This document shows, in pieces, positions 1 through 64,000 of a DNA stretch of 64,000 bases; within the stretch, counting starts at the first letter, position 1, and every line of letters starts with the position of its first letter. The notes under the pieces are model-generated. The model made no database searches. It saw nothing but the letters and a program-made list of their open reading frames with translations, and was not told the origin of the DNA. This DNA comes from Herpetosiphon geysericola. Its GTDB lineage: Bacteria > Chloroflexota > Chloroflexia > Chloroflexales > Herpetosiphonaceae. The position numbers and the translations under genes were made by a program. The DNA lies in NCBI RefSeq assembly GCF_001306135.1, contig NZ_LGKP01000021.1, forward strand, positions 1 to 64,000, read 5' to 3'.

Positions 1-1
1 G

Positions 2-109
2 GTGGCCACGCGATTTGAGAAACTGGCCCTGAACTATCTCGGATTCGTCCATCTGGCGATGATTCAACGCTTGGTGCGTATCCTTGCACCAGCGACATCG
101 GTATCCTGA
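2..109 (+). CDS. IS5-type transposase, C-terminal fragment cut by the window edge
   Basis: The first 36 codons are open from the window edge to a TGA. They read as a transposase C-terminus, with TRFEKLALNYLGFVHLAM matching the usual end of IS5-group DDE transposases (T-R-Y-D-K-x-A-x-N-Y/F-L-x-x-x-x-L-A). The DDE catalytic core would lie to the left of the window, so I cannot say whether the gene is intact. No terminal inverted repeat is recognisable in the 15 bases before the next gene. The family call rests on this short motif alone. Confidence 0.6.
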   Translation: MATRFEKLALNYLGFVHLAMIQRLVRILAPATSVS

Positions 110-124
110 ATTATCAGACAGAGC

Positions 125-1051
125 CTAGCCAAATTGGCGCAGCACCTGCCAATAGATCTGCATGCGCTGCCAACGCAATTGGCGTTTATGCCCAAGCAGC
201 CACTTAGCGCTCTCAACCAGTAGCTCATACAAATAGCTGCTTGCTAAAAAGAAGTGTAAGGCGGTAGCAAAGGCTGGGCCTTCGTACAAGGCTGCATAGC
301 GCAGCTTCGATTGTTGGAAGGCCCAATGTTTGCGGGCTGGCGCTTGTTCGCTCGATTTGCCTTCGTGGTGAATAATCACTGCTTGCGGCACATACCAAAT
401 TGGCCCAAACCGCCCCAAGCGAGCTTGCCAATCGACTTCCTCAGAATACATCCAGAAGCGCCGATCCATCGCGCCTGCTTGCTCGATTGCCGATTTGCGT
501 ACCAACAAGGCAGCACCCATCAACCATTCGACCTGCTGCGGCTGATCGTCAGGCAGATCGGCGCAACGATAGGCAGCAGCCCAAGGATTAGCAGGCCACC
601 AGCGTTCTAGCAACGTGCTTTCGAAAAAGTAGCTGGCTTTGGTGGGTAAGCGGCGACGTGACGATTGAATTGAGCCATCGGGGTAGCGCAATTGCGGCCC
701 AATCACACTCGCAGCGGGGTGCGCTTGCGCCCAATCCAGCAACTGAGGAATTGCATCTGCTTGCATAACTGTATCAGGATTGAGCACCAAAATCCATTGA
801 CCTTGGGCTGCCGCAACCCCAACATTAACGCCGCCAGCATAGCCTAAATTCGCCCCTGTTTCGATGATCTGGACACTGGGAAATTCATGGCGAACCATCG
901 CAACCGAAGCATCGTGCGAGGCATTATCGACCACAATCACTTCATAGGTGTAGGTGCTAGCAGCCAGCGATTGGTCGATTGAGGTGAGACATTGACGCAG
1001 CAAATCTGCCACGTTCCACGAAATAATCACGACACTACAATCGAGCGCCAT
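125..1051 (-). CDS. Family 2 glycosyltransferase (rhamnosyltransferase-like)
   Basis: A 308-residue GT-A fold glycosyltransferase, predicted to move a sugar from a nucleotide-sugar onto a cell-surface glycan or lipid carrier. Visible motifs are the nucleotide-binding start SVVIISWN (6-13), VDNAS (41-45), NLGYAGGVNVG (69-79) and the metal-binding LNPDT (90-94, DxD-equivalent), an arrangement typical of WbbL-like GT2 enzymes. The C-terminal 60 residues contain a hydrophobic stretch that may anchor it to the membrane. The frame stays open 43 codons further upstream, but the ATG at 1051 is chosen because GGAGG lies just before it, inside the end of the upstream gene. Its start is 1 base beyond that gene's stop, so the two are probably cotranscribed. 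Substrate unknown. Confidence 0.85.
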   Translation of the reverse strand: MALDCSVVIISWNVADLLRQCLTSIDQSLAASTYTYEVIVVDNASHDASVAMVRHEFPSVQIIETGANLGYAGGVNVGVAAAQGQWILVLNPDTVMQADAIPQLLDWAQAHPAASVIGPQLRYPDGSIQSSRRRLPTKASYFFESTLLERWWPANPWAAAYRCADLPDDQPQQVEWLMGAALLVRKSAIEQAGAMDRRFWMYSEEVDWQARLGRFGPIWYVPQAVIIHHEGKSSEQAPARKHWAFQQSKLRYAALYEGPAFATALHFFLASSYLYELLVESAKWLLGHKRQLRWQRMQIYWQVLRQFG

Positions 1052-1052
1052 G

Positions 1053-1688
1053 TTAATCCTCCGGCCAATAGCTAGCCCGCGATTGCCAAAAACCATCGTA
1101 GTTGCGTGCTTTGGGCAAAAATCTGCGATCAAATGGCGTTCCGGCGATGGTTTCGAGCCAACTGAGCCATGTACCAGCACGCATCAGATTGCGCACACGA
1201 TCAAGCTCAGTTTCAATCATCTCGCGCTGCTGATTGCTTAGCAAGCCAATTTGATTGGCCTCGATCACTTCATCTTCATCTTCGACCACATGGGTCACGC
1301 CATTGGCAGCCACAAAACAATCAAGATAGAGATCAGTTTGATAAAAACTGCCGCTAATATCAATAGCTTTGCTGGCAAAATCGATGCGCTGGACAATCAA
1401 ATTGCCCCATTCATCATACATGCTGGTGATATTGAGTGGCCGCGAACGCCACCACCACGAACGCCCAAACGCCCGCGAGGCTCGTTGATCAAATAGCCGA
1501 GTGCGTGGTGCATTGCTACCCCAGCCAAGCGTATCGGTAATGCGCTGCGGCGTGCCAAGCGACCAGTCATAGATCAAAACCTCAGCATCGTTGCGCACAA
1601 CCCGACCAAATCCATACGAATGGAACACATGATGGCGACCATCAACAAAACGGCGGCGGTAAAACGTAGGTGGGAGCTTATCCATCAT
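1053..1688 (-). CDS. DUF402 domain protein (FomD / Ntdp phosphatase-like fold)
   Basis: A 211-residue protein whose middle and C-terminal parts match the DUF402 pattern: an acidic DLYLD (119-123), EDEDEV (136-141), then a helix with IGLLSNQQREMIETELDRV. Characterised DUF402 members hydrolyse nucleoside di- or triphosphates or act in fosfomycin biosynthesis (FomD) with divalent metals bound by such Asp/Glu residues. The specific activity here cannot be told from sequence. The N-terminal 60 residues resemble the OB-like strand region of the family. It sits upstream of, and is probably translationally coupled to, the glycosyltransferase. Confidence 0.7.
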   Translation of the reverse strand: MMDKLPPTFYRRRFVDGRHHVFHSYGFGRVVRNDAEVLIYDWSLGTPQRITDTLGWGSNAPRTRLFDQRASRAFGRSWWWRSRPLNITSMYDEWGNLIVQRIDFASKAIDISGSFYQTDLYLDCFVAANGVTHVVEDEDEVIEANQIGLLSNQQREMIETELDRVRNLMRAGTWLSWLETIAGTPFDRRFLPKARNYDGFWQSRASYWPED

Positions 1689-1834
1689 GGTCTTCCCTAA
1701 ATGCAGGTGGCTTTATCCCTACAGTATAGCAGATGGCCGTAGTTCAGCGAAACAAGCTCCTTGTGAGCTGAAATAATGATACATTTGTGCTGTATACTAC
1801 ACCCTTGGATCTTAAGGTAGATGGGAATTAAGCT

Positions 1835-2320
1835 ATGGATTTGTTAGATCGTTTACTTGGCCATGATGTTTGGACAACTCGCCAATTATTATTGCAAGCT
1901 CAAAGCCTCACGCCGGAGCAACTTGATCGCCAGTTTCCAATCGATCAACGGAGTTTGCGTCAATGTTTCGAGCATATTATCGAAAACATGGAAGCTTGGT
2001 GCGATCTCATGGCCGAGCGCCCAGTGCGCGATTTGAGCGATACCTCGATCGAAGGTTTATTGCAACGCTTGGGGGCTGCTGGGAAAGATTTTGCCACGAT
2101 TGCGCGCAGCATCAGCCGCGAACAACGCTGGGATGCAGTATATACCGATGGCTTGGATGATCCGCCAACCCAAAAAACCTATGGTGGCACGATTGGCCAC
2201 TTAATTACCCATAGTATGCATCATCGCGCCCAAATTATGCTGATGTTGGAGCAACTTGGCTGCACCGAACATATCGAGGGCGATTTGCTCAGTTGGGAAG
2301 CCCAAGCTTTTGGCTGGTAA
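1835..2320 (+). CDS. DinB family protein (putative metal-dependent four-helix enzyme)
   Basis: A 161-residue all-helical protein of the DinB/YfiT superfamily. The three metal-ligand positions of the family are recognisable: His47 in FEHI and the histidines in HSMHHRAQI (His125, His128, His129). Members include thiol (bacillithiol, mycothiol) S-transferases and maleylpyruvate isomerases, and many are damage- or stress-related with unknown substrate. It opens a plus-strand run of four genes (DinB, nitroreductase, lipoprotein, NUDIX). Upstream, TATACT at 1793-1798 could serve as a -10 element, but no good -35 is visible. Confidence 0.8.
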   Translation: MDLLDRLLGHDVWTTRQLLLQAQSLTPEQLDRQFPIDQRSLRQCFEHIIENMEAWCDLMAERPVRDLSDTSIEGLLQRLGAAGKDFATIARSISREQRWDAVYTDGLDDPPTQKTYGGTIGHLITHSMHHRAQIMLMLEQLGCTEHIEGDLLSWEAQAFGW

Positions 2321-2385
2321 TTACAGGCTCGATTGATTCATGCTACTCTTTAAAGCGCAATTGATTTAGTTGATGAGGTTTGGCA

Positions 2386-2940
2386 ATGGCAACGAGCAGC
2401 GAAGTTTTGGCCATTTTGGCCCAACGCCGATCATACGGCTTAAAAGAAGTTTCTCCTGAGCCAATCGAGCGCTCAGCGATTGAATTAATTTTACAGGCAG
2501 CGACCTTGGCTCCAAGCCATGGCGTGACCGAGCCATGGCGCTTTGTGGTCTATACTGGCGCTGCGCGGGCAGAATTGGGCGCAGCCTTGGTTGCCGCCGC
2601 CCAAGGCGATCCATTTCAAGAGGCAAAGCAACGCGATAAAGTTTGGATGGCGCCAGTCTGGATTGCACTTGGCATGCAGCCACAGCCCAAAAATCCTGAA
2701 TGGGAAGAACTAGCAGCGGTGGCGATGGCAGTCCAAAATGCCCACATTATGGCGGCGCAGCTTGGTTTGGCCGCCAAATGGTCGAGCGGCGCGATTGGAA
2801 CCCACGAGCTTGTGGCCAAAACCGTGGGCTTTGAAGCCCCAACCAAATTGTTGGGCTTTTTGTATGTTGGCAAGCCTGCCGTAACCCCCAAACCGTTGGC
2901 GCGCGCCGATTGGCAAAGCAAAACCACCTGGAAAGAATAA
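2386..2940 (+). CDS. Nitroreductase family FMN-dependent oxidoreductase (YdjA-like)
   Basis: A 184-residue nitroreductase-fold flavoprotein. The short length, the N-terminal RRS (FMN phosphate binding) and the APSHGVTEPWRFVVYTG segment are typical of the compact YdjA-type subgroup, which reduces nitro or quinone compounds with NAD(P)H. The C-terminal K-L-L-G-F-L-Y-V-G strand is also typical. A TTG two codons upstream (2380) is possible, but the ATG at 2386 has GAGG at the right distance. It is 13 bases from the lipoprotein gene. Physiological substrate unknown. Confidence 0.8.
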   Translation: MATSSEVLAILAQRRSYGLKEVSPEPIERSAIELILQAATLAPSHGVTEPWRFVVYTGAARAELGAALVAAAQGDPFQEAKQRDKVWMAPVWIALGMQPQPKNPEWEELAAVAMAVQNAHIMAAQLGLAAKWSSGAIGTHELVAKTVGFEAPTKLLGFLYVGKPAVTPKPLARADWQSKTTWKE

Positions 2941-2953
2941 AGGAGTTTGATCG

Positions 2954-3907
2954 ATGAAGCTCTTTTTACAGCGCGCTTGCTTGCTATTGATAGTACTCTT
3001 GGCTGGCTGTAGCAACCAAACCCAAACACCAACCGTTGGCCCAACCTTGCAAGCTGAGCCTAGCCCAACCCAAGCCGAGGCAGCAGCAACCGCAACCACA
3101 ACCGAGGCCACAGCAGTAGTCGGTGCGCCTCAAGTGCCGCTGGTCGCAGCGTTTGATGATCAGACCAGCCCGATTAAGCTGTTTGGTTCGCTGGTCAACG
3201 CGCTTAATCGCCAAGAGTATGAACGGGCCTATAGCTATTGGGCTAGCCCACCAGGCGGGATTGATCAGGCTGGATTCAACGCAAGTTTCTTTGGCATCGA
3301 TGCAGTGGTGGGGTTGGTGACAGCTCCAATGGTGAACGCCAACCAAACCGAAGCGCGCATGGCAGGGATTGTGTTGCTCGGCATGAAGGATGGCGGCGCG
3401 CGCGCAGATACAGCCTGTTATGTGGCGACTCGGGCCGACGTGAATAGCCCATGGCGCTTGAGTTCAAGCAAATCGATGCCCACCAGCAGCAATGATGTTT
3501 TGGGCGTGCTCGATCAACAGGCCCGTGAATGTGGCACGCCGCTTGCGCAATTGCCACTTAGCACCCAAACCACGATTCCCGAGGTGCTGTTTAGCTACTA
3601 TGCCGCGCTTGCGCAGGGAGATTCGGCCAAAACTGCTGAAACATGGGTTGAGGGAACCTTGCCCAATGTGCCCGATAAACTACGCCAAAGCAAGCAACTG
3701 AGCGTCTATGTGAATGTAAACCCAGTTGAAACTGCGGCTGCGGCTTTTCTGCAAACGATTGTTTTGGCCGATACCAACGCGCTTTGGGTAGGCTGTTATG
3801 GCGCGAGCAAACAAGCAGAGGTTTGGCGCTTAAACAGCGGCTATCTGCAAGACAGTGGGCCTACGACGGTGCTGATTCAAACATTAACCCAAGGCTGCGA
3901 TATCTAA
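2954..3907 (+). CDS. Putative secreted lipoprotein of unknown function
   Basis: A 317-residue protein with a classic lipoprotein signal: positive start, hydrophobic core and lipobox LLAGC with Cys19 as the predicted lipidated residue. A Thr/Pro/Ala-rich low-complexity linker follows to about residue 60. Two similar alpha/beta segments then appear (about 70-175 and 195-315), each with an aromatic-rich helix (REYERAYSYWA; VLFSYYAALAQGD), suggesting a duplicated NTF2-like domain as in many exported lipoproteins. Start preceded by AAAGGAG. It abuts the NUDIX gene without a gap. Function not recognised. Confidence 0.75.
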   Translation: MKLFLQRACLLLIVLLAGCSNQTQTPTVGPTLQAEPSPTQAEAAATATTTEATAVVGAPQVPLVAAFDDQTSPIKLFGSLVNALNRQEYERAYSYWASPPGGIDQAGFNASFFGIDAVVGLVTAPMVNANQTEARMAGIVLLGMKDGGARADTACYVATRADVNSPWRLSSSKSMPTSSNDVLGVLDQQARECGTPLAQLPLSTQTTIPEVLFSYYAALAQGDSAKTAETWVEGTLPNVPDKLRQSKQLSVYVNVNPVETAAAAFLQTIVLADTNALWVGCYGASKQAEVWRLNSGYLQDSGPTTVLIQTLTQGCDI

Positions 3908-4351
3908 ATGGCAACCCTCCGCCATACCCGCTATCAAATTGCGATTATTGAGCACGACCAGCTTTTAATGATTCGCTTTGCTGATGCAACGAGCAATTTT
4001 TGGCTGTTGCCCGGCGGCGGACGCGAGCCTGAGGAAAGCGAAATCGCCTGTGTCGAACGCGAAGCGTGGGAGGAGCTTGGCGTGCAAGTTGCGGTTGAAG
4101 GGCTGATTCTGCACCAACAGGATCAGCCTGACCCAACCTATCAAGCCTTTAAAACCTATCGTTGCCGGATTATTGCTGGCAGGCCAAAACCTGGCTATGA
4201 AACGCCTAATCCCAACGATCCAAGTGCAGGCATTGCTGAAGTTGGCTGGGTTAACCTCGCAGCCCCGCAAACTTGGCCCAGCCTAATTGTTAACGATTTA
4301 TATACTTTTACGATTCTGCAACAGCTACGCCAAGCCTTGAACTACACCTAA
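3908..4351 (+). CDS. NUDIX hydrolase
   Basis: A 147-residue NUDIX-fold pyrophosphohydrolase. The Nudix box spans residues 37-59 and is complete (G37, E43, R51-E52, E55-E56, G58), so Mg-dependent cleavage of a nucleoside diphosphate-X substrate is expected; which substrate cannot be read from the sequence. The ATG follows the stop of the lipoprotein gene directly, implying translational coupling. It ends the four-gene plus-strand run and is followed by a long imperfect inverted repeat. Confidence 0.85.
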   Translation: MATLRHTRYQIAIIEHDQLLMIRFADATSNFWLLPGGGREPEESEIACVEREAWEELGVQVAVEGLILHQQDQPDPTYQAFKTYRCRIIAGRPKPGYETPNPNDPSAGIAEVGWVNLAAPQTWPSLIVNDLYTFTILQQLRQALNYT

Positions 4352-4355
4352 AAAC

Positions 4356-4439
4356 GAGCCACCCTTGGAGCTTAACCAGTAGGCTTTTGGCCGATTAGAA
4401 TCGCCTAGAAGCGTGCTTGGTTAATCCCAAGGGTAGCTC
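4356..4439. repeat. Long imperfect inverted repeat downstream of the NUDIX gene
   Basis: The arm 4356-4378 (beginning GAGCCACCCTTGG) is the near-complement of the arm ending at 4439 (CCCAAGGGTAGCTC), with a roughly 40-base loop holding a smaller AGGC/GCCT pairing. It could act as a terminator (no U-tract is seen) or be a small MITE-like element. The remainder up to 4643 is AT-rich and is probably the promoter region of the receiver gene, with TTGTCA at 4505 as the best -35 candidate. Confidence 0.5.
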
Positions 4440-4643
4440 ACTAAGCTAGCAAATTGATAAAACTTATTTTTCAGAAAAAATTAAGTTTTTTATACCTTTA
4501 ATGCTTGTCAGTGCTATCTATCTATGTTACCCTGCATGCTAATTAAAGGAACTATCCAATCGAGGACTCAATTCCTATTGTCCAACGAGTGTTTGCCGAC
4601 ACAGCGAGCGTGATTTTCGAGCTCTCCGGACACTGGAGCAGGT

Positions 4644-5015
4644 ATGGCTTGTTTATATATTGTTGATGATCAACCAGACACTCACATTATTCTCGCGCGT
4701 CTTCTAGAGTTAGATGGCTATACGGTGGTTGGCGCTCACAATGGGAGTGAAGCGTTAAAGCAGATTCCGCTTGTTCGCCCAGCCTTGGTGTTATTGGATC
4801 TGGCGTTGCCAGGCATTGATGGTTTAACCGTGGCCAAGCAGTTACGCACCAATAGCAGCACCAAGCATCTGCCAATTATTGCTATGACCGCTTTTGGCAG
4901 CAACGAGTATCGCAGCCATGCAATTGCTGCTGGCTGTAGCGAATATCTTTTGAAGCCGCTGGATTTCGTGAAGCTGCGCAGCGTGATTGCCCAATTGGTG
5001 CTGCAAGTAGCCTAG
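4644..5015 (+). CDS. Single-domain response regulator (CheY-like receiver)
   Basis: A 123-residue stand-alone receiver domain. All phosphorylation-site residues are present: acidic pair Asp8-Asp9, phosphoacceptor Asp52 in LLDLALPG, Thr82 and Lys104 in LLKPLD. With no output domain it must act by protein contact, as CheY, Spo0F and DivK do. No histidine kinase is adjacent; the nearest in the window is at 23.6-26.3 kb. The start follows a GGAGCAGGT sequence. It ends just before a strong intrinsic terminator, so it is transcribed alone. Confidence 0.9.
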   Translation: MACLYIVDDQPDTHIILARLLELDGYTVVGAHNGSEALKQIPLVRPALVLLDLALPGIDGLTVAKQLRTNSSTKHLPIIAMTAFGSNEYRSHAIAAGCSEYLLKPLDFVKLRSVIAQLVLQVA

Positions 5016-5044
5016 AACAACGTTTGATCTGGTGAGGCTGCCAA

Positions 5045-5070
5045 CCCGATATCCATCGGGCTTTTTTATT
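5045..5070 (+). terminator. Rho-independent terminator of the receiver gene
   Basis: Perfect 6-base stem CCCGAT / ATCGGG with a four-base loop, followed by CTTTTTTATT. It begins 30 bases after the stop codon of the receiver gene. Confidence 0.85.
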
Positions 5071-5076
5071 GTTAAC

Positions 5077-5112
5077 GGGATGCAGCATGGAGTTAACTCC
5101 ATGCTGCATCCC
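5077..5112. repeat. 36-base perfect palindrome between convergent genes
   Basis: Bases 5077-5112 form an uninterrupted two-fold palindrome centred between 5094 and 5095 (half-site GGGATGCAGCATGGAGTT). On the plus strand it is followed by AGTTTTTT, so it can act as a second terminator between the receiver gene and the convergent dehydrogenase gene. A loopless palindrome this long can extrude as a cruciform. Confidence 0.7.
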
Positions 5113-5118
5113 AGTTTT

Positions 5119-6672
5119 TTAGAAGCGATCGGTAATCGTTTTGGCTTGAGTGAACAACAAGAGGTAATCGGGGCCGCCAGCTTTGGAGTCGGTGCCGCTC
5201 ATGTTGAAGCCACCAAACGGTTGCACCCCAACCAAAGCGCCAGTACACTTGCGGTTGAAATACAAGTTGCCAACATGGAAATCGCGGCGAGCTTCTTCGA
5301 GCCGTTCGCGGGAGCGGCTGAATACTGCGCCAGTCAGGCCATATTCGGTGTTATTGGCAATTTGCAGCGCATGCTTCCAGTCGTTAGCTTTGATAAACGC
5401 CAAGACTGGCCCGAAAATTTCTTCCAACGAGAGCCGAGCTTCGGGGGCAATATCGGCAATAATTGTTGGCGGAATGAAATAGCCATCTGCTGGATCGCCA
5501 GTTTCGCCACCGAGCATCAAACGGCCTTCGCTCTTGCCAATTTCAATGTATTCGCGAATTTTGTCGAAGGCTTTTTGATCGACCACAGCGCCCATGTGCT
5601 GCTTGGGATCGGTTGGATCGCCCATAGTGAGTTTCTTGGTGCGATCAACAACCTTCTTCAAGACTGAATCATACACGCTCTCGACGATAATTGCCCGCGA
5701 ACAAGCCGAACATTTTTGGCCTTGGAAGCCAAAGGCCGAGGCCACAATCGCATCGGCGGCAGCATCGAGATCGGCGGTTTCATCAACCACAATCCCATCT
5801 TTGCCACCCATTTCTAAGATCGTGCGTTTAAGCCAGATTTGGCCTGGTTGCAATTTCGCTGAGCGTTCGAAAATCCGCAGGCCAATTTCTTTCGAGCCAG
5901 TGAAGGCAATCACGCGGGTTTTGGCGTGATCAACCAAGGCATCGCCCATTGCGCCGCCAGAGCCAGGCACGAAATTGACCACGCCATCGGGCAAGCCAGC
6001 TTCTTCGACCAACAAGCGCACAAATTGGGCGGCAATTGCTGGCGAGGCCGAGGCTGGCTTCAGCACAACCGTATTGCCAGCGGCAATCGCGGCAGTGGTC
6101 ATACCAACCATAATTGCCAAGGCAAAGTTCCATGGTGGAATAACCACGGTCACGCCGAGCGGGATATAGCGGAGTTCGTTTTCTTCGCCGTTGTAGGCAA
6201 CGACTGGTTGCGGGCCACCAAACTTAATCGCTTGGCGACCATAATATTCCATAAAATCGATAGCTTCGGCCACATCTGCATCGGCCTCAGCCCAACTTTT
6301 GCTCACTTCGTAAACCAACCATGCCATAAATTCAAACTTACGGCGGCGCATCACAGCCGCAGCGCGGAACAAATAGCGAGCGCGTTCTTCTGCCGCAACG
6401 TTGCGCCATGTTTCAAACGCTGTCGCGGCAACTTCGACCGCTTGATTGGCATGCTCAACCGTTGCCTTGGCAAAACTGCCAACAACTTGGCTTGGCTTGG
6501 CCGGATTCAGTGAATCGAAGGTGTCGGCCAATTCGATATGTTCGCCACCAATTAGCAGCGGATACGTCCGGCCTAATTCATCGCCAACTTTACTAAGCGC
6601 CGTGCGCATGGCATCGGCATTGGCTTTAACACTGAAATCGACAAACGGTTCGGGGCGGTAATCGGGTAACAT
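5119..6672 (-). CDS. 1-pyrroline-5-carboxylate dehydrogenase
   Basis: A 517-residue NAD-dependent aldehyde dehydrogenase that oxidises L-glutamate gamma-semialdehyde (from P5C) to glutamate, the second step of proline and ornithine catabolism. The length and N-terminal region (FVDFSV, then [12 protein letters not shown]) fit the bacterial RocA/PruA-type single enzyme rather than PutA. Catalytic Cys321 lies in [10 protein letters not shown] and the general base Glu287 in LEMGGKD; the cofactor loop GSKEIG is present. An in-frame ATG two codons upstream (6678) overlaps the ribosome site, so the ATG at 6672, 6-7 bases after AGGAG, is preferred. No proline dehydrogenase gene is nearby. A PyrK-like Fe-S protein is encoded 78 bases upstream on the same strand. 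Confidence 0.9.
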
Positions 6673-6750
6673 GTACATCTCCTAGCGATAAGCGCCATTG
6701 CTTATTTGGATCAGGTTATCAATATTTTATCCGAAATTATGCCGATTAAG

Positions 6751-7497
6751 TTAGCTCAATTCGCGCAGATCAAGCGCTGGGCCATGGCTACACAACAATT
6801 TTGGCTGTTGACGGGTATTCTGCCAACACGCGCCACACATGCCAATCCCGCATGGGTAGGCTTGATCAACGATAAATGAGGCAAAGCCTTGTTGCCAAGC
6901 ATAACGCTCGCGGCGAATCCGTTGGCTCAAACGATTCGCCAAATCGATGCTGCCTGCGGCTAACAAACGATTGGCCCAAACCAACGGCGAATCAAGTTTG
7001 CCGCTACTTTCCAGCAAATCAAGCACATCGTCGCTGGTTGCCAAATATTCAATCTCTGCTGGCAGCACAAATGGCGGCACGCGCAACTCATCGCTGGCGC
7101 TGGCAAGCAGCAGCACAGGCGCGCCCGTTTCGCTGATGCGTTGGGCATAGAACAACATGCTGTAGATTGCATTGCCCTCAGCAATCAGCAACGTTGCTTT
7201 TTGGCCATCGCTACTCAGCGGTCGGCCCAACGGCCCAAGCACATCAAGCTCGCTGGCTTTGGGCATGCGCGCAATCGTCGCCAAGAGTGGGTCGTGCAAA
7301 TCCAAGGCCAAGGTGGCGGTGCTACTACGATTGGTCGCAATAATCCAAGCTCGACTGCGCAAGAATGGGTCGTTGCCCAAGCCATGATGCAGCATTGCCC
7401 ATTGGCCTGGCTGCGCGCTGGCAAGTTGCGGCGAGGCCACAGTCAGCAAGCCATAGTGCGAATTCAATTGTTGCTGATCGAGTATAACTGTTTGCAT
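6751..7497 (-). CDS. PyrK-like Fe-S/flavin electron transfer protein
   Basis: A roughly 248-residue protein whose C-terminus matches the [2Fe-2S]-binding domain of dihydroorotate dehydrogenase B electron transfer subunits: CGIGMCGAC with a fourth Cys in LLCSHGP, ending in the family-typical ALDLREL. The N-terminal two-thirds resemble a ferredoxin-reductase FAD/NAD fold (LDVLGPLGRPL, then ATLLIAEGNAIYSMLF), but the usual R-P-x-S-I flavin motif is not clear. The frame opens 32 codons further upstream, but that extension is translated repeat sequence, so ATG 7497 is chosen although no strong Shine-Dalgarno precedes it. No pyrD lies beside it. It could serve a distant PyrD or pass electrons for another dehydrogenase. 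Confidence 0.7.
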   Translation of the reverse strand: MQTVILDQQQLNSHYGLLTVASPQLASAQPGQWAMLHHGLGNDPFLRSRAWIIATNRSSTATLALDLHDPLLATIARMPKASELDVLGPLGRPLSSDGQKATLLIAEGNAIYSMLFYAQRISETGAPVLLLASASDELRVPPFVLPAEIEYLATSDDVLDLLESSGKLDSPLVWANRLLAAGSIDLANRLSQRIRRERYAWQQGFASFIVDQAYPCGIGMCGACWQNTRQQPKLLCSHGPALDLRELS

Positions 7498-7565
7498 ATC
7501 AGCATTATCCGAGAAGATCGAGGCTTGTGCAAGGAGTGTCTGAATGAGGGGGCAGGAATTTTTTG

Positions 7566-8012
7566 TTGATCCACGAAGAGCACGAAGGTACACGAAGAGT
7601 TATTGGCTTTGGGCTATCGGAGATAGATTGGAAATACCAAAATTTTATATTGATCCACGAAGGACACGAAGCTACACGAAGGGCTATTGACTGAGGGTTA
7701 GCGGAGATTGTTTGCAAATACCAAGGATAGGCGAGACAACAGGAATTTTTCGTTGATCCACGAAGAGCACGAAGTTACACGAAGTTAAGGCTGATTGAGT
7801 GGTTGCCTAATAATTGTAGAAATTTCAGGCAACCACCTTACCCAACATTCGTGCCCTTCGTGTCCTTCGTGGTTAAAAACGTATCTCGTAACCGCGAAGA
7901 ACGCGAAGGGCGCTAAGCTAAGGTTAATTGAGTAGTTGCCTGATAATTGTAGAAATCTCAGGCAACCACGAAACCCAACATTCGTGCTCTTCGTGTCCTT
8001 CGTGGATCAAAA
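7566..8012. repeat. Block of family A repeats (CACGAAG / TTCGTG units), both orientations
   Basis: This gap between the PyrK-like gene and pckA holds at least six clusters of tandem 8-10 base units such as CACGAAGAGCACGAAG and, inverted, TTCGTGTCCTTCGTGG, usually bordered by GATCCA or GGTTAA. A further unit (about 7805-7840 and 7928-7965) carries a repeated TGTAGAAAT(T/C)TCAGGCAACCAC. No credible gene is present; short ORFs here only translate the repeat. The same units recur near 19.1, 21.7-22.0, 32.8, 36.6 and 55.8 kb. Confidence 0.8.
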
Positions 8013-8015
8013 AGC

Positions 8016-9596
8016 CTACGCTTGTGGCCCGGCGTTTACCACGGTTTCGCCAGCGCGTTCGGCATATTGCTCGAAGTTTTTACGGAAGCGAGCGGCCAAA
8101 TCATCGGCAACCCGATCGTATTCGCTGGCATCGGCCCAGGTTTGGCGTGGTTGCAACACGCTGTTATCAACGCCTTCGATTGCCACAGGCACATCGAGGT
8201 TGAAACGCTCATCGTGCCACATTTCCACATTATCGAGCTTGCCTTCCAATGCGGCATGCACCATCGTGCGGGTATCGCGCAAGCTCATGCGCTTGCCAAC
8301 CCCGAAGGCTCCGCCAGTCCAGCCAGTGTTGACCAAAAATACTCGCACTTTGTGTTCGCGCATTTTTTGGCCGAGCAAATCGGCGTAAACAGTTGGATGC
8401 AATGGCATAAACGGTGCGCCAAAGCAGGTACTAAACGTTGCTTGTGGCTCCGAGCCAACGCCCGTTTCGGTGCCTGCCAACTTGGCGGTATAGCCCGACA
8501 AGAAGTGGTACATCGCTTGTTCAGGGCTGAGCTTGGCGATTGGCGGCAAGACCCCAAAGGCATCAGCGGTCAAGAAGATGATTGTTTCTGGTTGGCCGCC
8601 CATACCTGTTTCGCTGACGTTGGGAATGTATTCCAAGGGATAGGCGGCGCGGGTGTTTTCGGTCAACGACGCATCATCATAATTGGGATCGCGGCTATCG
8701 CTGAGCACCACATTTTCGAGCACAGCCCCATAGCGAATTGCATCGAAAATTTCTGGCTCCGATTCGCGGCGCAAGCGAATACACTTGGCATAGCAGCCGC
8801 CTTCAAAGTTGAACACGCCGTTGGCGCTCCAACCATGCTCATCATCGCCAATCAAAATCCGTTCGGGGTCGGCTGAGAGGGTGGTTTTGCCCGTGCCCGA
8901 AAGCCCGAAGAACAAGGCCACATCGCCTTTGCTGCCAATATTGGCTGAGCAGTGCATTGGCATCACGTTTTGGCTTGGCAGCACCATGTTCAACACCGTA
9001 AAGATCGATTTCTTGATCTCGCCAGCGTATTCAGTGCCCACAATCAAAATCAATTTTTCATCGAGATTGATCATGGCGGCAACTTCTGAGCGCGAACCAT
9101 CGACCGCTGGATCAAGTTTCAAACTTGGCAAGTTGAGCACTGTCCATTGGGGTTGTTGATCGCTACTGATCGCATCGCGGAACAATTGCTTAGCGAACAA
9201 GTTATGCCAGGCATACTCGGTCACCACACGAATTGGCAACGCATAGGCCGGATCAGCGCCAGCGCTGGCATCTAAAACAAACATCTCACGTTCGGCCATG
9301 TGCGCCAACGCCTTGGCCTTGATCGTGGCATAGGTTTCGGGCTGCATAGCTTTATGGAATTTCGTCCAGTGCATTGACACGGCTGCAGGTGTTTCCACCA
9401 CAAACTTATCATCTGCAGAACGACCCGTGCGGGCGCCCGTGGTGGCAACGACAGCCCCAGTAGCCGATAAAACGGCTTCGCCCCGTTTGAGCGCAGCTTC
9501 CACCAATTGCGGCACCGTTAAGTTGCGATAGGCTTGCTTGACATGTAAATTAGCGCCTACAGTGTCGCCTTCACTTAATACGGCTCGTTCGGTCAT
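8016..9596 (-). CDS. pckA: Phosphoenolpyruvate carboxykinase (ATP)
   Basis: A 526-residue ATP-type PEP carboxykinase, converting oxaloacetate plus ATP to PEP, CO2 and ADP: the entry step of gluconeogenesis. The kinase-1a P-loop GLSGTGKTTLS and the following metal site GDDEHGW are intact, as is the substrate-binding RTGRSADDKFVV near the N-terminus. Length agrees with the family. The ATG at 9596 is preceded by AAAGGAG at 7 bases. Monocistronic; its 3' side runs straight into repeat sequence. Together with P5C dehydrogenase upstream it suggests growth on amino acids. Confidence 0.96.
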   Translation of the reverse strand: MTERAVLSEGDTVGANLHVKQAYRNLTVPQLVEAALKRGEAVLSATGAVVATTGARTGRSADDKFVVETPAAVSMHWTKFHKAMQPETYATIKAKALAHMAEREMFVLDASAGADPAYALPIRVVTEYAWHNLFAKQLFRDAISSDQQPQWTVLNLPSLKLDPAVDGSRSEVAAMINLDEKLILIVGTEYAGEIKKSIFTVLNMVLPSQNVMPMHCSANIGSKGDVALFFGLSGTGKTTLSADPERILIGDDEHGWSANGVFNFEGGCYAKCIRLRRESEPEIFDAIRYGAVLENVVLSDSRDPNYDDASLTENTRAAYPLEYIPNVSETGMGGQPETIIFLTADAFGVLPPIAKLSPEQAMYHFLSGYTAKLAGTETGVGSEPQATFSTCFGAPFMPLHPTVYADLLGQKMREHKVRVFLVNTGWTGGAFGVGKRMSLRDTRTMVHAALEGKLDNVEMWHDERFNLDVPVAIEGVDNSVLQPRQTWADASEYDRVADDLAARFRKNFEQYAERAGETVVNAGPQA

Positions 9597-9699
9597 GAGA
9601 TGGCTCCTTTAGTAAAGAGAAATAGATTAAACTGCCGTAGCGGCTACCACCAGCACAAGCGCGTTTAACCTGCGCTTGGTGAGCCAGCTAGCGTAGCAG

Positions 9700-10572
9700 C
9701 TACAACACCGATACATCGTTTATCGAAAGCCCAAAGCGACTGCCAAGAAACTCGGCAGCCCTGCGGCACATTACCATTCGCGAGAGAAATATCTCAAAAT
9801 AATCCATCACCGAGGCCATCTCGGTGTCGATCGTCAATTGCAGTGTAACACGCCGTTGCTCGCTATCAACCCGCAAGAACGATTTGGTCGCGGCGTAATT
9901 AACCCGATCATGAATATCAAAGGTCGTGGGATCGCTATTTTGCACCCGCGAACGATGGACATCAGATTTGTCGGCCAAAATCAGCGCCGCCGCCACCGTT
10001 GAAACCGCATGGCCGCGTTCTTCCTCGTGATTGCCAATCGCACCCATAATCGTGATGATCTCGTCGATTGGCATCGCGAGGCTGCTCAAAATATCTTTGG
10101 CCAGAATTGCCCCAGTTTGGCCGTGATCGTTGCGATTGATGCTATTGCCAATGTCGTGCAACAAGCCAGCAATTTCGGCCAGCTCAATCTCGCGCGCCGA
10201 AAAGTTAAGTCGCCGCAAGACATTCGCCCCAATGTGGCCAACCAAAGAAGCATGGCGACGACCATGCTCAGTATAGCCAATCAGCTTGAGCTGCTGGTTG
10301 GCAGCGTCAAGGTAGGCATAGGTATGGGGGTGATTGCGCACTTGGGTAATTGTCACACGGCGGGGGTCAGCCTTAGCTAATTCGCTGGCTGGAGCCTGGA
10401 CAGGTTCACTGGTTAATTCGGCGACCATTGCCTCGCGTTGGGCAACCGCAGCCTCAATTTTAGGAGCAACAACCTCACGCATACGATCCTTCGCGTCAAG
10501 CGAAAGCGCATCCGCTGTATGGGTTAGCTTCTCGACTTCATTGGCGAGCCGCGCATCATCGCGCATATCCAT
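9700..10572 (-). CDS. HD-domain phosphohydrolase-like protein
   Basis: A 290-residue protein with a charged, probably coiled N-terminus (1-70) and an HD domain (about 85-235). The metal ligands are recognisable: His107, the His139-Asp140 pair in GLLHDIGN, His150 and Asp201 in LADKSDVHRSR. HD proteins hydrolyse phosphoesters such as (p)ppGpp, dNTPs or cyclic nucleotides; nothing here fixes the substrate. The C-terminal 60 residues form a beta-rich extra domain. The start is supported by GAGG six bases upstream; an ATG two codons inside is an alternative. Confidence 0.75.
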   Translation of the reverse strand: MDMRDDARLANEVEKLTHTADALSLDAKDRMREVVAPKIEAAVAQREAMVAELTSEPVQAPASELAKADPRRVTITQVRNHPHTYAYLDAANQQLKLIGYTEHGRRHASLVGHIGANVLRRLNFSAREIELAEIAGLLHDIGNSINRNDHGQTGAILAKDILSSLAMPIDEIITIMGAIGNHEEERGHAVSTVAAALILADKSDVHRSRVQNSDPTTFDIHDRVNYAATKSFLRVDSEQRRVTLQLTIDTEMASVMDYFEIFLSRMVMCRRAAEFLGSRFGLSINDVSVL

Positions 10573-10705
10573 AGAAAACCTCGCTGAAGCAACAACCGTA
10601 GCCCAAAACTACTCAGTTCATTACTTCAATGAATGGGCCAGCATTCCTGCCAGCTTGCATAAATGTCAATTGCCAATGCGATCATTCAACGTTGAATAAT
10701 CATGA

Positions 10706-10890
10706 TTGGGGACTGGTTGATGGGGATCGGGGGCTGGGAGATTTGAGCAAGCCCAAAATTCACCGATCCAAAACCATAAAACAACTACTTGGTGGCTGAT
10801 CGTTGGAGATCAGGGTCTAGAAATCAATTTAGCAAATAGCTATGATTGAATCCCAAGCACTACCGATCCCCGACCCCCAACAACCGACCC
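10706..10890. repeat. Family B GGGG-rich repeat remnants between the HD gene and mreB
   Basis: The 318-base gap between the HD gene and mreB contains ATTGGGGACTGG...GGGGATCGGGGGCTGGG near 10706-10740 and an inverted C-rich counterpart near 10865-10888 (CCGATCCCCGACCCCC). These match other G-rich units at 14.9, 19.1, 19.2, 32.8, 36.7 and 55.7 kb. I see no gene or convincing terminator in the gap. Confidence 0.5.
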
Positions 10891-11892
10891 CTAATTTATA
10901 TCACTCCCCGACAAACTTTCGCGGAGAATTTCGAGATTTTCTAGGGCAAGACCTGTGCCGATGGCCACGCAGTTGGCGGGCTGGTCGGCAACATAACAGG
11001 GCACGCCGGTTACTTCGGTCAGCAATTCGTTGATCCGGCGGAGCATCGAGCCACCGCCAGTCATTACCATGCCTTTATCAATAATATCCGATGATAATTC
11101 TGGTGGCGTTTCGACCAAGACCGAGCGCACAGCGCTGATAATTGCTTCAAGCGGCTCTTGAATCGCATCGGTAATTTCGTTGGAATCGACCTCGATTGTG
11201 CGTGGCAAGCCAGCAACTTGGTCGCGGCCACGCACTTGCATGGTCAATGGTCGGTCGAGCGGCAAGGCTGAACCAATTTCAATTTTAATACTTTCAGCAG
11301 TCCGTTCGCCGATCATCATATTATATTTACGTTTGATATAGGCGGCGATGGCTTCATCGAACTTATTGCCACCAACCCGTACCGAATTGCTCACCACAAT
11401 ATCGTTGAGCGAAATTACGGCAACTTCAGTTGTACCACCACCAATATCAATAATCAAGTTGCCAGATGGTTGAGCCACCGGAATATTCGCGCCAATCGCA
11501 GCAGCAAGTGGCTCACGAATCAAATAGGCGCGGCGGGCGCCAGCTTTACGCGCGGCATCACGCACGGCCCGCATTTCAACGGTGGTTACCCCAGCCGGAA
11601 TACAGATCATCACATCGGGCTTGCCAAAGCCACGGGTTTTATCAATAAAGTGCTCCAACATCGCCTTGGTGGTTTCATAATCGGCGATAACCCCATTGAG
11701 CATTGGGCGAATAACCTCAACGCTTTCTGGTTCACGGCCAAGCATCGCGAGGGCATCAGTGCCAACTGCGCGAATCTTATTAGTTTTGCGCGAGAGCGCG
11801 ACCACCGACGGCTCGGACAAGGCAATTCCTTTGCCCTTGATGTAGACAAGCACATTGGCCGTGCCTAGGTCAATCCCAATTTTTCGTGCCAT
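10891..11892 (-). CDS. mreB: Rod-shape determining actin homologue MreB
   Basis: A 333-residue bacterial actin. Phosphate-1 motif [13 protein letters not shown] at the N-terminus, the central [13 protein letters not shown] phosphate-2 loop and the adenosine-binding [10 protein letters not shown] are all conserved. It polymerises at the inner membrane face and organises lateral wall synthesis, consistent with a filament of rod-shaped cells. It follows the ATP synthase operon on the same strand, but a hairpin in between may separate them. RodA and a RodZ-like gene lie 33-41 kb away in the same window. Confidence 0.95.
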
Positions 11893-11913
11893 ACCTTAGT
11901 TATTCCAAACGAA

Positions 11914-11974
11914 GAAAGAACACCAAGCGATTACCACTGGTTTGCATGCCATGGGTGCTAGCTGATGTTCTTTC
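11914..11974 (-). terminator. Candidate terminator of the ATP synthase operon
   Basis: GAAAGAACA at 11914-11922 pairs perfectly with TGTTCTTTC at 11966-11974, with further AGC/GCT pairing inside. On the minus strand this hairpin begins 13 bases after atpC and runs into TTCGTTT. The U-tract is poor, so it may attenuate rather than end transcription into mreB. Confidence 0.45.
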
Positions 11975-11986
11975 GACTCATGCTTG

Positions 11987-12400
11987 CTATTGTTGACGGT
12001 TGCGGCGCAGCTTGGCAACTTGCAAACGAACCGTAGCGCGGCGCAGGGCAATTTCGGCCTGAGCAACATCGACAGCGCCTTGGCGATCGCGCACAGCTTG
12101 TTCAGCTTTGGCGCGTGCTTGTTCAGCCCGTGCTTCATCGATTTCATCAGCGCGTTCAGCGGTATCGGCCAAAATCGTTACCCGATTTGGCAAGACTTCC
12201 ATGAAGCCGCCGCTGATGGCGTAGGGCATGCTAACACCATTTTTTACATAGTGCAATTCGCCTGGTTGCAAGACAGTCAATAGTGGCTCGTGGCGAGGCA
12301 AAATCCCCACCCGACCTTCATACGAAGGAGCGCTAACCATATCGACTTCTTCGGAAAGAACCACGCGCTCAGCGGTGACGATTTCCAATTGGAGTGGCAT
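11987..12400 (-). CDS. atpC: ATP synthase epsilon subunit
   Basis: A 137-residue F1 epsilon subunit: N-terminal beta-sandwich (about 1-85, containing SYEGRVGILPRHEPLLT) and C-terminal two-helix domain rich in Ala, Arg and Glu. It links rotor gamma to the c-ring and can inhibit ATP hydrolysis through the helical arm. Last gene of atpBEFHAGDC. Confidence 0.95.
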   Translation of the reverse strand: MPLQLEIVTAERVVLSEEVDMVSAPSYEGRVGILPRHEPLLTVLQPGELHYVKNGVSMPYAISGGFMEVLPNRVTILADTAERADEIDEARAEQARAKAEQAVRDRQGAVDVAQAEIALRRATVRLQVAKLRRNRQQ

Positions 12401-12425
12401 ACATCCTCACAGCGATTATAGACAA

Positions 12426-12469
12426 TGCGCCGGAATGGGGCGGGTATAATGCCCGTTCCAGCCGGCGCA
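12426..12469 (-). other. Intercistronic hairpin between atpD and atpC
   Basis: TGCGCCGG (12426-12433) pairs with CCGGCGCA (12462-12469); inside, GGAA pairs with TTCC and CGGG with CCCG. No U-tract follows, so it is more likely a processing or stability element that adjusts epsilon versus beta output than a terminator. Confidence 0.55.
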
Positions 12470-12491
12470 GGGTCGCATAATCATTGATCGC

Positions 12492-13943
<1,452 letters not shown>

Positions 13944-13951
13944 CTAGCTGA

Positions 13952-14839
13952 TTATTGGTTGAGCGCTGTTGCACCAGCGGCGATTTCGCTAATCTCAGTG
14001 GTAATGGCTGCTTGCCGAGCCTTGTTGTAGGTCAGGGTCAAGTCGCGCACCAACTCTTTGGCATTGTCGTTGGCATTGCGCATGGCCATCATCCGGGCCG
14101 AATGTTCACTTGCAATTGATTCAAGGATGGCTTGGTAGAGCTGCACTTCAATAAAGCGTGGCAATAATTGGTCAAGCACATCTTCTTGGCTTGGTTCGTA
14201 TGAGTAATCGACCTTGGTTGCACCAGCGTTGCCTGGGGCTTCGACTGGCAAGAAACGGCGCAATTTTGGCCGTTGCACCAAGGTGTTTACGAACTCAGCA
14301 CAAAGCAAGTAGACTTCATCGTAGGCATAGTTGCCATTCGCATCGGGGCTATAGCCGTTGATCGCGGTTGTGGCAGCAGGCAATACATCCACCAGCGGTG
14401 GCGCATCGCCCAAACCAATAATTTCAGAATCGAGCTTTTGACCAGCCCGCAAGATGAAATCGCGACCTTTTTTGCCGACAGCGATGACTGAAACACTACG
14501 ACCTTGGCTTTTTTGATCTGTGATAAAGCGAGCCGCTGCACGCGTCAAGTTTGAATTAAGCGCACCGCACAGCCCACGGTCGGGCGTGATCAAAATCAAC
14601 GCAACACGAGTTACTGTGGGATGCGGCTGCAACAACGGGTGTTTCGAGCTGCCACCCATCGAACGCATTGTCAACTCGCCCATAACATCGTACAGGCGAT
14701 CGGCATACGGACGGGTTGCAAGCACGTTTCGTTGAGCGCGACGCATCTTCGAGGCCGACACTAGCTCCATCGCTTTGGTGATTTTGCCAGTGTTCTTGAC
14801 ACTCTTGATCCGCCGCCGAATTTCTCGTGCTGAAGCCAT
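13952..14839 (-). CDS. atpG: ATP synthase gamma subunit
   Basis: A 295-residue central-stalk subunit. The N-terminal [21 protein letters not shown] and the C-terminal helix ending [22 protein letters not shown] are the conserved coiled-coil halves that rotate inside alpha3beta3. Lies between atpA and atpD in the canonical order. Confidence 0.96.
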
Positions 14840-14881
14840 AAAATCCTCGTAAAGAAAGAGATTGAGGCAAGGGCGGGATCA

Positions 14882-14921
14882 AGGTTTAACTGACCCCTGA
14901 CCCCCAGCCCCTAACCCCTAT
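14882..14921. repeat. Family B repeat inside the atp operon (atpA-atpG gap)
   Basis: The atpA-atpG gap (14840-14921) ends with a C-rich unit, CTGACCCCTGACCCCC then AGCCCCTAACCCC, the complement of the G-rich family B units seen elsewhere. It is notable that the element has settled within a highly expressed essential operon. Confidence 0.6.
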
Positions 14922-16475
14922 CTATTTATAACTCGCCGTTTGCTTGAATTCGGTCACGGCTTTGCGTAAGTTGGCGATGGTTGCTTCGCTCAAGACTTTT
15001 TCGCTGGCGATGCTGCGGCCAACCTCAGCATAGCTGCTGTGGATAAACTGCCAGAAATCGCGCTTGAAGTCGTTGATCCGAGCAACTGGAACATCGTCCA
15101 AGAAGCCGTTCCCAGCAACCCACAGAATAATCACTTGGTCTTCCAAAGCGATTGGTTGGTATTGTGGTTGCTTGAGCAATTCCGAAAGGCGTTGCCCGCG
15201 TTCGATTTGGGCTTTGGTGCCTGCATCCAAGTCGGAGGCAAACATAGCAAAGGCTGCCAATTCGCGGAACTGGGCCAATTCGAGCTTCATCTTACCAGCA
15301 ACGGTCTTCATGGCTTTGGTTTGGGCCGATGAACCGACGCGGCTCACCGAAATACCCACGTTCAAAGCTGGACGTTGGCCAGCATAGAACAAGTCCGATT
15401 CCAAGAAGATTTGACCGTCGGTGATCGAAATCACGTTGGTAGGAATGTAGGCCGAAACGTCGTTGGCTTGGGTTTCGATGATTGGCAAGGCCGTAATCGA
15501 ACCGCCGCCATTGGCATCGCTCAAACGAGCAGCCCGTTCCAACAAGCGTGAGTGCAAGTAGAACACGTCGCCAGGGTAGGCTTCGCGGCCTGGAGGGCGG
15601 CGCAGCAACAACGACACTTGGCGATAAGCCACAGCGTGCTTCGACAAATCGTCATAGATGATCAAGGCATCTTTGACGATGTTGCCATCGACCGTCACGC
15701 CGCCTTCCATCACTTCTTCAGCGATGGCACAGCCTGAGTAAGGGGCGATGTATTGCAATGCTGCTGATTCTGAGGCTGAAGCATTGACCACGATGGTGTA
15801 ATCCATCGCGCCATTTTGCTCAAGCGTGGTGATGGTTTGAGCCACTTTCGAGCGCTTTTGGCCGATAGCTACATACACACACACCATGCCCTGACCGCGT
15901 TGGTTGATGATCGTATCGATCGCGATCGCAGTCTTACCAGTTTGGCGGTCACCGATGATCAACTCGCGTTGACCACGCCCGATTGGAATCAAGGCGTCGA
16001 TCGCCAAAATCCCAGTTTGCACTGGTTGGCTAACCGATTTACGCTCGATCACCCCGGGGGCGATCCGTTCGACTTCGCGGGTTTTGGTTGCGCTGATTGG
16101 GCCTTTGCCATCGAGTGGGCGGCCCAGTGGGTCAACGACGCGGCCAAGCAACTCTTGACCAACTGGCACAGAAATAATCTTGCCAGTTGAGCGTACCAAG
16201 TCGCCTTCTTCAATTTCGAGATAATCGCCCAAAATAACGGCAGCGACGTTATCTTTTTCCAAGTTCAGCGCGATGCCCATGACGGTTTCGCCTGACTTCG
16301 TTTGCTTGAATTCAAGCAACTCCGAAGCCATAACATCACGCAGACCTGAGATCCGCGCTACGCCGTCACCAACGCTAGCAACCGTACCAACGTTGACCGC
16401 AGTTGGGTCAGCGCTGATTGGTTGCTGAACGCTGGCTTTAAGACGACTAAGAATATCTTCTGTTGTTACAGCCAT
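14922..16475 (-). CDS. atpA: ATP synthase alpha subunit
   Basis: A 517-residue non-catalytic F1 subunit with the P-loop GDRQTGKT, an alpha-type start ([10 protein letters not shown]) and the conserved [19 protein letters not shown] segment. Forms the hexamer with beta and carries the arginine finger region near [10 protein letters not shown]. Confidence 0.97.
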
Positions 16476-16534
16476 TGTTTGCCTCTATGATCGAAGTATG
16501 AAGGATGAAGCTGGTGCTTCAGCACTTCTCACAG

Positions 16535-16891
16535 TTAACCGGCCATCATATTGCGTTGGACTGCGTTGAGGCGTTGGCGGAGAGTTGAATCAAGCACCTT
16601 ATCGCCAACACGCACCAACAAGCCGCCCAGAATTTCTGGATCGACTTTGTAGGTGATGTCGAGCAATGCGCCATAACGCGCCTTGAGATCGTTGGCGATC
16701 TTGGTGCGTTGTTCAGCGCTCAGTTCTACGGCACTTGTAACTTCAGCCGCGGTTGGGCCGCCCGAACGCGCCAACTGCACCAACTCATCCAGCACGCTTG
16801 GCAAGAGATCTTCTTGGCCTTCGGCTTTGAGCGCTGCAACGAGTGAATCATAGACAGCGCGGGCGTAGCTTGCGGGTTCGCGGCTGCTCAT
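16535..16891 (-). CDS. atpH: ATP synthase delta subunit, short form lacking the N-terminal domain
   Basis: A 118-residue protein in the atpH position between atpF and atpA, with its start overlapping the atpF stop by one base (TAATG). Only part of the usual roughly 180-residue delta subunit is represented. The C-terminal segment with TAAEVTSAVELSAEQRTKI and the typical VDPEILGGLLVRVGDKVLD is clear, but most of the six-helix N-terminal domain that binds the alpha N-termini is absent. No missing part is encoded upstream because atpF abuts. The family call is firm from context and the GGLLVRVGDKVLD motif. Confidence 0.88.
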   Translation of the reverse strand: MSSREPASYARAVYDSLVAALKAEGQEDLLPSVLDELVQLARSGGPTAAEVTSAVELSAEQRTKIANDLKARYGALLDITYKVDPEILGGLLVRVGDKVLDSTLRQRLNAVQRNMMAG

Positions 16892-17385
16892 TAATTCAGC
16901 CTCCCAAGTTGGTCAATTGATTTATTGATCAACTCGTCGTGACCTTTAGTTTGCAGTTCGCGACCAAGCACATTGCTGGCGGTTTCGGTAACCAAAGAAG
17001 CCAATTGGCCTTGCAAGCCACGCAACATTTGTTGGCGATCTTGTTCGGCTTTATTACGAGCTTCTTCTTCAATTTTGGCAGCATTATTGCGAGCAACAAC
17101 CAACAATTCGGCTTCTTGCGCCCGAGCGCGTTCTTGCGCTTGGCTGATGATGGTTTGACCTTCACGGCGAGCTTCTTGCAGCTTCGCATCGTAGTCTGCA
17201 TCAACCCGAGCCAATTGTTGCTTCACTTTTTCAGCGTTATCCAAGCTCTCGCGAATGCGTTCTGAGCGAGCTTGCAGGGCATTCAAAATTGGTTTGTAGA
17301 GAAACATATTCAACAAAATCGCCAACAATGAGAAGTTGACAATTTGTGAGAGTAGCAGTGGGAGATCGACCCCAAGCTTATCCAT
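16891..17385 (-). CDS. atpF: ATP synthase b subunit
   Basis: A 164-residue peripheral stalk protein: one N-terminal membrane helix (about residues 8-28) followed by a long Ala/Glu/Arg/Gln-rich coiled coil. Dimerises and ties F1 to the a subunit. Overlaps atpH by one base. Confidence 0.95.
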   Translation of the reverse strand: MDKLGVDLPLLLSQIVNFSLLAILLNMFLYKPILNALQARSERIRESLDNAEKVKQQLARVDADYDAKLQEARREGQTIISQAQERARAQEAELLVVARNNAAKIEEEARNKAEQDRQQMLRGLQGQLASLVTETASNVLGRELQTKGHDELINKSIDQLGRLN

Positions 17386-17478
17386 TACATCCCCCTTAGC
17401 AAGAGCGCCACGCCAACTAGGTGCATGGCGCTTGCAGGAATAGTGTCATTGAATCGTCGTTCGTCAGCGGCTTGGCTC

Positions 17479-17712
17479 TTAGATAACTTCGAAACCAATC
17501 AACAACGAAATAACCAGACCGAAGATCGCGAGACCTTCTGTCAAAGCGATACCGACGAACATATTGGTGCGGATTGTGCCTTCGGTTTCAGGATTGCGAG
17601 CAATTGACTGCAATGCGCCCGATACCAACATCCCAATACCAATACCAGGGCCGAGGGTCGATAAAGCAATAGCCAAGGCCGCTGCAATAAGGCGTACACC
17701 TTGATCGGTCAT
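17479..17712 (-). CDS. atpE: ATP synthase c subunit
   Basis: A 77-residue double-helix hairpin proteolipid. The glycine-rich first helix (GPGIGIGMLVSGAL), the polar loop ARNPE and the ion-carrying Glu59 in ALTEGLAIFG are all present. Multiple copies form the rotor ring in the membrane. Confidence 0.96.
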   Translation of the reverse strand: MTDQGVRLIAAALAIALSTLGPGIGIGMLVSGALQSIARNPETEGTIRTNMFVGIALTEGLAIFGLVISLLIGFEVI

Positions 17713-17797
17713 GAGCTGAATCCTCCAAAACTGAGTGTCAATAAGTAGTCAAAAGAAAAGTGTATGATCAAACCGTTAGTTTGCGTCGATCAAGCGC

Positions 17798-18778
17798 TTA
17801 GTGCGCGTGTTCTTCGTGGCCATGATCGCCATGCGATTCAGCAGCCATATCGATAAATGCCATCGTCAACATCGCGAACACGAAGGCTTGAATCAAGCCA
17901 ACGAAGAGTTCGAGGCCGTAGAATGGCAGAGATAGCAAGGTTGGGAACAGGAATGCCATTACCAAGAGCACAACTTCACCGGCAAAGATGTTGCCGAAAA
18001 GCCGGAAGGCAAACGAGACAATCCGCGCAAATTCCGAAATCAATTCGATGATCCCAACCGCAGTTTGAATTGGGCCACCTTTGATGTTGAAGAACTTGCC
18101 TAAGTAGCCAAAGCCCAATGAGCGGAAGCCCCAGAATTCAGTCACCGCGAACGAGATCAAGGCCAAAGCCAAGGTCATGTTCAAGTCGGCGCTACCTGGG
18201 CGCAAGAATGGGTGGAAGGCCGTGCCGCTTGGGCAGTTGTTGGTATAGTTGCCACCTTCAGCTGCAGCAGCCAAAACTGGTGCAGCAACATCAGTGCTGA
18301 TGCCAGCGGTTGCAACGTAGTTTGGGGCGGCGGCATGCTCGGCGCTGTGGCTATAGCACAACCCAATTGAGCCAACGCCTGGCACCAAACCAAACCAGTT
18401 TGATGGCAGAACCAAAAAGAAGATCGTAGCAACGACCACAAAGAAACGCCCTGCAAACTTGGGGCTAACCCCTTGCATGGTGTTGTAGAACATTTCAACC
18501 GCATATTCCAAAGCGTTCTGGAGACCACGTGGGTGCTTCAAGGCTTCGGTGTTGCCACTGCGCAATTTGCTGGTGCCAATCACCGAAAGAACGATCAAGA
18601 GTGCCATCACAATCCATGTCAGCACCAGCGAGTTCGTGATCGTATAACCACCAATGTGGAACAATTCTTCGGCTCGTACCGAAACCAGCGGCGTACCAAC
18701 AGGCAGGAATATGCGCAAAGCAATCCCGATCACTGCGGTAAGTGCGACCGCTATAATTACCTTTTGTTTTGTGGACAA
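17798..18778 (-). CDS. atpB: ATP synthase a subunit (TTG start)
   Basis: A 326-residue polytopic subunit forming the ion half-channels against the c-ring. The essential Arg lies in the conserved FAFRLFGNIFAGE segment. The frame extends to an ATG at 18859, but CGGAGGG sits 7 bases before a TTG at 18778, which gives a normal N-terminus (STKQKVIIAVALTAV); the ATG form would add 27 untypical residues. The C-terminus is a His-rich tail (HGDHGHEEHAH). No atpI precedes it. The operon is driven from a near-consensus promoter about 110 bases upstream. Confidence 0.93.
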   Translation of the reverse strand: MSTKQKVIIAVALTAVIGIALRIFLPVGTPLVSVRAEELFHIGGYTITNSLVLTWIVMALLIVLSVIGTSKLRSGNTEALKHPRGLQNALEYAVEMFYNTMQGVSPKFAGRFFVVVATIFFLVLPSNWFGLVPGVGSIGLCYSHSAEHAAAPNYVATAGISTDVAAPVLAAAAEGGNYTNNCPSGTAFHPFLRPGSADLNMTLALALISFAVTEFWGFRSLGFGYLGKFFNIKGGPIQTAVGIIELISEFARIVSFAFRLFGNIFAGEVVLLVMAFLFPTLLSLPFYGLELFVGLIQAFVFAMLTMAFIDMAAESHGDHGHEEHAH

Positions 18779-18895
18779 GGCGATCCCTCCGCGTTTATAG
18801 GCCCATCGTAAAGCGGTACACTGCTGGCTCTGCACAACGCTGGGCAATACAACTTTCACGACTGTTGGGATTTTGTGCTTTTTTGCACATTCTCA

Positions 18896-18924
18896 AGTAT
18901 AAAGGATGGCTATGCTCTTGTCAA
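18896..18924 (-). promoter_or_regulatory. Sigma-70-type promoter of the atp operon
   Basis: On the minus strand, TTGACA (18924-18919) and TATACT (18901-18896) are separated by exactly 17 bases. Transcription would start near 18889, giving a roughly 110-base leader before the atpB TTG. Confidence 0.8.
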
Positions 18925-19075
18925 ACTTGTTAACATTAGTCAAGAATAGGCTCAATCCCTTTGTAACGGGCAGAAATCGCCATAGCACGCATGAGCCTAG
19001 CCACATTTTTATCCCCAACGTCAACCATTTTGCTACTTTTGTGGCAATTGTCACAAAAGTGCCGCAACAATCTGC

Positions 19076-19318
19076 TAGGGGTTGGGGATTAGGGATTAGG
19101 GATCGGGTGCTGGGGGTCGGAACCGCGAAGAGCGCAATGTTTTGATCCACGAAGCGCACGAAGGGGAGAAGGATCTTGGCTTTTGGCTAGCGGAAAATCA
19201 TCGGGGTTGGCAACAGAGGGTGGTGAGCGAGGGGTCAGTAGTCAGGGATCGGGTTGGGGTCGGGTAAACGGAAACCACGAAGAGCGCGAAGGTTTGATCC
19301 ACGAAGAGTGCGAAGTTT
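19076..19318. repeat. Mixed family A and family B repeats upstream of the amylase gene
   Basis: In the roughly 1.06 kb gap between atpB and the amylase gene, G-rich family B units lie at 19076-19120 and 19222-19265, and CACGAAG-type family A units at 19125-19165 and 19275-19318. No gene is supported in the gap; the short ORFs on the minus strand only translate repeats. Confidence 0.7.
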
Positions 19319-19360
19319 GGGGGTAAAAGATGCACAGCAACACTCCAATGCATGAATATT

Positions 19361-19421
19361 TGGGGTGCAGGGGCTGAAAACCCCTGCGTCTCCCGCCTTG
19401 AGGCGGGACGGAACGGTGGTG
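19361..19421 (+). repeat. Two-hairpin repeat element (family C), copy 1
   Basis: Hairpin 1: GCAGGGG (19367-19373) / CCCCTGC (19381-19387) with loop CTGAAAA. Hairpin 2: CCCGCC (19392-19397) / GGCGGG (19402-19407) with loop TTGA. Followed by ACGGAACGGTGGTG. Compare copies at 37613-37678 and 55976-56042: stems vary but keep pairing. Confidence 0.75.
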
Positions 19422-19541
19422 ACAAACACTGGATGCTGAACTGCAATCCTTGATTAACAACCATAACCTTGAATGAAAAGACTCATCATGAGCTGCATAA
19501 GCTAAATTATTAAAAAGCTAAATGTTTAGTCCAATTTTTGC

Positions 19542-19570
19542 TTGACAAGCCCAAATCGCTTGTGTATACT
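19542..19570 (+). promoter_or_regulatory. Sigma-70-type promoter of the amylase gene
   Basis: TTGACA at 19542-19547 and TATACT at 19565-19570 with a 17-base spacer. The predicted start near 19577 leaves a 5' leader of about 265 bases before the coding region. Confidence 0.8.
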
Positions 19571-19724
19571 TCGTCCAACAAACGAACGAACCAAAAGTAC
19601 CAGCCCAAATCGGGACATTTGCCTAATCGTGCTGACAACGCCAACCAACATTCCAGTTTTGTACGACGGTATTTTTCTAGGGCTAAAACTTTGTTCGATC
19701 TGTAAACAAATTGATAGTGGCTCG

Positions 19725-19744
19725 ATGAATCGCTGTTGATTCAT
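19725..19744 (+). other. Small hairpin in the amylase mRNA leader
   Basis: ATGAATC (19725-19731) pairs with GATTCAT (19738-19744) around loop GCTGTT, about 100 bases upstream of the start codon within the long leader. Role unknown. Confidence 0.4.
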
Positions 19745-19842
19745 TCCCCGTAGATGCTGTGTGATCTCGATCATCCTAGGCCTGAGTATCATCCAGCAGA
19801 CCTGACTCGATCAACCGTTCACGTCCCAAAGGAGGGTCGTTT

Positions 19843-21651
19843 ATGTCACGGACCACTCGCGCAATCGCGCGGTTGACACTGTTCGTCTTGGTTGTGATCA
19901 TCTTCTCGGTTGGCTTCCTTGGAACCACTCCACGAGCAACCCAAGCTCAAACGACGCCGCGCACGGCTTTCGTCCACTTGTTCGAATGGAAATGGACTGA
20001 CATTGCCAAAGAATGCGAAAATTGGCTCGGACCCAAAGGCTTCGCAGCGGTTCAAGTCTCACCACCTCAAGAACATATCCAAGGCGCACAATGGTGGACG
20101 CGCTATCAACCAGTCAGTTATCAAATTCAAAGCCGCTCCGGCACCCGCGCCGAATTTGCCAACATGGTTTCCCGCTGTAAAGCAGTTGGCGTTGATATTT
20201 ATGTCGATGCTGTGATCAACCACATGACTGGCGTTGGCAGCGGCACTGGCGTTGCTGGCACCAGCTATAGCAGCTACAACTACCCAGGCAACTACCAAAA
20301 CCAAGACTTCCACCACTGTGGCCGCAATGGCAACGATGATATTAGCAACTATCAAGATCGCTGGGAAGTGCAAAATTGTGAGTTGGTGAACCTCGCCGAC
20401 CTCAAAACCGAATCAGATTATGTCCGCGGCAAATTGGCTGCCTATCTGAATGATCTGCGTGGCTTGGGCGTGGCTGGCTTCCGCATCGATGCAGCCAAAC
20501 ACATGCCTGCCGCCGATATCGCCAACATTATGAGCCGCGCCAATAATCCATACATCTATCAAGAAGTGATTGACCAAGGCGGTGAGCCAATTACCTCTGG
20601 CGAATATACCGGCAACGGCGATGTAACGGAGTTCAAATATAGCACCAACATTGGCCGTATGTTCAAAACCGATAAGCTCGCCAATATGAGCAACTTCGGC
20701 ACGCCATGGGGCTTTATCGCCAGCGATAGCGCTGTGGTCTTTACCGATAACCACGATAACCAACGCGGCCATGGTGGCGCTGGCAACGTGGTCACCTTCA
20801 AAGATGGCAAACTCTACGAACTTGCCAACGTCTTCGCTCTAGCTTGGCCATATGGCTATCCTCAAGTTATGTCGAGCTACAATTTCAGCAATGGCGACCA
20901 AGGGCCACCAAGCAGCAATGTTTACAATGGCAACACCGCCGATTGTGGCGGCAGCAACTGGGTTTGTGAGCATCGCTGGCGCGGCATCGCCAACATGGTT
21001 GGCTTCCGCAACTACACTAGCAGCGCATTTAGCACCAGCAACTGGTGGTCGAATGGCAATAATCAAATCTCGTTCAGCCGTGGCAACTTGGGCTTTGTGG
21101 CAATCAACCGCGAAGGCAATAGCTTAAGCCGCACCTTTGCAACTGGCTTGCCAGCAGGCACTTATTGCGATGTGATTCACGGCGATTTCACCAATGGGGT
21201 TTGTTCCGGCCCAACCGTCAGCGTCAATGGCAGTGGTCAAGCAACGATCACGGTGGCAGCAATGGATTCAGTGGCGATTCACGGTGGGGCAAAAATCAAT
21301 GGCACCAACCCAACGCCAGTACCAACCACCCCACCAGTGCCAACCACCCCACCAAGCAGCACCATTGCTGTGACCTTCAACGAAAACGCCACCACGGTTT
21401 GGGGCCAAAATGTGTATGTCATTGGCAATGTTGCGGCGCTCGGCAGTTGGAATACCGCCAATGCTGTGCTGCTCTCATCAGCAAGCTACCCAGTGTGGAG
21501 CAAAACGATCAACTTGCCAGCTAACACCGCCATCGAATACAAATACATCAAAAAAGATGGCTCAGGCAATGTAACCTGGGAAAGCGGGACGAACCGCACG
21601 TTTAGCACGCCCGGTAGCGGCAGCGTCACCCGCAACGATAGCTGGAAATAA
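19843..21651 (+). CDS. Secreted alpha-amylase (GH13) with C-terminal CBM20 starch-binding domain
   Basis: A 602-residue extracellular endo-amylase cleaving alpha-1,4-glucans. Signal peptide about 1-36 (hydrophobic core LTLFVLVVIIFSVGFLG, AQA cleavage site). The GH13 barrel shows DAVINH (122-127), nucleophile Asp216 in GFRIDAAKH, acid/base Glu241 in YQEVID and Asp305 in TDNHDNQ, resembling the animal/actinobacterial type of amylase. A Pro/Thr linker (PTPVPTTPPVPTTPP) leads to a roughly 95-residue CBM20 (VTFNENATTVWGQNVYVIG, GSWN, then IEYKYIKKDG...WESGTNR). Strong ribosome site AAAGGAGGG. Monocistronic with its own promoter. Its products could feed a carbohydrate importer such as the one at 37.8-40.9 kb (inference). 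Confidence 0.95.
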   Translation: MSRTTRAIARLTLFVLVVIIFSVGFLGTTPRATQAQTTPRTAFVHLFEWKWTDIAKECENWLGPKGFAAVQVSPPQEHIQGAQWWTRYQPVSYQIQSRSGTRAEFANMVSRCKAVGVDIYVDAVINHMTGVGSGTGVAGTSYSSYNYPGNYQNQDFHHCGRNGNDDISNYQDRWEVQNCELVNLADLKTESDYVRGKLAAYLNDLRGLGVAGFRIDAAKHMPAADIANIMSRANNPYIYQEVIDQGGEPITSGEYTGNGDVTEFKYSTNIGRMFKTDKLANMSNFGTPWGFIASDSAVVFTDNHDNQRGHGGAGNVVTFKDGKLYELANVFALAWPYGYPQVMSSYNFSNGDQGPPSSNVYNGNTADCGGSNWVCEHRWRGIANMVGFRNYTSSAFSTSNWWSNGNNQISFSRGNLGFVAINREGNSLSRTFATGLPAGTYCDVIHGDFTNGVCSGPTVSVNGSGQATITVAAMDSVAIHGGAKINGTNPTPVPTTPPVPTTPPSSTIAVTFNENATTVWGQNVYVIGNVAALGSWNTANAVLLSSASYPVWSKTINLPANTAIEYKYIKKDGSGNVTWESGTNRTFSTPGSGSVTRNDSWK

Positions 21652-21655
21652 CTAT

Positions 21656-22048
21656 TGAGTTAAACCACGAAGGACACGAAGAGCACGAATGTTAGGTTAA
21701 TTGGAAACCTGAGTTTTGTACAAGCCTCAGAGAACCAAAAAATCCAACCTTAGTGGAACTTCGCGTTCTTCGCGGTTAATTTGGTTATGGGCTAGTGGGT
21801 TGTGATGTTGCAATCAATTCCCAATAGCTCATACCTTTCTCAATTTCTCTGCGCCTCTGCGTTAATCACAACCTTCGTGAAACTTCGCGTTCTTCGCGGT
21901 TAATTGAACATAGAGTTTGATATAACCACGAAGAGAACGAAGGATGATGCTCTAGGCTATCGGCTAGCGGAACAAGTGTTGGTAGCTCCAAGCAATCTCC
22001 AAAAGCCCAAAGCCAATAGCCTTTCGTGTACCTTCGTGTCCTTCGCGG
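21656..22048. repeat. Family A repeats filling the gap between amylase and methyltransferase genes
   Basis: The gap holds at least five units of CACGAAGGACACGAAG or inverted CTTCGCGTTCTTCGCGG type (near 21660, 21760, 21845, 21885-21905, 21925 and 22025), with CGCCTCTGCGTTAA near 21855. No gene or clear terminator is seen for the two convergent genes. Confidence 0.75.
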
Positions 22049-22894
22049 TTAAATCGTATCCTTGGCTATTTCGTAAAATGCTGGCTCAGCAAAGGCCAAA
22101 CGCTGACGCATCACTTCGATCGCTTGGGGATTTTGATCGATCAGCGTGAAGTTGCGACCATTGCGCGCAGCGGCCTCGCCAAACGAGCCACTACCTGCAA
22201 AAAAATCGAGCACCTGATCGTTGGGGTTGGAGTGAACGCGCACAATCCGGTTGAGGATTGCGAGCGGTTTTTGGGTTGGATAGCCAGTTTTTTCCTTGCC
22301 ATTCGGGCTAACAATCGTGTTCCACCACACATCAGTCGGCGTTTTACCGCGCGCCGCTTTCTCAGGGCCAACTAAACCTGGAGCCATGTAGGGAATGCGA
22401 TCGATTGCCTCATAATTAAAGGTGTAATTTTCTGGATCTTTGGCATACCACAGAATCGTATCGTGCTTGGTTGACCATTTTTTGCGCGAGCGGGCACCAT
22501 AATCGTAGGCCCAAATAATTTCGTTGATAAACGAATCGCGGCCAAAAATCTGGTCGAGCAGCACCTTGCAATAATGAACTTCGCGATAATCAATGTGAAA
22601 AAAGAAACTGCCTTGCGGTTTCAGCAAACGGTAGGCTTCGAGCAAACGTGGCTCAATAAAGGCCAGAAAATCATCAAAACTATCGCCATAGGCCCGCTCA
22701 CCAACCTTGATGCTGCTATAACGATGCCCACCAAAGCCAACCCGATCGCCATGCTCGGAGCGAACGGTGCGCAATTGGGTGCGACTTTGCACTTTGCCCG
22801 TGTTGAAAGGCGGATCAATGTAGATTAAATCATAGCTGGCTGCTGGCAGGCTCGCCAAAACAGCCAGATTATCGCCAAAATAAAGTTTATTCAT
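22049..22894 (-). CDS. DNA methyltransferase, N6-adenine/N4-cytosine type (beta class order)
   Basis: A 281-residue amino-methyltransferase acting on DNA with S-adenosylmethionine. The catalytic motif IV DPPFNTG (27-33) precedes the SAM-binding motif I FAGSGSFGEAA (232-242), so the motif order is that of the beta class; the second half (GYPTQKP, LDFFAGSG) is standard. The target site cannot be read. ATG 22894 is chosen because the frame above it overlaps the small upstream gene; the two overlap by 8 bases. It is the last gene of a run HK - Uma2 - HTH - methyltransferase. No classical restriction endonuclease is adjacent, only the Uma2 nuclease-fold protein. Confidence 0.9.
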   Translation of the reverse strand: MNKLYFGDNLAVLASLPAASYDLIYIDPPFNTGKVQSRTQLRTVRSEHGDRVGFGGHRYSSIKVGERAYGDSFDDFLAFIEPRLLEAYRLLKPQGSFFFHIDYREVHYCKVLLDQIFGRDSFINEIIWAYDYGARSRKKWSTKHDTILWYAKDPENYTFNYEAIDRIPYMAPGLVGPEKAARGKTPTDVWWNTIVSPNGKEKTGYPTQKPLAILNRIVRVHSNPNDQVLDFFAGSGSFGEAAARNGRNFTLIDQNPQAIEVMRQRLAFAEPAFYEIAKDTI

Positions 22895-23093
22895 GATGCT
22901 GTTGTAGTGCTTCCTCAATCGCTAAGCGTTCGGCTTCACTCAATGAACGCTTGCCTTCCAACCAAGCCCGTAAAATCGCCGCATCGCAACCACTCGCCGC
23001 TGCCAGTTGGGCCACCGTCCAGCTGCGTTGCGCCAACCATAAGAGCACTTCGCGCCGCTGATCATTCAACGGTTGAACTTTACGCCGCCGCAT
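22887..23093 (-). CDS. Small helix-turn-helix-like protein between Uma2 and methyltransferase genes
   Basis: A 68-residue basic protein starting RRRKVQP. Residues about 25-62 (TVAQLAAASGCDAAILRAWLEGK then a helix to EEAL) look like an HTH of the Xre/Cro kind. The start overlaps the Uma2 stop by one base (TAATG) and the end overlaps the methyltransferase start by 8 bases, which argues that it is a real, translationally coupled gene. It could be a controller-type regulator or a DNA-binding partner. Function is inferred from shape only. Confidence 0.6.
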   Translation of the reverse strand: MRRRKVQPLNDQRREVLLWLAQRSWTVAQLAAASGCDAAILRAWLEGKRSLSEAERLAIEEALQQHHE

Positions 23094-23629
23094 TAGCTTA
23101 ATAACTCACGAATTGGCACAATAAATTGGGGTAACAATCGGGCATGCTCTAGGCAATCGTTGCTACCCAATACCAAGCGTTGCTGATTTGCTTCAATCTG
23201 ATGCACGCTACCCAAACGTGGATAAATAATCCACATTAAGCGCACATTTGCTGCTAGATAATCGTTGATCTTCTCTTCAACATCGATTGCGCGCGCATTG
23301 GGCGAGATAACCTCAACTGCCAACGTAGGAGCACCTTGCCAATAGCCATCATTGCCTTGTTGCGCTCCAAGTTGATCGGGACTAATAAAAAACACATCGG
23401 CTGCACGCAATGTATTTGGGCCAAGCACAAAGCCTAATTCAGTGCCAACGAGACCTTGATCTGGCTGAGATTGGTTCCATACACTAAGCCTAACGAGTAA
23501 TTTGGTAACAACCAAACTATGTTGGAGTTGGACTGGACTCACAGGTTGAACCACTCCCTGAACCAACTCAGCATGCTGAAAATCTGCTTGCATAAAGCTT
23601 TGAAGATCAATTAGGGTTTGGGTTGGCAT
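23093..23629 (-). CDS. Uma2 family protein (PD-(D/E)XK nuclease-like fold)
   Basis: A 178-residue member of the Uma2/DUF820 family. The putative catalytic set is kept: Asp in RAADVFFIS, Glu in LAVEVISPN and Lys in EEKINDYL, followed by the family signature V-R-L-M-W-I-I-Y-P. Uma2 proteins are multiplied in Cyanobacteria and Chloroflexota; the fold is that of a restriction-type nuclease but their cellular role is unproven. The frame is open 37 codons upstream, but ATG 23629 follows AGGAG at 6 bases. It lies 13 bases downstream of the histidine kinase gene and overlaps the HTH gene. Confidence 0.85.
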   Translation of the reverse strand: MPTQTLIDLQSFMQADFQHAELVQGVVQPVSPVQLQHSLVVTKLLVRLSVWNQSQPDQGLVGTELGFVLGPNTLRAADVFFISPDQLGAQQGNDGYWQGAPTLAVEVISPNARAIDVEEKINDYLAANVRLMWIIYPRLGSVHQIEANQQRLVLGSNDCLEHARLLPQFIVPIRELLS

Positions 23630-23642
23630 TGCAAACTCCTTA

Positions 23643-26300
23643 TTAAACGCCCTCAAGCCATGAAGCTGGAGTCCAGTCGGAATCGCCGCCAACAGGTAGT
23701 TGCACGGTAAAGGTCGTGCCCCGGCCTTCTTCGCTATCAAACCAGATTTTGCCGCCGTGCAACTCTACCAACGATTTGGTAATATTCAGGCCCAAGCCAG
23801 TGCCACCAGCCTGCTCCTTGAGCGGGTTTTCCGAGCGGAAGAAACGGGTGAAAATATGCTGCTGATCATCAGCTGCAATCCCCACGCCGCTATCTTTGAC
23901 CGCCAAGGTAACTGAATCGCTGCCATTGCTCACCACTACATCGATGCGGCCACCATCGCGGGTATATTTGTAGGCATTCGAAATTAAGTTGGTGATGATT
24001 TGGCGCATGCGTTCGGGGTCGGCAATCATCGGCGGCAAATCATCGGGCACATCAAGCGCCAACGAAATTTGCTTGCCGCTCCATTGTTGATGAATTGCCA
24101 TGACCGTGGATTGAATCAGCTCATCAAGATTAATGGGCTTGCGCTGCAAGCGCACTTTGCCCGATTCGATCCGCGAAACGTCGAGCAAATCGTTGAGAAT
24201 TGCATTCAAGCGTTCGATGTTGTTTTTGACCACGCTCAGGAATTGGCGTTGCTGCTCGGTCAAGGGTCCAAGTGTGTTCAACATCAGCAAATCAATATAG
24301 CCGCTGATCGAGGTCAATGGGGTGCGCAATTCGTGCGAGGCGGTGGCTACAAACTCAGTTTTCATCCGATCGGCTAATTCAGACGCCGTAATATCGTGAT
24401 AAACCACCACACTACCAAGCCATTCGCTTTGCGAGGTAAAGACTGGCGTACTTGAGGCCCGAATCATGCGCCCGCTTAGCTCAAATTGTTGGTAGGTTTG
24501 CTTTTCGGTCAGGCGTGGCTCGCTCTCTGGCGCACCAGGTAGGCTCATCAAGGGCTTGCCTAACCATTCGACAGCTTCGATGTTGAGCAATTGCTCGGCA
24601 GCTGGGTTGATCAAACGAATTCGCCCAACCCGATCGCCAACCACCACCCCATCGCCGATTGAACGCACAATTGCCAAACTACGACTAACTTCTTCTTCAC
24701 GTTGTTCGAGAGCTTGGCTCAAACGGCGGGCTTGCTCGGTTGTGGCCCGATAGAGTTGCACATTGCTGAGCATCGTCATCACCTGATCGCCAATGACCTG
24801 CACAAATTGAATATGCTCTTGGGTAAAGTGATTGATGCGGCTGTTGATCAGCACAATCACCCCAGCAACCCGCTCATCTTGCTCCATCGGCACGGCCAGC
24901 GCCGAACGACCTTTTTTGTCATAATCGCTGCGCACCATCCAACGGCTATCTTCGGCGGTGTTGGGGATGATAACCGGAGCACGATGCTCAACGACCCAAC
25001 CAGCCAAGCCTTGGCCACGTTCCAACGAAATGGCCTCGGTGCGCGTAATGTTGCGATCAAGATTGGTGCTAAATGCCAAGCGCCCACTCTTAGGATCGAT
25101 CAGCATAATCCCGCCGCGTTCTGCTTGGGTCGCTTGAGCAATCAACAAAAGCGCTTGATCAAGCAATGGTTGCGGTTCAAGCGTGCCGCTCAGCGCGCGC
25201 ACAATCTGATACATGCTTTCGGCCCGAGTTCTGGCGCGCATCGCATCTTCGGCGGTGCGACCCATTTCGGCGGTGGTGGCTTCGATCCGTTGAGCCAAGG
25301 TATTTTGTAGCGCAGCGTTTTCGAGCACAGCGGCGGCTTGCGAGGCCAATAATTCAAGCAAGGGTGCGGTTTCGGTCAGGCGTTTGCGGGCCTTGGGATC
25401 ATCATCGCCAACCGTGAGCAACCCACAAATCTCGCCAGTTGCGGTGCGCACTGGCACCAACATATAGTGCTCGCCAGCAATATCGCGGAAGGGCAGCGAA
25501 TCGGCCAAATAGGCATTATCGCCAATGCGACGGTCGTCGCGCAAGAGCACCGAAATTTCATCCCATGGAATTGAGAGCATTTCGGTTGCGCCAAGCGTGC
25601 GGCCACTTGCCCCAATGGCCACCGCCATGCGCAGGGTACGCGCCCGCCAATCGACGGTTGAAGCGCTAGCAAAAATAAACGGGCCACAGGCTTTGGCAGC
25701 GCTAGCCAATTCTTCGAGGGTTTCTTCTGGGCTAAGCGAGCCGCGCAAACGCTCGGCAGCTCTGGTTGCACGCCGAATTGGCGCTTCTGGCAACATCGCT
25801 GGGTAATCAAAACGCGGACGTGCAGCCAACCAAACAGCGACCGCAACCAAGATAAAGCCTACGCTGCGCAAACCAACTTCCAGCGCAACCGTTTCAACCT
25901 CGACCGCTGGAACCAACACATTGCTGACCGCCCAAGCAATCAGCATCAAGCCAATTGCGCTGAAGGCCCAGCGGGGTGGCAACATTTGGGGAATCGCAAT
26001 CGCTGGAATCAGCAGCACCGACCAAAGCGCCGTATGATAACCTTCGCTGAGAATCGCCACGCTCAAGGGCAAGGCCAAAATACCAAGCGTGCGCAACTCG
26101 CGCCAATCGCCTTCGGGATTAAAAAGCCATGGCAAGGCCACTGCAGTTACACCTAAAACAATCGCAATAATCGTCAAGCGATTAGTTGGAATGCTGGTGC
26201 TAAACGTGTAGCCAAAAAGCACGAGCGCAAAGCAAGCTAAGGCCCAAGCAAGAGGACGAATACGAGTTAGCCAAATGCGAAAAGACGAGTTGCGGCCCAT
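23643..26300 (-). CDS. Membrane sensor histidine kinase with GAF, GAF, PAS, HisKA and HATPase domains
   Basis: An 885-residue hybrid-free sensor kinase. The N-terminal 165 residues hold several hydrophobic helices (six or so), so it is anchored in the membrane without a large outside domain. Two GAF domains follow (about 195-335 and 375-515), then a PAS domain (about 545-635), a HisKA helix with phospho-acceptor His656 in ATASHELRTPL, and an HATPase with N-box NLISNAYKY, G1 DSGVGI and G2 GGTGLGL. GAF ligands unknown. No response regulator gene is adjacent. It heads a run ending in Uma2, HTH and methyltransferase genes; the 13-base gap suggests cotranscription, though a functional link is unclear. 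Confidence 0.92.
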   Translation of the reverse strand: MGRNSSFRIWLTRIRPLAWALACFALVLFGYTFSTSIPTNRLTIIAIVLGVTAVALPWLFNPEGDWRELRTLGILALPLSVAILSEGYHTALWSVLLIPAIAIPQMLPPRWAFSAIGLMLIAWAVSNVLVPAVEVETVALEVGLRSVGFILVAVAVWLAARPRFDYPAMLPEAPIRRATRAAERLRGSLSPEETLEELASAAKACGPFIFASASTVDWRARTLRMAVAIGASGRTLGATEMLSIPWDEISVLLRDDRRIGDNAYLADSLPFRDIAGEHYMLVPVRTATGEICGLLTVGDDDPKARKRLTETAPLLELLASQAAAVLENAALQNTLAQRIEATTAEMGRTAEDAMRARTRAESMYQIVRALSGTLEPQPLLDQALLLIAQATQAERGGIMLIDPKSGRLAFSTNLDRNITRTEAISLERGQGLAGWVVEHRAPVIIPNTAEDSRWMVRSDYDKKGRSALAVPMEQDERVAGVIVLINSRINHFTQEHIQFVQVIGDQVMTMLSNVQLYRATTEQARRLSQALEQREEEVSRSLAIVRSIGDGVVVGDRVGRIRLINPAAEQLLNIEAVEWLGKPLMSLPGAPESEPRLTEKQTYQQFELSGRMIRASSTPVFTSQSEWLGSVVVYHDITASELADRMKTEFVATASHELRTPLTSISGYIDLLMLNTLGPLTEQQRQFLSVVKNNIERLNAILNDLLDVSRIESGKVRLQRKPINLDELIQSTVMAIHQQWSGKQISLALDVPDDLPPMIADPERMRQIITNLISNAYKYTRDGGRIDVVVSNGSDSVTLAVKDSGVGIAADDQQHIFTRFFRSENPLKEQAGGTGLGLNITKSLVELHGGKIWFDSEEGRGTTFTVQLPVGGDSDWTPASWLEGV

Positions 26301-26380
26301 GGATCGGTCTCCCCAAGTCCAAGATGGCGCTATTATACTACGATGAGTGGTGTTATGCAGTATGGTTCTTGAATTCGCTT

Positions 26381-26418
26381 AAGCAAAAGCCCCTTGGCAT
26401 GAGTACAGACCAAGGGGC
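26381..26418 (-). terminator. Rho-independent terminator after the AI-2E family gene
   Basis: GCCCCTTGG (26389-26397) pairs with CCAAGGGGC (26410-26418); reading on the minus strand the stem is followed by TTTTGCTT. It begins 11 bases after the stop codon. Confidence 0.75.
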
Positions 26419-26428
26419 ACAGGGTCAA

Positions 26429-27643
26429 TTAAGCTTTGTTTTGAAAGGCAAGCATCGGCGGCATCGGCGTTTCCGGCTCTTCTTTATGCTCCCACGGCAA
26501 CTCACCAGCCCGTAAATAGCGTGGGTCGTCTGGTTGGCGCAGCCGACCATTGATGTATTGATAGCTATCGCGGGCAACTGCCGCCATTGGGGCGAAAATA
26601 ATCACGCCCAAAAGCCCCGAAACAGTGCCAGCAACCACCAAGAGCAACATCAAAATTGCTTCGTGAATTTCGACAATTGCCCCAATAATCCGTGGCACTA
26701 AGAAATTATTTTCGATTTGCTGGATCACAATATATAAGCCAGCAATCACCAATCCCATCGGTAGCGAGGTCGTCAAGCCGACAATAATCGCAGGAATTGC
26801 ACCAATAATTGGCCCAATCACAGGGATTAATTCGGTAAAGCCAGCAACCAAAGCTAAGAGCAATTTGTATGGAATCTCGCCAGGCACGACCAAATCAACA
26901 ATCCATAACCCAATGTACGACATGATTGCGATGATCAAACCAAGGGTTAATTGGCCACGAATATAGGAAGAAAAAACCCGATCGAAGATCGAAAGCACGG
27001 TTAATACGTCGGTTCGAATCGATTTGGGGATCATGCGAATGATCGCCGCTTTGCCCTTACGCTCATCAAGCAGCACATAAAACAGCCAAAACGGAATAAT
27101 CAAAAAGCCCGCCAAAAAGATCAGGGTTTGAAAAATCACCCCCAAGCCATTCAACACGCCGTTGACCCCACTTTGGACATAGTTAGAAGCATTTTCTTTG
27201 AGCGTCGTAATACCCTTGCCCACCTGACCGTCAATATTGGTTTGAATATCCGTTGGCACTTCACGTCGATACCATGTGAGGCCTTCGTTAATTTTTGGTT
27301 CGAGCGTATTTTTATAAAAGTCGGGCAACGATTCAAAAAAGCCTTTTACTTGGGTAATTGCCGGCGGCACGATATACAAAACCGAGCCAATTAACAACCC
27401 CAAGCCAACCACATAGACCACCAGAATTGCAGCCCAACGTGGCAACCAGCGCTCTAGTTTGTTAACCAATGGCAACAGCAAATAGGCAAACATTAGCCCA
27501 AACGCAAAAGGCAACAGTTGCGTCCCTGTGCGCCAGAGTAACCACAGCACCAGCCAAATAGCAAAGGCTGTGAGCGTCCAACGGGCTAAATCGCGCCAAG
27601 TCGGGATTGTTTTGATAACTGGGACTGGTGCTTTTGGCTCCAC
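26429..27643 (-). CDS. AI-2E family transporter (PF01594-type permease)
   Basis: A 404-residue membrane protein with the two N-terminal helices, a soluble middle section with coiled character (about 90-155), and five or so C-terminal helices including GFTELIPVIGPIIGAIPAIIVGL, the hallmark of this family (YdbI, TqsA, PerM). Family members have been linked to autoinducer-2 export or Na+/H+ exchange; the substrate here is unknown. It follows the VanW gene after 9 bases, so the two form an operon ended by the terminator at 26381-26418. Confidence 0.88.
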   Translation of the reverse strand: MEPKAPVPVIKTIPTWRDLARWTLTAFAIWLVLWLLWRTGTQLLPFAFGLMFAYLLLPLVNKLERWLPRWAAILVVYVVGLGLLIGSVLYIVPPAITQVKGFFESLPDFYKNTLEPKINEGLTWYRREVPTDIQTNIDGQVGKGITTLKENASNYVQSGVNGVLNGLGVIFQTLIFLAGFLIIPFWLFYVLLDERKGKAAIIRMIPKSIRTDVLTVLSIFDRVFSSYIRGQLTLGLIIAIMSYIGLWIVDLVVPGEIPYKLLLALVAGFTELIPVIGPIIGAIPAIIVGLTTSLPMGLVIAGLYIVIQQIENNFLVPRIIGAIVEIHEAILMLLLVVAGTVSGLLGVIIFAPMAAVARDSYQYINGRLRQPDDPRYLRAGELPWEHKEEPETPMPPMLAFQNKA

Positions 27644-27652
27644 AAAGCCTCC

Positions 27653-29581
27653 CTATTGCGTATAATAGCTATCCCAGCGGTCGCTGCGGCTTGTGCCATC
27701 GCGTTCGCTAATAGTCCGAAAAATTTGGAAGGCATTCCAGCCGTTGCCAGTCGCTTCCATCGTCACGGTGCGCCCAGTGTCGCTGCCATACAAGGTGAAG
27801 GTTTGGTTTTTGTTGACTAAATCAGTAGCAACATCGATTAAAATATAGCCGTTGGTGTCGTTGCGAAATTTCAAATCTGGCCCGCCCAAGGCAATCGTGG
27901 CATCCATGCCTGGTGGGGCATCGACTTCGTACCAAGCCAAACGCCAACTATGGTTATGGCGCTCCTCAATAGGCAGGCCAGCCCAAAATGCCGCCCGAAA
28001 CAGGGTCGTCGAAACTTGGCAAATTCCGCCGCCAATGCTTGGCACTGACATACCATTTTCAATCATCTCGCCAATTTGATAGCCTTTTTCGAGCGAAATT
28101 TCGCCAACCGTGCCGCCAAACGATACAACTTCACCAGGAGCAATCAGTAGACCATCAAATTCCTTGCCACCAACTTCAACATTGCGATCGCGATTGTAAT
28201 CCGGGTACGAACTGAAATCCGAGGCCCCCACGCCAATCACCTGATAAATCCCCAGCGCTTCAAGCTCACCAGCTGGCGGAGCGGTTTCATGCAAGTTAAA
28301 ACTCAAGGCTTCGTTATTGGCAGTGCTTAGAGCTTGAGCAATCTGGGCCTGAAGTTTGGCCTGATCAAGCGTGTAGCCAATTTGGCCAAACTGCCATTCA
28401 GTAGCCCGATTGCCGTTACGTACCAAGCGCGAAGCTTGGGCTGGTTGATCGTAGGTTTTGGCCAATTCTTGCACCAATGCGGCAATTGCTGGTTGGTTGG
28501 GGCCAAAGCTCTGTCCAGCTTGCGGCAATGTGCTCAGATCGAGCAAGCTAGCCCGATCAAATTGATGCTGCGTGCCATTGATCGTCAACATTAATGGCGC
28601 GGCAGTTTGTTGATTGAGCTTTGGCAGCATGGCGTTAAGCGTCGAGGCTTTTTGGTTTGGGTGCAAGCCTTCTTGCACCACCAGCACCTCATAATCACGC
28701 GGCGCGGCAGTCCAATCGATCGCATCCCAAGCTGCTTGAAATGCGGCCTTGGTTTGAGCATGATCAAGCTTCAAGCCAATGACATCGTTGCTCACCGCCC
28801 AAGTTCCATCAGCATTACGCTGAAATTGGGCATCAACCGCAGGCCGATCGCTGGCCTCGGCCAAGGTTTGGATGGCCTGATCAAGCGCTTGTTGATTGAG
28901 CAAGAGACCATCAGCTTTGATTGTACTGACAATCCCCAAACTTTGGTTGCTTAGTCGCTCCGACCACGAATCTTCACGGCCAATCTGCAAAGCGCGCTCA
29001 GCAATCACTTGGGGGTCAAAGCTGGTCAAGGCATTCAAGGGCACAATTGCCGTTTGATCGCCTAATTGCACGTTAAAATGGTGGTTGTTCCAAGCTTGTA
29101 AGGTTGGCAGAATCGCATGGGCCGCCTCGTTGCTGGTCAAGCCGCTCAGCGATTGGCCAAAAGCTTGCACCCCAGGATAGACCCGATTCGCATAGGCAGC
29201 TTGAAAACCGCCAAAACCAAGCAAGGCCGCCAGCGCTGCTGCACTCGACCAACGGGCAATTCTGCGCCAGTTGCGCCGCCGTTGAGGCTTGGCTTTGCTG
29301 CGCACACTTGGCGCAGGAGCAGCAACCACGCTGGGTAAACGCGGAATTGTGGCCTGCGGCAACGAGCGTTGCGCCCAACGCAAACAATAGGCTTGGCGTT
29401 GACCGCTGTGCAACGCGCCCAACCAGCGCCATGCTTCGCCCAACATTGGGTCGATTTTAACGGCGCGGGTCAACAAAGCGGCACTATCACGATAACGCCC
29501 ATATTTGATTGCCAACAAACCAGCTTTAGCCCAAGCAACTGCTTGTGGGCTCGGCGCAACTGCGGCCATACTACTCATCAT
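27653..29581 (-). CDS. VanW family protein with N-terminal TPR-like segment and membrane helix
   Basis: A 642-residue protein. Residues about 10-65 look like one and a half TPR units (AGLLAIKYGRYRDSAALLTRAVKIDPMLGEAWRWLG). A basic stretch and one membrane helix (WSSAAALAALLGFGGF) come next, then repeated peptidoglycan-binding-4-like modules, and a C-terminal VanW domain (about 475-605) with GEVVSFGGTVGEI and SIGGGICQVSTTLFRAAF. VanW is found in some vancomycin-resistance clusters but its biochemical role is unknown; the layout suggests envelope work outside the membrane. A TTG at 29596 is an alternative start; ATG 29581 has GGGGGC upstream. Confidence 0.85.
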   Translation of the reverse strand: MMSSMAAVAPSPQAVAWAKAGLLAIKYGRYRDSAALLTRAVKIDPMLGEAWRWLGALHSGQRQAYCLRWAQRSLPQATIPRLPSVVAAPAPSVRSKAKPQRRRNWRRIARWSSAAALAALLGFGGFQAAYANRVYPGVQAFGQSLSGLTSNEAAHAILPTLQAWNNHHFNVQLGDQTAIVPLNALTSFDPQVIAERALQIGREDSWSERLSNQSLGIVSTIKADGLLLNQQALDQAIQTLAEASDRPAVDAQFQRNADGTWAVSNDVIGLKLDHAQTKAAFQAAWDAIDWTAAPRDYEVLVVQEGLHPNQKASTLNAMLPKLNQQTAAPLMLTINGTQHQFDRASLLDLSTLPQAGQSFGPNQPAIAALVQELAKTYDQPAQASRLVRNGNRATEWQFGQIGYTLDQAKLQAQIAQALSTANNEALSFNLHETAPPAGELEALGIYQVIGVGASDFSSYPDYNRDRNVEVGGKEFDGLLIAPGEVVSFGGTVGEISLEKGYQIGEMIENGMSVPSIGGGICQVSTTLFRAAFWAGLPIEERHNHSWRLAWYEVDAPPGMDATIALGGPDLKFRNDTNGYILIDVATDLVNKNQTFTLYGSDTGRTVTMEATGNGWNAFQIFRTISERDGTSRSDRWDSYYTQ

Positions 29582-29774
29582 AACTGCCCCCATCAATCGT
29601 TATGTCAGATGCGCTCTATCATAGGGCGTGGCAGATCCTAGCGTCAATCAAACCGTGCTCGTGAGCCGCTGATAAATCGCTGATACGGCAATTCTAGCCT
29701 ACGCAGGCACAAAAGGTACTATTCAGCCTAAATCCTGTCGTGACAATTGGGGAATTGCCAAATTGTAGCATGAA

Positions 29775-30887
29775 TTAGCCCATGCCTAAACGTTTAATCG
29801 CAATCGCAACCGCATCTTGCAAGCTGGCAACGGTTACCACTGCACTAAAATCAATCCCTAAACTCACCAAGGTTTGGGCCACGTCAGGCCGAATTCCGGC
29901 GATAATGGTCTGCACGCCAAGCAAACGGGCTGCCGCCGTGGCCTGAATTAAGCGCCGCCCAAGCTCAGTATCGATCGTTGGCACGCCAGTTACATCCAAA
30001 ATTGCAATTTTGGCCCGATGTTGGCTAGCTCCAGCGAGCAAGGTTTCTTCGATGCCCTCGCTTGAAGTTGCCAAAAGATCACCAACTAAGGGCATAACGA
30101 CTGTATGTTTAAGCACTGGAATAACTGGTAAGCTCAGCTGGCGTAATTGAGCACGCAAGGCTGCTTGAGCCGCTTGCTCGGCCTGAATTTGGCTATCGCG
30201 CTGGCTAATTTCGGCGAGGCTTTGGCTCAATTGTGCATTCAGTTGCTCGCGCTGAAGCGCTAATTCGCGCTCTTTGGCTAATTGCTGTTCAAGCTTAGCC
30301 TCAGTTTGGGCGACCACCGCAAAAGCCCCTTTGGCCCGCCCAACCAATAAGCGCACAGTGACGGCAATCACGCCAAGCACCAATAATTGGCAGAAGAAAT
30401 TAATCAATAAGGCCGATTTAGGAACCAAAAACTTAATTGGAATAATTCCAGCGAATTCGCTGCCAATCACAAGCGAAAGAATAATCATCGACGCAATACA
30501 AATAATCGTGGTGGCACGTGAGGTATTGAGCACAATCGTGGCAATTAATGGCGGTGCTTGAAACAAAACCCAAACCGAGCCATCAACCTCGCCAATAATT
30601 GGCCCAGTTAACGAAAGCATAAGCGTAATTGAAGCCAAGTTGAGGTAAATGAGCCATTCAACGTAGCGCGAACGACGCAGCGCAAAAGTGATGCCCAACA
30701 TTGCGCCAACAATCCCACAAATGCTCAAACCAAGCTGAATTTGTTGAGCATTGCCGACAAAAAGCAAAATGAGCATAACGGCGAACAAAGCCAAACCTTC
30801 GACCACACTAAACAACTTAATTCGTTGCTCGTTCGAGGTTTGAAGCAGATCCTCAATCTGACGGGGCGCGGCGGTGGTTTCTGCCAT
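29775..30887 (-). CDS. RsbR-like STAS domain regulator with membrane N-terminus
   Basis: A 370-residue protein: about six hydrophobic helices in the first 180 residues, an Ala/Gln/Glu-rich coiled coil (about 185-255), and a C-terminal STAS domain (about 260-368). The STAS part carries ILDVTGVPTIDT, the RsbR/RsbS-type loop in which Thr or Ser is phosphorylated by RsbT-like kinases. A stressosome or similar anti-sigma partner role is likely by family, yet no rsbS, rsbT or sigma factor gene is nearby. The ATG at 30887 has TGAGG upstream and is preferred over 30932. Confidence 0.82.
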   Translation of the reverse strand: MAETTAAPRQIEDLLQTSNEQRIKLFSVVEGLALFAVMLILLFVGNAQQIQLGLSICGIVGAMLGITFALRRSRYVEWLIYLNLASITLMLSLTGPIIGEVDGSVWVLFQAPPLIATIVLNTSRATTIICIASMIILSLVIGSEFAGIIPIKFLVPKSALLINFFCQLLVLGVIAVTVRLLVGRAKGAFAVVAQTEAKLEQQLAKERELALQREQLNAQLSQSLAEISQRDSQIQAEQAAQAALRAQLRQLSLPVIPVLKHTVVMPLVGDLLATSSEGIEETLLAGASQHRAKIAILDVTGVPTIDTELGRRLIQATAAARLLGVQTIIAGIRPDVAQTLVSLGIDFSAVVTVASLQDAVAIAIKRLGMG

Positions 30888-31003
30888 TGGGTGCCTCAGG
30901 TGCAAGATGCTGTTGCAGCATCCTACCATCATTTGGCCAATTTGTGGATTGACAAAGCCGCTAGACTTGGGGGGATTTTTCCACTATCAACAAGGAGTTA
31001 ACC

Positions 31004-32761
31004 ATGCGCCGCATTTTCGGGCTATGTTGCCTATGTTGTTTAGTCGTTGGAAGTTGGTCAAGCAGCTCAAGTGCTGGCCGAATCAATCAAACCCTGCCGC
31101 CTATCGATTTACCCCAAGGCGTAGCGGTTGGCGAGGTAACGACCAGTAGTGCAGTGTTGTGGGCACGGGCTGCTAGCCTTGGCAATGTCAATTTCGAATA
31201 TAGCCTCAATCCAGATTTCAACCCAATTATTGGCTTGGTTCCAGTTGTGGTCAGCGATCCGATGTTGCCAGCCAAAGCCAGTATCAACAATTTACAGCCT
31301 GCCACAACTTATTATTATCGCGCCACAACCCTGAATAATGCTTCGGTAAGCGGCAAATTTCGCACTGCGCCAGCAATTGGCAGCTATAGCAATTTGCGCT
31401 TTGGGGCCAGCGGGGATCAACAAGGAGCACTTGCGCCGTTTCCGGCCTTAGCCAACGCCGATGAGCGCAAACTTGATCTTTTCATCCATCTTGGCGATTC
31501 GATTTACGCAGATATTGGCTCGCCGATACTCGGCACAACAGCCAAAACTTTAGCTGAATTTCGGCTTAAACACACCGAAAGTTATAGCACACGGCTTAAT
31601 TTGAATAGCTTGGCCGATTTACGGGCAAGCACCGCATGGCTGGCCACCACCGATGATCACGAAGTTGCCAACGATCATGCTGGTGGCGCAGCTCCAAGCA
31701 GCGACCCGCGTTTTTTGCCCTCCAATGCAAGCTATATCAACGACACTGCGTATTTTGAGGCTGGCTATCAAGCCTTTGTTGAATATAACCCGCTGAATGA
31801 GCTTTTTTATGGCGCAACTGGCGACCAGCGCACTGCCAACGAGCGCAAACTCTATCGCTATCAACGCTATGGCAATACGGCAGCGTTTTTTATGCTCGAT
31901 GGGCGTTCATTTCGCGACCAAAAGCTGGCAGCTCCCAACAATACTCCCGCCCAAATTTCAGCCTTCTTAACCGCAGTTTTCAGCCCAACTCGCACCTTGC
32001 TTGGTCAAGCCCAACTTGAGCAACTCGAAAACGATTTGCTGGCGGCCCAGCAAGCTCACGTTACGTGGAAATTCGTGGTTATGCCTGAACCAATTCAAAA
32101 CCTTGGCATTGCGGCGGCGAATGATCGCTTTGAAGGCTACGCCGCCGAGCGAACGCGGATTTTGAGCTTTATCAATCAGCATTCAATTGAAAATGTTGTC
32201 TTTATTGCCGCCGATATTCATGGCACGGTTGTCAATAATTTAAGCTACCAAACTGCCGCTAACCAACCGCAAATTCAAACCAACGCTTGGGAGATTTCGG
32301 TTGGCTCGGTTGCCACAAGCTCGCCCTATGGCGCACGGATAGCTTCAGCAGCCTTGGCTACAGGCATCATTAGCCAAACCACCTACAACAATTATCTTCA
32401 ACTACCCAACGACCATCAGGATGCAGCGGCAGAAGGTTGGCTCAATACTAGTTTAAATCTATTTGGCTATACGCCAGTCGGCTTGGACGATGCGCCATTT
32501 GCTGAAGGCACAACGTTGCTGCACGGGCGCTATCTGGCGGGCCACTATTTTGGCTGGACGGAATTTGGCATTAGCCTGCCCTCGCAGACGCTCCTGGTTT
32601 CGACCTACGGCATCGATACCTATGCAACCAGCGAATTGGCCAATAATCCAAATGAAGTCGTAAGTCGCGTCCCAGTAATCGTGCAGCAATTCACTGTTGA
32701 GCCAGTGGTGAGCGTTACGCCAACACTGATGCTCACCCATTTGCCTGTGGTAACAAATTAG
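31004..32761 (+). CDS. Secreted PhoD-type alkaline phosphatase / phosphodiesterase
   Basis: A 585-residue exported enzyme: Cys-rich signal peptide (about 1-24), an N-terminal fibronectin-like PhoD domain (GVAVGEVTTSSAVLWARA, ATTYYYRATTLN) and a metallophosphatase core with GASGDQQG, the metal site LGDSIYADI, TTDDHEVANDH and the distal histidine in FIAADIHGTVVNN. PhoD enzymes use Ca/Fe to release phosphate from mono- and diesters. The C-terminal tail ends in Pro/Val-rich TPTLMLTHLP. Ribosome site AAGGAG. Divergent from the STAS gene with a 116-base shared upstream region. Confidence 0.88.
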   Translation: MRRIFGLCCLCCLVVGSWSSSSSAGRINQTLPPIDLPQGVAVGEVTTSSAVLWARAASLGNVNFEYSLNPDFNPIIGLVPVVVSDPMLPAKASINNLQPATTYYYRATTLNNASVSGKFRTAPAIGSYSNLRFGASGDQQGALAPFPALANADERKLDLFIHLGDSIYADIGSPILGTTAKTLAEFRLKHTESYSTRLNLNSLADLRASTAWLATTDDHEVANDHAGGAAPSSDPRFLPSNASYINDTAYFEAGYQAFVEYNPLNELFYGATGDQRTANERKLYRYQRYGNTAAFFMLDGRSFRDQKLAAPNNTPAQISAFLTAVFSPTRTLLGQAQLEQLENDLLAAQQAHVTWKFVVMPEPIQNLGIAAANDRFEGYAAERTRILSFINQHSIENVVFIAADIHGTVVNNLSYQTAANQPQIQTNAWEISVGSVATSSPYGARIASAALATGIISQTTYNNYLQLPNDHQDAAAEGWLNTSLNLFGYTPVGLDDAPFAEGTTLLHGRYLAGHYFGWTEFGISLPSQTLLVSTYGIDTYATSELANNPNEVVSRVPVIVQQFTVEPVVSVTPTLMLTHLPVVTN

Positions 32762-32765
32762 GGTT

Positions 32766-32970
32766 CAGGGAAATGAAACCGCGAAGAACGCGAGGTTGCA
32801 CTAAGCTGTGGTTCGTTGGAACTTTGAATAGGGTTCAGGGGCTAGGGTTCAGGGAAATGAAACCGCGAAGTTACACTAAGATTTCATTAATTTGGAACCC
32901 TGAATATTGAATCTATTGCAGGGTTCCAACCTAATCTAAACATTCGTGCGCTTCGTGTCCTTCGTGGTTA
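32766..32970. repeat. Family A and B repeats between phosphatase and surface-protein genes
   Basis: A unit GGGTTCAGGGAAATGAAACC followed by GCGAAG occurs twice (about 32762-32790 and 32842-32872), and a TTCGTGCGCTTCGTGTCC unit lies at 32943-32965. The two convergent genes have no separate terminator that I can see. Confidence 0.65.
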
Positions 32971-32974
32971 AGAA

Positions 32975-35900
32975 CTATTTAATCGTCATTGGCAGGTAGA
33001 TGTTGTGAATGCCAACCGTAAACGTGCCCATCACATCGGGGCCTTGCACACCGCCATTATCGTCGGTGGCATATAGCTCAATGTTGTAGCGGCGTCCGGC
33101 GGCGCTGGCCTTGAAGCGAACTGTGAAATTCACCTGCATGCTAAAGCCAGTTGGCCCGCTGCCTGCAAAGGTGCTATCAGCCAAATCAAGAATCGCGCTA
33201 TCGCCTTCTAATGGCTCGGTTGTGCCAGCTGTGGCATAGCCAAGCACATCACCATTGCTATCGAGCAGACTGAACGTGCCCGAAACGCCCTCGGTAAAGC
33301 GGGCCCACAAGGCCACACCATCGCTATCGACCAAGCGCAAATCAAGGTGCTCGATAATGCGCCATGGATCGGTGGTGTGGGTCCAGCTGACGCTAAATGT
33401 CGTTTGTAAATCAACCTCAGTCCCGCCAACATTGGGCGTAATGCTGCTTACGCCAACAATTCCAAACGAAACCCGCAAACTCACGCTATTTGAATCGCCG
33501 CCGCCTGGCGTGGGGTTGCGCACCAACACCGAATACACGCCTTGATTAGTCGTCGCTGGCATACTAAATTCAAGCCGATTACTGTTGATGAAGCTTGTAC
33601 TGCGTTCAGTTCCAGCCACAACGACCTTCGAATTGGCCACAAAGCCTGTGCCGTTGACCGTAATCCGCACTGCTGGCGGTGGTGGAAAGCCAATCGGCTG
33701 CCGAATAAAGCTATCAGGCGTGATGTTGCTAATCGTTGGCACTGGGTTGCCTGGCACAATCACTTGGGTCGTGAGCGTGCGCGTGTTGTTGCTCGAAAAC
33801 GCCTCATTCGCTGGTGATGAAACAGTGCCTGTACTGCTGATCAGACCAACTTGGCTGGGCGTGGCATTAATCGTAATGCTGGCACTGGCATTGGCCGCCA
33901 ACGTGCCCAAATTACAGCGCAAGGTCGTGGCCGTAGGAAAGCTACATGTACCTTGCGAGGTCGTCACTTGGCCAAAAATCAATGTACTAGCAAAGCTTTG
34001 CTCATACACGACACTGCTCGCGCTAATCGTGCCCAAATTGCTAACACTGGCGCGGTAGCTCATAGCATTGCCAACCGTCACTGGATCAGGCGAATCAGTC
34101 AGTTTCAGACTCAGATCGACTTCCGGCTGCCGCCATTCTGCAAAACGATGCGAAACTTTATCGCCAGCCCGATCGAAGCGCCCGCCAACATACAAATTAT
34201 CGCCGTTGACCGCTAATCCGCCAACCTCGCTATTTGGCAGGCTGCCACCAGCAACCCCGCTGCCCAGCGCATTCCAATTGTTGCCATTCCAACGCGCAAT
34301 ATGATTGACTGTCAGGCCATCCATCCGATTGAACAAACCACCAGCATACAAATCGTCGCCCCGCACGGCCAGGCTGGTCACATAGCCATCGCTGCCAGTG
34401 CCCAGCGCCGTCCATGCTAAGGTACTGTGGTTCAGCAAGGCAATGGCGCGGGTGTTGGCAACGCCACCAGCGCTGCTAAAGCGCCCGCCAACCGCCAGCG
34501 TGCTGCTATTAACATCGGCCAACGCCAGCACTTCGCTATTTGTGCCTGCACCAATTGCTTGCCACGTTGTGCCATTCCAGCGCGCAAGATTGCTGGCTGG
34601 TGCGCCGCCAGCGGCGGCAAACAAACCACCAGCATACAACTGGCCCGATTTGAACAACAAGCTATTGATTGCGCCATCGCTGCCAGCGCCTAACGCTTGC
34701 CAGACCCCACCACTCAAGCGGGCAATTCGATTGGCGGGCACACCATCAACTTGGGTAAACTCGCCGCCAATGTAAATATCGCTGCCGCTGACTGCAACAG
34801 CATTGACTCGCCCGTTGATGCTGGTTGCCAAGGCCGTCCAGGTCGAGCCGTTCCAACTAGCGACTCCTGCTGTATCAACGCCGCCTGCTTTGCTAAATTC
34901 ACCAACTGCGATCAAATCAGTACCGCGCAAGGCTAAATCGCGCACATCGTCGTTAACGCCGCTATCGTTTGCGCCAGCCAAGGGCGACCAAACCCGCTCA
35001 ACTGGGTCGAAACTAGCAATATTATTCAGCAGGCGATTGCTGCCCAACTCAAAACGCCCAGCAGCAATAATTTGGCCCAAACGTGGCTGAATCGCAAATA
35101 CTTTGGCGTTAGCGCCTTCAAGGCCACCAGCCAAGGGAAAGAAGCGATCAGTTGCGCCTGGCAAGAAGCCTTGTTGCGGCAAAACCATGCCCACAAAATT
35201 CAATTCAAGGCCATGGGCTGTGCCAAACGCCCCAGCAATGAAAAAGCTATCGCTGCCACTGCCAAAGCGTTCGGTGCGTAAAATCGCCCCGTTTGTGCCG
35301 AGCGCATTGCTGGCATTTGGCACAGGCGACCAAATATTGCCATCCCAACGAGCAATATTTGGCGAGAAAACGCTATTGCCATTGGGATTCACGCCACTGC
35401 CAAAATTGCCCATCACATAGGTAAAATTCACATTTTCGACGATGCCGCGCACATCGCCAGCAACCCCGCGTCCGGCCATGGCTTCCCAAGTGTTGCCACC
35501 TTGCCAAACCGCTGCGCCGCCAACATTGGTGATGGTGCCAGCGTTGCTAAAACTACCGCCAACCACAACCATATTCGTGCCGCGAAAATCGACAAAGCGC
35601 ACAACGTTATTGACCCCGTTGCTACTGCCAGTGCCAAGGCTTTGCCACGCCGAGCCAGTCCAAATTGCCACGTTGTTGGCAGTGCTACCGCCAGCCGAGC
35701 TAAACGTGCCGCCAGCCACAATTTGGTTGACGTTAGCTGGATTAACCGCCAAATCAAACACTTGCGGCGCGCTTCCGCCACTCAGCCCACTGCCCAAGGC
35801 CGACCAAGCACCATTGCTGAACTTGGCGATGCGATTGGCGCTTACCCCATTAATCGAGGTAAAGGTGCCGCCAACATATACCACATCGTTGCCACCAACC

Positions 35901-36379
35901 TGTTGCACGAGAACGGCAGTAACTGCGCCATTGACGTTGGTAGCCAAGGCCGACCATTGGCCAGTGCCCGAATTCCAGCGCGCAATCCCATCGGCGGCAA
36001 TGCCACCAGCGCTGCTGAATGAGCCAACCACATACACCGAGCCACCAGTTGAGGCATCGAGATCATCGACAGGGCCGTTAACTCCACTGCCCATTGCATT
36101 CCAGCGATCGCCATCCCAAAATGCTACCCGATTGGCGCTAATGCCAGCGATGCGGTCGAACAAACCACCAACAAATAAATCCCCAGCTTGGGAACTAAGG
36201 GCACGAATTGTGTTATTTGCCCCTGCAATCAAGCCGCTATTATTCCAAAATTGATCATCGGCGACGGCTTGAATTTCGTCGGGAGCCAAAAGAACCTGAG
36301 GTTGAGCTTGGGCTATAGGCAGATTAATACTAACGATTAATGCGATGATTAGCCCAAACTGGAGCACGAAGCGTGGCAT
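32975..36379 (-). CDS. Very large secreted beta-propeller protein with DUF11-like and IPT/TIG-like domains
   Basis: A 1134-residue exported protein. Signal peptide about 1-26 (FGLIIALIVSINLPIAQAQ). Residues about 35-780 are built from some 15 imperfect units of 45-50 residues of the form VGGxFxxAGGxxANxIAxW then WxALGxG, a propeller-like repeat. A DUF11-type domain follows (VDLSLKLTDSPDPVTVG, LRCNLGTLAANASASI), then an IPT/TIG-like Ig domain (ITVNGTGFVANSKVVVAG) and a C-terminal beta domain ending in IYLPMTI. No membrane helix or LPXTG motif at the end. Adhesion or envelope scaffolding is a guess. ATG 36379 is 5 bases after GGAGG; 13 upstream codons are ignored. Confidence 0.8.
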   Translation of the reverse strand: MPRFVLQFGLIIALIVSINLPIAQAQPQVLLAPDEIQAVADDQFWNNSGLIAGANNTIRALSSQAGDLFVGGLFDRIAGISANRVAFWDGDRWNAMGSGVNGPVDDLDASTGGSVYVVGSFSSAGGIAADGIARWNSGTGQWSALATNVNGAVTAVLVQQVGGNDVVYVGGTFTSINGVSANRIAKFSNGAWSALGSGLSGGSAPQVFDLAVNPANVNQIVAGGTFSSAGGSTANNVAIWTGSAWQSLGTGSSNGVNNVVRFVDFRGTNMVVVGGSFSNAGTITNVGGAAVWQGGNTWEAMAGRGVAGDVRGIVENVNFTYVMGNFGSGVNPNGNSVFSPNIARWDGNIWSPVPNASNALGTNGAILRTERFGSGSDSFFIAGAFGTAHGLELNFVGMVLPQQGFLPGATDRFFPLAGGLEGANAKVFAIQPRLGQIIAAGRFELGSNRLLNNIASFDPVERVWSPLAGANDSGVNDDVRDLALRGTDLIAVGEFSKAGGVDTAGVASWNGSTWTALATSINGRVNAVAVSGSDIYIGGEFTQVDGVPANRIARLSGGVWQALGAGSDGAINSLLFKSGQLYAGGLFAAAGGAPASNLARWNGTTWQAIGAGTNSEVLALADVNSSTLAVGGRFSSAGGVANTRAIALLNHSTLAWTALGTGSDGYVTSLAVRGDDLYAGGLFNRMDGLTVNHIARWNGNNWNALGSGVAGGSLPNSEVGGLAVNGDNLYVGGRFDRAGDKVSHRFAEWRQPEVDLSLKLTDSPDPVTVGNAMSYRASVSNLGTISASSVVYEQSFASTLIFGQVTTSQGTCSFPTATTLRCNLGTLAANASASITINATPSQVGLISSTGTVSSPANEAFSSNNTRTLTTQVIVPGNPVPTISNITPDSFIRQPIGFPPPPAVRITVNGTGFVANSKVVVAGTERSTSFINSNRLEFSMPATTNQGVYSVLVRNPTPGGGDSNSVSLRVSFGIVGVSSITPNVGGTEVDLQTTFSVSWTHTTDPWRIIEHLDLRLVDSDGVALWARFTEGVSGTFSLLDSNGDVLGYATAGTTEPLEGDSAILDLADSTFAGSGPTGFSMQVNFTVRFKASAAGRRYNIELYATDDNGGVQGPDVMGTFTVGIHNIYLPMTIK

Positions 36380-36567
36380 GGAACCCTCCTTAGCGACACA
36401 TTCAATGTCCAGCAGCATAAACCAAGGCTATCACGCACCTATCACGCGCTCATTCCACTAGCATTCATAGCAGCCAAACTATTGTGACAAAACCTAAGCG
36501 AGACCAGAGAACAAAAGTCAAAATCGCGCTGAGTCTATAGGCTGTTGGCTCTAGGCTATCGAAACAT

Positions 36568-36768
36568 TGTTCGTGGAATTCGTGGAATTCGTGGCAAAAA
36601 AGACCATACTCTGGCTAATCTGTGGCTAAAAATAAATCTTCGTGACGCTTCGCGCGCTTCGCGGTTCCGATCCTTCGTGCCCTTCGTGGATCAAAAAAAG
36701 GGATCAGGAATCAGCGACAGGATGCTTCACCATCCACATCCCTGATCCCTAACCCCCGATCCTCAGCT
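36568..36768. repeat. Family A and B repeats in the surface protein - response regulator gap
   Basis: The 389-base gap carries tandem TTCGTGGAA units (36570-36593), TTCGTGACGCTTCGCGCGC (36643-36662), CCTTCGTGCCCTTCGTGG (36671-36688) and an inverted pair of family B units (GGGATCAGGAATCAGC at 36701 and CTGATCCCTAACCCCC at 36744). The segment 36380-36540 holds the promoter region of the surface protein gene; no confident -10/-35 pair is visible. Confidence 0.7.
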
Positions 36769-37512
36769 TTATAATGAGCCACCATCGGCCAACTTATAGC
36801 CAACGCCGCGCACTGTCAGAATCCGGCGGGGCTTCGATGGCAGTTCTTCGATTTTTTCGCGTAGGCGGCGCACACAAACATCGACAAGGTTAGTTTGGCC
36901 AACGTATTCGTAGCCCCACACTTCGCGAAACAGCACTTCGCGGTCGAAAACTTGGCCTGCATTCGCCGCCAGAAAATAGAGCAACTCAAATTCCATCGGC
37001 GTGAGATTCACGTCCTCGCCAGCGAGCAGCACCTTGTGGCGTGGCTCGTCAATTTCCAAATCGCCAATCCGCACAATCGGCGAGGCTTTGCGATGTTGAT
37101 AGCCTTCCACCCGTCGGATAATTGCTTCAACCCGCGCTTGCAGCTCGGCAGTGCGAAACGGCTTGGTAATATAATCATCAGCGCCTAGCTCAAAGCCATG
37201 CACCACATCATCGGTGCCATCGCGGGCGGTGATAATAATAATTGGCACATCGGAACGCGAACGAATGCGCTCGGTCACCGTGAAGCCATCAACATACGGC
37301 ATCATCACATCAATCAACAACAGCTGATATTCGCCATCGCGATACATTTTGAGCGCTTCGAGACCATTGGAAACTGTGACAAGTTGATAGCGCTGGCCGC
37401 TTAACGCCACCTCGACCAACCGCAAAATCGCCGGATCATCATCGGCAACCAGAATTTTACGTTGATGAGCATTTTCTTCATGGCGTTCATTAGTTCGGTT
37501 GAGCAAACGCAT
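36769..37512 (-). CDS. OmpR/PhoB-type response regulator
   Basis: A 247-residue two-domain regulator. Receiver: acidic pair in LVADDDPAI, phosphoacceptor in LLIDVMMPYVDG, Thr in IIITARDG and Lys in YITKPF. The C-terminal winged-helix (Trans_reg_C) contains LTPMEFELLYFLAANAGQVF and VDVCVRRLREKIE plus the wing RGVGYKL. ATG 37512 follows AGGAG at 7 bases; a 9-codon extension to 37539 is less likely. No partner kinase gene adjoins it. Targets unknown. Confidence 0.93.
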   Translation of the reverse strand: MRLLNRTNERHEENAHQRKILVADDDPAILRLVEVALSGQRYQLVTVSNGLEALKMYRDGEYQLLLIDVMMPYVDGFTVTERIRSRSDVPIIIITARDGTDDVVHGFELGADDYITKPFRTAELQARVEAIIRRVEGYQHRKASPIVRIGDLEIDEPRHKVLLAGEDVNLTPMEFELLYFLAANAGQVFDREVLFREVWGYEYVGQTNLVDVCVRRLREKIEELPSKPRRILTVRGVGYKLADGGSL

Positions 37513-37612
37513 ACAAGCACTCCTTGCACAGTTAACCAATCTCTGTGTATGCTACCAAGAAAGTGCGCATTCGGCTAGGGCCATTGAGGTAATTTAAATT
37601 CAATCAATGCTT

Positions 37613-37678
37613 CGCCACCCTTCCGTCCCTCCGCCGGAGGGAAACGCCGGGGGTTTTCATCCCCCAGCCCCCCTAAAG
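37613..37678 (-). repeat. Two-hairpin repeat element (family C), copy 2, inverted
   Basis: In plus-strand order: hairpin CCCTCC (37627-37632) / GGAGGG (37636-37641) and hairpin GGGGG / CCCCC (37649-37665) with loop TTTTCAT. Its reverse complement matches the copy at 55976-56042 over most of its length, but the short stem has changed from CCCGCC/GGCGGG to CCCTCC/GGAGGG, on both sides. It fills much of the 239-base gap before the ABC permease gene. Confidence 0.75.
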
Positions 37679-37751
37679 GACAATGAGTGGTAATCAGGCA
37701 TTGTTTGATGAACATAAAAATTTGTAGTTAATTTCGGCTAGAGGTTCTAGT

Positions 37752-38648
37752 TTAGCCTTTGACGGTGCCAGCAGTCAGGCCGCGAATCAATTGGCGCGAG
37801 AAGATGAGGTACAACACCAGCACTGGCGCAATCGCCAAGGTCAACATCGCCAGCAACGCGCTCCAATCGGTTTGGAATTGACCAAGGAATTGTTGTGCGC
37901 CCAAGGTAAGAGTGCGCGAAGCCTCGCCAGGAGCCAAAACCAGTGGAAACCACAAATCGTTCCAAATTGGCAGCATCACGAAAATCGCCAAGGTTGCCAA
38001 GGCTGGGCGCATCAAAGGCACAACCAACCAAAACACTTGATATTCGCTGGCTCCATCAAGCCGCGCCGCATCTTTGAGGTCGCTTGGCACTTGGCGCATA
38101 TATTGCGAAAGCACAAAAATCGCCATCGGCAAGCCTTGAGCGCTATAGACCAAAATCAACGACCAAATTGTGTCTTGCAGATTGAGCGCAACCATCAGTT
38201 TGAGAATACTCACGGTGGCCAAGCGAATCGGAATCATCAAGCCAATCAGCGCATACAAGCTCAAAAAGCCCCGCCCACGGAAGCGATATTCGGTCAAGCC
38301 AAAGGCAGTCATAGCGCCAAGCAGCAAAATCAGCCCAATCGAGCCAAGCGTTACCAGCAAGCTATTGCCAAGATAATGCAAAATCGCTGTTTGTTTAAAG
38401 ACCGTCGCATAGCCAACCGGATCAAATAGCTCGCCGATTGGCGGCAGATAGGGCTTTTGGAAAATTGCTTGCGAGCCTTTGAACGAATTCATCACCACCA
38501 AAATAACCGGCGCAATCGCCAACAGCGTGTAGCTACCCAAGATCACATGCACCAACAACGGTGTGAGCCAGCGGCTTGGGCGGAGGGCATTGGGGGCGGT
38601 TTTTGGTTGGGTCATGGGCGGTTTACTCACAAGCGAATTAGAGCTCAT
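37752..38648 (-). CDS. Carbohydrate ABC transporter permease, MalG type
   Basis: A 298-residue inner-membrane permease with six predicted helices and the EAA-loop signature DAARLDGASEYQVFWLVVPLMRP-like region (about 200-225) that docks the ATPase. Together with the MalF-type permease and the substrate-binding lipoprotein it forms a CUT1 sugar importer. The ATG overlaps the end of the MalF-type gene by 11 bases. No ATPase gene follows; CUT1 systems often share one multitask ATPase (MsmK/MsiK) encoded elsewhere. Confidence 0.92.
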   Translation of the reverse strand: MSSNSLVSKPPMTQPKTAPNALRPSRWLTPLLVHVILGSYTLLAIAPVILVVMNSFKGSQAIFQKPYLPPIGELFDPVGYATVFKQTAILHYLGNSLLVTLGSIGLILLLGAMTAFGLTEYRFRGRGFLSLYALIGLMIPIRLATVSILKLMVALNLQDTIWSLILVYSAQGLPMAIFVLSQYMRQVPSDLKDAARLDGASEYQVFWLVVPLMRPALATLAIFVMLPIWNDLWFPLVLAPGEASRTLTLGAQQFLGQFQTDWSALLAMLTLAIAPVLVLYLIFSRQLIRGLTAGTVKG

Positions 38649-39585
38649 AGCTTACAACCTTGCGTTGCCACACTAATAAATACAGCAAGCTGCCAAACAA
38701 AATAATCAAAAAGATCACCATGGCAACCGTCGTACCCATCGCATAATCGCCAAGTTGCAGCTGGAAGCCATAGAAGGTGCGATAGAAGAAGGTGCCAAGC
38801 AAATCAGTCGAGAAGTTTGGCCCTGCCAGCGCACCCTTGGCGGTGTACACCAAATCAAAGGCGTTGAAGTTGCCAATAAAGGTCAAAATGCTCACAATCC
38901 CAACCGTCGGCAAGATGAGCGGAAACTTGACCCGCCAGAATAATTGCCAAGCACTAGCACCATCAACCCGCGCTGCTTCCAAAATATCTTGCGGCACAGC
39001 CAGCAGCGCTGTCATAAAAAAGAGCATCGGAATGCCAACAAATTGCCAAATTGAAATTAAGGCCACGGTTGGCAATGATGTGCTTTCTAAACCAAGCCAT
39101 GGCCGATAGCGAATGCCTAAAAAATCGCTAATTGCTGGCGCAATGCCCCAGGTCGGGCTGAGAATTAGTTGCCAAATAAAGCCCACAATCACAAACGAAA
39201 GCATGGTTGGCGAAAACAGCAACGTGCGATAGATGCTGCGCCCACGCAGATTTTTGCTATCGAGCAGCGCCGCCAACAGCAAGCCCAAAGGGTTTTGCAA
39301 CAGCATGTGTAATAGGAAAAAGAGCACAGTATTTTTCAGCGCCCGCCAAAAATAGGGCCACCACTGGCTATCAGTAAACAGCCGCTGATAATTGCTTACG
39401 CCCACAAAATTGGCTCCATCGGAGCTAAACAGGCTTAAGCGCAAGGTATCGAGCAACGGAAAAACCATTACGATGCTGTAGAGCAAGAGGGCTGGCGCAA
39501 GAAATACCGCAATATGCCAGCGTGGGCGCGATTTGTTGGGGCGCAGCATAGGCAACTCTTTCATCAAACCATGCCACCTCGCCAA
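38638..39585 (-). CDS. Carbohydrate ABC transporter permease, MalF/UgpA type
   Basis: A 315-residue permease with six main helices and the EAA-loop DILEAARVDGASAWQLFWRVKFPLI-like region (about 215-238). Three start codons are possible: 39585, 39564 and 39549. The first has GAGG upstream, but that sits inside a stable hairpin, so an internal start (39549, after AAAGAG) giving MLRPNKSRPRW is a fair alternative. Partner of the MalG-type permease. Confidence 0.9.
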   Translation of the reverse strand: MARWHGLMKELPMLRPNKSRPRWHIAVFLAPALLLYSIVMVFPLLDTLRLSLFSSDGANFVGVSNYQRLFTDSQWWPYFWRALKNTVLFFLLHMLLQNPLGLLLAALLDSKNLRGRSIYRTLLFSPTMLSFVIVGFIWQLILSPTWGIAPAISDFLGIRYRPWLGLESTSLPTVALISIWQFVGIPMLFFMTALLAVPQDILEAARVDGASAWQLFWRVKFPLILPTVGIVSILTFIGNFNAFDLVYTAKGALAGPNFSTDLLGTFFYRTFYGFQLQLGDYAMGTTVAMVIFLIILFGSLLYLLVWQRKVVSYEL

Positions 39586-39602
39586 AAATTCAGCGAGGTG
39601 GC
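39573..39602 (-). other. Intercistronic hairpin between binding-protein and permease genes
   Basis: GCCACCTCGC (39573-39582) pairs perfectly with GCGAGGTGGC (39593-39602). It begins 16 bases after the binding-protein stop and has no U-tract, resembling the stem-loops that protect malE-type mRNA 3' ends and lower permease expression. Confidence 0.65.
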
Positions 39603-39617
39603 AATTCGTGAGGCTAG

Positions 39618-40907
39618 TTAGGGTTTTTTATACCAATTATCTAAGCCCTTTTGGAGGTCTTGGGCTGCTGCTTCAGGCGCGAAGGTTCCATCAATTACCC
39701 CAACGCTGGTGCGCCATAGTTCGTTTTCGAGGTTTGGCTCGCCGCGTGAGAGAATTTGGTAGGAGTTGCGGATGGTCGATTGACATTGTTTGCGCCAATC
39801 AACAAAGGTTTGGGCCAACGGATTCTTGAGGGTTATCGGATAATCCGACAGGCTGAAGAAGCCAGGCAAGGCATTGCTGAATTCGCTGGCGAATTCAGGC
39901 CCAGTCATCCATTCAAGGAAGGTGCGGGCTTCGGCCATATGCGTGGTTTTGGCGTTAATCCCAATCCCAATGTCGGTGTGATCGCTGATAAAACATTGAT
40001 CGTTGGCATTGACCACCGGAGCTTTGAATGCGCCAAGCTCAAATTTGGCATTTTGGTTGAAGTAGGCAATATCCCACGAGCCAGCGGGGTAGATTGCGCC
40101 GCGACCAGAGGCAAATAACATCTGGGCATCGGCATATTTGACTGCTTGAAAGCCTTCGGGCAGATAATCGCCCCAGCGTTCAAGGTCTTTGAAGGTTGAA
40201 ACATAGGCGGCATCGGTTAATTTGGCGCTACCGTCAATTAAGGCTTTGCGGCCATTTTCGCCAAGCCAATAATTTGGCCCGATGTTTTGGAAACCCATGG
40301 TTGCTGCTTCCCATTGCTCTGCTGTGCCCATCACCAATGGCGTATAGCGGCCATCTTGCTTGATTTTATCGAGCACTGCAAAGAATTCAGCGACCGTTTT
40401 GGGTTCGGTTAGGCCAAGTTCGTTGAAGATAGTTTTGTTGTAGATAAAGCCATGAATCACCGAGGCCATTGGCAAGCAGAACAGGGTTTTGCCATCGTCG
40501 GTTTGCCAAGCGCTTTTGGCTACATCGCTAAAATGCGGAACCCCTGGCAAATCATTGAGCGCAGTCAGATGACCTGCGGTGTACAAACCCAATGAAACAT
40601 CAAAAGGCCGACAGGTAATCAGATCGCCAGCAGTGCCAGCCTCCAATTTGCTATTGAGCGCTGCGTTGTATTCGGTGGGCGCGGTTGGCCGAAACTCCAC
40701 ATGAATATTTGGGTTGCTCTTTTCAAACAATGGAATAATTTGTTCAGTCCAAACCTTTTGGTCGTCGCTGCGCCAGCTTTCAATCGTAATAGTCAACCGA
40801 TTGGCATTCGTGTCAGGAGCTTCGGTGGCACTGCCGCCACCACACGCGGCTAAAACCGTCGTTAATAAGCTAGCGCAAGCCAGCTTCCAAGGCCATTTGC
40901 GAACCAT
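39618..40907 (-). CDS. Extracellular sugar-binding lipoprotein of an ABC importer (CUT1)
   Basis: A 429-residue family 1 extracellular solute-binding protein. Lipoprotein signal with lipobox VLAAC (Cys22). The mature part has the MalE-like fold segments LTITIESWRSDDQKVW, the conserved FAVLDKIKQDGRYTPLVMG and ASGRGAIYPAGSWDIAYF. The ORF runs 65 codons further upstream, but ATG 40907 is 6 bases after AGGAG and gives the signal peptide. A minus-strand TTGACA (41060-41055) with a weak TACTGT 18 bases on is a possible promoter. Ligand unknown; an oligosaccharide is likely by family. Confidence 0.92.
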   Translation of the reverse strand: MVRKWPWKLACASLLTTVLAACGGGSATEAPDTNANRLTITIESWRSDDQKVWTEQIIPLFEKSNPNIHVEFRPTAPTEYNAALNSKLEAGTAGDLITCRPFDVSLGLYTAGHLTALNDLPGVPHFSDVAKSAWQTDDGKTLFCLPMASVIHGFIYNKTIFNELGLTEPKTVAEFFAVLDKIKQDGRYTPLVMGTAEQWEAATMGFQNIGPNYWLGENGRKALIDGSAKLTDAAYVSTFKDLERWGDYLPEGFQAVKYADAQMLFASGRGAIYPAGSWDIAYFNQNAKFELGAFKAPVVNANDQCFISDHTDIGIGINAKTTHMAEARTFLEWMTGPEFASEFSNALPGFFSLSDYPITLKNPLAQTFVDWRKQCQSTIRNSYQILSRGEPNLENELWRTSVGVIDGTFAPEAAAQDLQKGLDNWYKKP

Positions 40908-41090
40908 AACACACTCCTGTCTAGGACGCTGCGGATTGTTGAAGCTTTTAAATTTGAACGAGCTTTGATGCGGGCTAGAATGTAGCGAGGATTGAATAAA
41001 CTTTATTAGTTCATTGGATTTAGTAAACAGACAGTACCATAAAGGCTTAAGAATTGTCAAGTTTTGGCTGAAGGAGTGGGTTAAGAGGCT

Positions 41091-41124
41091 AAAACAAAGC
41101 ACTCACTGCGTGGACAGTGAGTGC
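41091..41124 (-). terminator. Rho-independent terminator of the tRNA gene
   Basis: Perfect 10-base stem GCACTCACTG (41099-41108) / CAGTGAGTGC (41115-41124) with loop CGTGGA, followed on the minus strand by TTTGTTTT. It begins 4 bases after the tRNA CCA end. Confidence 0.85.
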
Positions 41125-41127
41125 AAA

Positions 41128-41204
41128 TGGTGACGCATACGGGATTCGAACCCGTGATCTTCACCTTGAAAGGGTGACGTCCTAGGCCGCTAGACGAATG
41201 CGCC
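41128..41204 (-). tRNA. tRNA-Glu (anticodon TTC)
   Basis: A 77-base cloverleaf including an encoded CCA end. Acceptor GGCGCAT pairs with ATGCGTC (one G-T), anticodon loop CTTTCAA carries TTC, and the T-arm has CGGGTTCGAATCCCG. The anticodon stem CACCC/GGGTG-type pairing is intact in the minus-strand reading. Sits alone between the sugar importer and the Thg1-like gene and has its own terminator. Confidence 0.96.
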
Positions 41205-41384
41205 GTTTGGTTTAGGGCTTGAGTATTCTACTCGTAACGGAGCCTTTTGTCAAATTGGAACATGGCTGCAAAATCAGCCAGATTATTGATGCTCAAACTG
41301 CCAACATCTGCGACGATATTCGACAGATTTTTTGCTTGATTGCGCTGCTTTGGCGGCTCAATTCATGTTGAGCGCGAGTGATCT

Positions 41385-41861
41385 ATGGCTCAACCCCAAG
41401 CAGTACTGTTGATTGGCTTACAAGCCAGCAGCCACTTTAGCCTTGCGATTCAACAGCAAGCTAGTTTTGATTGTCGAATTTGCCAATTGCCCACCGATCA
41501 ACTGGTGTATGATTATTTTCGCTGGCGGATGGAAGATGCGCATCGCAATGCACTGAATGCCTATTGCTACTGGACATTGCGTGATAAAGTGGTTGATCCG
41601 CAAACTGCCAATGATCAAGTTGCTCGCCTTTCGGTCGCTCAGAAAAATGAGTTGCTGTTTCAACATGGCATCAATTTTAACGATCTGGTTGCCTGGCAAA
41701 AGCGTGGCGTTGGGCTGTATTGGCGGAACGTTGATCATGCGGGCTTTAATCCGCAAACCCAAACGCCAACTATCAGCCAACGCCGAAAAATCCATGTTGA
41801 ATTTGAATTGCCGCAGCGTGAACACTACACAGCCTTGCTGCGCGATTTACTAGATCGCTGA
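41385..41861 (+). CDS. Thg1-like protein, C-terminal half only (catalytic half missing)
   Basis: A 158-residue protein that matches the C-terminal half of tRNA(His) guanylyltransferase / Thg1-like proteins: FDCRICQLP, DYFRWRMEDAHRNALNAYCYW, NELLFQHGINFNDL and QKRGVGLYW are near-diagnostic. Family members have about 240-260 residues and use carboxylates in an N-terminal DGRGF-type motif and a downstream SDE motif for 3'-5' nucleotide addition; neither exists here. A TGA precedes the ATG by one codon, so the frame cannot extend. The gene is therefore probably catalytically dead or a pseudogene remnant, yet the C-terminal half is intact. Start chosen as the only ATG; no good ribosome site is seen. 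Confidence 0.75.
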   Translation: MAQPQAVLLIGLQASSHFSLAIQQQASFDCRICQLPTDQLVYDYFRWRMEDAHRNALNAYCYWTLRDKVVDPQTANDQVARLSVAQKNELLFQHGINFNDLVAWQKRGVGLYWRNVDHAGFNPQTQTPTISQRRKIHVEFELPQREHYTALLRDLLDR

Positions 41862-41878
41862 TTTTACTAGGAGGTTCT

Positions 41879-42919
41879 ATGGCGATAAACGTGGCCTTAG
41901 TTGGCTTTGGAATGGCCAGCCAAGTTTTTCATGCACCGCTGATTATGGCCGAACCAGGCTTGAATTTGCACACAGTGGTGCAACGCCAGAGCCAAACTGC
42001 CCGCGAAATCTACCCAACTGTGCAGGTGGTCGCCGATCTGAGCGCAGCATTGGCGAATCCAGCGATTGAGTTGGTTGTGATCGCCACCCCAAATCAAACC
42101 CACGCCGATTTGGCCGCCCAAGCCTTGCGCGCTGGCAAACATGTGGTGGTCGATAAGCCGTTTACGCTCAACAGCGGGCAAGCTGATCTGTTGATTGCGC
42201 TGGCTGAGCAAGAGCAACGGTTGCTGAGTGTGTTTCATAATCGGCGTTGGGATGGCGATTTTCTGACCACAAAGGCAGTAATTGAGGCTGGCTGGTTGGG
42301 GCGATTGGTGAGCTACGAATCCCATTATGATCGCTATCGGCCCCAGCTCAAACAAGGAGCTTGGCGCGAACAAGCAGGCGCTGGCAGTGGCATTTTGTAT
42401 GATCTTGGCTCACATTTGATCGATCAAGCTGTGGTGTTATTTGGTATGCCCCAAACGATTACAGCCCACCTTGCCAAGCAACGTGATGGCGCACAAACTG
42501 TTGATTATTTTGATTTACGCTTGGGCTATGCAGGGTTGCAGGTAACGCTCAAAGCTGGCATGTTGGTGCGCGAACCAGGGCCGCGCTTCAATATGCATGG
42601 CACCCATGGCTCGTGGCTCAAAACGGGCAGCGATCCCCAAGAAGCTGCTTTGAAAGCTGGCCAAACGCCAAATAGCCCAAATTGGGGCCAAGAGCCAGCC
42701 GCCGATTGGGGCATGCTCAACACTGAAGCCAATGGCTTAGCGCTGCGAGGCACAATTGAAACGTTGGCAGGCAATTATCCTGCCTATTATCGCAATCTGG
42801 CTGAAGCGATCAGTGGCGAGGCCAAGTTGGCTGTAACTGCCAAGCAAGCCCGCGAAGTTATTCGTTTGATCGAGTTGGCAGAACAAAGCGCCGCCGAACA
42901 ACGCACGCTAGCAGTTTAA
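41879..42919 (+). CDS. Gfo/Idh/MocA family NAD(P)-dependent oxidoreductase
   Basis: A 346-residue sugar- or polyol-type dehydrogenase. N-terminal Rossmann fold with VALVGFGMASQVFHAPLI, the conserved EKP-equivalent here reading VVDKPFTL (residues about 94-101), and the C-terminal domain with GSGILYDLGSHLIDQAV, whose Asp and His (DLGSH) line the active site. Strong AGGAGG site 5 bases before the ATG. Ends with a clear terminator. The substrate is not identifiable. Confidence 0.92.
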   Translation: MAINVALVGFGMASQVFHAPLIMAEPGLNLHTVVQRQSQTAREIYPTVQVVADLSAALANPAIELVVIATPNQTHADLAAQALRAGKHVVVDKPFTLNSGQADLLIALAEQEQRLLSVFHNRRWDGDFLTTKAVIEAGWLGRLVSYESHYDRYRPQLKQGAWREQAGAGSGILYDLGSHLIDQAVVLFGMPQTITAHLAKQRDGAQTVDYFDLRLGYAGLQVTLKAGMLVREPGPRFNMHGTHGSWLKTGSDPQEAALKAGQTPNSPNWGQEPAADWGMLNTEANGLALRGTIETLAGNYPAYYRNLAEAISGEAKLAVTAKQAREVIRLIELAEQSAAEQRTLAV

Positions 42920-42925
42920 AGACAC

Positions 42926-42959
42926 AAAGCCCTACTCCAAACCAACGGAGCAGGGCTTT
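42926..42959 (+). terminator. Terminator between oxidoreductase gene and yajQ
   Basis: AAAGCCCTACTCC (42926-42938) pairs with GGAGCAGGGCTTT (42947-42959) with one mismatch. The A-flank and T-flank make it usable from both strands for these convergent genes. Confidence 0.8.
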
Positions 42960-42983
42960 GCCAACGTGTCAAACTAGCACAGT

Positions 42984-43478
42984 TTAGCGATAGTTATTGA
43001 ACTGCAAGGGCAAGGCAAAATCATCGCCGCGTTCGCGCAACAGCGACATCACCGCTTGCAACTCATCTTTGCTTTTCGATGAGACCCGCAGCGAATCACC
43101 TTGAATCCGGGCTTGGGCCTTGGGAACTTCGGCCTTAATCAATTTTACAATTTTCTTGGCAATATCTTCGGCAATTCCTTTGCGTAGGGTAATCACTTGG
43201 CGAATTTTCATGCCGCCAATTTCCTCAGGCTCGCCATAATCGAATAATTTGATCGAAAGATTGCGGCGCAAGGCTTTGGTTTCGAGAATATCGCGCACCG
43301 CAGTTAATGCCAATTCGCTGCCAGTTACAAGCGTAATTTCCTTTTCGCCAAGCGTAATTTCGGTATTCGTATCCTTCAAATCATAGCGAGTACCAACATC
43401 GCGCTTGGTTTGGTCGACGGCATTAATCAACTCTTGCCGATCAAAATCTGAAACCACGTCAAAACTAAATTCAGCCAC
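42984..43478 (-). CDS. yajQ: YajQ family nucleotide-binding protein (UPF0234)
   Basis: A 164-residue protein matching YajQ over its length: EFSFDVVSDFDRQEL at the start, RYDLKDTNTEI and a C-terminal VSSKSKDELQAVMSLLR. It has two swapped ferredoxin-like domains. Homologues bind cyclic di-GMP (shown in Xanthomonas) or RNA/tRNA. Single gene; start preceded by GGGAGGC. Confidence 0.95.
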   Translation of the reverse strand: MAEFSFDVVSDFDRQELINAVDQTKRDVGTRYDLKDTNTEITLGEKEITLVTGSELALTAVRDILETKALRRNLSIKLFDYGEPEEIGGMKIRQVITLRKGIAEDIAKKIVKLIKAEVPKAQARIQGDSLRVSSKSKDELQAVMSLLRERGDDFALPLQFNNYR

Positions 43479-43526
43479 AAAAAGCCTCCCAATACTGGTG
43501 TTCGATATATGAATGCAGCTTTAACT

Positions 43527-43546
43527 ATACCCCAAGAATGGGGTAT
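43527..43546 (-). terminator. Hairpin downstream of the RodZ-like gene
   Basis: Perfect 8-base stem ATACCCCA / TGGGGTAT with a four-base loop, 15 bases after the stop of the RodZ-like gene. No U-tract follows on the minus strand, so termination is only probable. Confidence 0.5.
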
Positions 43547-43561
43547 GGCGTTCAGCTACGG

Positions 43562-44362
43562 TTAATTGGGCGTATAGATTGTGGTGACAACTTGGTTGGG
43601 CGCGCCCATGCGGACTGGCGCTTTGCCATTGTGAATCACTTCGACCACAGCAGCATTGCCAGCCTTGACCTGAACTGTTTGCTGGGCCGAGAAGGTCTGC
43701 GTCCAGCCATTACTTTGAATCCCTTCGATCGCATTTTGGCCATCGACCAAGACTTGGAGCCACGACGAACCACCATCAACCCGCAGCACCACTTGGACAG
43801 GAACATCCTGGGTTGGGGTGATGGTAACAGTTGGCGTCGCTAATGGGTTAATTGGCGATGGAACTGAGCCATCGGGATTGGTTGGTTGCGCGGTTGGCGT
43901 TGCTAATAAGGTTGGGGTGGGAATGACTGAGGTGGAGGTTGCTGCCCCCGCCACTTGAGTACTATTGATCGTCGTAAGTCCAAGCGCATTGAGCGTTAAA
44001 TAGCCGATCACAACCAACGCCAATACCACCAAAATCACTGTCCAGAGACTGGGTAGAAAAATTGTATTCCGGCGCGGCGGCACTGCTGCGGGCACAACCT
44101 GAATCGGCGTTGAAGCACCACGCTCAATCCGATACAGATCAATTAACTCATCTGCGGGCAGATTCAAATATTGGGCATAATTTCGAATAAAACCACGGGC
44201 ATACACATCGCCCGGCAGATGATGATATTCACCATTTTCGAGGGCCGCCAAATAGCGTTGGATAATTCGGGTTTCACTTGAAGCTTGAGCCAGCGAGATA
44301 CCACGGGCTTCACGGGCTTCGCGAAATCGAAGGCCTAATCTGTTGTTTCCAGCGTTTGTCAT
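43562..44362 (-). CDS. RodZ-like protein (HTH, membrane helix, DUF4115)
   Basis: A 266-residue bitopic protein: cytoplasmic HTH_25 domain (about 8-75, LRFREAREARGISLAQASSET then VYARGFIRNYAQYL), a membrane helix (about 112-135), a Pro/Thr linker and a C-terminal beta domain of DUF4115 type (VVLRVDGGSSWLQVLVDGQ...). RodZ couples MreB filaments to the envelope; the HTH is the MreB-binding part. The open frame runs 101 codons upstream, but these residues are unlike any family, and ATG 44362 starts the conserved domain with AAGG upstream. Confidence 0.82.
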   Translation of the reverse strand: MTNAGNNRLGLRFREAREARGISLAQASSETRIIQRYLAALENGEYHHLPGDVYARGFIRNYAQYLNLPADELIDLYRIERGASTPIQVVPAAVPPRRNTIFLPSLWTVILVVLALVVIGYLTLNALGLTTINSTQVAGAATSTSVIPTPTLLATPTAQPTNPDGSVPSPINPLATPTVTITPTQDVPVQVVLRVDGGSSWLQVLVDGQNAIEGIQSNGWTQTFSAQQTVQVKAGNAAVVEVIHNGKAPVRMGAPNQVVTTIYTPN

Positions 44363-44604
44363 GCTTTGCCTTGTGCCATGATGATGGTTGTCTGCATGCT
44401 GGTATTCGTCCATGGGGAACGGAGTGGATGAAGGTGCAGTTATGGCAACGCTGCCATCAAGCAATCTCATGTTCACTATAAATGGGCCCAATCGGACGAA
44501 TGTCCGTAAGAAACAAGCCATGCTTGCCTCAGCCAAGCGCATTATACCACAGCCACTTTTATGCTCTGTGAAAAATGAGAAACTAGGATTAACAATCGTT
44601 AAGA

Positions 44605-44651
44605 ATCCCTTGGCCCTGGCTGCTTTCGGGCAGCAACCAGCGCCAAGGGAT
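44605..44651 (-). terminator. Stem-loop closing the kinase-phosphatase operon
   Basis: ATCCCTTGGC (44605-44614) pairs with GCCAAGGGAT (44642-44651); an inner GGCTGCT/AGC pairing extends it. It begins about 30 bases after the stop of the 83-residue gene. U-tract weak. The rest of the 319-base gap down to 44363 is the leader of the RodZ-like gene, without a clear promoter. Confidence 0.55.
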
Positions 44652-44681
44652 GAATTAAGCCCCATTTGATGCTGAAAAAGC

Positions 44682-44933
44682 TTAGGCGTCGCGGAAGAAG
44701 TCGATCACGTTGCCGCGTTCTTCTTCGCTAACCATCATTTCGATGAAGGTCACCCGATGCCATGGGTAAATGACCGATTGCACCCCGCCGCCAATGTAGG
44801 GCACATCTTTGCCATCGCGGCGTCGCATATTGCTGACCCGAATAAAGGCATCAGTTGGCTGGGGATCGTCTTCCATCTCAGCCACAATCGGATCTTCGCC
44901 GCTCAAGTGCAAAATAACAACCCGTGTACCCAT
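44682..44933 (-). CDS. Small conserved-looking protein at the end of the FHA/PP2C/kinase operon
   Basis: An 83-residue acidic protein, not recognised. It starts with a beta strand (RVVILHLSGEDPIVAEME), has a conserved-looking centre FIRVSNMRRRDGKDVPYI and a C-terminus SEEERGNVIDFFRDA. No signal peptide or membrane segment. It has a strong site (AAGGAG, 8 bases) and lies 30 bases downstream of the FHA gene, so it is most likely the fifth gene of the phospho-signalling operon. Confidence 0.65.
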   Translation of the reverse strand: MGTRVVILHLSGEDPIVAEMEDDPQPTDAFIRVSNMRRRDGKDVPYIGGGVQSVIYPWHRVTFIEMMVSEEERGNVIDFFRDA

Positions 44934-44963
44934 AAAGAAACTCCTTCTACTAGCGAGGATGAT

Positions 44964-45482
44964 TTACTGACTCGTCAATTCAATCCGTAACAAGATATTG
45001 CCCAAGCGCACTTCATCGCCATGGCGCAAGGCTTTGGGGCTATTCGCAGTCAGCTTTTCGCGATTAATAAAAGTACCATTTGAGCTACCTAAATCTTCGA
45101 GCGTGCAGACATTGCCCGCTTGAATGCGAATAATTGCATGGCGCCGCGAAACCCCAGCCTCTAGCCCGCCATCGGTCGAAAGATCAATATCGGGATAAAA
45201 ACTGCCCTTGTTGTCTTGGCGCCCAATCACGATCGGCTGGTTGGTGTTGAAGCCAAGCTTGCGCCCGCTATTCAGAATGACCACCCGCAAAACCGGAACC
45301 GCCGTATCGCGAGGCGGCGCAGGTGGCGGAATGACCAAATTGCCAGAGCCACCAGCCATCGAGGATGCCCCGAGCGAAGCGGTGGTCTCACGAATGCGCG
45401 AAGGCAAAAACGACGAGCCACAGTCAATGCAGAAAAAGGTGCCTGGTAAATTTTCGGTTTCACACGCTGGACACTTAATCAT
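44964..45482 (-). CDS. Zinc-ribbon plus FHA domain protein
   Basis: A 172-residue cytoplasmic adaptor. N-terminal zinc ribbon with Cys4, Cys7, Cys18 and Cys21 (CPAC...CIDC), a flexible Pro/Gly-rich linker, and a C-terminal FHA domain (about 78-170) with VIGRQDN, the phospho-binding VSRRHAII and LGSSNGTFINREKL. FHA domains bind phosphothreonine. It is encoded 9 bases after the VWA gene, in one operon with a Ser/Thr kinase and a PP2C phosphatase, so it is a likely reader of that kinase (inference). Confidence 0.92.
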   Translation of the reverse strand: MIKCPACETENLPGTFFCIDCGSSFLPSRIRETTASLGASSMAGGSGNLVIPPPAPPRDTAVPVLRVVILNSGRKLGFNTNQPIVIGRQDNKGSFYPDIDLSTDGGLEAGVSRRHAIIRIQAGNVCTLEDLGSSNGTFINREKLTANSPKALRHGDEVRLGNILLRIELTSQ

Positions 45483-45491
45483 AACAACTTC

Positions 45492-46763
45492 CTATTGCTC
45501 TCCGCCCCGTTCGCGAGCTACCAAGCCACGGGTGCCGTACTTAATCCGTTTGCGACCTTCATCGCTGGTTGTGCCGCTGCGTAAAAGCCTAGTAGCTTCT
45601 TCTTGCACGGTTTGGGCCAGATCGGTTTGTCCCGATTCGAGCAAGCGCGTGCCAGCCATGCGCAGTTTTTTGGTAGCTTCTTCAATATTGCCTTGCTCGA
45701 CATGTTGCCACGCCGAGGCTTGCAGACGATAGGCCACCGTGCGTTCGAGCCAGTGTTTGACCACACCATCAACATCAGGCCGAATTTGCTCGGCAGGCCG
45801 AATTGGCAATTGCACATCGACCTTAGTTTGCAAGGCTTGGCTGCTGATGCTTGGCACTTCGTAGAACATCTCGACCCGACAGATCGTTTGGTTGCCTGCT
45901 GGCATTGGCGGCACGACCAGCTCCAACAAAAAGACTTGATCTTCGCGGCCAACCCACTCGCCGAGCGGCATGCGCCACAGCGTTTCGTTATGGAGTTGCG
46001 GGGTGAGCGCGGCAATAAATGGGCGCACCCGAAACAGCGAACGAATCTCAGCTTGGGGGTGCAAGTGAAAGCGCAATTCAACCTTATGCGCCATCACATT
46101 TTGCAGCCGTTTGATCTCCTCGGAAAAGACGTTAACAATTTGCTGGGCGTTGGTAATATACTCGGTGCGGCTATTTTCAGCAGAAGCGATAGTTTCAAGC
46201 AGATCTTCATTCCACTCATCGCCAATACCCAGCGCGGTGATGCCGATGCCCTTGGATTGCGCGCGGCGGGCGATTTCGACGCAGCGGCTTTCATCGCCAT
46301 AGGTGCGACCATCGGTCAACAAAACCATGCGGCTGATGCCGCGGCTCATCATGGGTCGCGAGATTTCTTGCAAGCCCATCATCATGCCGGTGGCCATTTC
46401 GGTGCCACCTTTGGCCTCGATCATGCCAATCGCACGTTTGATTTGGTCTTTATCGTTGGGGCGTTGGCAGGGCACAACCACTTCGGCGCGGTCGTTGAAT
46501 GACACTACCGAGAAATAATCTTGGCGATTCAATTGGTTGACGACGTTATTACAGGCCTCTTTGACTTGGTAAAGCCGTTCGCCGCGCATAGAAGAGCTAC
46601 GATCAACAATAAAGCCAAGATTGACCGGAATCGCCAAATCGGCATCGGGAATGCCTGAAGGCGAGGCTTCGACCAACAAATAGACAATTTGTGGATCGTT
46701 GCTTTGGGCAACTGCTGGCCGCCCAGGGGTGATGCGCAGTTGAACCATTGCTTGGTTACTCAT
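45492..46763 (-). CDS. VWA domain protein
   Basis: A 423-residue protein with a von Willebrand A domain (about 45-215) whose MIDAS DxSxS motif is Asp54-x-Ser56-x-Ser58 (VDRSSSM), with Thr in GGTEMATG and Asp in LLTDGRTY completing the metal site. The C-terminal 200 residues include a beta-rich segment and a helical tail (HVEQGNIEEATKKLRMAGTRLL). No signal peptide: cytoplasmic. Overlaps the PP2C gene by 4 bases (ATGA). In such operons VWA proteins are thought to be scaffolds or kinase substrates. Confidence 0.9.
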   Translation of the reverse strand: MSNQAMVQLRITPGRPAVAQSNDPQIVYLLVEASPSGIPDADLAIPVNLGFIVDRSSSMRGERLYQVKEACNNVVNQLNRQDYFSVVSFNDRAEVVVPCQRPNDKDQIKRAIGMIEAKGGTEMATGMMMGLQEISRPMMSRGISRMVLLTDGRTYGDESRCVEIARRAQSKGIGITALGIGDEWNEDLLETIASAENSRTEYITNAQQIVNVFSEEIKRLQNVMAHKVELRFHLHPQAEIRSLFRVRPFIAALTPQLHNETLWRMPLGEWVGREDQVFLLELVVPPMPAGNQTICRVEMFYEVPSISSQALQTKVDVQLPIRPAEQIRPDVDGVVKHWLERTVAYRLQASAWQHVEQGNIEEATKKLRMAGTRLLESGQTDLAQTVQEEATRLLRSGTTSDEGRKRIKYGTRGLVARERGGEQ

Positions 46764-47917
46764 CGGAGCGCTCCTTGGGCTTGCAAGGGTGGCAATGAAA
46801 CAACCACCGCGCTAATATTATCTTCGCCGCCTTCTAAGTTGGCGCGGGCAATCAAACGCTGGCAGGCATCTTGAGGCCAAGGCGTTTCATTGATGATCGC
46901 GGCCATCTCATCGTCGTCAACCATACTCCACAAGCCATCGCTACACAATAACAAATGGCTAATGCCCTCAAGGCTTTGATAGATTGCATCGACTTGCAGC
47001 TCAGGGTGTTGGCCAACTGTCCGATAGAGTTGATTGCGCAGCGGATGATTGCGGGTTTCTTCTTCGGTCAACTGACCCATCGCAATCAAGCGCCCAACTG
47101 TCGAGTGATCATTGGTAATCAGGCGCAACTTGCCATCGCTCATTGCATACAAGCGGCTATCGCCAACATGGGCAATGTAGAGGCCATCGCCAACCATTAA
47201 CGCTGCCGTGCAGGTTGTGCCCATATCGGTGCCTTGGGCTTGGGCTTCGTTCCAAATCCGCGTGTTGGCATCCTGCACCGCTGTCATCATCAGCAATGGC
47301 AGCGTATTACCTGGATCTTCATCGGCCATGGCTGGCAGGGCCAATTGCTCCAATACGGCGATCATGACGGTTTCGATAGCGCGCCGTGAAGCGATTTCGC
47401 CGCCTTCGTGGCCGCCCATGCCGTCGGCAACCACAAACAGGCCAACACTTAAATCGTGCTCGCCATCGGGCAAACTCATCAACAGCGAGTACACGCTATC
47501 TTGGTTGTTGCGGCGAATCCGCCCGATATCGCGCGCGGCCCAGCTTGCCAAGCCACGGGTTGAAACTGCTTTGGCCACAATCGGCGCATTGCTAATATCA
47601 CGCGTCCCAAGATAGTTCGTGCCATCAGGATCGCGCTCCGGCAGTTGCTCCGGGTCGAGTGGCGCGGTGGTTTTTTGCGAGCGTTCGGTCGCCAAAGCGC
47701 CAGCAGCTTGGGCTGCTGGCAATTCGGTTGCTGGTTCTGGGCTAGTTGGTAGCTCTGCTGGCTCAACATCAACCGTTGCGGTGGCTGGTTCGACAAGTGG
47801 ATCATTGCTGGCAGGGTTTTCAAGCGCAACCGCTGGTTGCTCGGTTGCAGCAGGAGCCGAATCAAGCGTGCTTGGCTCAGTTGAAGTACGCCCGAATAAT
47901 TTACGAAAAAATCCCAT
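46760..47917 (-). CDS. PP2C-type Ser/Thr protein phosphatase with long acidic linker
   Basis: A 385-residue protein. Residues 1-8 (MGFFRKLF) are amphipathic and could touch the membrane. A roughly 100-residue Pro/Ala/Glu-rich linker precedes the PP2C domain (about 140-380). The metal-binding motifs are intact: RRNNQDS, VADGMGGHEGGE, HVGDSRLY, LLCSDGLWSMV and GGEDNISAVVV. It should dephosphorylate targets of the adjacent kinase. The ORF opens 79 codons upstream, inside the kinase gene; ATG 47917 is right after AGGAGAGTCCGCC and 12 bases from the kinase stop. Confidence 0.93.
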   Translation of the reverse strand: MGFFRKLFGRTSTEPSTLDSAPAATEQPAVALENPASNDPLVEPATATVDVEPAELPTSPEPATELPAAQAAGALATERSQKTTAPLDPEQLPERDPDGTNYLGTRDISNAPIVAKAVSTRGLASWAARDIGRIRRNNQDSVYSLLMSLPDGEHDLSVGLFVVADGMGGHEGGEIASRRAIETVMIAVLEQLALPAMADEDPGNTLPLLMMTAVQDANTRIWNEAQAQGTDMGTTCTAALMVGDGLYIAHVGDSRLYAMSDGKLRLITNDHSTVGRLIAMGQLTEEETRNHPLRNQLYRTVGQHPELQVDAIYQSLEGISHLLLCSDGLWSMVDDDEMAAIINETPWPQDACQRLIARANLEGGEDNISAVVVSLPPLQAQGALR

Positions 47918-47928
47918 GGCGGACTCTC

Positions 47929-50253
47929 CTAAGCACGTAAGGCATAGACATGGTGATCCATCGACCCGATATAGACAACCCCTTCGACGACCGCTGGTGT
48001 AGAAACGATTGGGCCTTCGCAGGTGTGCGTCCAAACAGGCGTGCCCGAACCAGCATCGAGACAATAGACCGTTCCATCTGCGGCCCCGATGTAGATGCGA
48101 CCTGAATCGGCAACAGGCGACGAGACGATTTGCGCCCCGGTGTTGTATTGCCAAACCTGCTTGCCATTTTTCAGATCAACTGCATAGACATTGCCGTCGA
48201 TCCCGCCAACAAAGGCACGGTTGCCAATAATAATCGGCGATGAATTCACGTAGTGGCTGGTGCGGAATTTCCAGATTGGCCAGCCGCCTTCAAGGTCGAG
48301 CGCATGCAGATTGTTATCCATACAGCCAACCAAGACCATGGTATCGTTGGCCGCAGCGCTCGAAACAATCCCACCTTGGAGTTTTTGTTTCCAGCGAATG
48401 CCGCCCTTGAACAGGTCAAGTGCCACAATGCTGCCATCGCCTGAGCCAAAAATAATCATACTTGAGGTCAAACATGGCGATGAGCGAATCCATTGCCAAC
48501 CGCGATAGCGCCAAATTTGACGGCCATTGGTGGCATCAACCGCATACATGTGGTAATCGTCGGAGCCAAAGTAGACCAAGCGGTCTTGGACGCGCGGCGA
48601 GGAGCGCACTGGCTTTTCGGTGCGAAAGACCCAGCGTTGGGTGCCAGCACGGGTATCGAAGGCATAGACGTTGCCATCATCAGAGCCGACAATCACCATC
48701 TCATCCCAAACGGTCGGCGTTGAGGAGATACCACCCTCGGTTGGCTTCTTCCAGCGAAATTCGCCGCGCTTGGTATCCAAGGCGTAGAGGTTGGTGTCGT
48801 AGCAGCCGATGTAGAGCGTGCCATTGCGCACAAATGGCGATGAACGCACTTCATCTTCGCAGCGAAACTTCCAAAGCAGCTCGGTATTTTTGCCACCTCG
48901 GCGAATTGCCGCCCCAAAGGCTGGGGTTGCTGGCGTAGCAATGGCTACCCCAGCTGGGGCTAGGCCTGGCACGCTCATCAAAACCGCTTGAAATTCAGCT
49001 GCTGAACCCCAACGATTGGCCATATCGTATTCGAGCGATTTCATAACAATCGCTTCTACTTCGGGCGAAACACTTGGGTTCAATTGGCGAATCGGGCGAT
49101 CGCCAAAGGTAAATGGGGTTTCTAAGCGGGGGTCGATGTTGGTGAGCAAATGGTGCAAGGTCGCACCCAAGGCGTAGACATCGCCACGCGCTTCGGCAAT
49201 CCCGCGATATTGTTCTGGTGGCGAATAGCCTTCCGTCCCAATCATGGTGCCTTTTTTATCGGTGCGCGTAAAGACCCGCGCAATCCCGAAGTCGATCAAT
49301 ACAATCCGATCGCTCGGCGTAACGATCATATTCGATGGTTTTAAGTCGCGGAAGATAATTGGCTCTGGCTCGTGGCCATGCAAATAATTCAGCACATCGC
49401 AGATCTGAATTGCCCAGCGCCCAACTTGCTGCTCTTCCAAGGGGCCGTTGGCTTTTTCGAGCACGGTTTCAAGGTCGTGACCTTCGATCAATTCCATCAC
49501 CAGATAGGCGCGACCAGCTTCTTCGAAAAAGTCGTAGACCTTGGGAATTGCTGGATGATTGAGGGTTGCCAACAAGCCAGCTTCGCGCTCGAAGTTCTTC
49601 AAGCTCAGCAAGCGGGTTTGCGAATCGGGCGAGTTTTGAAACATCTCTTTGATCGCACAAAAGCGCGTGACATCTTTAAAACGGGTGTCGCGGCCTTTAT
49701 AGACCACGCTCATCCCGCCGATGCCCAAAACGCCTTCGATCACATAGCGGCCTTCAAGCACCGTGCCAGTTTTGAGCGTTGGCGAGCTTGCTTGGGGCGT
49801 GCTTGGCTCTGCTTGTTTTGCGCCTGACTGTTGCAAACGGGTTGCATCAGGGTTTGGCGCCCGATTGCGAATATCTTCGGTGCCAAGCCGTGAAACCCCT
49901 TGATTGCGTAAGATCGAGCCAATCCGATTGCTAACGCTTCGAGTTGCATCAGGGTTCTCATTGATCCCACGGGTCGCATCAGGATTTGGAGTGATGCCAC
50001 GGGTGGCATCGGGATTGACTGGTGGAGCAATGCTTCTAGTTGAATCATTGCCCGCTGCGACTAAGCCACGAGTCGAATCGGGATCGGCTGGAGCAATCGT
50101 GCGGGTTGCGTCTAAGCCGCGAGTCGAGTCATCGCTGATTGGTTGTGGAGAGAAAGTACGTGTTGCATCATCGGGCTGCCCTGTTGATGAACCGCCATCC
50201 GGCCCATCGATTGGGGTTAAACGCGATGTCCCACCTCGTTTGATTAACGCCAT
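47929..50253 (-). CDS. Ser/Thr protein kinase with N-terminal D(A/S)TR repeats and C-terminal PQQ-type beta-propeller
   Basis: A 774-residue kinase. Residues 25-140 hold nine copies of D-(A/S)-T-R (Thr31, 44, 50, 61, 72, 84, 94, 104, 138); in eight of them position +3 from Thr is Ile, Leu, Val or Phe. The kinase domain (about 168-435) has a Gly loop LGIGGMSVVYKG, Lys202, a catalytic loop reading FRDLKPSN (Asp302; Phe replaces the common His) and the DFG motif at 320-322. Residues about 470-774 are seven WxFRTxxxVxSSPxVxxxxVYxGSxDxxxYALD units, a PQQ-like propeller. There is no membrane helix between the kinase and the propeller, so the whole protein looks cytoplasmic. First gene of the kinase-PP2C-VWA-FHA-small protein operon. 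Confidence 0.93.
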   Translation of the reverse strand: MALIKRGGTSRLTPIDGPDGGSSTGQPDDATRTFSPQPISDDSTRGLDATRTIAPADPDSTRGLVAAGNDSTRSIAPPVNPDATRGITPNPDATRGINENPDATRSVSNRIGSILRNQGVSRLGTEDIRNRAPNPDATRLQQSGAKQAEPSTPQASSPTLKTGTVLEGRYVIEGVLGIGGMSVVYKGRDTRFKDVTRFCAIKEMFQNSPDSQTRLLSLKNFEREAGLLATLNHPAIPKVYDFFEEAGRAYLVMELIEGHDLETVLEKANGPLEEQQVGRWAIQICDVLNYLHGHEPEPIIFRDLKPSNMIVTPSDRIVLIDFGIARVFTRTDKKGTMIGTEGYSPPEQYRGIAEARGDVYALGATLHHLLTNIDPRLETPFTFGDRPIRQLNPSVSPEVEAIVMKSLEYDMANRWGSAAEFQAVLMSVPGLAPAGVAIATPATPAFGAAIRRGGKNTELLWKFRCEDEVRSSPFVRNGTLYIGCYDTNLYALDTKRGEFRWKKPTEGGISSTPTVWDEMVIVGSDDGNVYAFDTRAGTQRWVFRTEKPVRSSPRVQDRLVYFGSDDYHMYAVDATNGRQIWRYRGWQWIRSSPCLTSSMIIFGSGDGSIVALDLFKGGIRWKQKLQGGIVSSAAANDTMVLVGCMDNNLHALDLEGGWPIWKFRTSHYVNSSPIIIGNRAFVGGIDGNVYAVDLKNGKQVWQYNTGAQIVSSPVADSGRIYIGAADGTVYCLDAGSGTPVWTHTCEGPIVSTPAVVEGVVYIGSMDHHVYALRA

Positions 50254-50607
50254 ACAGCCCCCTTGGCTTTAAGGAACGATCAATGCGCGGCTTGCCGAAG
50301 TAGGGGTGATGTTGTAGGACAGCAAATAAACAAGAGCATAAAAATAATTGCTACCAACATCCCAATCCACCTACAACTACTGCATCTCGCAGGAGCTTCT
50401 TCAAAGCTGCTGGTTGAATAAATCCAGTCGGCTTTGTAGGAACAATGTTGATCAAGTCTTTAAGAAAGAAAATGTTACGATGTATTATACGAAATCGCCC
50501 GAAGGCGGGCAAGGTAGCTGGTTAGGCAATTTTAAGTAAAATTCGCGGCTGATGGGTGGTTTCTTCAGCAACATTGCTCGTCAAATAGTCCTCAGTTGGC
50601 CTAGTAC
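50254..50607. other. Intergenic region between kinase and rodA genes
   Basis: 354 bases without a gene I trust. It contains the kinase leader (AAGGGGG site at its left end), an AT-rich stretch near 50425-50495 likely to hold the kinase promoter, and a small GCCCG/CGGGC hairpin near 50498-50512. A 63-codon ORF at 50348-50539 has no ribosome site. Confidence 0.5.
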
Positions 50608-51750
50608 CTAGTTAAATGACCAGCGCCGACTGCGAATCGAGACACTGAGCACAATCCCAATTCCCATCAAAACTGTTAGGGTAAACGAGCCACCATAGCT
50701 CAAAAACGGCAGCGGAATCCCAGTCATGGGCATCATAATCAGGTTCATGCCAATGTTTTCTAAGCAGTGAACCAAGAGCAAGCCCCCAATTCCGGCTACC
50801 ATCAAGCGTCCAAAAGGATCGCGTGCTCGCTCAACGACTCGCCAAATTTGCCAGATAATGATTAATTGCAGCACAATCACCACTGCTGCGCCAATAAAGC
50901 CCAGTTCTTCGGCGGTTACGGCAAAAATAAAGTCGCTTTCTTGGACGGGCAAGTAGTTTAATTGGCTTTGTACCCCGCGCAGCAAGCCCATGCCGCCCAG
51001 CCCACCGTTGCCAATTGCCAAACGCGATTGGATAATTTGCCAGCAGGCGCGCATGCGAAATTCAATATCAGTCTCGCAGCGTTCTGGAGTCAAGAATACG
51101 GTCAAGCGTTCGCGCTGATATTGGTCGAATTTAAGCCAAGCCAGCACCACAATCGGCGCACCAAGCAGGCTTAATAAGCCATATTGCACCCAGCGGGTAT
51201 TGGCCACCAATGACATCACCAGCCAAATCCCAATCATCACCATGCCTGAGCCAAAATCGGGCTGAAGCATAACGAGGCCAAGCGGCACCGCCAAAATGAC
51301 GAGCGAAACAAAGACCGATTTCCACGGGCTTGGCTCATCGCCATGCTTGCTCCAAAAGGCAGCCAGCGCGATAATCACCATGAGTTTGGCAGGCTCGGTT
51401 GGCTGAAACGACAGTTGGCTTGAGCCGATCCAGCTTTGGGCACCATATTTGACCTGGCCAAGCGCCACCACCATGCCCAACAAACCCAAGGCCGCAACAT
51501 ATAAAACAATTGCCAACGAACGCAGCAACTGATAATCGAGCAGCGCCAGCCCAAACATCAGGCTCACGCCCACGCTGATCCAGACAATATGTTTGGCAAA
51601 CGATGAGCCAAGCCCAAACACCAAGGTGCCTGCTGAACCCACCGTCGTGGTATAGACCATTGGTAAGCTAATTGCTAGCAACAGCAAGACAGCAACAACC
51701 ATTAATGGATTAAACTCGCGCCATGAGCGGGCGCGAATGCTAGTGGACAT
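50608..51750 (-). CDS. RodA/FtsW family peptidoglycan glycosyltransferase (SEDS)
   Basis: A 380-residue polytopic protein with about ten helices. SEDS signatures are clear: GAQSWIGSSQLSFQPTEPAKLM (with the family Pro and Glu residues), LQPDFGSGMVM with the catalytic-type Asp, the large extracellular loop ending LNYLPVQESDFIFAVTAEELGF, and the C-terminal PLPFLSYGGSFTLTVLMGIG. It polymerises glycan strands with a partner PBP; RodA rather than FtsW is favoured by the RodZ-like and mreB genes in the window. Ribosome site GGAGGG. Confidence 0.92.
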   Translation of the reverse strand: MSTSIRARSWREFNPLMVVAVLLLLAISLPMVYTTTVGSAGTLVFGLGSSFAKHIVWISVGVSLMFGLALLDYQLLRSLAIVLYVAALGLLGMVVALGQVKYGAQSWIGSSQLSFQPTEPAKLMVIIALAAFWSKHGDEPSPWKSVFVSLVILAVPLGLVMLQPDFGSGMVMIGIWLVMSLVANTRWVQYGLLSLLGAPIVVLAWLKFDQYQRERLTVFLTPERCETDIEFRMRACWQIIQSRLAIGNGGLGGMGLLRGVQSQLNYLPVQESDFIFAVTAEELGFIGAAVVIVLQLIIIWQIWRVVERARDPFGRLMVAGIGGLLLVHCLENIGMNLIMMPMTGIPLPFLSYGGSFTLTVLMGIGIVLSVSIRSRRWSFN

Positions 51751-51982
51751 AATAACCCTCCTGACTCAAAATAATACCATATTGGCTTGGCGCATGTGAT
51801 CGTTTGGCCAATTGGGCATCGATTGAGCGTTTGTTGCTGCAATTATAGCAGTTGCGCTTGCTACTGTTTGGACTATTTGGGCGTGAGGGCTGCTTAACCC
51901 TGAATGAGCAATTCGCGCATTGTCATCAAATTGTTGGGAATAAGGCTAGCCTATTCGCTATAATTCAGTGTATTATCACCAA

Positions 51983-51999
51983 ATAGCAGCATCTGCTAT
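51983..51999. promoter_or_regulatory. Short dyad upstream of the LuxR-type regulator gene
   Basis: ATAGCAG CAT CTGCTAT is a perfect 7-base dyad with a 3-base centre, about 45 bases upstream of the TATAAT box. It could be an operator, possibly for autoregulation. The 325-base gap to rodA contains nothing else that I can identify. Confidence 0.35.
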
Positions 52000-52043
52000 C
52001 CCACTCGCGTTTAACCTCTTGATTGCTGATGCTCGTCGTCGTG

Positions 52044-52049
52044 TATAAT
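52044..52049 (+). promoter_or_regulatory. Consensus -10 box of the LuxR-type regulator gene
   Basis: TATAAT at 52044-52049, with TTGATT (19-base spacing) or TTGCTG (15-base spacing) as poor -35 candidates. Transcription would start near 52056, about 20 bases before the chosen start codon, which excludes the TTG at 52049 as a start. Confidence 0.55.
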
Positions 52050-52075
52050 TGCGCATATCTTCTATTAAAGAGGAT

Positions 52076-52849
52076 ATGCTTAGGATTCCAGAAAGAGTGG
52101 ATCGTATGCAAGCATCTGCGGAAGGCCCGCGCCGCCGCGGCGATACAGCCGCCAAAACCAATCTTGTTTTGGTTCATGCCCACACGATTTATCGCGAAGG
52201 GTTGCGCTATCACTTTGGTCAAGTGCCACGCTACAAAATTATTGGCGAGGCAAGCAACGGTCAACAAGCAATTCGCTTGGTCGATTATAGCAACCCCGAT
52301 ATTATTGTGATGGATGTTGATTTGCCTGGGGTTAATGGGATTGAAGTTGCCCGCACCGTCAAATTAAACCACCCCAATATCGGCGTGATTTTGCTCAGCG
52401 ATATTAACGATCAAGAAGGGATCGTCAAATCTCTGCGCGCTGGCGTTGCAGCCTATCTTTCGCGCACGATCGATTGGGACGATTTGATCAATTCGGTCGA
52501 TATGGTGCGCTCAGGCAATTATCCCATTAATGATTTGGTGCTGAATACGCCAGCGGTTGCTGCTGCTGTGATGGATTCATTTCGTCAACTCACGATGGAT
52601 ACCCATACCGAGCATGTCTATTCGCCGATGTCACCACGCGAAATCGAAGTGCTCGAATTGGTTGCTGCTGGTCAGACCAATAAAGAGATTGCTGCCCGGC
52701 TCGAAATTAGCAATCAAACAGTCAAAAATCATATTTCATCAATTTTGCGCAAACTAGCGGTTAACGATCGCACCCAAGCTGTGGTATTTGCATTACAGCG
52801 GGGCTGGATTAAAATTGTGCAAAACGATAATTCGTTTTCTGGGATGTAA
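52076..52849 (+). CDS. NarL/LuxR-type response regulator with a degenerate receiver pocket
   Basis: A 257-residue DNA-binding regulator. The receiver (about 28-145) keeps the phosphoacceptor Asp80 in IVMDVDLPGVNG, but the usual acidic pair is His34-Ala35 (LVLVHAHTIYREGL in place of the DDH type) and the conserved Lys is Arg130 (YLSRTID). Mg-dependent phosphorylation is therefore doubtful. The C-terminal HTH (about 193-250) is typical: MSPREIEVLELVAAGQTNKEIA and ISNQTVKNHISSILRKL. Start: ATG 52076 follows AAAGAGG; ATG 52106 is an alternative. The next gene, 47 bases on, encodes a lipoprotein. Confidence 0.9.
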   Translation: MLRIPERVDRMQASAEGPRRRGDTAAKTNLVLVHAHTIYREGLRYHFGQVPRYKIIGEASNGQQAIRLVDYSNPDIIVMDVDLPGVNGIEVARTVKLNHPNIGVILLSDINDQEGIVKSLRAGVAAYLSRTIDWDDLINSVDMVRSGNYPINDLVLNTPAVAAAVMDSFRQLTMDTHTEHVYSPMSPREIEVLELVAAGQTNKEIAARLEISNQTVKNHISSILRKLAVNDRTQAVVFALQRGWIKIVQNDNSFSGM

Positions 52850-52896
52850 TTGCGGCGTTGCCCACCGCCGGTTTGGATTTGTCCAAGGAGTGTCGT

Positions 52897-54693
52897 TTGA
52901 AGTTGTTGTTACGGCAACGTGTGAGTTTAGCCTTGGTCGTTGTGGCGCTCGCAGCATGTCAACAAGCCCCACAGCCCACTGCTCGCCCGTTACAAAATCA
53001 GCTAACTATTCTCGCCTTAACTCCGACAGGCACGGCTACTCCAACGGCTACGGTGACATTAACGCCTGCACCTGCGTCGCCAACCACCGCGCCTTCGGTT
53101 ACGCCAACTCGCACAGTTGGCCCGTCGCCAACCAAAGGTGCTACGCCAATTAACCCTTCAGCAGTTATCCCACAATCAACGCCGCAGGCAACGCCGCTGA
53201 GCACGCCAACTGCCAATCAGAGCAGCAGTTTTTGTACGCAAAATTTTGGGGCGGTAACTGATGAGCGGTTTAGTGCTCGGCTCAATAATGCTGGGCTTGA
53301 TCGCACGCCAAATGGCGATCGGCTCTTTTTAGAATTAACTTCAAGTAGCGGCCCGGTCAACGGCCAAGTGCGTTGTGTACCACCAGCCGCCGCGCAGTTG
53401 CTCTCCAGCGATAGCTCAATCGCCAGCGTTATTCAAATCGATCTGCCATTATGGCGCCACGATGAGCTGTGGAGTTCATCTTCGGTCACGCTGACCAAAG
53501 TCTTACGCCTTGATACTTTGCAACATGTGCGCTCGGTCGTTTCGCAATCGAGCAGCGATTCAGCAGGCGTATTGATCGAAATTGGGCTCGATCAAGCCTT
53601 GCCATTTACCGTGCAGCTTGATGGTGGACGCTTAAATGTGGTGATTGCTGATACTGCCAATACCGTGCTTAGCGATGATGCCCTATCCAAGAGCAATGGC
53701 AAACCAACCGCTCCCAAGCAGCCAGTTGTTTTTGTTAGCAAGGGCGATTTATACCGCTACGAAAGCGCGCGGGTTGTGCCGATTACCACAACTTTGGCCA
53801 TCGAAAGCGCTGTTGCGCTTAGCCCAGATCGCACCCAAATTGCCTTCTGTCGCGCCAATCCTGATGGCTTGCCAACCCAAGGCGCACTCTGGACTAGCAC
53901 GATCGATGGCGATAACGAAACCTTGGTTGCCGATGTGGGCGGCTGTGCCGAGCCAGCTTGGGCACTTGATGGCGGCGTAATTTGGTTTACTGCGCCATGG
54001 AGTGATGCAGCGCCTGATAGTTATCGCTTATGGCAAGTTACCGCCAATGGTGGCGATGCCAATGCGGTCTCGCCGCTTGATGAGTGGAGCCGCCGCATGC
54101 CCCATGCCTTGCCCGATGGCTCCGTACTCACGGTTGGGCATACCGATGGCGGCCAAGGTGCATTGCTAATCAGCAATCCGTTGAGCGGCACCGATAACTT
54201 GCTCGGCCAAGCTAGCCTTGGCAACTATGCCAGCGTTGGCAAAGCCAGCGTTTCTGCTGATGGCACACGGATTGCCGTCGAAGCCATTCGCGCTGATGGT
54301 GGCGCCGACTTAGTTGTGCTCGATCAGAGCGGCAAACAACTCGACCTGATCAACGGCCAATGGTGGGTGCGCCCGCTGGCGTGGGGCAACGACAACACCC
54401 TCTACTACTTAAATGTCATTTGTCGTAGCGGCCAAGTGCTGAACTATAGCCTCCACAGCCGCCAAGGTAGCAAAGATAGTCAACTTATCAAAGGCTCGAC
54501 CCTTGGCGATTTAGGCTCGGTTGCGGTCGTTGATGATACGATGTTGTATGTACGCTCTTTACAATCGCCAGATACTGAGCGTGGCGCGCAGCCAGTAATT
54601 GGTGGGGCCAGCGAATTATGGCTGTATGATCTCTCAAATTCAGCCCGCACGCGCCTCATTGCTGCCGACGATGGCATTACCAGCGTCAAGTAA
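52897..54693 (+). CDS. Lipoprotein with TolB/WD40-like C-terminal propeller (TTG start)
   Basis: A 598-residue exported lipoprotein. AAGGAG lies 6 bases before a TTG at 52897, which gives a signal MKLLLRQRVSLALVVVALAAC with lipobox LAAC. A Thr/Pro-rich linker (about 25-105) is followed by a beta-rich domain (about 110-250) and a TolB-like propeller (about 265-590) with units such as VALSPDRTQIAFCRANPDG, PAWALDGGVIWFTAP and VSADGTRIAVEAIRADGG. Role unknown. Followed by a strong terminator. Confidence 0.82.
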   Translation: MKLLLRQRVSLALVVVALAACQQAPQPTARPLQNQLTILALTPTGTATPTATVTLTPAPASPTTAPSVTPTRTVGPSPTKGATPINPSAVIPQSTPQATPLSTPTANQSSSFCTQNFGAVTDERFSARLNNAGLDRTPNGDRLFLELTSSSGPVNGQVRCVPPAAAQLLSSDSSIASVIQIDLPLWRHDELWSSSSVTLTKVLRLDTLQHVRSVVSQSSSDSAGVLIEIGLDQALPFTVQLDGGRLNVVIADTANTVLSDDALSKSNGKPTAPKQPVVFVSKGDLYRYESARVVPITTTLAIESAVALSPDRTQIAFCRANPDGLPTQGALWTSTIDGDNETLVADVGGCAEPAWALDGGVIWFTAPWSDAAPDSYRLWQVTANGGDANAVSPLDEWSRRMPHALPDGSVLTVGHTDGGQGALLISNPLSGTDNLLGQASLGNYASVGKASVSADGTRIAVEAIRADGGADLVVLDQSGKQLDLINGQWWVRPLAWGNDNTLYYLNVICRSGQVLNYSLHSRQGSKDSQLIKGSTLGDLGSVAVVDDTMLYVRSLQSPDTERGAQPVIGGASELWLYDLSNSARTRLIAADDGITSVK

Positions 54694-54714
54694 GCGCAAG
54701 CAAATTAGCGTTTG

Positions 54715-54741
54715 GGGCAAGTCACACGACTTGCCCTTTTT
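54715..54741 (+). terminator. Rho-independent terminator directly upstream of corA
   Basis: Perfect 9-base stem GGGCAAGTC (54715-54723) / GACTTGCCC (54728-54736), loop ACAC, then TTTTT. It ends the lipoprotein gene, but only 12 bases separate it from the first possible corA start codon. Confidence 0.9.
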
Positions 54742-54752
54742 GTTAGCAAAAG

Positions 54753-55736
54753 ATGGTGTCTATGTTTCAAGCCCTTTATAGCTTGCCCGACCAAGCGTTG
54801 CGCAAACTTAGCAGCGTTGATGAAATTCGCGAAGTGCGTGCCAGCGGCGAAGGCATGCTGTGGGTTAATTTGTATTCGTGTCAGTCAAGCGAATACGATA
54901 TCTTTTTGCGCGACATGTTTCATTTTCACCCGCTTGCAATCGAAGATACGCTGAGCACTGGCTATCAACCACCAAAGGTTGATGATTTTGGCGATTATCT
55001 GTTTATTATTGTGCATGCGCTTGCGGTAGGCGAAGATGTATCGCGCTTGAGCACCGACGAATTGAACTGCTTCGTAGGCCGCAATTTTGTGGTTACCGCC
55101 TCGCATGTGCGCTTAGCGGCCTTGGATTCAATTTGGGAACGGGCTGGTCGCGATGGGCGGATTCTTGAGCGTGGCGCTGATTTTTTGGCCCATGCAGTGC
55201 TCGATGCAATTGTTGATGAATTTTTGCCCTACCTTGACCGAATTGATGAAGAAGTTGATTTTCTGGAAGATAGCATTATTCAAGACCCCAAGCCTAGTGC
55301 TTTACGCCGTATTTTGGAGCTGAAGCACAGCATTTTAGGCTTGCGGCGGGTTGTATCACCTCAACGTGAAGTGATGCAGCGACTTTCGCGCGGCGAGTTC
55401 GATGTGATTTCGCGCAACTGTGAAATTTATTTTCGCGATATTTACGACCATCTGGTGCGGATTACCGACCTCAGCGAAGGCGTGCGCGACGTGGTTGGCA
55501 GCACCTTGGATACCTATCTCTCGGTTTCTTCGAACAAAATGAACGAAATTATGAAGGCGCTTACTATCGTCAGCACGATTTTCTTACCCCTAACCCTCGT
55601 TACCTCGCTGTATGGCATGAACTTTGAAATGATGCCCGAACTCCATTGGCGCTATGGCTACTTAATGGTGTGGGCAATTATGTTGCTGATTATCGTCGGT
55701 ATGCTCTGGTTTTTTCGCCGTCGCCGCTGGCTGTAA
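54753..55736 (+). CDS. corA: CorA family Mg2+/divalent cation channel
   Basis: A 327-residue CorA-type protein: cytoplasmic funnel of alpha/beta domain plus long helices (about 1-265), then two membrane helices at the C-terminus. The pore motif is YGMNF (GMN), followed by a short periplasmic loop MMPELHWRYGY and the basic tail FFRRRRWL. It forms a pentamer that admits Mg2+ (or Co2+). ATG 54753 and ATG 54762 are both possible; neither has a good ribosome site because a terminator hairpin occupies that space. Confidence 0.93.
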   Translation: MVSMFQALYSLPDQALRKLSSVDEIREVRASGEGMLWVNLYSCQSSEYDIFLRDMFHFHPLAIEDTLSTGYQPPKVDDFGDYLFIIVHALAVGEDVSRLSTDELNCFVGRNFVVTASHVRLAALDSIWERAGRDGRILERGADFLAHAVLDAIVDEFLPYLDRIDEEVDFLEDSIIQDPKPSALRRILELKHSILGLRRVVSPQREVMQRLSRGEFDVISRNCEIYFRDIYDHLVRITDLSEGVRDVVGSTLDTYLSVSSNKMNEIMKALTIVSTIFLPLTLVTSLYGMNFEMMPELHWRYGYLMVWAIMLLIIVGMLWFFRRRRWL

Positions 55737-55769
55737 GCGAGGGATCAGGGGCAATGGGCAAGACAGACG

Positions 55770-55918
55770 AAAACCGCAAAGAGCACGAAGGACACGAAGA
55801 TTAATTTTAGCCACAGATTCCCACAGATTTTCTTGATTATTCTTGCTATAGCCCAAAGCCGATAGCCATATTCCTCTGCGCCTCTGCGTTAACGGATTGA
55901 TCCACGAAGAGCACGAAG
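55770..55918. repeat. Family A repeats downstream of corA
   Basis: CGCAAAGAGCACGAAGGACACGAAG near 55775-55799 (family B unit just before it at 55740), CCACAGATTCCCACAGATT (55812-55830), CGCCTCTGCGTTAA (55879-55892) and CCACGAAGAGCACGAAG (55900-55917). No gene is present. Confidence 0.7.
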
Positions 55919-55975
55919 CTTGTGAAGAAAAATTATTGGGGCATAGCAATCACACCAACAATCCAACACCTAAAC

Positions 55976-56042
55976 ATTAGGGGGTGCTGGGGGATGAAAA
56001 CCCCCGGCGTTTCCCGCCTTGAGGCGGGACGGAAGGGTGGTG
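55976..56042 (+). repeat. Two-hairpin repeat element (family C), copy 3
   Basis: Hairpin 1: GCTGGGGG (55986-55993) / CCCCCGGC (56001-56008), loop ATGAAAA. Hairpin 2: CCCGCC (56013-56018) / GGCGGG (56023-56028), loop TTGA. Ends ACGGAAGGGTGGTG. Confidence 0.78.
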
Positions 56043-56088
56043 ATATTAATCATTGTCATTAATGAACACTTGATTAATATCACCACCC
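56035..56088. repeat. 18-base perfect inverted repeat next to family C copy 3
   Basis: GGGTGGTGATATTAATCA (56035-56052) is repeated inverted at 56071-56088 around an 18-base centre. It shares its outer bases with the family C element. The rest of the gap up to 56606 (about 520 bases) holds a weak 83-codon ORF that I reject and no clear promoter. Confidence 0.7.
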
Positions 56089-56606
56089 TTGCTTGTTGCC
56101 TGAGAGCGTTATATAAGATAGAAAATCTCTACGAACTAGCCACGTAGCTAGCTGATTGAGTTTTTAAGCGCCAACCCTTGCATCCCCATAGTAAGCGATC
56201 AACAATTAATAAAGCCTCATCGTTTTTTCACAATGGTGACATTGTATGACACAGGGGCATGCGATAGTATCTAGGTGGAAGGTATTGTCGTCTACAGGTT
56301 AAAAGTTAGCGTTGGAATGACGATGTTGTTAGCAGAAAGCCAGCAATGCACCCGCGATCTCGTCTGATACTAAATCGCTGCTTTGAGGGAATCCTCGCGA
56401 CCTATGCTCCAATTCCTAGGTTTGAGGGAACCAAACTTTCTGCATGGCGGTTATTAACATATCAGGCTTCAGACCGAGCAACAATCGGTTTATTTGCCCT
56501 GATCAACACAGCAACGCTCGGCTATACTTTGGGCATCCTGTTGGCAAGCCAAGCGCCTAGTGTGCTTGAGCGTTGTTCGCAACGTCAGCGTTTATAGGGG
56601 GGAACC

Positions 56607-57536
56607 ATGAGCAACTGGGAAAAAACGTTTGGTAAGCGCGAATTACCAACACCTCCAGCATGGGTCAATTTTTTTAGTCCACAGCAATGGCAAGATTTTT
56701 GCCAAATCGTGCAGCGGTATTTGAAAAACCTCGGTTTACCGGTTCGCCCCGAAAACCAAGGCTTTGTGGTGCTGGCCGATTATGCTGGTTGGACCAAAGA
56801 CACCCGCATTGGGCTTAGCTCTTTGGCACAAAAATGCTATGCCCATCCCCAATCGCAATGGCTGGCAGTTATTACCGATCACTTTGAGGCAATGCACAAG
56901 GGCTTTGAAAACGAAGTGCTCTTGCAAGATGAAATAGACGATTTTGAAAGTGTTCGCGATTTGTTGGCGATTCGCTTGTGGGCCTTGGAGCCTGAATTGC
57001 GCGAAAAGCTGATCTATCGAGAGGATTTGCAGGATGTGTGCTCGGTGTTGGTCTTCGATTTGCCAACGACCATCCGCAGTGTTAGCAGCGACGAGGCCGC
57101 TGTTTGGGGCAAGAGCAACGATGAATTGTTTGCGATTGCCTTGGAAAACTTGCGGGGACGCGAGTTGCGCCTGACCGAACACGAGTTGGATGATGGGATC
57201 AATGTGCTGGCGATTACTGGCGACGATTTCTTGATTGGCTCGCAAAGTTTGTTGCTTGAGCACTATCCTCAATGTTTGGGCCGCTTTGGTACGTTGGTGG
57301 CTGTTCCCAATCGCCATGTGGTCTTGTGCTACCCAATTAATGAACCAATTGCCTTGGAAGCGTGGACGAGCATGCTGCCTGTGGTCGAAGGCATGTACCT
57401 GAACGGCCCTGGCTCGATCTCGAATCAGGTTTTTTGGTACGATAATGGCACATTTACCCATTTGCCGCATTCGCAAGAGCAACAATCGCTGCGCTTATCG
57501 CCGCCAAGCACCTTTTTAACTACGTTCCAAGAATAA
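56607..57536 (+). CDS. Conserved-looking cytoplasmic protein of unknown function (weak DUF1444/YtpQ resemblance)
   Basis: A 309-residue soluble protein without signal peptide or membrane helix. The middle (about 140-240) has features seen in DUF1444/YtpQ proteins: a stretch VLVFDLPTTIRSVSSDEA, then LFAIALENLRGRELRL and a strand-rich NVLAITGDDFLIGSQSLLLE followed by LVAVPNRHVVLCYPINE. I am not sure of the family. Start ATG 56607 has GGGGGG AACC upstream. Monocistronic with its own terminator. Confidence 0.7.
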   Translation: MSNWEKTFGKRELPTPPAWVNFFSPQQWQDFCQIVQRYLKNLGLPVRPENQGFVVLADYAGWTKDTRIGLSSLAQKCYAHPQSQWLAVITDHFEAMHKGFENEVLLQDEIDDFESVRDLLAIRLWALEPELREKLIYREDLQDVCSVLVFDLPTTIRSVSSDEAAVWGKSNDELFAIALENLRGRELRLTEHELDDGINVLAITGDDFLIGSQSLLLEHYPQCLGRFGTLVAVPNRHVVLCYPINEPIALEAWTSMLPVVEGMYLNGPGSISNQVFWYDNGTFTHLPHSQEQQSLRLSPPSTFLTTFQE

Positions 57537-57560
57537 AACCCACTCGATTGCAATTCAGCG

Positions 57561-57600
57561 CCTGCTGTTGTCAGAGAAAGCCAACAGCAGGTTTTTTTAT
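57561..57600 (+). terminator. Rho-independent terminator
   Basis: Perfect 10-base stem CCTGCTGTTG (57561-57570) / CAACAGCAGG (57582-57591) followed by seven T residues. Confidence 0.92.
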
Positions 57601-57715
57601 CTTAGGTAGCAAGTTTAGCCAAGACCTTCAGAACATATTTACACCTTGATCTTGTCATGTATCCAGAAAGCCACTAGCATAGAAGGAGCATCGACCTTTG
57701 AGAATCACATGTGAT

Positions 57716-58315
57716 CTAGCGGGATGGTGATACCACCGTGGTACGCGCTGTATCGGCATAAGTTAATTGGGTTAGCACGCCAATCACGAATTCTGGTCGC
57801 TCCCGCTGCGACTCAAGCTGAAATCCGAGCTTTTCCATGAGGCGGATCGATGCCGTATTGGCGCGCCGCACGCTATTCATCACACGTGGGAGCGCCAGCG
57901 TCTCAAAAATATGTGGCAATAGTGCCTGACATGCCTCAAACGCATATCCATGGCCCCAAAATGCACGACCCAAGGCATATGCGAGTTCGGTCTCCATCCC
58001 GACAGGAGCATGCGGCGATCTGTCATCAAGCACAATCCATGGGGCCGGGGCTGGGGCTTCTAACAGCACTTTTCCTAAGACCGTCCCACTGCTACGCTCG
58101 GTAACCGTCCAGTGCCCAAAACCACGGTTTGCAGGATCGTCATTAGCAGCCACAGTGGCCTGATGCACCATGGCCACGGCATCCCACGTCTCAAGATTGG
58201 TAAAAAACTGGCGCACCATAGGATCGTTATAAATCAAGGCAAACAAGGGATGGATATCCTCGGCGACCATTGGTCTGAGGAGCAGACGGGGGGTTATAAA
58301 GCGTGGGAAAGCCAT
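57716..58315 (-). CDS. GNAT acetyltransferase, RimJ/RimL type
   Basis: A 199-residue N-acetyltransferase. FITPRLLLRPM opens the fold, the acetyl-CoA loop reads GRAFWGHGYAFEACQALL, and VNSVRRANTAS-like residues with LMEKLGFQ close it, as in RimJ/RimL-type enzymes that acetylate ribosomal proteins or small amines. The frame is open 38 codons further, but ATG 58315 follows AAGGAG at 5 bases. Codon choice (more CGG, GGG, ATC) looks slightly different from its neighbours, hinting at more recent acquisition; this is an impression, not a calculation. Confidence 0.88.
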   Translation of the reverse strand: MAFPRFITPRLLLRPMVAEDIHPLFALIYNDPMVRQFFTNLETWDAVAMVHQATVAANDDPANRGFGHWTVTERSSGTVLGKVLLEAPAPAPWIVLDDRSPHAPVGMETELAYALGRAFWGHGYAFEACQALLPHIFETLALPRVMNSVRRANTASIRLMEKLGFQLESQRERPEFVIGVLTQLTYADTARTTVVSPSR

Positions 58316-58531
58316 GATCACTCCTTCATCGCATGATATGTTTGGCACGCTGCTGACGATAATGCAGATACGGTCGTGCATGGGCAATCGGACAGCACCG
58401 ATCGCTGGGTATTCTATCAACCCTGTCAATGAAGGAGTTGCCAGTATCCTAGATCCTGTCAGGCGTATTCCTTTTATGGATCAGTCTAGGCTCGGAGGGT
58501 CTTAGCTACGTGTTTTAGATAGGAGCAACCA

Positions 58532-58993
58532 ATGGAATTACACATCCGCCGCTATCAAGCAAGCGATGCAGCGATTGTTTGGGAACTGCACAATCTGGGG
58601 TTGCAGTTGATGGGTGCCCATCTTGGCAATGGGCCACGCGATGCAGATGTTTTGGCGGTCGAAGATTATTATCTGACCACAGGTGGCGAATTTTTGGTTG
58701 GCGAAGTGGCTGGGCTGGTGGTGGTTATGGGCGGTTTGTTGCCAACTGGCGAGCGCGAGGCCGAAGTCAAACGTATGCGGGTACACCCTGATTTTTGGCG
58801 GCGCGGCTTGGGCGAGCAGCTGTTGCTTGCGCTCGAAGTGCGCGCACGCGAATTGGGCCTAACCCGCTTGCATTTGGATACCTCGGTGCAACAAGCACCC
58901 GCCCAAAAGCTCTATCTCAAACATGGCTATCGCGAAATTGCTCGTGGCCAGATTGCACAGCTTGAGCTTATCTATTATGAAAAATGGCTATGA
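58532..58993 (+). CDS. GNAT acetyltransferase
   Basis: A 153-residue GNAT-fold acetyltransferase. The acetyl-CoA pyrophosphate loop is in RVHPDFWRRGLGEQLL (about 83-98), followed by the motif B part LHLDTSVQQAPAQKLYLKHGY. Substrate unknown. It lies 152 bases upstream of the peptide cluster on the same strand; a separate promoter there suggests it is not part of that operon, though read-through is possible. Confidence 0.88.
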   Translation: MELHIRRYQASDAAIVWELHNLGLQLMGAHLGNGPRDADVLAVEDYYLTTGGEFLVGEVAGLVVVMGGLLPTGEREAEVKRMRVHPDFWRRGLGEQLLLALEVRARELGLTRLHLDTSVQQAPAQKLYLKHGYREIARGQIAQLELIYYEKWL

Positions 58994-59079
58994 TTGGCGG
59001 TTAATCAGGCATTGATGCGCACATTCGAAGATGTGACATTTGTGAAAAAGGTTATTAATCATTTACTCATCTTATTCGC

Positions 59080-59109
59080 TAGACAACTATTAATAATTAA
59101 AAGTATACT
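59080..59109 (+). promoter_or_regulatory. Candidate promoter of the peptide cluster
   Basis: TAGACA (59080-59085) and TATACT (59104-59109) with an 18-base spacer; the -10 is identical to those of the atp and amylase promoters. Predicted start near 59116, 30 bases before the first peptide gene. The surrounding 58994-59145 is markedly AT-rich. Confidence 0.6.
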
Positions 59110-59145
59110 AGCGATTAATTCACCGATTCATTATAAGGAGTACCC

Positions 59146-59244
59146 ATGAAGAAACTGACGATTCGCAAGACCGAAACCCTCAAAACGACCGCTGCGTTCT
59201 ATGCTGGTGGCTGTGGTGGCCCAATCATCATCGTTCTGCCATAA
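59146..59244 (+). CDS. RiPP-like precursor peptide 1
   Basis: A 32-residue peptide. The first 23 residues follow the family pattern MKK(I/L)xIRKxET then (L/V)KTTAAFYAG(G/S)C; the tail after Gly22 is CGGPIIIVLP. Ribosome site AAGGAG 5 bases before ATG. First of nine paralogues; its leader varies from the others mainly at synonymous sites. The tail has no Ser, Thr, Asp or Glu and has a single Cys. Putative product: a modified or cyclised short peptide released after the Gly-Gly (inference). Confidence 0.8.
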   Translation: MKKLTIRKTETLKTTAAFYAGGCGGPIIIVLP

Positions 59245-59369
59245 TAAACGTCGGCAAACCCAAAACCTCAACGAAGCAACACCTTTTCTCCTGCCTGCCC
59301 TTGCTTCAAAACCCAAACTTAAATGCCCTAAATTAAATACGATCATTTTCATTCCAATGAAGGATTTCC

Positions 59370-59474
59370 GTGAAAAAGATCACCATTCGTAAAGCTGAAA
59401 CCTTGAAAACCACTGCGGCATTTTATGCTGGCGGGTGTCATTCAGGCGGTGGTGGAATTATTGTAATTCCCTAA
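59370..59474 (+). CDS. RiPP-like precursor peptide 2 (GTG start)
   Basis: A 34-residue paralogue starting at GTG: the only upstream ATG (59357) is out of frame and AAGGA sits 6 bases before the GTG. Tail CHSGGGGIIVIP, the only one with His and a run of four Gly. The 125-base gap before it has no other ORF of the family. Confidence 0.75.
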   Translation: MKKITIRKAETLKTTAAFYAGGCHSGGGGIIVIP

Positions 59475-59589
59475 ACCTAGCAGCTAGCTACGATTTTGAA
59501 GCAACTACTCCCACATCTTGCTCCACTGCTTCAAAATAATTGAGGATGATCGTCGCACATTTAACTATCATCTTACAAGGAGCAACCCC

Positions 59590-59700
59590 ATGAAGAAAAT
59601 CATCATTCGCAAAGCTGAAACCGTCAAAACAACTGCTGCCTTCTACGCTGGTGGCTGTGGTACATCACCAATTGGCCCAGGCCGAATCCTGATTCCATAA
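59590..59700 (+). CDS. RiPP-like precursor peptide 3
   Basis: A 36-residue paralogue with leader variant MKKIIIRKAETVK and tail CGTSPIGPGRILIP. Ribosome site AAGGAG. The open frame extends 24 codons upstream, but those residues are unrelated to the family, so the ATG at 59590 is the start. Confidence 0.8.
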   Translation: MKKIIIRKAETVKTTAAFYAGGCGTSPIGPGRILIP

Positions 59701-59719
59701 GCACAACTCCACCCTCAAG

Positions 59720-59805
59720 CTATTTGCCTGCCTCTATCCTGCCTACTGCAAATAGTGCTTCAGATTTTTATTTTGGCTCATTAAACACCCCATCATTGCA
59801 ATGGG
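59720..59805 (+). other. Pair of hairpins in the spacer before precursor 4
   Basis: CTATTTGC (59720-59727) pairs with GCAAATAG (59748-59755), and CCCAT (59789-59793) with ATGGG (59801-59805) just before the ribosome site TTAGGAGTGT. The same pair recurs in the next spacer. Confidence 0.55.
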
Positions 59806-59822
59806 CTTATTAGGAGTGTCAC

Positions 59823-59936
59823 ATGAAAAAGATCACGATTCGCAAGGCTGAAACCGTCAAAACAACCGCTGCCTTCTATGCTGGTGGCTGTGGTGGCCCA
59901 ATTGGTCCAGGCCGCGGTGGCGTGCTAATCCCATAG
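59823..59936 (+). CDS. RiPP-like precursor peptide 4
   Basis: A 37-residue paralogue; tail CGGPIGPGRGGVLIP. The inner PIGPGR is shared with copy 3, showing tail exchange or common descent. Ribosome site TAGGAG 6 bases upstream. Confidence 0.8.
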   Translation: MKKITIRKAETVKTTAAFYAGGCGGPIGPGRGGVLIP

Positions 59937-59949
59937 GTTTTGCTTGTTG

Positions 59950-60040
59950 CTATTTGCATTTTTCGCTCTTTGCTCCCGCTGCAAATAGTTCCACAGATTC
60001 CCACATGAATCGATCTGAGCCTTCCCATTAACGCAATGGG
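59950..60040 (+). other. Pair of hairpins in the spacer before precursor 5
   Basis: CTATTTGCA (59950-59958) pairs with TGCAAATAG (59980-59988), and CCCATT (60024-60029) with AATGGG (60035-60040), placed 5-15 bases before the ribosome site. The layout copies that of the previous spacer while the loop sequences differ. Confidence 0.55.
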
Positions 60041-60057
60041 TTTATTAGGAGTGTGTT

Positions 60058-60153
60058 ATGAAAAAGCTTGCAATTCGCAAAGTTGAAACCCTCAAAACCA
60101 CCGCTGCCTTCTATGCTGGCGGCTGCGGCGGCCCACCACGCCAAATCCCATAG
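60058..60153 (+). CDS. RiPP-like precursor peptide 5
   Basis: A 31-residue paralogue with leader MKKLAIRKVETLK; tail CGGPPRQIP (9 residues). Its first 47 bases are identical to those of copy 6, implying a recent duplication. Ribosome site TAGGAG. Confidence 0.8.
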   Translation: MKKLAIRKVETLKTTAAFYAGGCGGPPRQIP

Positions 60154-60195
60154 GCTTGGCTGTTTGAATTATTTATTTGGGTTAAGGAGTGTGTT

Positions 60196-60288
60196 ATGAA
60201 AAAGCTTGCAATTCGCAAAGTTGAAACCCTCAAAACCACCGCAGCATTCTACGCTGGTGGCTGCGGCGGCCCTCGCCCGCTTCCATAA
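60196..60288 (+). CDS. RiPP-like precursor peptide 6
   Basis: A 30-residue paralogue, tail CGGPRPLP (8 residues, among the shortest). Only 42 bases separate it from copy 5; spacer hairpins are absent from here on, and ribosome site AAGGAGTGTGTT is kept. Confidence 0.8.
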   Translation: MKKLAIRKVETLKTTAAFYAGGCGGPRPLP

Positions 60289-60329
60289 GCTTCTCGGCTT
60301 AATTGATCAGCAACTTTTAGGAGTGTGTC

Positions 60330-60422
60330 ATGAAAAAGATCACCATTCGCAAGACTGAAACCCTAAAAACCACCGCCGCTTTCTATGCTGGCAGCTGTGG
60401 CCCAATCTTCGCCCAACCCTAG
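60330..60422 (+). CDS. RiPP-like precursor peptide 7
   Basis: A 30-residue paralogue with Gly-Ser instead of Gly-Gly before the Cys; tail CGPIFAQP, the only one with Ala, and one of two with Phe. Ribosome site TAGGAG. Confidence 0.8.
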   Translation: MKKITIRKTETLKTTAAFYAGSCGPIFAQP

Positions 60423-60465
60423 TTTATTCGCCGAAATCTAGATTATTGCTAAAGGGGGATTTCCA

Positions 60466-60579
60466 ATGAAAAAGATCACGATTCGCAAGGCTGAAACCCT
60501 GAAAACGACCGCTGCATTCTATGCTGGCGGCTGTGGTGGCCCAATCATCATCAGCCCATTCCCAGTGCTTGAACCATAG
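60466..60579 (+). CDS. RiPP-like precursor peptide 8
   Basis: A 37-residue paralogue; tail CGGPIIISPFPVLEP, which begins like the tail of copy 1 (CGGPIII) and then extends. Ribosome site AAGGGGG followed by ATTTCCA, similar to the spacer of copy 2. Confidence 0.8.
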   Translation: MKKITIRKAETLKTTAAFYAGGCGGPIIISPFPVLEP

Positions 60580-60612
60580 GTTTTTTGGCTCGACGGTGGG
60601 TAAGGAGGATCT

Positions 60613-60729
60613 ATGAAAAAGATTAAGATTCGCAAAGTCGAAACCCTTAAAACAACGGCGGCCTTTTACGCAGGCTCCTGCGACCCAATTGGCCCCGGTG
60701 ATCCCATTCCCATCCTCGTTGGTGCTTAA
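60613..60729 (+). CDS. RiPP-like precursor peptide 9
   Basis: A 38-residue paralogue, the longest and most divergent: Gly-Ser before Cys, tail CDPIGPGDPIPILVGA, the only one not ending in Pro and with two Asp. Ribosome site AAGGAGG. It is 73 bases upstream of the PqqD-M50 gene. Confidence 0.8.
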   Translation: MKKIKIRKVETLKTTAAFYAGSCDPIGPGDPIPILVGA

Positions 60730-60802
60730 AACTGCTTGGTGAGTGAGCGAGCAGGAGAAGGTTTTGGTTAATCCCAAACACTAGAAGGGTGGGCCTGGCG
60801 CT

Positions 60803-62107
60803 ATGACAAGTATGGTTGCTGCCTCGACGAATCCTTTGTATACAGCATCAGCCTATGTTGATGTGTATCCATTTGTTCGGCAAGAGGAGAGCGAAGAAGA
60901 ATTATTAATTGGGCGCGTCGATACCAATAACTTCATCATGCTGCCCAAAGAAGCCGTTGAAATCCTCGATGATTTGGCACACGGCAAAACCATTGGCGAG
61001 GCACAAGCCCTGTATGCTGAACGCTATGGTGAAATTCCCGATTTGGTCGATCTCCTCGAACAATTAGAATCCGAAGGCTTTGTCCAGCCGCTCCAATCGG
61101 ATACTGTGCGCTTTGGCCAACAAGCGTCAACCAATGCAGCTCAAGCTGTTGCAACCACCCCCAATCAACCGCGCACTGTGCGCTTTCACTTCACGTTTTT
61201 TCCGGTGCGGCTAGCCCAACTCTTGTTCAGCCCAATTGCGTTGGCTTTGTATGCGATTGTGATTGGTGGTGCGGCGGCGATTGTGCTGTCCCAACCATCG
61301 ATTGTGGCAGGCTGGCGGGCAATGGTCGTCGATGAGCAAATGGCGCTGTTTACCTTAATTATTATGCTTCATGGCTTTGTCATCACCTTTTTTCACGAGC
61401 TTGGCCATGCAGTGGCCGCCCGATCGCGCGGCATTGATGTGCGCTTTGGGATTGGGCGACGCTTATGGGTAATTGTGGCCGAAACCGATATGTCGGGAAT
61501 TTGGTCGATTAAGCGCAATCTGCGCTTTTTGCCAATTCTGGCGGGCATGGTGGTCGATTTGCTCAGCGCCGCGATTATGATTTACTTGGCGTTTATGCAC
61601 CAGCGCCAAATCATTAATCTTTCGGATTTTGGCTATGTTTTGGTGCGGGCATTTATGTGGAGCTACCTGCTGAATTTGCTGTTTCAGCTGTATTTCTTCG
61701 TGCGCACCGATATTTATTATTTCCTCTCAACTTGGTTACGTTGCTCAAACCTCATGGGCGATACCGCTAATTATATGATCAATCAGTTCAATCGTTTAAT
61801 GGGTCGCCCAGAATCACATAACCAAGCGGCAATTCCCGAACGAGAGCGCACAATTATTAAGCGCTATGCTTTTTTCTGGCTCATCGGGCGGGTGCTTGCT
61901 TTCTATTCGTTGTTCTTCTTAACCCTGCCAATTTTATGGAGCTACGCCAGCATTTTGTTTGAACGCATGTTTGGTAGTTCAAGCAACAACCTGCAAGTGC
62001 TCGATTCAATTTTGGCAGCCATTTTGATCTTTATCAGCCAAGCCGTTGGAATCTTCCTTTGGCTTTGGAGCTTGATCCGCAGAAAGGTTAGCGTCGATGA
62101 CATCTAA
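60803..62107 (+). CDS. Membrane M50 metallopeptidase with N-terminal PqqD-like domain
   Basis: A 434-residue protein. Residues about 20-98 look like a PqqD-type winged helix (FIMLPKEAVEILDDLAHGKTI, AERYGEIPDLVDLLEQLESEGFV), the fold of many RiPP leader-recognition elements. Six or so membrane helices follow. The peptidase motif is FFHELGHAVAARSRG (His198, Glu199, His202), and LAGMVVDLL (247-255) supplies the second-motif Asp252; FVRTDIYYFLS and VAETDMSGIW match the putative-peptide-zinc-metalloprotease subgroup of M50. Family knowledge: such peptidases occur in RiPP loci (e.g. YydH, daptide MpaP). Inferred role: binds the conserved leaders and cleaves them at or in the membrane. The upstream ribosome site is weak (AGAAGGGTGGG); ATG 60812 is an alternative. 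Confidence 0.87.
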   Translation: MTSMVAASTNPLYTASAYVDVYPFVRQEESEEELLIGRVDTNNFIMLPKEAVEILDDLAHGKTIGEAQALYAERYGEIPDLVDLLEQLESEGFVQPLQSDTVRFGQQASTNAAQAVATTPNQPRTVRFHFTFFPVRLAQLLFSPIALALYAIVIGGAAAIVLSQPSIVAGWRAMVVDEQMALFTLIIMLHGFVITFFHELGHAVAARSRGIDVRFGIGRRLWVIVAETDMSGIWSIKRNLRFLPILAGMVVDLLSAAIMIYLAFMHQRQIINLSDFGYVLVRAFMWSYLLNLLFQLYFFVRTDIYYFLSTWLRCSNLMGDTANYMINQFNRLMGRPESHNQAAIPERERTIIKRYAFFWLIGRVLAFYSLFFLTLPILWSYASILFERMFGSSSNNLQVLDSILAAILIFISQAVGIFLWLWSLIRRKVSVDDI

Positions 62108-63983
62108 GAGCAAGCAATTAATCGTCTGGGTGGGCAATACTGGCGCGCAACGAACCGAAGCCGCCCAAGCATGGCTCGCTCAACAATCTGCGGCACGTAC
62201 CTGGCTGCTGAGCATGAATCGGGCCAATTTGGGCCATTGGGCTGGGCTGAATAGCTTTGTTAGCTCGCTCTTGCCCGAAATTAAAGCCCAAGCGCCTGAA
62301 CTTTTGGTCAAATATGATTATGAATTGGCCTTAGTGCTGCCCCAATTGCAACGTGAATTGGCCGTGCGCAACCCAAGCCTGACCGATATTAGCAATCCTC
62401 AAGAACGCACGCGCAATTATGCAGCCGATCGCGCCTTTCGGATTGTGCAAGGCTTGATCGATATGCTGCATGAGTTTCGCCAACATACGCCCGACCAAGC
62501 TTGGGTGATTGTCTGCGATCAGTTTGATCAGGCTGGCTCGTTGGTCACGATGTTTTTCAAAGAATTATTGCGCCGCGCCGACCAACGCTTTGGCTTGACG
62601 ATTGGCTTTTTGATTGAGCCAAACGCTGAGTTACTCGCCGACTATCAAAGTTGGGCCGAGCATGTCGAGGTTATCAATGGCGCTTGGCAAGCTGATCAGC
62701 CAGTTGCTGCATTAGATCCTGCTGAGGCTAAGCAACAGCTTGATGAGCTAGAGCGCGACCACACCTTTGATCCAATTGAAATTGAATTGCACTTGCCGCA
62801 ATTGATTCAGCTGGCAACCGCTGCCAACGAGCCACGCAAGCGGCTTGGCTTTATGCACGAAGGGCTTTCGATCTGCTCAACGCGCGGCTTGTATGCAGAT
62901 GCGCTATATTATGGCGAGCCGTTGCAAGTTGAAATGGAGCGCGATTTCCCTAAGAGCGTTGATTTTCGGCTCAGCGCTTATTTGAAGCTCTACAATTGTT
63001 ATATTGGGCTAAAACAGGCCGAGCCAGCTTTGGCAATTGCCGAAACTGCGGTGAGCATTACCGATAATCCAGCCCGTTTATTTAGCTGGTATTACTTGAT
63101 TGCGATGATTCATGGGCGCTTTGCAGTGCCCCGCGATTATGATCAGGCAGAGCATTATCTTAATTTGGGCATTGAAGCGATTCAGCAGGCTGATATTCCG
63201 GCCCAAGAAAAACTCTTCCAATCATCGTTTAATCGCAATGGCTTGGCATTAATTCGCCACTTCCAAAAACGGCCCTTGGAAGCAATTGAAATTTGCCAAG
63301 AATGTTACAAACAGCTAGAAACTGGCTTGGATACTGAGGAACATAAATTACATCGCTCGGTGTTGCTGTATAACATTGCCCAAGTATACGATTCGCTCAA
63401 AGATTACCAGAATGCGCTGCACTATTACACCTTGACGATTGAAATGGACCCCAACTACGCCGAATATTATAATGAGCGCGCTAATATTTATCTGCAAATT
63501 GGCGATTATGCAGCAGCCGAGCGTGATTATCGTCAATCGATCGAGCTTAGCCCGCCGTATACCGAAGTGTGGACCAACCTTGCTCAATGTTACCAATTGC
63601 AAGACGAGTTTGAGCAAGCAGTTGGCGCATTTAGCCGAGCGCTAGATATTGATCCCAAAAATGTGGTGGCGCTCAACCATCGGGCCGAATGCTACGAAGC
63701 TTTGGGCCAAACTCAGGCTGCGATCGACGATTATAGCGATAGCCTGAGGCTCAAACCAAGCGACTCAGGCATTGTTGCCAACCGCGCAATTCTCTATTAT
63801 GAGCTTGGCGATTTGGTTGCCTCGTTGGCCGATTTGAACACCGCGATTGAATTGCAGCCCGATTTGGCTGAGCTGTATGAAAATCGCGCGGTAGCCTTGG
63901 AAGCGCTCGAACGCTATCCAGAAGCTGAGCACGATCGCCAACAAGCGATATTGTTGGCCAACGCCCACGAAGTTAATGCCTAA
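62097..63983 (+). CDS. TPR protein with degenerate NTPase-like N-terminal domain
   Basis: A 628-residue cytoplasmic protein, start overlapping the M50 stop by 11 bases (AAAGG upstream), so cotranslated. The N-terminal 195 residues resemble an AAA/STAND ATPase fold but the P-loop position reads VWVGNTGAQRT without the Gly-Lys-Thr, while a Walker B-like VIVCDQFDQ is present. From about 240 to 628 there are roughly ten TPR-like units, the last six canonical (YYNERANIYLQIGDYAAAERDY, ALNHRAECYEALGQTQAAIDDY). Probably a scaffold for the peptide maturation or export complex (inference). Confidence 0.85.
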   Translation: MTSKSKQLIVWVGNTGAQRTEAAQAWLAQQSAARTWLLSMNRANLGHWAGLNSFVSSLLPEIKAQAPELLVKYDYELALVLPQLQRELAVRNPSLTDISNPQERTRNYAADRAFRIVQGLIDMLHEFRQHTPDQAWVIVCDQFDQAGSLVTMFFKELLRRADQRFGLTIGFLIEPNAELLADYQSWAEHVEVINGAWQADQPVAALDPAEAKQQLDELERDHTFDPIEIELHLPQLIQLATAANEPRKRLGFMHEGLSICSTRGLYADALYYGEPLQVEMERDFPKSVDFRLSAYLKLYNCYIGLKQAEPALAIAETAVSITDNPARLFSWYYLIAMIHGRFAVPRDYDQAEHYLNLGIEAIQQADIPAQEKLFQSSFNRNGLALIRHFQKRPLEAIEICQECYKQLETGLDTEEHKLHRSVLLYNIAQVYDSLKDYQNALHYYTLTIEMDPNYAEYYNERANIYLQIGDYAAAERDYRQSIELSPPYTEVWTNLAQCYQLQDEFEQAVGAFSRALDIDPKNVVALNHRAECYEALGQTQAAIDDYSDSLRLKPSDSGIVANRAILYYELGDLVASLADLNTAIELQPDLAELYENRAVALEALERYPEAEHDRQQAILLANAHEVNA

Positions 63984-64000
63984 AGCCTGAGTTGTTGGCG

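Follow-up and report, generated by a model that had tools for sequence, protein, structure and literature searches.

Near the right end of the window, a 64,000-nucleotide stretch of Herpetosiphon geysericola contig NZ_LGKP01000021.1, nine short ORFs of 30–38 codons follow one another on the forward strand (59146–60729), each preceded by a ribosome site of the GGAG/AGGA type, as the first-pass annotation had described, and they are succeeded by genes for an RRE-M50 protease and a TPR protein (Table 1). The encoded peptides have in common the N-terminal half MKKxxIRKxETxKTT and, on the core side, an invariant Y-x3-C with a Pro/Gly-rich tail. The 18 invariant leader residues listed in that annotation were correct, as were the tail lengths of 8–16 residues if Cys23 is included (7–15 residues beyond it). 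In the array of Herpetosiphon aurantiacus DSM 785, the tails include AAFYAGGCGGPRPLP and AAFYAGSCGPIFAQP.

Table 1. Features of the Herpetosiphon geysericola peptide cassette (positions in the window)
Feature	Position	Strand	Remarks
Promoter-like site TAGACA-18-TATACT, ahead of the first precursor ORF	59080..59109	+	Consensus scan, 10/12 matches; weak, such sites being no more numerous than in shuffles
Precursor 1	59146..59244	+	MKKLTIRKTETLKTTAAFYAGGCGGPIIIVLP
Precursor 2	59370..59474	+	MKKITIRKAETLKTTAAFYAGGCHSGGGGIIVIP; GTG start
Precursor 3	59590..59700	+	MKKIIIRKAETVKTTAAFYAGGCGTSPIGPGRILIP
Precursor 4	59823..59936	+	MKKITIRKAETVKTTAAFYAGGCGGPIGPGRGGVLIP
Precursor 5	60058..60153	+	MKKLAIRKVETLKTTAAFYAGGCGGPPRQIP; tail kept in three species
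Precursor 6	60196..60288	+	MKKLAIRKVETLKTTAAFYAGGCGGPRPLP; tail kept in four species
Precursor 7	60330..60422	+	MKKITIRKTETLKTTAAFYAGSCGPIFAQP; tail kept in four species
Precursor 8	60466..60579	+	MKKITIRKAETLKTTAAFYAGGCGGPIIISPFPVLEP
Precursor 9	60613..60729	+	MKKIKIRKVETLKTTAAFYAGSCDPIGPGDPIPILVGA
RRE-M50 intramembrane protease gene, 434 aa	60803..62107	+	Pfam M50 3.9e-7; model pLDDT 82
RRE (PqqD-like) domain, residues 17-99	60851..61099	+	VIA-align Z 9.9 to TbiB1 with leader peptide (5v1v)
Site-2-protease domain, residues 126-377, HELGH at 198-202	61178..61933	+	VIA-align Z 7.5 to 3b4r
TPR protein gene, 628 aa	62097..63983	+	11-nt overlap with the M50 gene
N-terminal alpha/beta domain of the TPR protein, degenerate AAA_16/STAND-like, without the Walker A lysine	62097..62711	+	AAA_16 in 7/16 relatives, best E 1.5e-5; alignment of 33 members

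The precursor leader is under strong constraint at the protein level: across all paralogue pairs, pS in the leader codons is 0.56 and pN 0.071 (pN/pS ratio 0.13), which bears out the earlier reading of synonymous variation over a conserved protein, and mainly synonymous leader differences are also found in three further Herpetosiphon genomes (11–12 scored copies each). Single cores are likewise kept between species, some differing by synonymous changes only, so that the initial description of a combinatorial system was too strong. The leader family, noted at first as unrecognised, indeed has no match in NCBIfam or Pfam and none in the literature by leader string; the model of CLI_3235 bacteriocin precursors (TIGR04065) gave 14.3 bits against a cutoff of 26, from just one precursor. 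The leader HMM search proposed in the first-pass annotation, run on a sample of 400 Chloroflexota genomes, yielded nothing convincing beyond Herpetosiphon, with one additional partial match (G242, E 0.005), but the same leader is present in other phyla, in relatives found via the M50 gene. Since this HMM missed distant members, for example, in G021 and G024, its sensitivity is lower than that of the search through M50.

The AlphaFold model of the protease supports an RRE domain joined to a site-2-protease fold, and thus the leader-binding-like fold fused to an M50 protease that had been suspected initially. Both marks of an M50 site-2 protease, the HExxH motif and the S2P fold, are found in this protein, and H198, E199 and H202 are invariant across 25 relatives. 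The RRE of a general RiPP cluster is represented by the fold match to a leader-bound RRE, leader binding itself being only predicted, and the short peptides, with conserved leader and variable core, have the general character of RiPP precursors. For the TPR protein, which is predicted to be cytosolic, the match list of a whole-model structure search was filled by TPR proteins. Judged by sequence, its N-terminal domain resembles a degenerate AAA/STAND fold, although an intact Walker A motif (GK[ST]), expected of a STAND/AAA_16 ATPase, is missing from all 33 aligned members; the charged residues R19, E76, E103, R106, R112, R115, R159 and R160 of this domain are invariant.

Two Herpetosiphon genomes contain an empty site, the edges of which bound the three parts exactly, and therefore the cassette consists of the precursors, the RRE-M50 gene and the TPR gene. 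It moves as a closed unit. No neighbour beyond it is conserved in any locus compared, and a known maturase is absent in or near the cassette at every one of these loci. Up to contig position 78000, the ORFs and translations include neither the maturase nor the ABC exporter that was anticipated to the right of position 64000, and neither is kept in relatives. The genes in this interval, named from reading of translations rather than family scans, are hydrolase-like, phytoene-desaturase-like, a large membrane protein, LysM/M23-like and metal-transport-like; not one of them is RiPP-like.

Altogether, 28 loci, spread over at least six bacterial phyla, contain the unit of precursor, RRE-M50 and TPR protein, and the expected co-occurrence of precursors with the PqqD-M50 gene is strict, in many genomes. 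Nearly all RRE-M50 relatives examined have either a TPR partner (the 28 loci) or a ThiF partner (13 loci), never both; the ThiF partner profile has no match in any TPR-type locus. The two types of precursors share the IR..E..TT leader, whereas TT-x(3,4)-Y-x(3,4)-C is present in 30 of the 31 TPR-type precursors and in none of the 10 ThiF-type ones. The TPR-type M50 proteins form one clade (99/98), and the M50 and TPR proteins co-diverge (Mantel r 0.89). In plasmid records, only distant M50 relatives were detected, mostly from Streptomyces. Six Myxococcota genomes carry the TPR protein beside a precursor-like ORF and have no RRE-M50 of the same family, so that peptide and TPR protein are the minimal pair; processing in these genomes must depend on another factor or be lacking altogether. 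Two of these six peptides lack Y and C. The constancy of the TPR partner, and the fact that the M50 protein can be absent, had escaped the sequence-only view.

A literature search by architecture returned just daptides, epipeptides, pearlins and ThiF systems. In daptides, in which the RRE-dependent M50 intramembrane peptidase MpaP is established (NCBIfam NF041824; PMC10036551), an RRE is likewise fused to an M50 peptidase, there are sometimes more than 10 precursors, and the leader is removed in an RRE-dependent manner, resembling the processing predicted here. However, the cassette contains no genes for an oxidative decarboxylase, aminotransferase, methyltransferase or DUF-RRE protein (daptide enzyme genes are not conserved neighbours in relatives either), a C-terminal Thr is missing from all nine precursors, and the Herpetosiphon M50 protein scores 42 bits against the NF041824 cutoff of 300, so that it is not a daptide locus. 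The M50 proteases EpeP, TglG and TmoG serve epipeptides and pearlins (PMC10885120). Epipeptides (EpeX/YydF) similarly combine a short precursor with an M50 membrane protease, EpeP, which is thought to cleave and export (PMC10885120), but the radical SAM epimerase beside the precursors and the ABC transporter are missing from the cassette, which rejects this identity. The ThiF-like (MccB/PaaA-type) peptide systems have the same RRE-M50 family and leader; their ThiF enzyme, however, lies upstream and their peptides lack Y-x(3,4)-C, whereas in the cassette the TPR protein lies downstream, and a ThiF-like adenylyltransferase is missing from TPR-type loci. Lanthipeptides, thiopeptides/LAPs, lasso peptides and sactipeptides were rejected as well: LanB/C/M, YcaO, lasso cyclase and radical SAM genes are all missing among the neighbours read as far as position 78000, and relatives keep no additional partner.

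We give a probability of roughly 0.5 to the reading that the cassette is an RRE-guided, protease-processed peptide system in which the pseudo-STAND/TPR protein, as its dedicated partner, stands where a classical maturase would be expected. The nine ORFs would supply the precursors of a compact peptide-production cassette, the RRE of the RRE-M50 protein would bind their MKKxxIRKxETxKTT half, and the membrane-embedded M50 domain would cut the bound precursor near the leader/core border, around KTT/AAFY, releasing, and possibly helping to export, short products with Y-x3-C and the Pro/Gly-rich tail. The pseudo-STAND/TPR protein would fill the place of the ThiF enzyme in sister systems, its TPR superhelix holding or presenting the Y-x3-C half; peptide binding is assumed here from a general property of TPR domains. 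Dispensability of RRE-M50 in the Myxococcota form of the system counts against this three-part mechanism, as does the lack of Y and C in two of the six peptides there.

Alternatively, the pseudo-STAND/TPR protein could be an enzyme of a new kind that modifies the peptide at the invariant Tyr/Cys pair, an unrecognised maturase that would make the cassette a complete new RiPP class. The position of the protein where sister systems have a ThiF modifying enzyme, the many invariant charged residues of its N-terminal domain, the occurrence of Y-x-C solely with the TPR partner and the retention of the TPR protein with the peptide where M50 is lost all agree with this proposal; we nevertheless consider it doubtful, given that the degenerate domain lacks the nucleotide-binding lysine or any recognised catalytic motif and that Tyr and Cys are missing from two of the TPR-only peptides.

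M50 proteases mature some pheromones sensed by RRNPP/Rgg-type TPR receptors, and STAND-like domains typically act as switches. The cassette could, by the same token, produce a secreted pheromone matured by M50 and sensed inside the cell by the TPR/pseudo-STAND protein, considering that peptide, protease and TPR protein are united in one unit with short peptides adjoining the TPR gene, that peptide and TPR pairs occur alone, and that the hosts include many filamentous or social bacteria. We regard this as rather unlikely: Pfam scans detected no HTH or other output domain in the TPR protein or its relatives, and, unlike in RRNPP/Rgg-type systems, the N-terminal domain is AAA-like, the protease carries an RRE, and 9–13 different tails accompany a single TPR protein, in a unit without a transporter.

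A true RiPP with a trans-acting maturase encoded elsewhere in the genome, to which the Cys-rich cores of cyanobacteria and Myxococcota, resembling substrates of known maturases, might point, is improbable in view of the closed mobile unit and the absence of conserved neighbours. Finally, the short ORFs, although located upstream of larger genes, can hardly be regulatory elements of the attenuation type rather than products, being present in nine copies with leader and cores constrained at the protein level, conserved in other phyla and devoid of any match to a structured RNA family in Rfam.

The first-pass annotation had proposed a RiPP locus, and its precursor family with fixed leader and differing tails, RRE and protease stand; RiPP, however, implies modification, and with no maturase conserved the label is unproven. 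The unit of precursor, RRE-M50 and TPR protein, and the TPR/pseudo-STAND protein itself, appear to be undescribed so far. Tentatively, the latter may be the first of a new peptide-acting family, a maturase or a peptide-loading receptor, defining its own leader-guided peptide class in at least six phyla, with a two-gene peptide and TPR pair as the simplest form. When peptide natural products are searched for independently of class, the RRE domain serves as a hook and the maturase is sought next; this family has the hook, the protease and the precursor array, but a TPR/pseudo-STAND protein where the maturase is expected. Natural controls for the role of this protein are provided by the exchange of ThiF and TPR partners while the leader stays constant, and by the Myxococcota pairs of peptide and TPR protein alone. 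The peptide could serve as an intercellular signal or an antimicrobial. A peptide-modifying TPR protein would represent a new class of enzymes; a peptide-sensing one, a new signalling system of filamentous and social bacteria.

The first-pass annotation's nine precursor ORFs, their coordinates, ribosome sites and 18 invariant residues were all borne out on re-reading, as was its claim that leader codon variation is mainly synonymous (pS 0.56 and pN 0.071 when every pair among the nine paralogues is compared), and pN/pS ratios of 0.12–0.15 were obtained for the leader in three other Herpetosiphon genomes, with 11–12 scored copies each. The tails extend 7–15 residues past the Cys, and individual tails are kept across species, some with synonymous changes (GGPRPLP is common to four genomes and GGPPRQIP to three), so that the array is a maintained repertoire rather than hypervariable. 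A C-terminal Pro is present in 21 of the 24 distinct precursors from all four Herpetosiphon genomes; none was seen among relatives from other phyla.

A maturase or exporter had been expected to the right of position 64,000; none follows the cassette. In Herpetosiphon genomes G002 and G004 the flanking GNAT-like gene (58532 in the window) and hydrolase-like gene (right of 64,000) adjoin, with ~75 bp between them. Thus, the cassette is missing from these genomes as a block, and consists of the precursors, RRE-M50 and the TPR protein, and nothing else. G002, which lacks the TPR-type cassette, instead carries elsewhere a ThiF-type sister cassette, with ThiF, RRE-M50 and the precursor MQKVTIQIRKLEKIETTGARHAQGAG.

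Coordinates of the cassette genes and related loci (L numbers, loci of relatives in their own coordinates)
Feature	Position or locus	Remark
Nine precursor ORFs	59146-60729	
RRE-M50 gene	60803-62107	434-residue product
TPR gene	62097-63983	628-residue product; overlaps M50 gene by 11 nt
Nostoc near-identical precursor copies	L048 6645-7475; L054 2387-3210	
Rhizonema cassette	L049 9249-11274	TPR gene broken into two ORFs
ThiF-type sister cassettes	L010 109-189 + 269-2706; L061-L068, L081, L082, L084, L085	
Myxococcota pairs, peptide + TPR gene	L114, L116, L117, L118, L119, L120	peptide just upstream of TPR gene

The leader-binding-like fold fused to an M50 protease, proposed from the sequence, was recovered in the predicted model of the RRE-M50 protein (pLDDT 82): residues 17–99 match the RRE of the lasso-peptide protein TbiB1 (Z 9.9), ahead of TigE, ThcOx, TruD and sactipeptide-enzyme RREs, and residues 126–377 match site-2 protease 3b4r (Z 7.5). 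Pfam detected M50 (3.9e-7), with PqqD at only 0.12. Among curated families, the daptide intramembrane metalloprotease comes nearest, with a score far under its cutoff. The high-confidence TPR protein model (pLDDT 90.8) consists of an alpha/beta domain followed by a TPR superhelix (superhelix Z 23). Seven of 16 relatives give a weak AAA_16 match (best E 1.5e-5), but none of the 33 aligned members has the Walker A lysine, and an invariant Arg lies close by; judging from these sequences, we call the domain pseudo-STAND.

Profile searches identified RRE-M50 relatives in Herpetosiphon, heterocystous and other cyanobacteria, Corallococcus, and genomes or MAGs labelled Thermoanaerobaculum, Rubrobacter, Tahibacter, Fodinicola and others, where the only widely conserved neighbours are short precursors plus either a TPR protein or a ThiF enzyme. 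Across all distinct loci, the TPR protein lies directly downstream in 28 and the ThiF enzyme upstream in 13, never both together; the sole exceptions, with neither gene, are two distant Bacteroidota-type relatives and a fragment at a contig edge. TPR-type M50s form one clade (support 99/98), except for the long-branch Fodinicola sequence, and M50 and TPR sequences co-diverge (Mantel r 0.89, 19 dereplicated loci; 0 of 2000 permutations as high). The cassette is rare (TPR type in 3 of ~290 sampled Cyanobacteriales; RRE-M50 in 5 of 193 sampled Myxococcota). The split Rhizonema TPR gene reflects either decay of this copy or a fault in the assembly.

A precursor lies upstream in every TPR-type locus read but L053, whose contig stops ~400 bases ahead of the M50 gene. 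In a peptide set selected on leader, length or ribosome site without regard to Y or C, T-T-x(3,4)-Y-x(3,4)-C follows an IR..ET.(K/R) leader in 30 of 31 TPR-type and 0 of 10 ThiF-type peptides, and both types share an IR..E..TT leader, which suggests that the RRE reads the leader and that Y-x-C goes with the TPR branch. Some Nostoc cassettes, unlike the diverse Herpetosiphon array, carry four near-identical precursor copies ending CWICSNCW or CWICSSCW. The ThiF-type cassettes, with an IR..E..ETT-leader precursor, a PaaA-like ThiF enzyme and RRE-M50, may represent a ThiF peptide group that is so far uncharacterised.

The one constant partner is the TPR protein. Its N-terminal domain occurs in 12 of 187 Myxococcota genomes, seven of which lack the cassette's RRE-M50 (search threshold E 0.001; G852, one of the seven, matched only in part, with the RRE region not covered). 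In six of the seven, a precursor-like ORF of 22–45 residues (for example, MKKLTIRDTETVKTSTLLWVMP and MKKIIKVETVKSSPSFYNWICDIFDPPPTQA) lies just upstream of the pseudo-STAND/TPR gene; four of these peptides keep Y-x(3,4)-C, and the other two carry W at this position and lack Cys. The seventh, G852, lacks a stretch of ~1.5 kb that in G864 contains both precursor and M50. In the Chloroflexota and Cyanobacteriales samples, the domain was found only in the four Herpetosiphon and three cyanobacterial genomes with the TPR-type cassette.

The precursors fall in no curated family searched, and no leader strings were found in the literature covered, which takes in only a minority of subscription papers. 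RRE-M50 and the precursor array are parts of a known kind; what appears to be new is their pairing with a pseudo-STAND/TPR protein in a cassette that has no maturase, possibly a new class, for which 'RiPP' is a provisional name rather than a finding. An RRE-dependent M50 peptidase is already established for daptides (PMC10036551), as are M50 peptidases for epipeptides and pearlins (PMC10885120); by this precedent, the RRE would bind the leader and the protease would cut close to where leader and core meet. The TPR protein takes the position that the modifying enzyme has in the ThiF sister type, and may hold, modify or sense the peptide.

Follow-up and report, generated by a model that had tools for sequence, protein, structure and literature searches.

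Tandem short-peptide precursors beside an RRE-site-2 protease and a TPR protein in Herpetosiphon geysericola and in other bacterial phyla

The window analysed here is a stretch of 64,000 nucleotides from Herpetosiphon geysericola (contig NZ_LGKP01000021.1, positions 1 to 64,000; host genome 6.1 Mb). Our reading of its ORFs places nine precursor genes of 30 to 38 codons on the plus strand between 59146 and 60729, each preceded by an RBS-like stretch: precursor 1 (MKKLTIRKTETLKTTAAFYAGGCGGPIIIVLP; 59146..59244), precursor 2 (MKKITIRKAETLKTTAAFYAGGCHSGGGGIIVIP; 59370..59474, with a GTG start), precursor 3 (MKKIIIRKAETVKTTAAFYAGGCGTSPIGPGRILIP; 59590..59700), precursor 4 (MKKITIRKAETVKTTAAFYAGGCGGPIGPGRGGVLIP; 59823..59936), precursor 5 (MKKLAIRKVETLKTTAAFYAGGCGGPPRQIP; 60058..60153), precursor 6 (MKKLAIRKVETLKTTAAFYAGGCGGPRPLP; 60196..60288), precursor 7 (MKKITIRKTETLKTTAAFYAGSCGPIFAQP; 60330..60422), precursor 8 (MKKITIRKAETLKTTAAFYAGGCGGPIIISPFPVLEP; 60466..60579), and precursor 9 (MKKIKIRKVETLKTTAAFYAGSCDPIGPGDPIPILVGA; 60613..60729). 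They share the motif MKK[IL]xIRKxET[LV]KTTAAFYAG[GS]C. The composition given in the preliminary description was borne out: all nine contain one Cys, directly after Gly-Gly (seven) or Gly-Ser (two); eight end in Pro, the remaining one in ...ILVGA; and six tails are free of Ser and Thr (CGGPIIIVLP, CGGPIGPGRGGVLIP, CGGPPRQIP, CGGPRPLP, CGPIFAQP, and CDPIGPGDPIPILVGA). Its further statement that Asp and Glu are missing from the ring positions holds for tails 1 to 8 and fails for tail 9 (CDPIGPGDP...), which has Asp at core positions 2 and 8. The array is followed, after a gap of 73 bp, by the gene of a 434-aa M50 protein and then by that of a 628-aa TPR protein, the latter two overlapping by 11 nt.

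The DNA around the array offers few signals. A promoter-like site, TAGACA-18-TATACT (59080..59109, plus strand), lies 36 bp ahead of precursor 1 within an AT-rich imperfect inverted repeat (59072-59118); it is a consensus match only, four such sites being found where 2.8 were expected, and the promoter and terminator scan of the locus stayed close to shuffle level. An Rfam scan gave no match at the array locus. Two intergenic hairpins, between precursors 3 and 4 (59720-59755) and between precursors 4 and 5 (59950-59988), have the same arms (CTATTTGC/GCAAATAG) and carry no T-runs; they are perhaps RNA processing sites. Upstream, at 56607-57536, lies the gene of a 309-aa protein with no Pfam match, which precedes the array in the array-bearing genomes of the same genus. 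GNAT enzymes, YdjM, and an amine-oxidase-like flavoprotein are neighbours of the array within the genus only, as judged from the loci read.

Selection on the precursors is evident from two comparisons. Among the leaders of the nine paralogs, pS at synonymous sites is 0.52 against a pN of 0.08 at non-synonymous sites, and between orthologs from different species pN/pS is about 0.02-0.18 for the leaders and about 0.17-0.38 for the tails. Since purifying selection acts on the leader as well as on the orthologous tails, the window ORFs are real coding genes whose tails are individually kept. Within the genus, every one of the 28 distinct tails has a single Cys, 24 end in Pro, and 17 are without Ser or Thr; all genus copies have Gly-Gly or Gly-Ser ahead of the Cys. 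Compared with NCBIfam and Pfam, the precursors gave sub-threshold noise only (TIGR04065 at E 0.036, DUF2620, YbaK). As in RiPPs, there is an encoded precursor with a conserved leader and a variable core under purifying selection, and a leader-binding (RRE) domain, recognized by its fold, is linked to it.

This domain belongs to the 434-aa protein (60803..62107, plus strand; Pfam Peptidase_M50, E 3.9e-7; AF2 model with a mean pLDDT of 82), a fusion of an RRE with a site-2 protease. Its RRE or PqqD-like part comprises residues 17-99 (60851..61099, plus strand). In VIA-align the AF2 model of this part reached Z 10.3 with the lasso RRE TbiB1 (5v1v) and 9.9 with the lasso RRE 6jx3, both of them structures of complexes with leader peptides, and PqqD Pfam matches occur in six of 21 members of the protease family (best E 0.0046). 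Residues 177-379 adopt the site-2 protease fold by the same method (RseP 7w6x, Z 9.0; SpoIVFB 8vjl, 8.0; mjS2P 3b4r, 7.6). The HExxH zinc motif (H198, E199, H202; 61394..61408, plus strand) and the distal D303 within YFFVRTDIYY (61709..61711, plus strand), the expected third zinc ligand, are invariant in all 21 members, which together with the fold marks the protein as a site-2 (M50) protease. With the full-length protein, Foldseek returned no hit at E<0.001; the matches for the single domains are those of VIA-align. The NCBIfam model daptide_HExxH (NF041824) scores 42.4 bits against a cut-off of 300.

The 628-aa protein (62097..63983, plus strand; AF2 mean pLDDT 91) consists of a degenerate STAND/AAA_16-like N-terminus (about residues 1-200) and a TPR superhelix (about 246-626); its fold matches cover the TPR part only. 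AAA_16 is matched by eight of 20 members of the family (best E 6.8e-5), but Walker A is absent, and actinomycete members have a shorter N-terminus. Because these AAA_16 matches come without Walker A, the protein looks like an ATPase-dead relative of the STAND proteins. Groove-facing TPR positions show no significant excess of conservation over the other positions (p 0.16), and Pfam shows in the linked protein only the TPRs and the AAA_16 relic, with no HTH or Rap-type effector domain. Regulators of related architecture stand near several precursors: BTAD/NB-ARC/TPR regulators lie divergently upstream of the actinomycete precursors at loci L117, L120, and L121 (a family scan identified the first two; L121 was assigned by its similarity in sequence to L120), a BTAD/AAA regulator downstream at the cyanobacterial locus L086, and an HTH-TPR regulator divergently upstream at L039. 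A regulatory role for the TPR protein is plausible.

Among 60 relatives searched, the array was found in four genomes of the same genus, the host included (9-13 copies; 11-13 in each of the three further genomes), and shorter arrays in three other Chloroflexota. A wider search with the protease as bait, covering one genome per species in 84,980 species, returned cyanobacterial, actinomycete, Rubrobacter-MAG, and Bacillota-MAG loci, with the same type of precursor at nearly all of them. The leader MKKIxIRKxETLKTTAA and the two fixed genes recur in Cyanobacteria, Actinomycetota, other Chloroflexota, and two MAGs (labelled Rubrobacter and Bacillota); the trio is present in at least three bacterial phyla. 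By profile searches, six of 296 genomes of the class of Phytomonospora and three of 291 of the cyanobacterial class were positive (seed genomes included). Even the weak precursor matches (E 1e-6 to 1e-4) each adjoin a TPR gene, and in every case but one the protease as well. The actinomycete loci hold 1-10 precursors of the type MKKIAIRKTETVRLTSAAQPLY...C, in tandem where there are several; short divergent precursors such as MKKIKVRKAGTVRLTTSAAIYATPLCWPV are found directly upstream of the protease and TPR genes. In the protease tree the Rubrobacter MAG protease sits among the cyanobacterial ones, and its locus is therefore possibly a product of transfer or of mis-binning. Viral contigs searched contained no relative of the protease, and PADLOC gave no defence model for the protease and only generic TPR-like matches for the TPR protein. 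The leader sequences are absent from the open-access papers searched, the literature to which our search was limited. The precursor family is real and widespread and apparently undescribed; the protease that accompanies it is of a kind already known.

Some loci depart from the common arrangement. Genome G706 has a precursor and a TPR gene, with a relative of the protease nowhere in the genome; at this locus (L118, G706:C25, near 8695) the precursor, MKKIIVRKPGTVKLTGTASVIHKG, is Cys-free. Locus L090, on a Gloeobacterales contig (1-17200), has precursor and protease with neither a full-length TPR partner nor an adjacent TPR gene; beside them lie, as judged by eye, C39/NHLM-like transporters and an apparent polyketide synthase and enediyne-type accessory membrane genes. 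At L119 (G426:C45, 6272-7087) four near-identical precursors (MKKFVIREVETLRTTRAAAYVCWICSNCW) with a spacing of about 235 bp stand at a contig end, and a different contig carries the protease gene. The second precursor of L036 (near 4760; VKKITLRKAETLKTPAALNAGGCNSGVGRIIMIR) is a drifted copy without Tyr19 and other leader residues, and is possibly decaying. Tails that end in W-P-[FLV] soon after the Cys occur at L081, L087, L115, and L116 (a Rubrobacter MAG, a Bacillota MAG, and two actinomycetes), which suggests transfer or a common target.

A comparison outside the genus, of 34 precursors at 21 loci, separates what is general from what is local. K3, R7, and T15 never vary, and K2, I/V6, and E10 hardly do; variability begins after about residue 17, and it is there, not at the Gly-Gly, that conservation across phyla stops. 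A leader end at the double glycine, as proposed in the preliminary description, is consequently unlikely. Several Cys are present in ten of the 34 and none in two (at L118 and L124); Gly-Gly or Gly-Ser immediately precedes the first Cys in six, and one ends in Pro. On this sequence comparison the Gly-Gly-Cys start and the Pro end are mostly local to Herpetosiphon, being rare elsewhere. The earlier suggestion of a cut after the double glycine, leaving a free N-terminal Cys, and of cyclisation based on Cys and Pro does not describe the family's common chemistry, because single Cys, Gly-Gly or Gly-Ser, and Pro end are mostly lost outside the genus. In 30 of the 34 precursors a Cys stands no more than six residues after a Tyr (Y-x(1-5)-C), a spacing that hints at some thiol chemistry.

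A sister branch pairs the RRE-M50 protein with an E1/ThiF adenylyltransferase and has no TPR protein (L122, L123, L125, L126, L127, and L128). Its hosts are Streptomyces and Actinacidiphila plasmids, Nonomuraea, and the same-genus genome G002, which has MQKVTIQIRKLEKIETTGARHAQGAG (L128, G002:C1:318000-336000, with the system at 6930-9530). Some of these systems include a small candidate precursor with an IRKLExxETT-like motif and tails such as GARHAQGAG and SWRDGGG (RRLERVETTNSPCANAS at L123). The partner label, TPR or E1/ThiF, is clustered on the protease tree, whether by one switch or several.

The computed basis for an interpretation consists of the conserved trio, the leader and tail pattern, coding selection, the RRE and site-2 protease folds, the intact catalytic residues, and the lost P-loop. 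We propose that the leader is removed within the membrane under guidance of the RRE and that short hypervariable peptides are thereby released, which probably carry no modification or a disulfide bond; the TPR protein would be a binding partner or a receptor. We give this reading a probability of roughly 0.55. Each precursor joins an invariant leader (about residues 1-17) to a hypervariable tail of only about 7-23 residues. The leader would pair with the RRE domain of the membrane site-2 protease, which would cut near residues 16-18, taking the leader off and freeing the tail peptide at the membrane. The loci read contain no known RiPP-modifying enzyme with the module; because none is linked, an unmodified or disulfide-bonded peptide is the default, and most likely the product is a linear peptide or one with a disulfide, although an enzyme encoded away from the locus could modify it. 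The TPR protein most likely binds the precursor or the freed peptide, and may be an intracellular receptor, a regulator, or a scaffold. Against the proposal weigh the Tyr-Cys spacing kept in most tails, the groove-facing TPR positions without significant extra conservation, and the incomplete trios of G706 and L090. If this is true, a peptide-maturation module has been cut down to a leader, an RRE-protease, and a TPR partner, in at least three phyla, a single genome having as many as 13 different tails. The module looks like a route to short bacterial peptides, perhaps signals, that has not been described before; it would offer a ready set of such peptides and a simple test of whether the RRE serves peptide signalling as well as natural-product chemistry. 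Tentatively, one may go further and see here a form of cross-phylum signalling beyond the classical Bacillota systems, in which the protease frees sets of pheromones for an ATPase-dead STAND/TPR receptor, with the BTAD and HTH-TPR regulators nearby; we consider this possible, if somewhat doubtful.

The peptides might instead be true RiPPs, their Cys, often with an upstream Tyr or a Trp, being cross-linked or cyclised by a distantly encoded enzyme, or their released end being transpeptidated by the site-2 protease itself. The presence of Cys in all distinct genus tails and in 32 of the 34 other precursors, the frequent Tyr-Cys spacing, and the E1/ThiF enzyme that accompanies the sister proteases speak for it; yet none of the loci read has such an enzyme linked, the number and position of the Cys vary down to the two Cys-free precursors, and ligation is not known for site-2 proteases, all of which makes this reading rather unlikely. 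The sister branch, which links the protease to a real enzyme in place of the TPR protein, also speaks for the idea that the TPR protein, the only other constant gene of the module, is not a receptor but itself modifies peptides, as an enzyme that has escaped recognition or as a component that a modification complex cannot do without. An N-terminus that is a relic without Walker A, shortened in actinomycetes, and joined to ordinary TPRs argues against such a function, which we regard as distinctly improbable.

It is more improbable still that the precursors are bacteriocins of the double-glycine type, from which a C39 peptidase transporter encoded elsewhere would cleave the leader after Gly-Gly or Gly-Ser to give an N-terminal Cys. 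The motif is present in every genus copy and the host genome has two C39 domains, but these are not near the array, the adjoining protease is of the RRE-site-2 kind, the motif adjoins the first Cys in so few copies outside the genus, and Phytomonospora G429 has Gly-Gly-Cys precursors with no Peptidase_C39 match in its genome; membership in the class was rejected. A daptide-type system, which the RRE-site-2 fusion, the multiple precursors, and the weak match to the daptide protease model would recall, is scarcely credible: the score is far under the cut-off, C-terminal Thr is missing, and the locus has no set of oxidoreductase, aminotransferase, and methyltransferase.

That the array belongs to no standard RiPP class, as first described, is supported: precursors and module genes fall below every RiPP family cut-off, nor does a lanthionine, YcaO, radical-SAM, lasso, or P450 gene adjoin the array. 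Lanthipeptides were rejected on the six tails without Ser or Thr and on flanking genes that include no LanB/C/M/KC/L enzyme. Lasso peptides were rejected as well: no B2 peptidase or C cyclase gene is adjacent, and Asp8 of tail 9 is the only acidic residue at ring positions 7-9. Daptides (MpaA, MpaP; PMC10036551) are similar in their short precursors, often several per locus, and in the N-terminal RRE on an intramembrane site-2 protease (MpaP) that removes the leaders; they differ in their MpaB/C/D/M genes, none of which is adjacent here, in their ELExMEAP leader and C-terminal Thr, and in lacking the TPR partner, and membership was rejected on the protease score and the missing enzymes. Epipeptides and TMcins have their leaders removed by membrane M50/S2P-clan enzymes (PMC10885120, PMC13252029), the kind of intramembrane removal proposed here. 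Unlike them, the present system has a TPR partner and no radical SAM epimerase, transmembrane precursor, or linked ABC transporter. In RRNPP systems, maturation by a membrane protease (Eep) resembles that proposed here. These systems (PMC10075063) also have a small propeptide gene adjoining that of a TPR protein, and short hydrophobic tails; the trio shows the same arrangement, with a putative receptor role for its TPR protein. Membership was nevertheless rejected for want of an HTH in the linked TPR protein; the leader, moreover, looks like an RRE-type leader and not a Sec signal, and the hosts are mostly outside Bacillota. The E1/ThiF systems have a homologous RRE-site-2 protease and the leader-like IRKLExxETT in the candidate precursors of G002 and Nonomuraea, although an E1-like adenylyltransferase replaces the TPR protein and their proteases are mostly more distant in the tree. 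These systems show that proteases of this kinship can work alongside what is likely a modifying enzyme, too.
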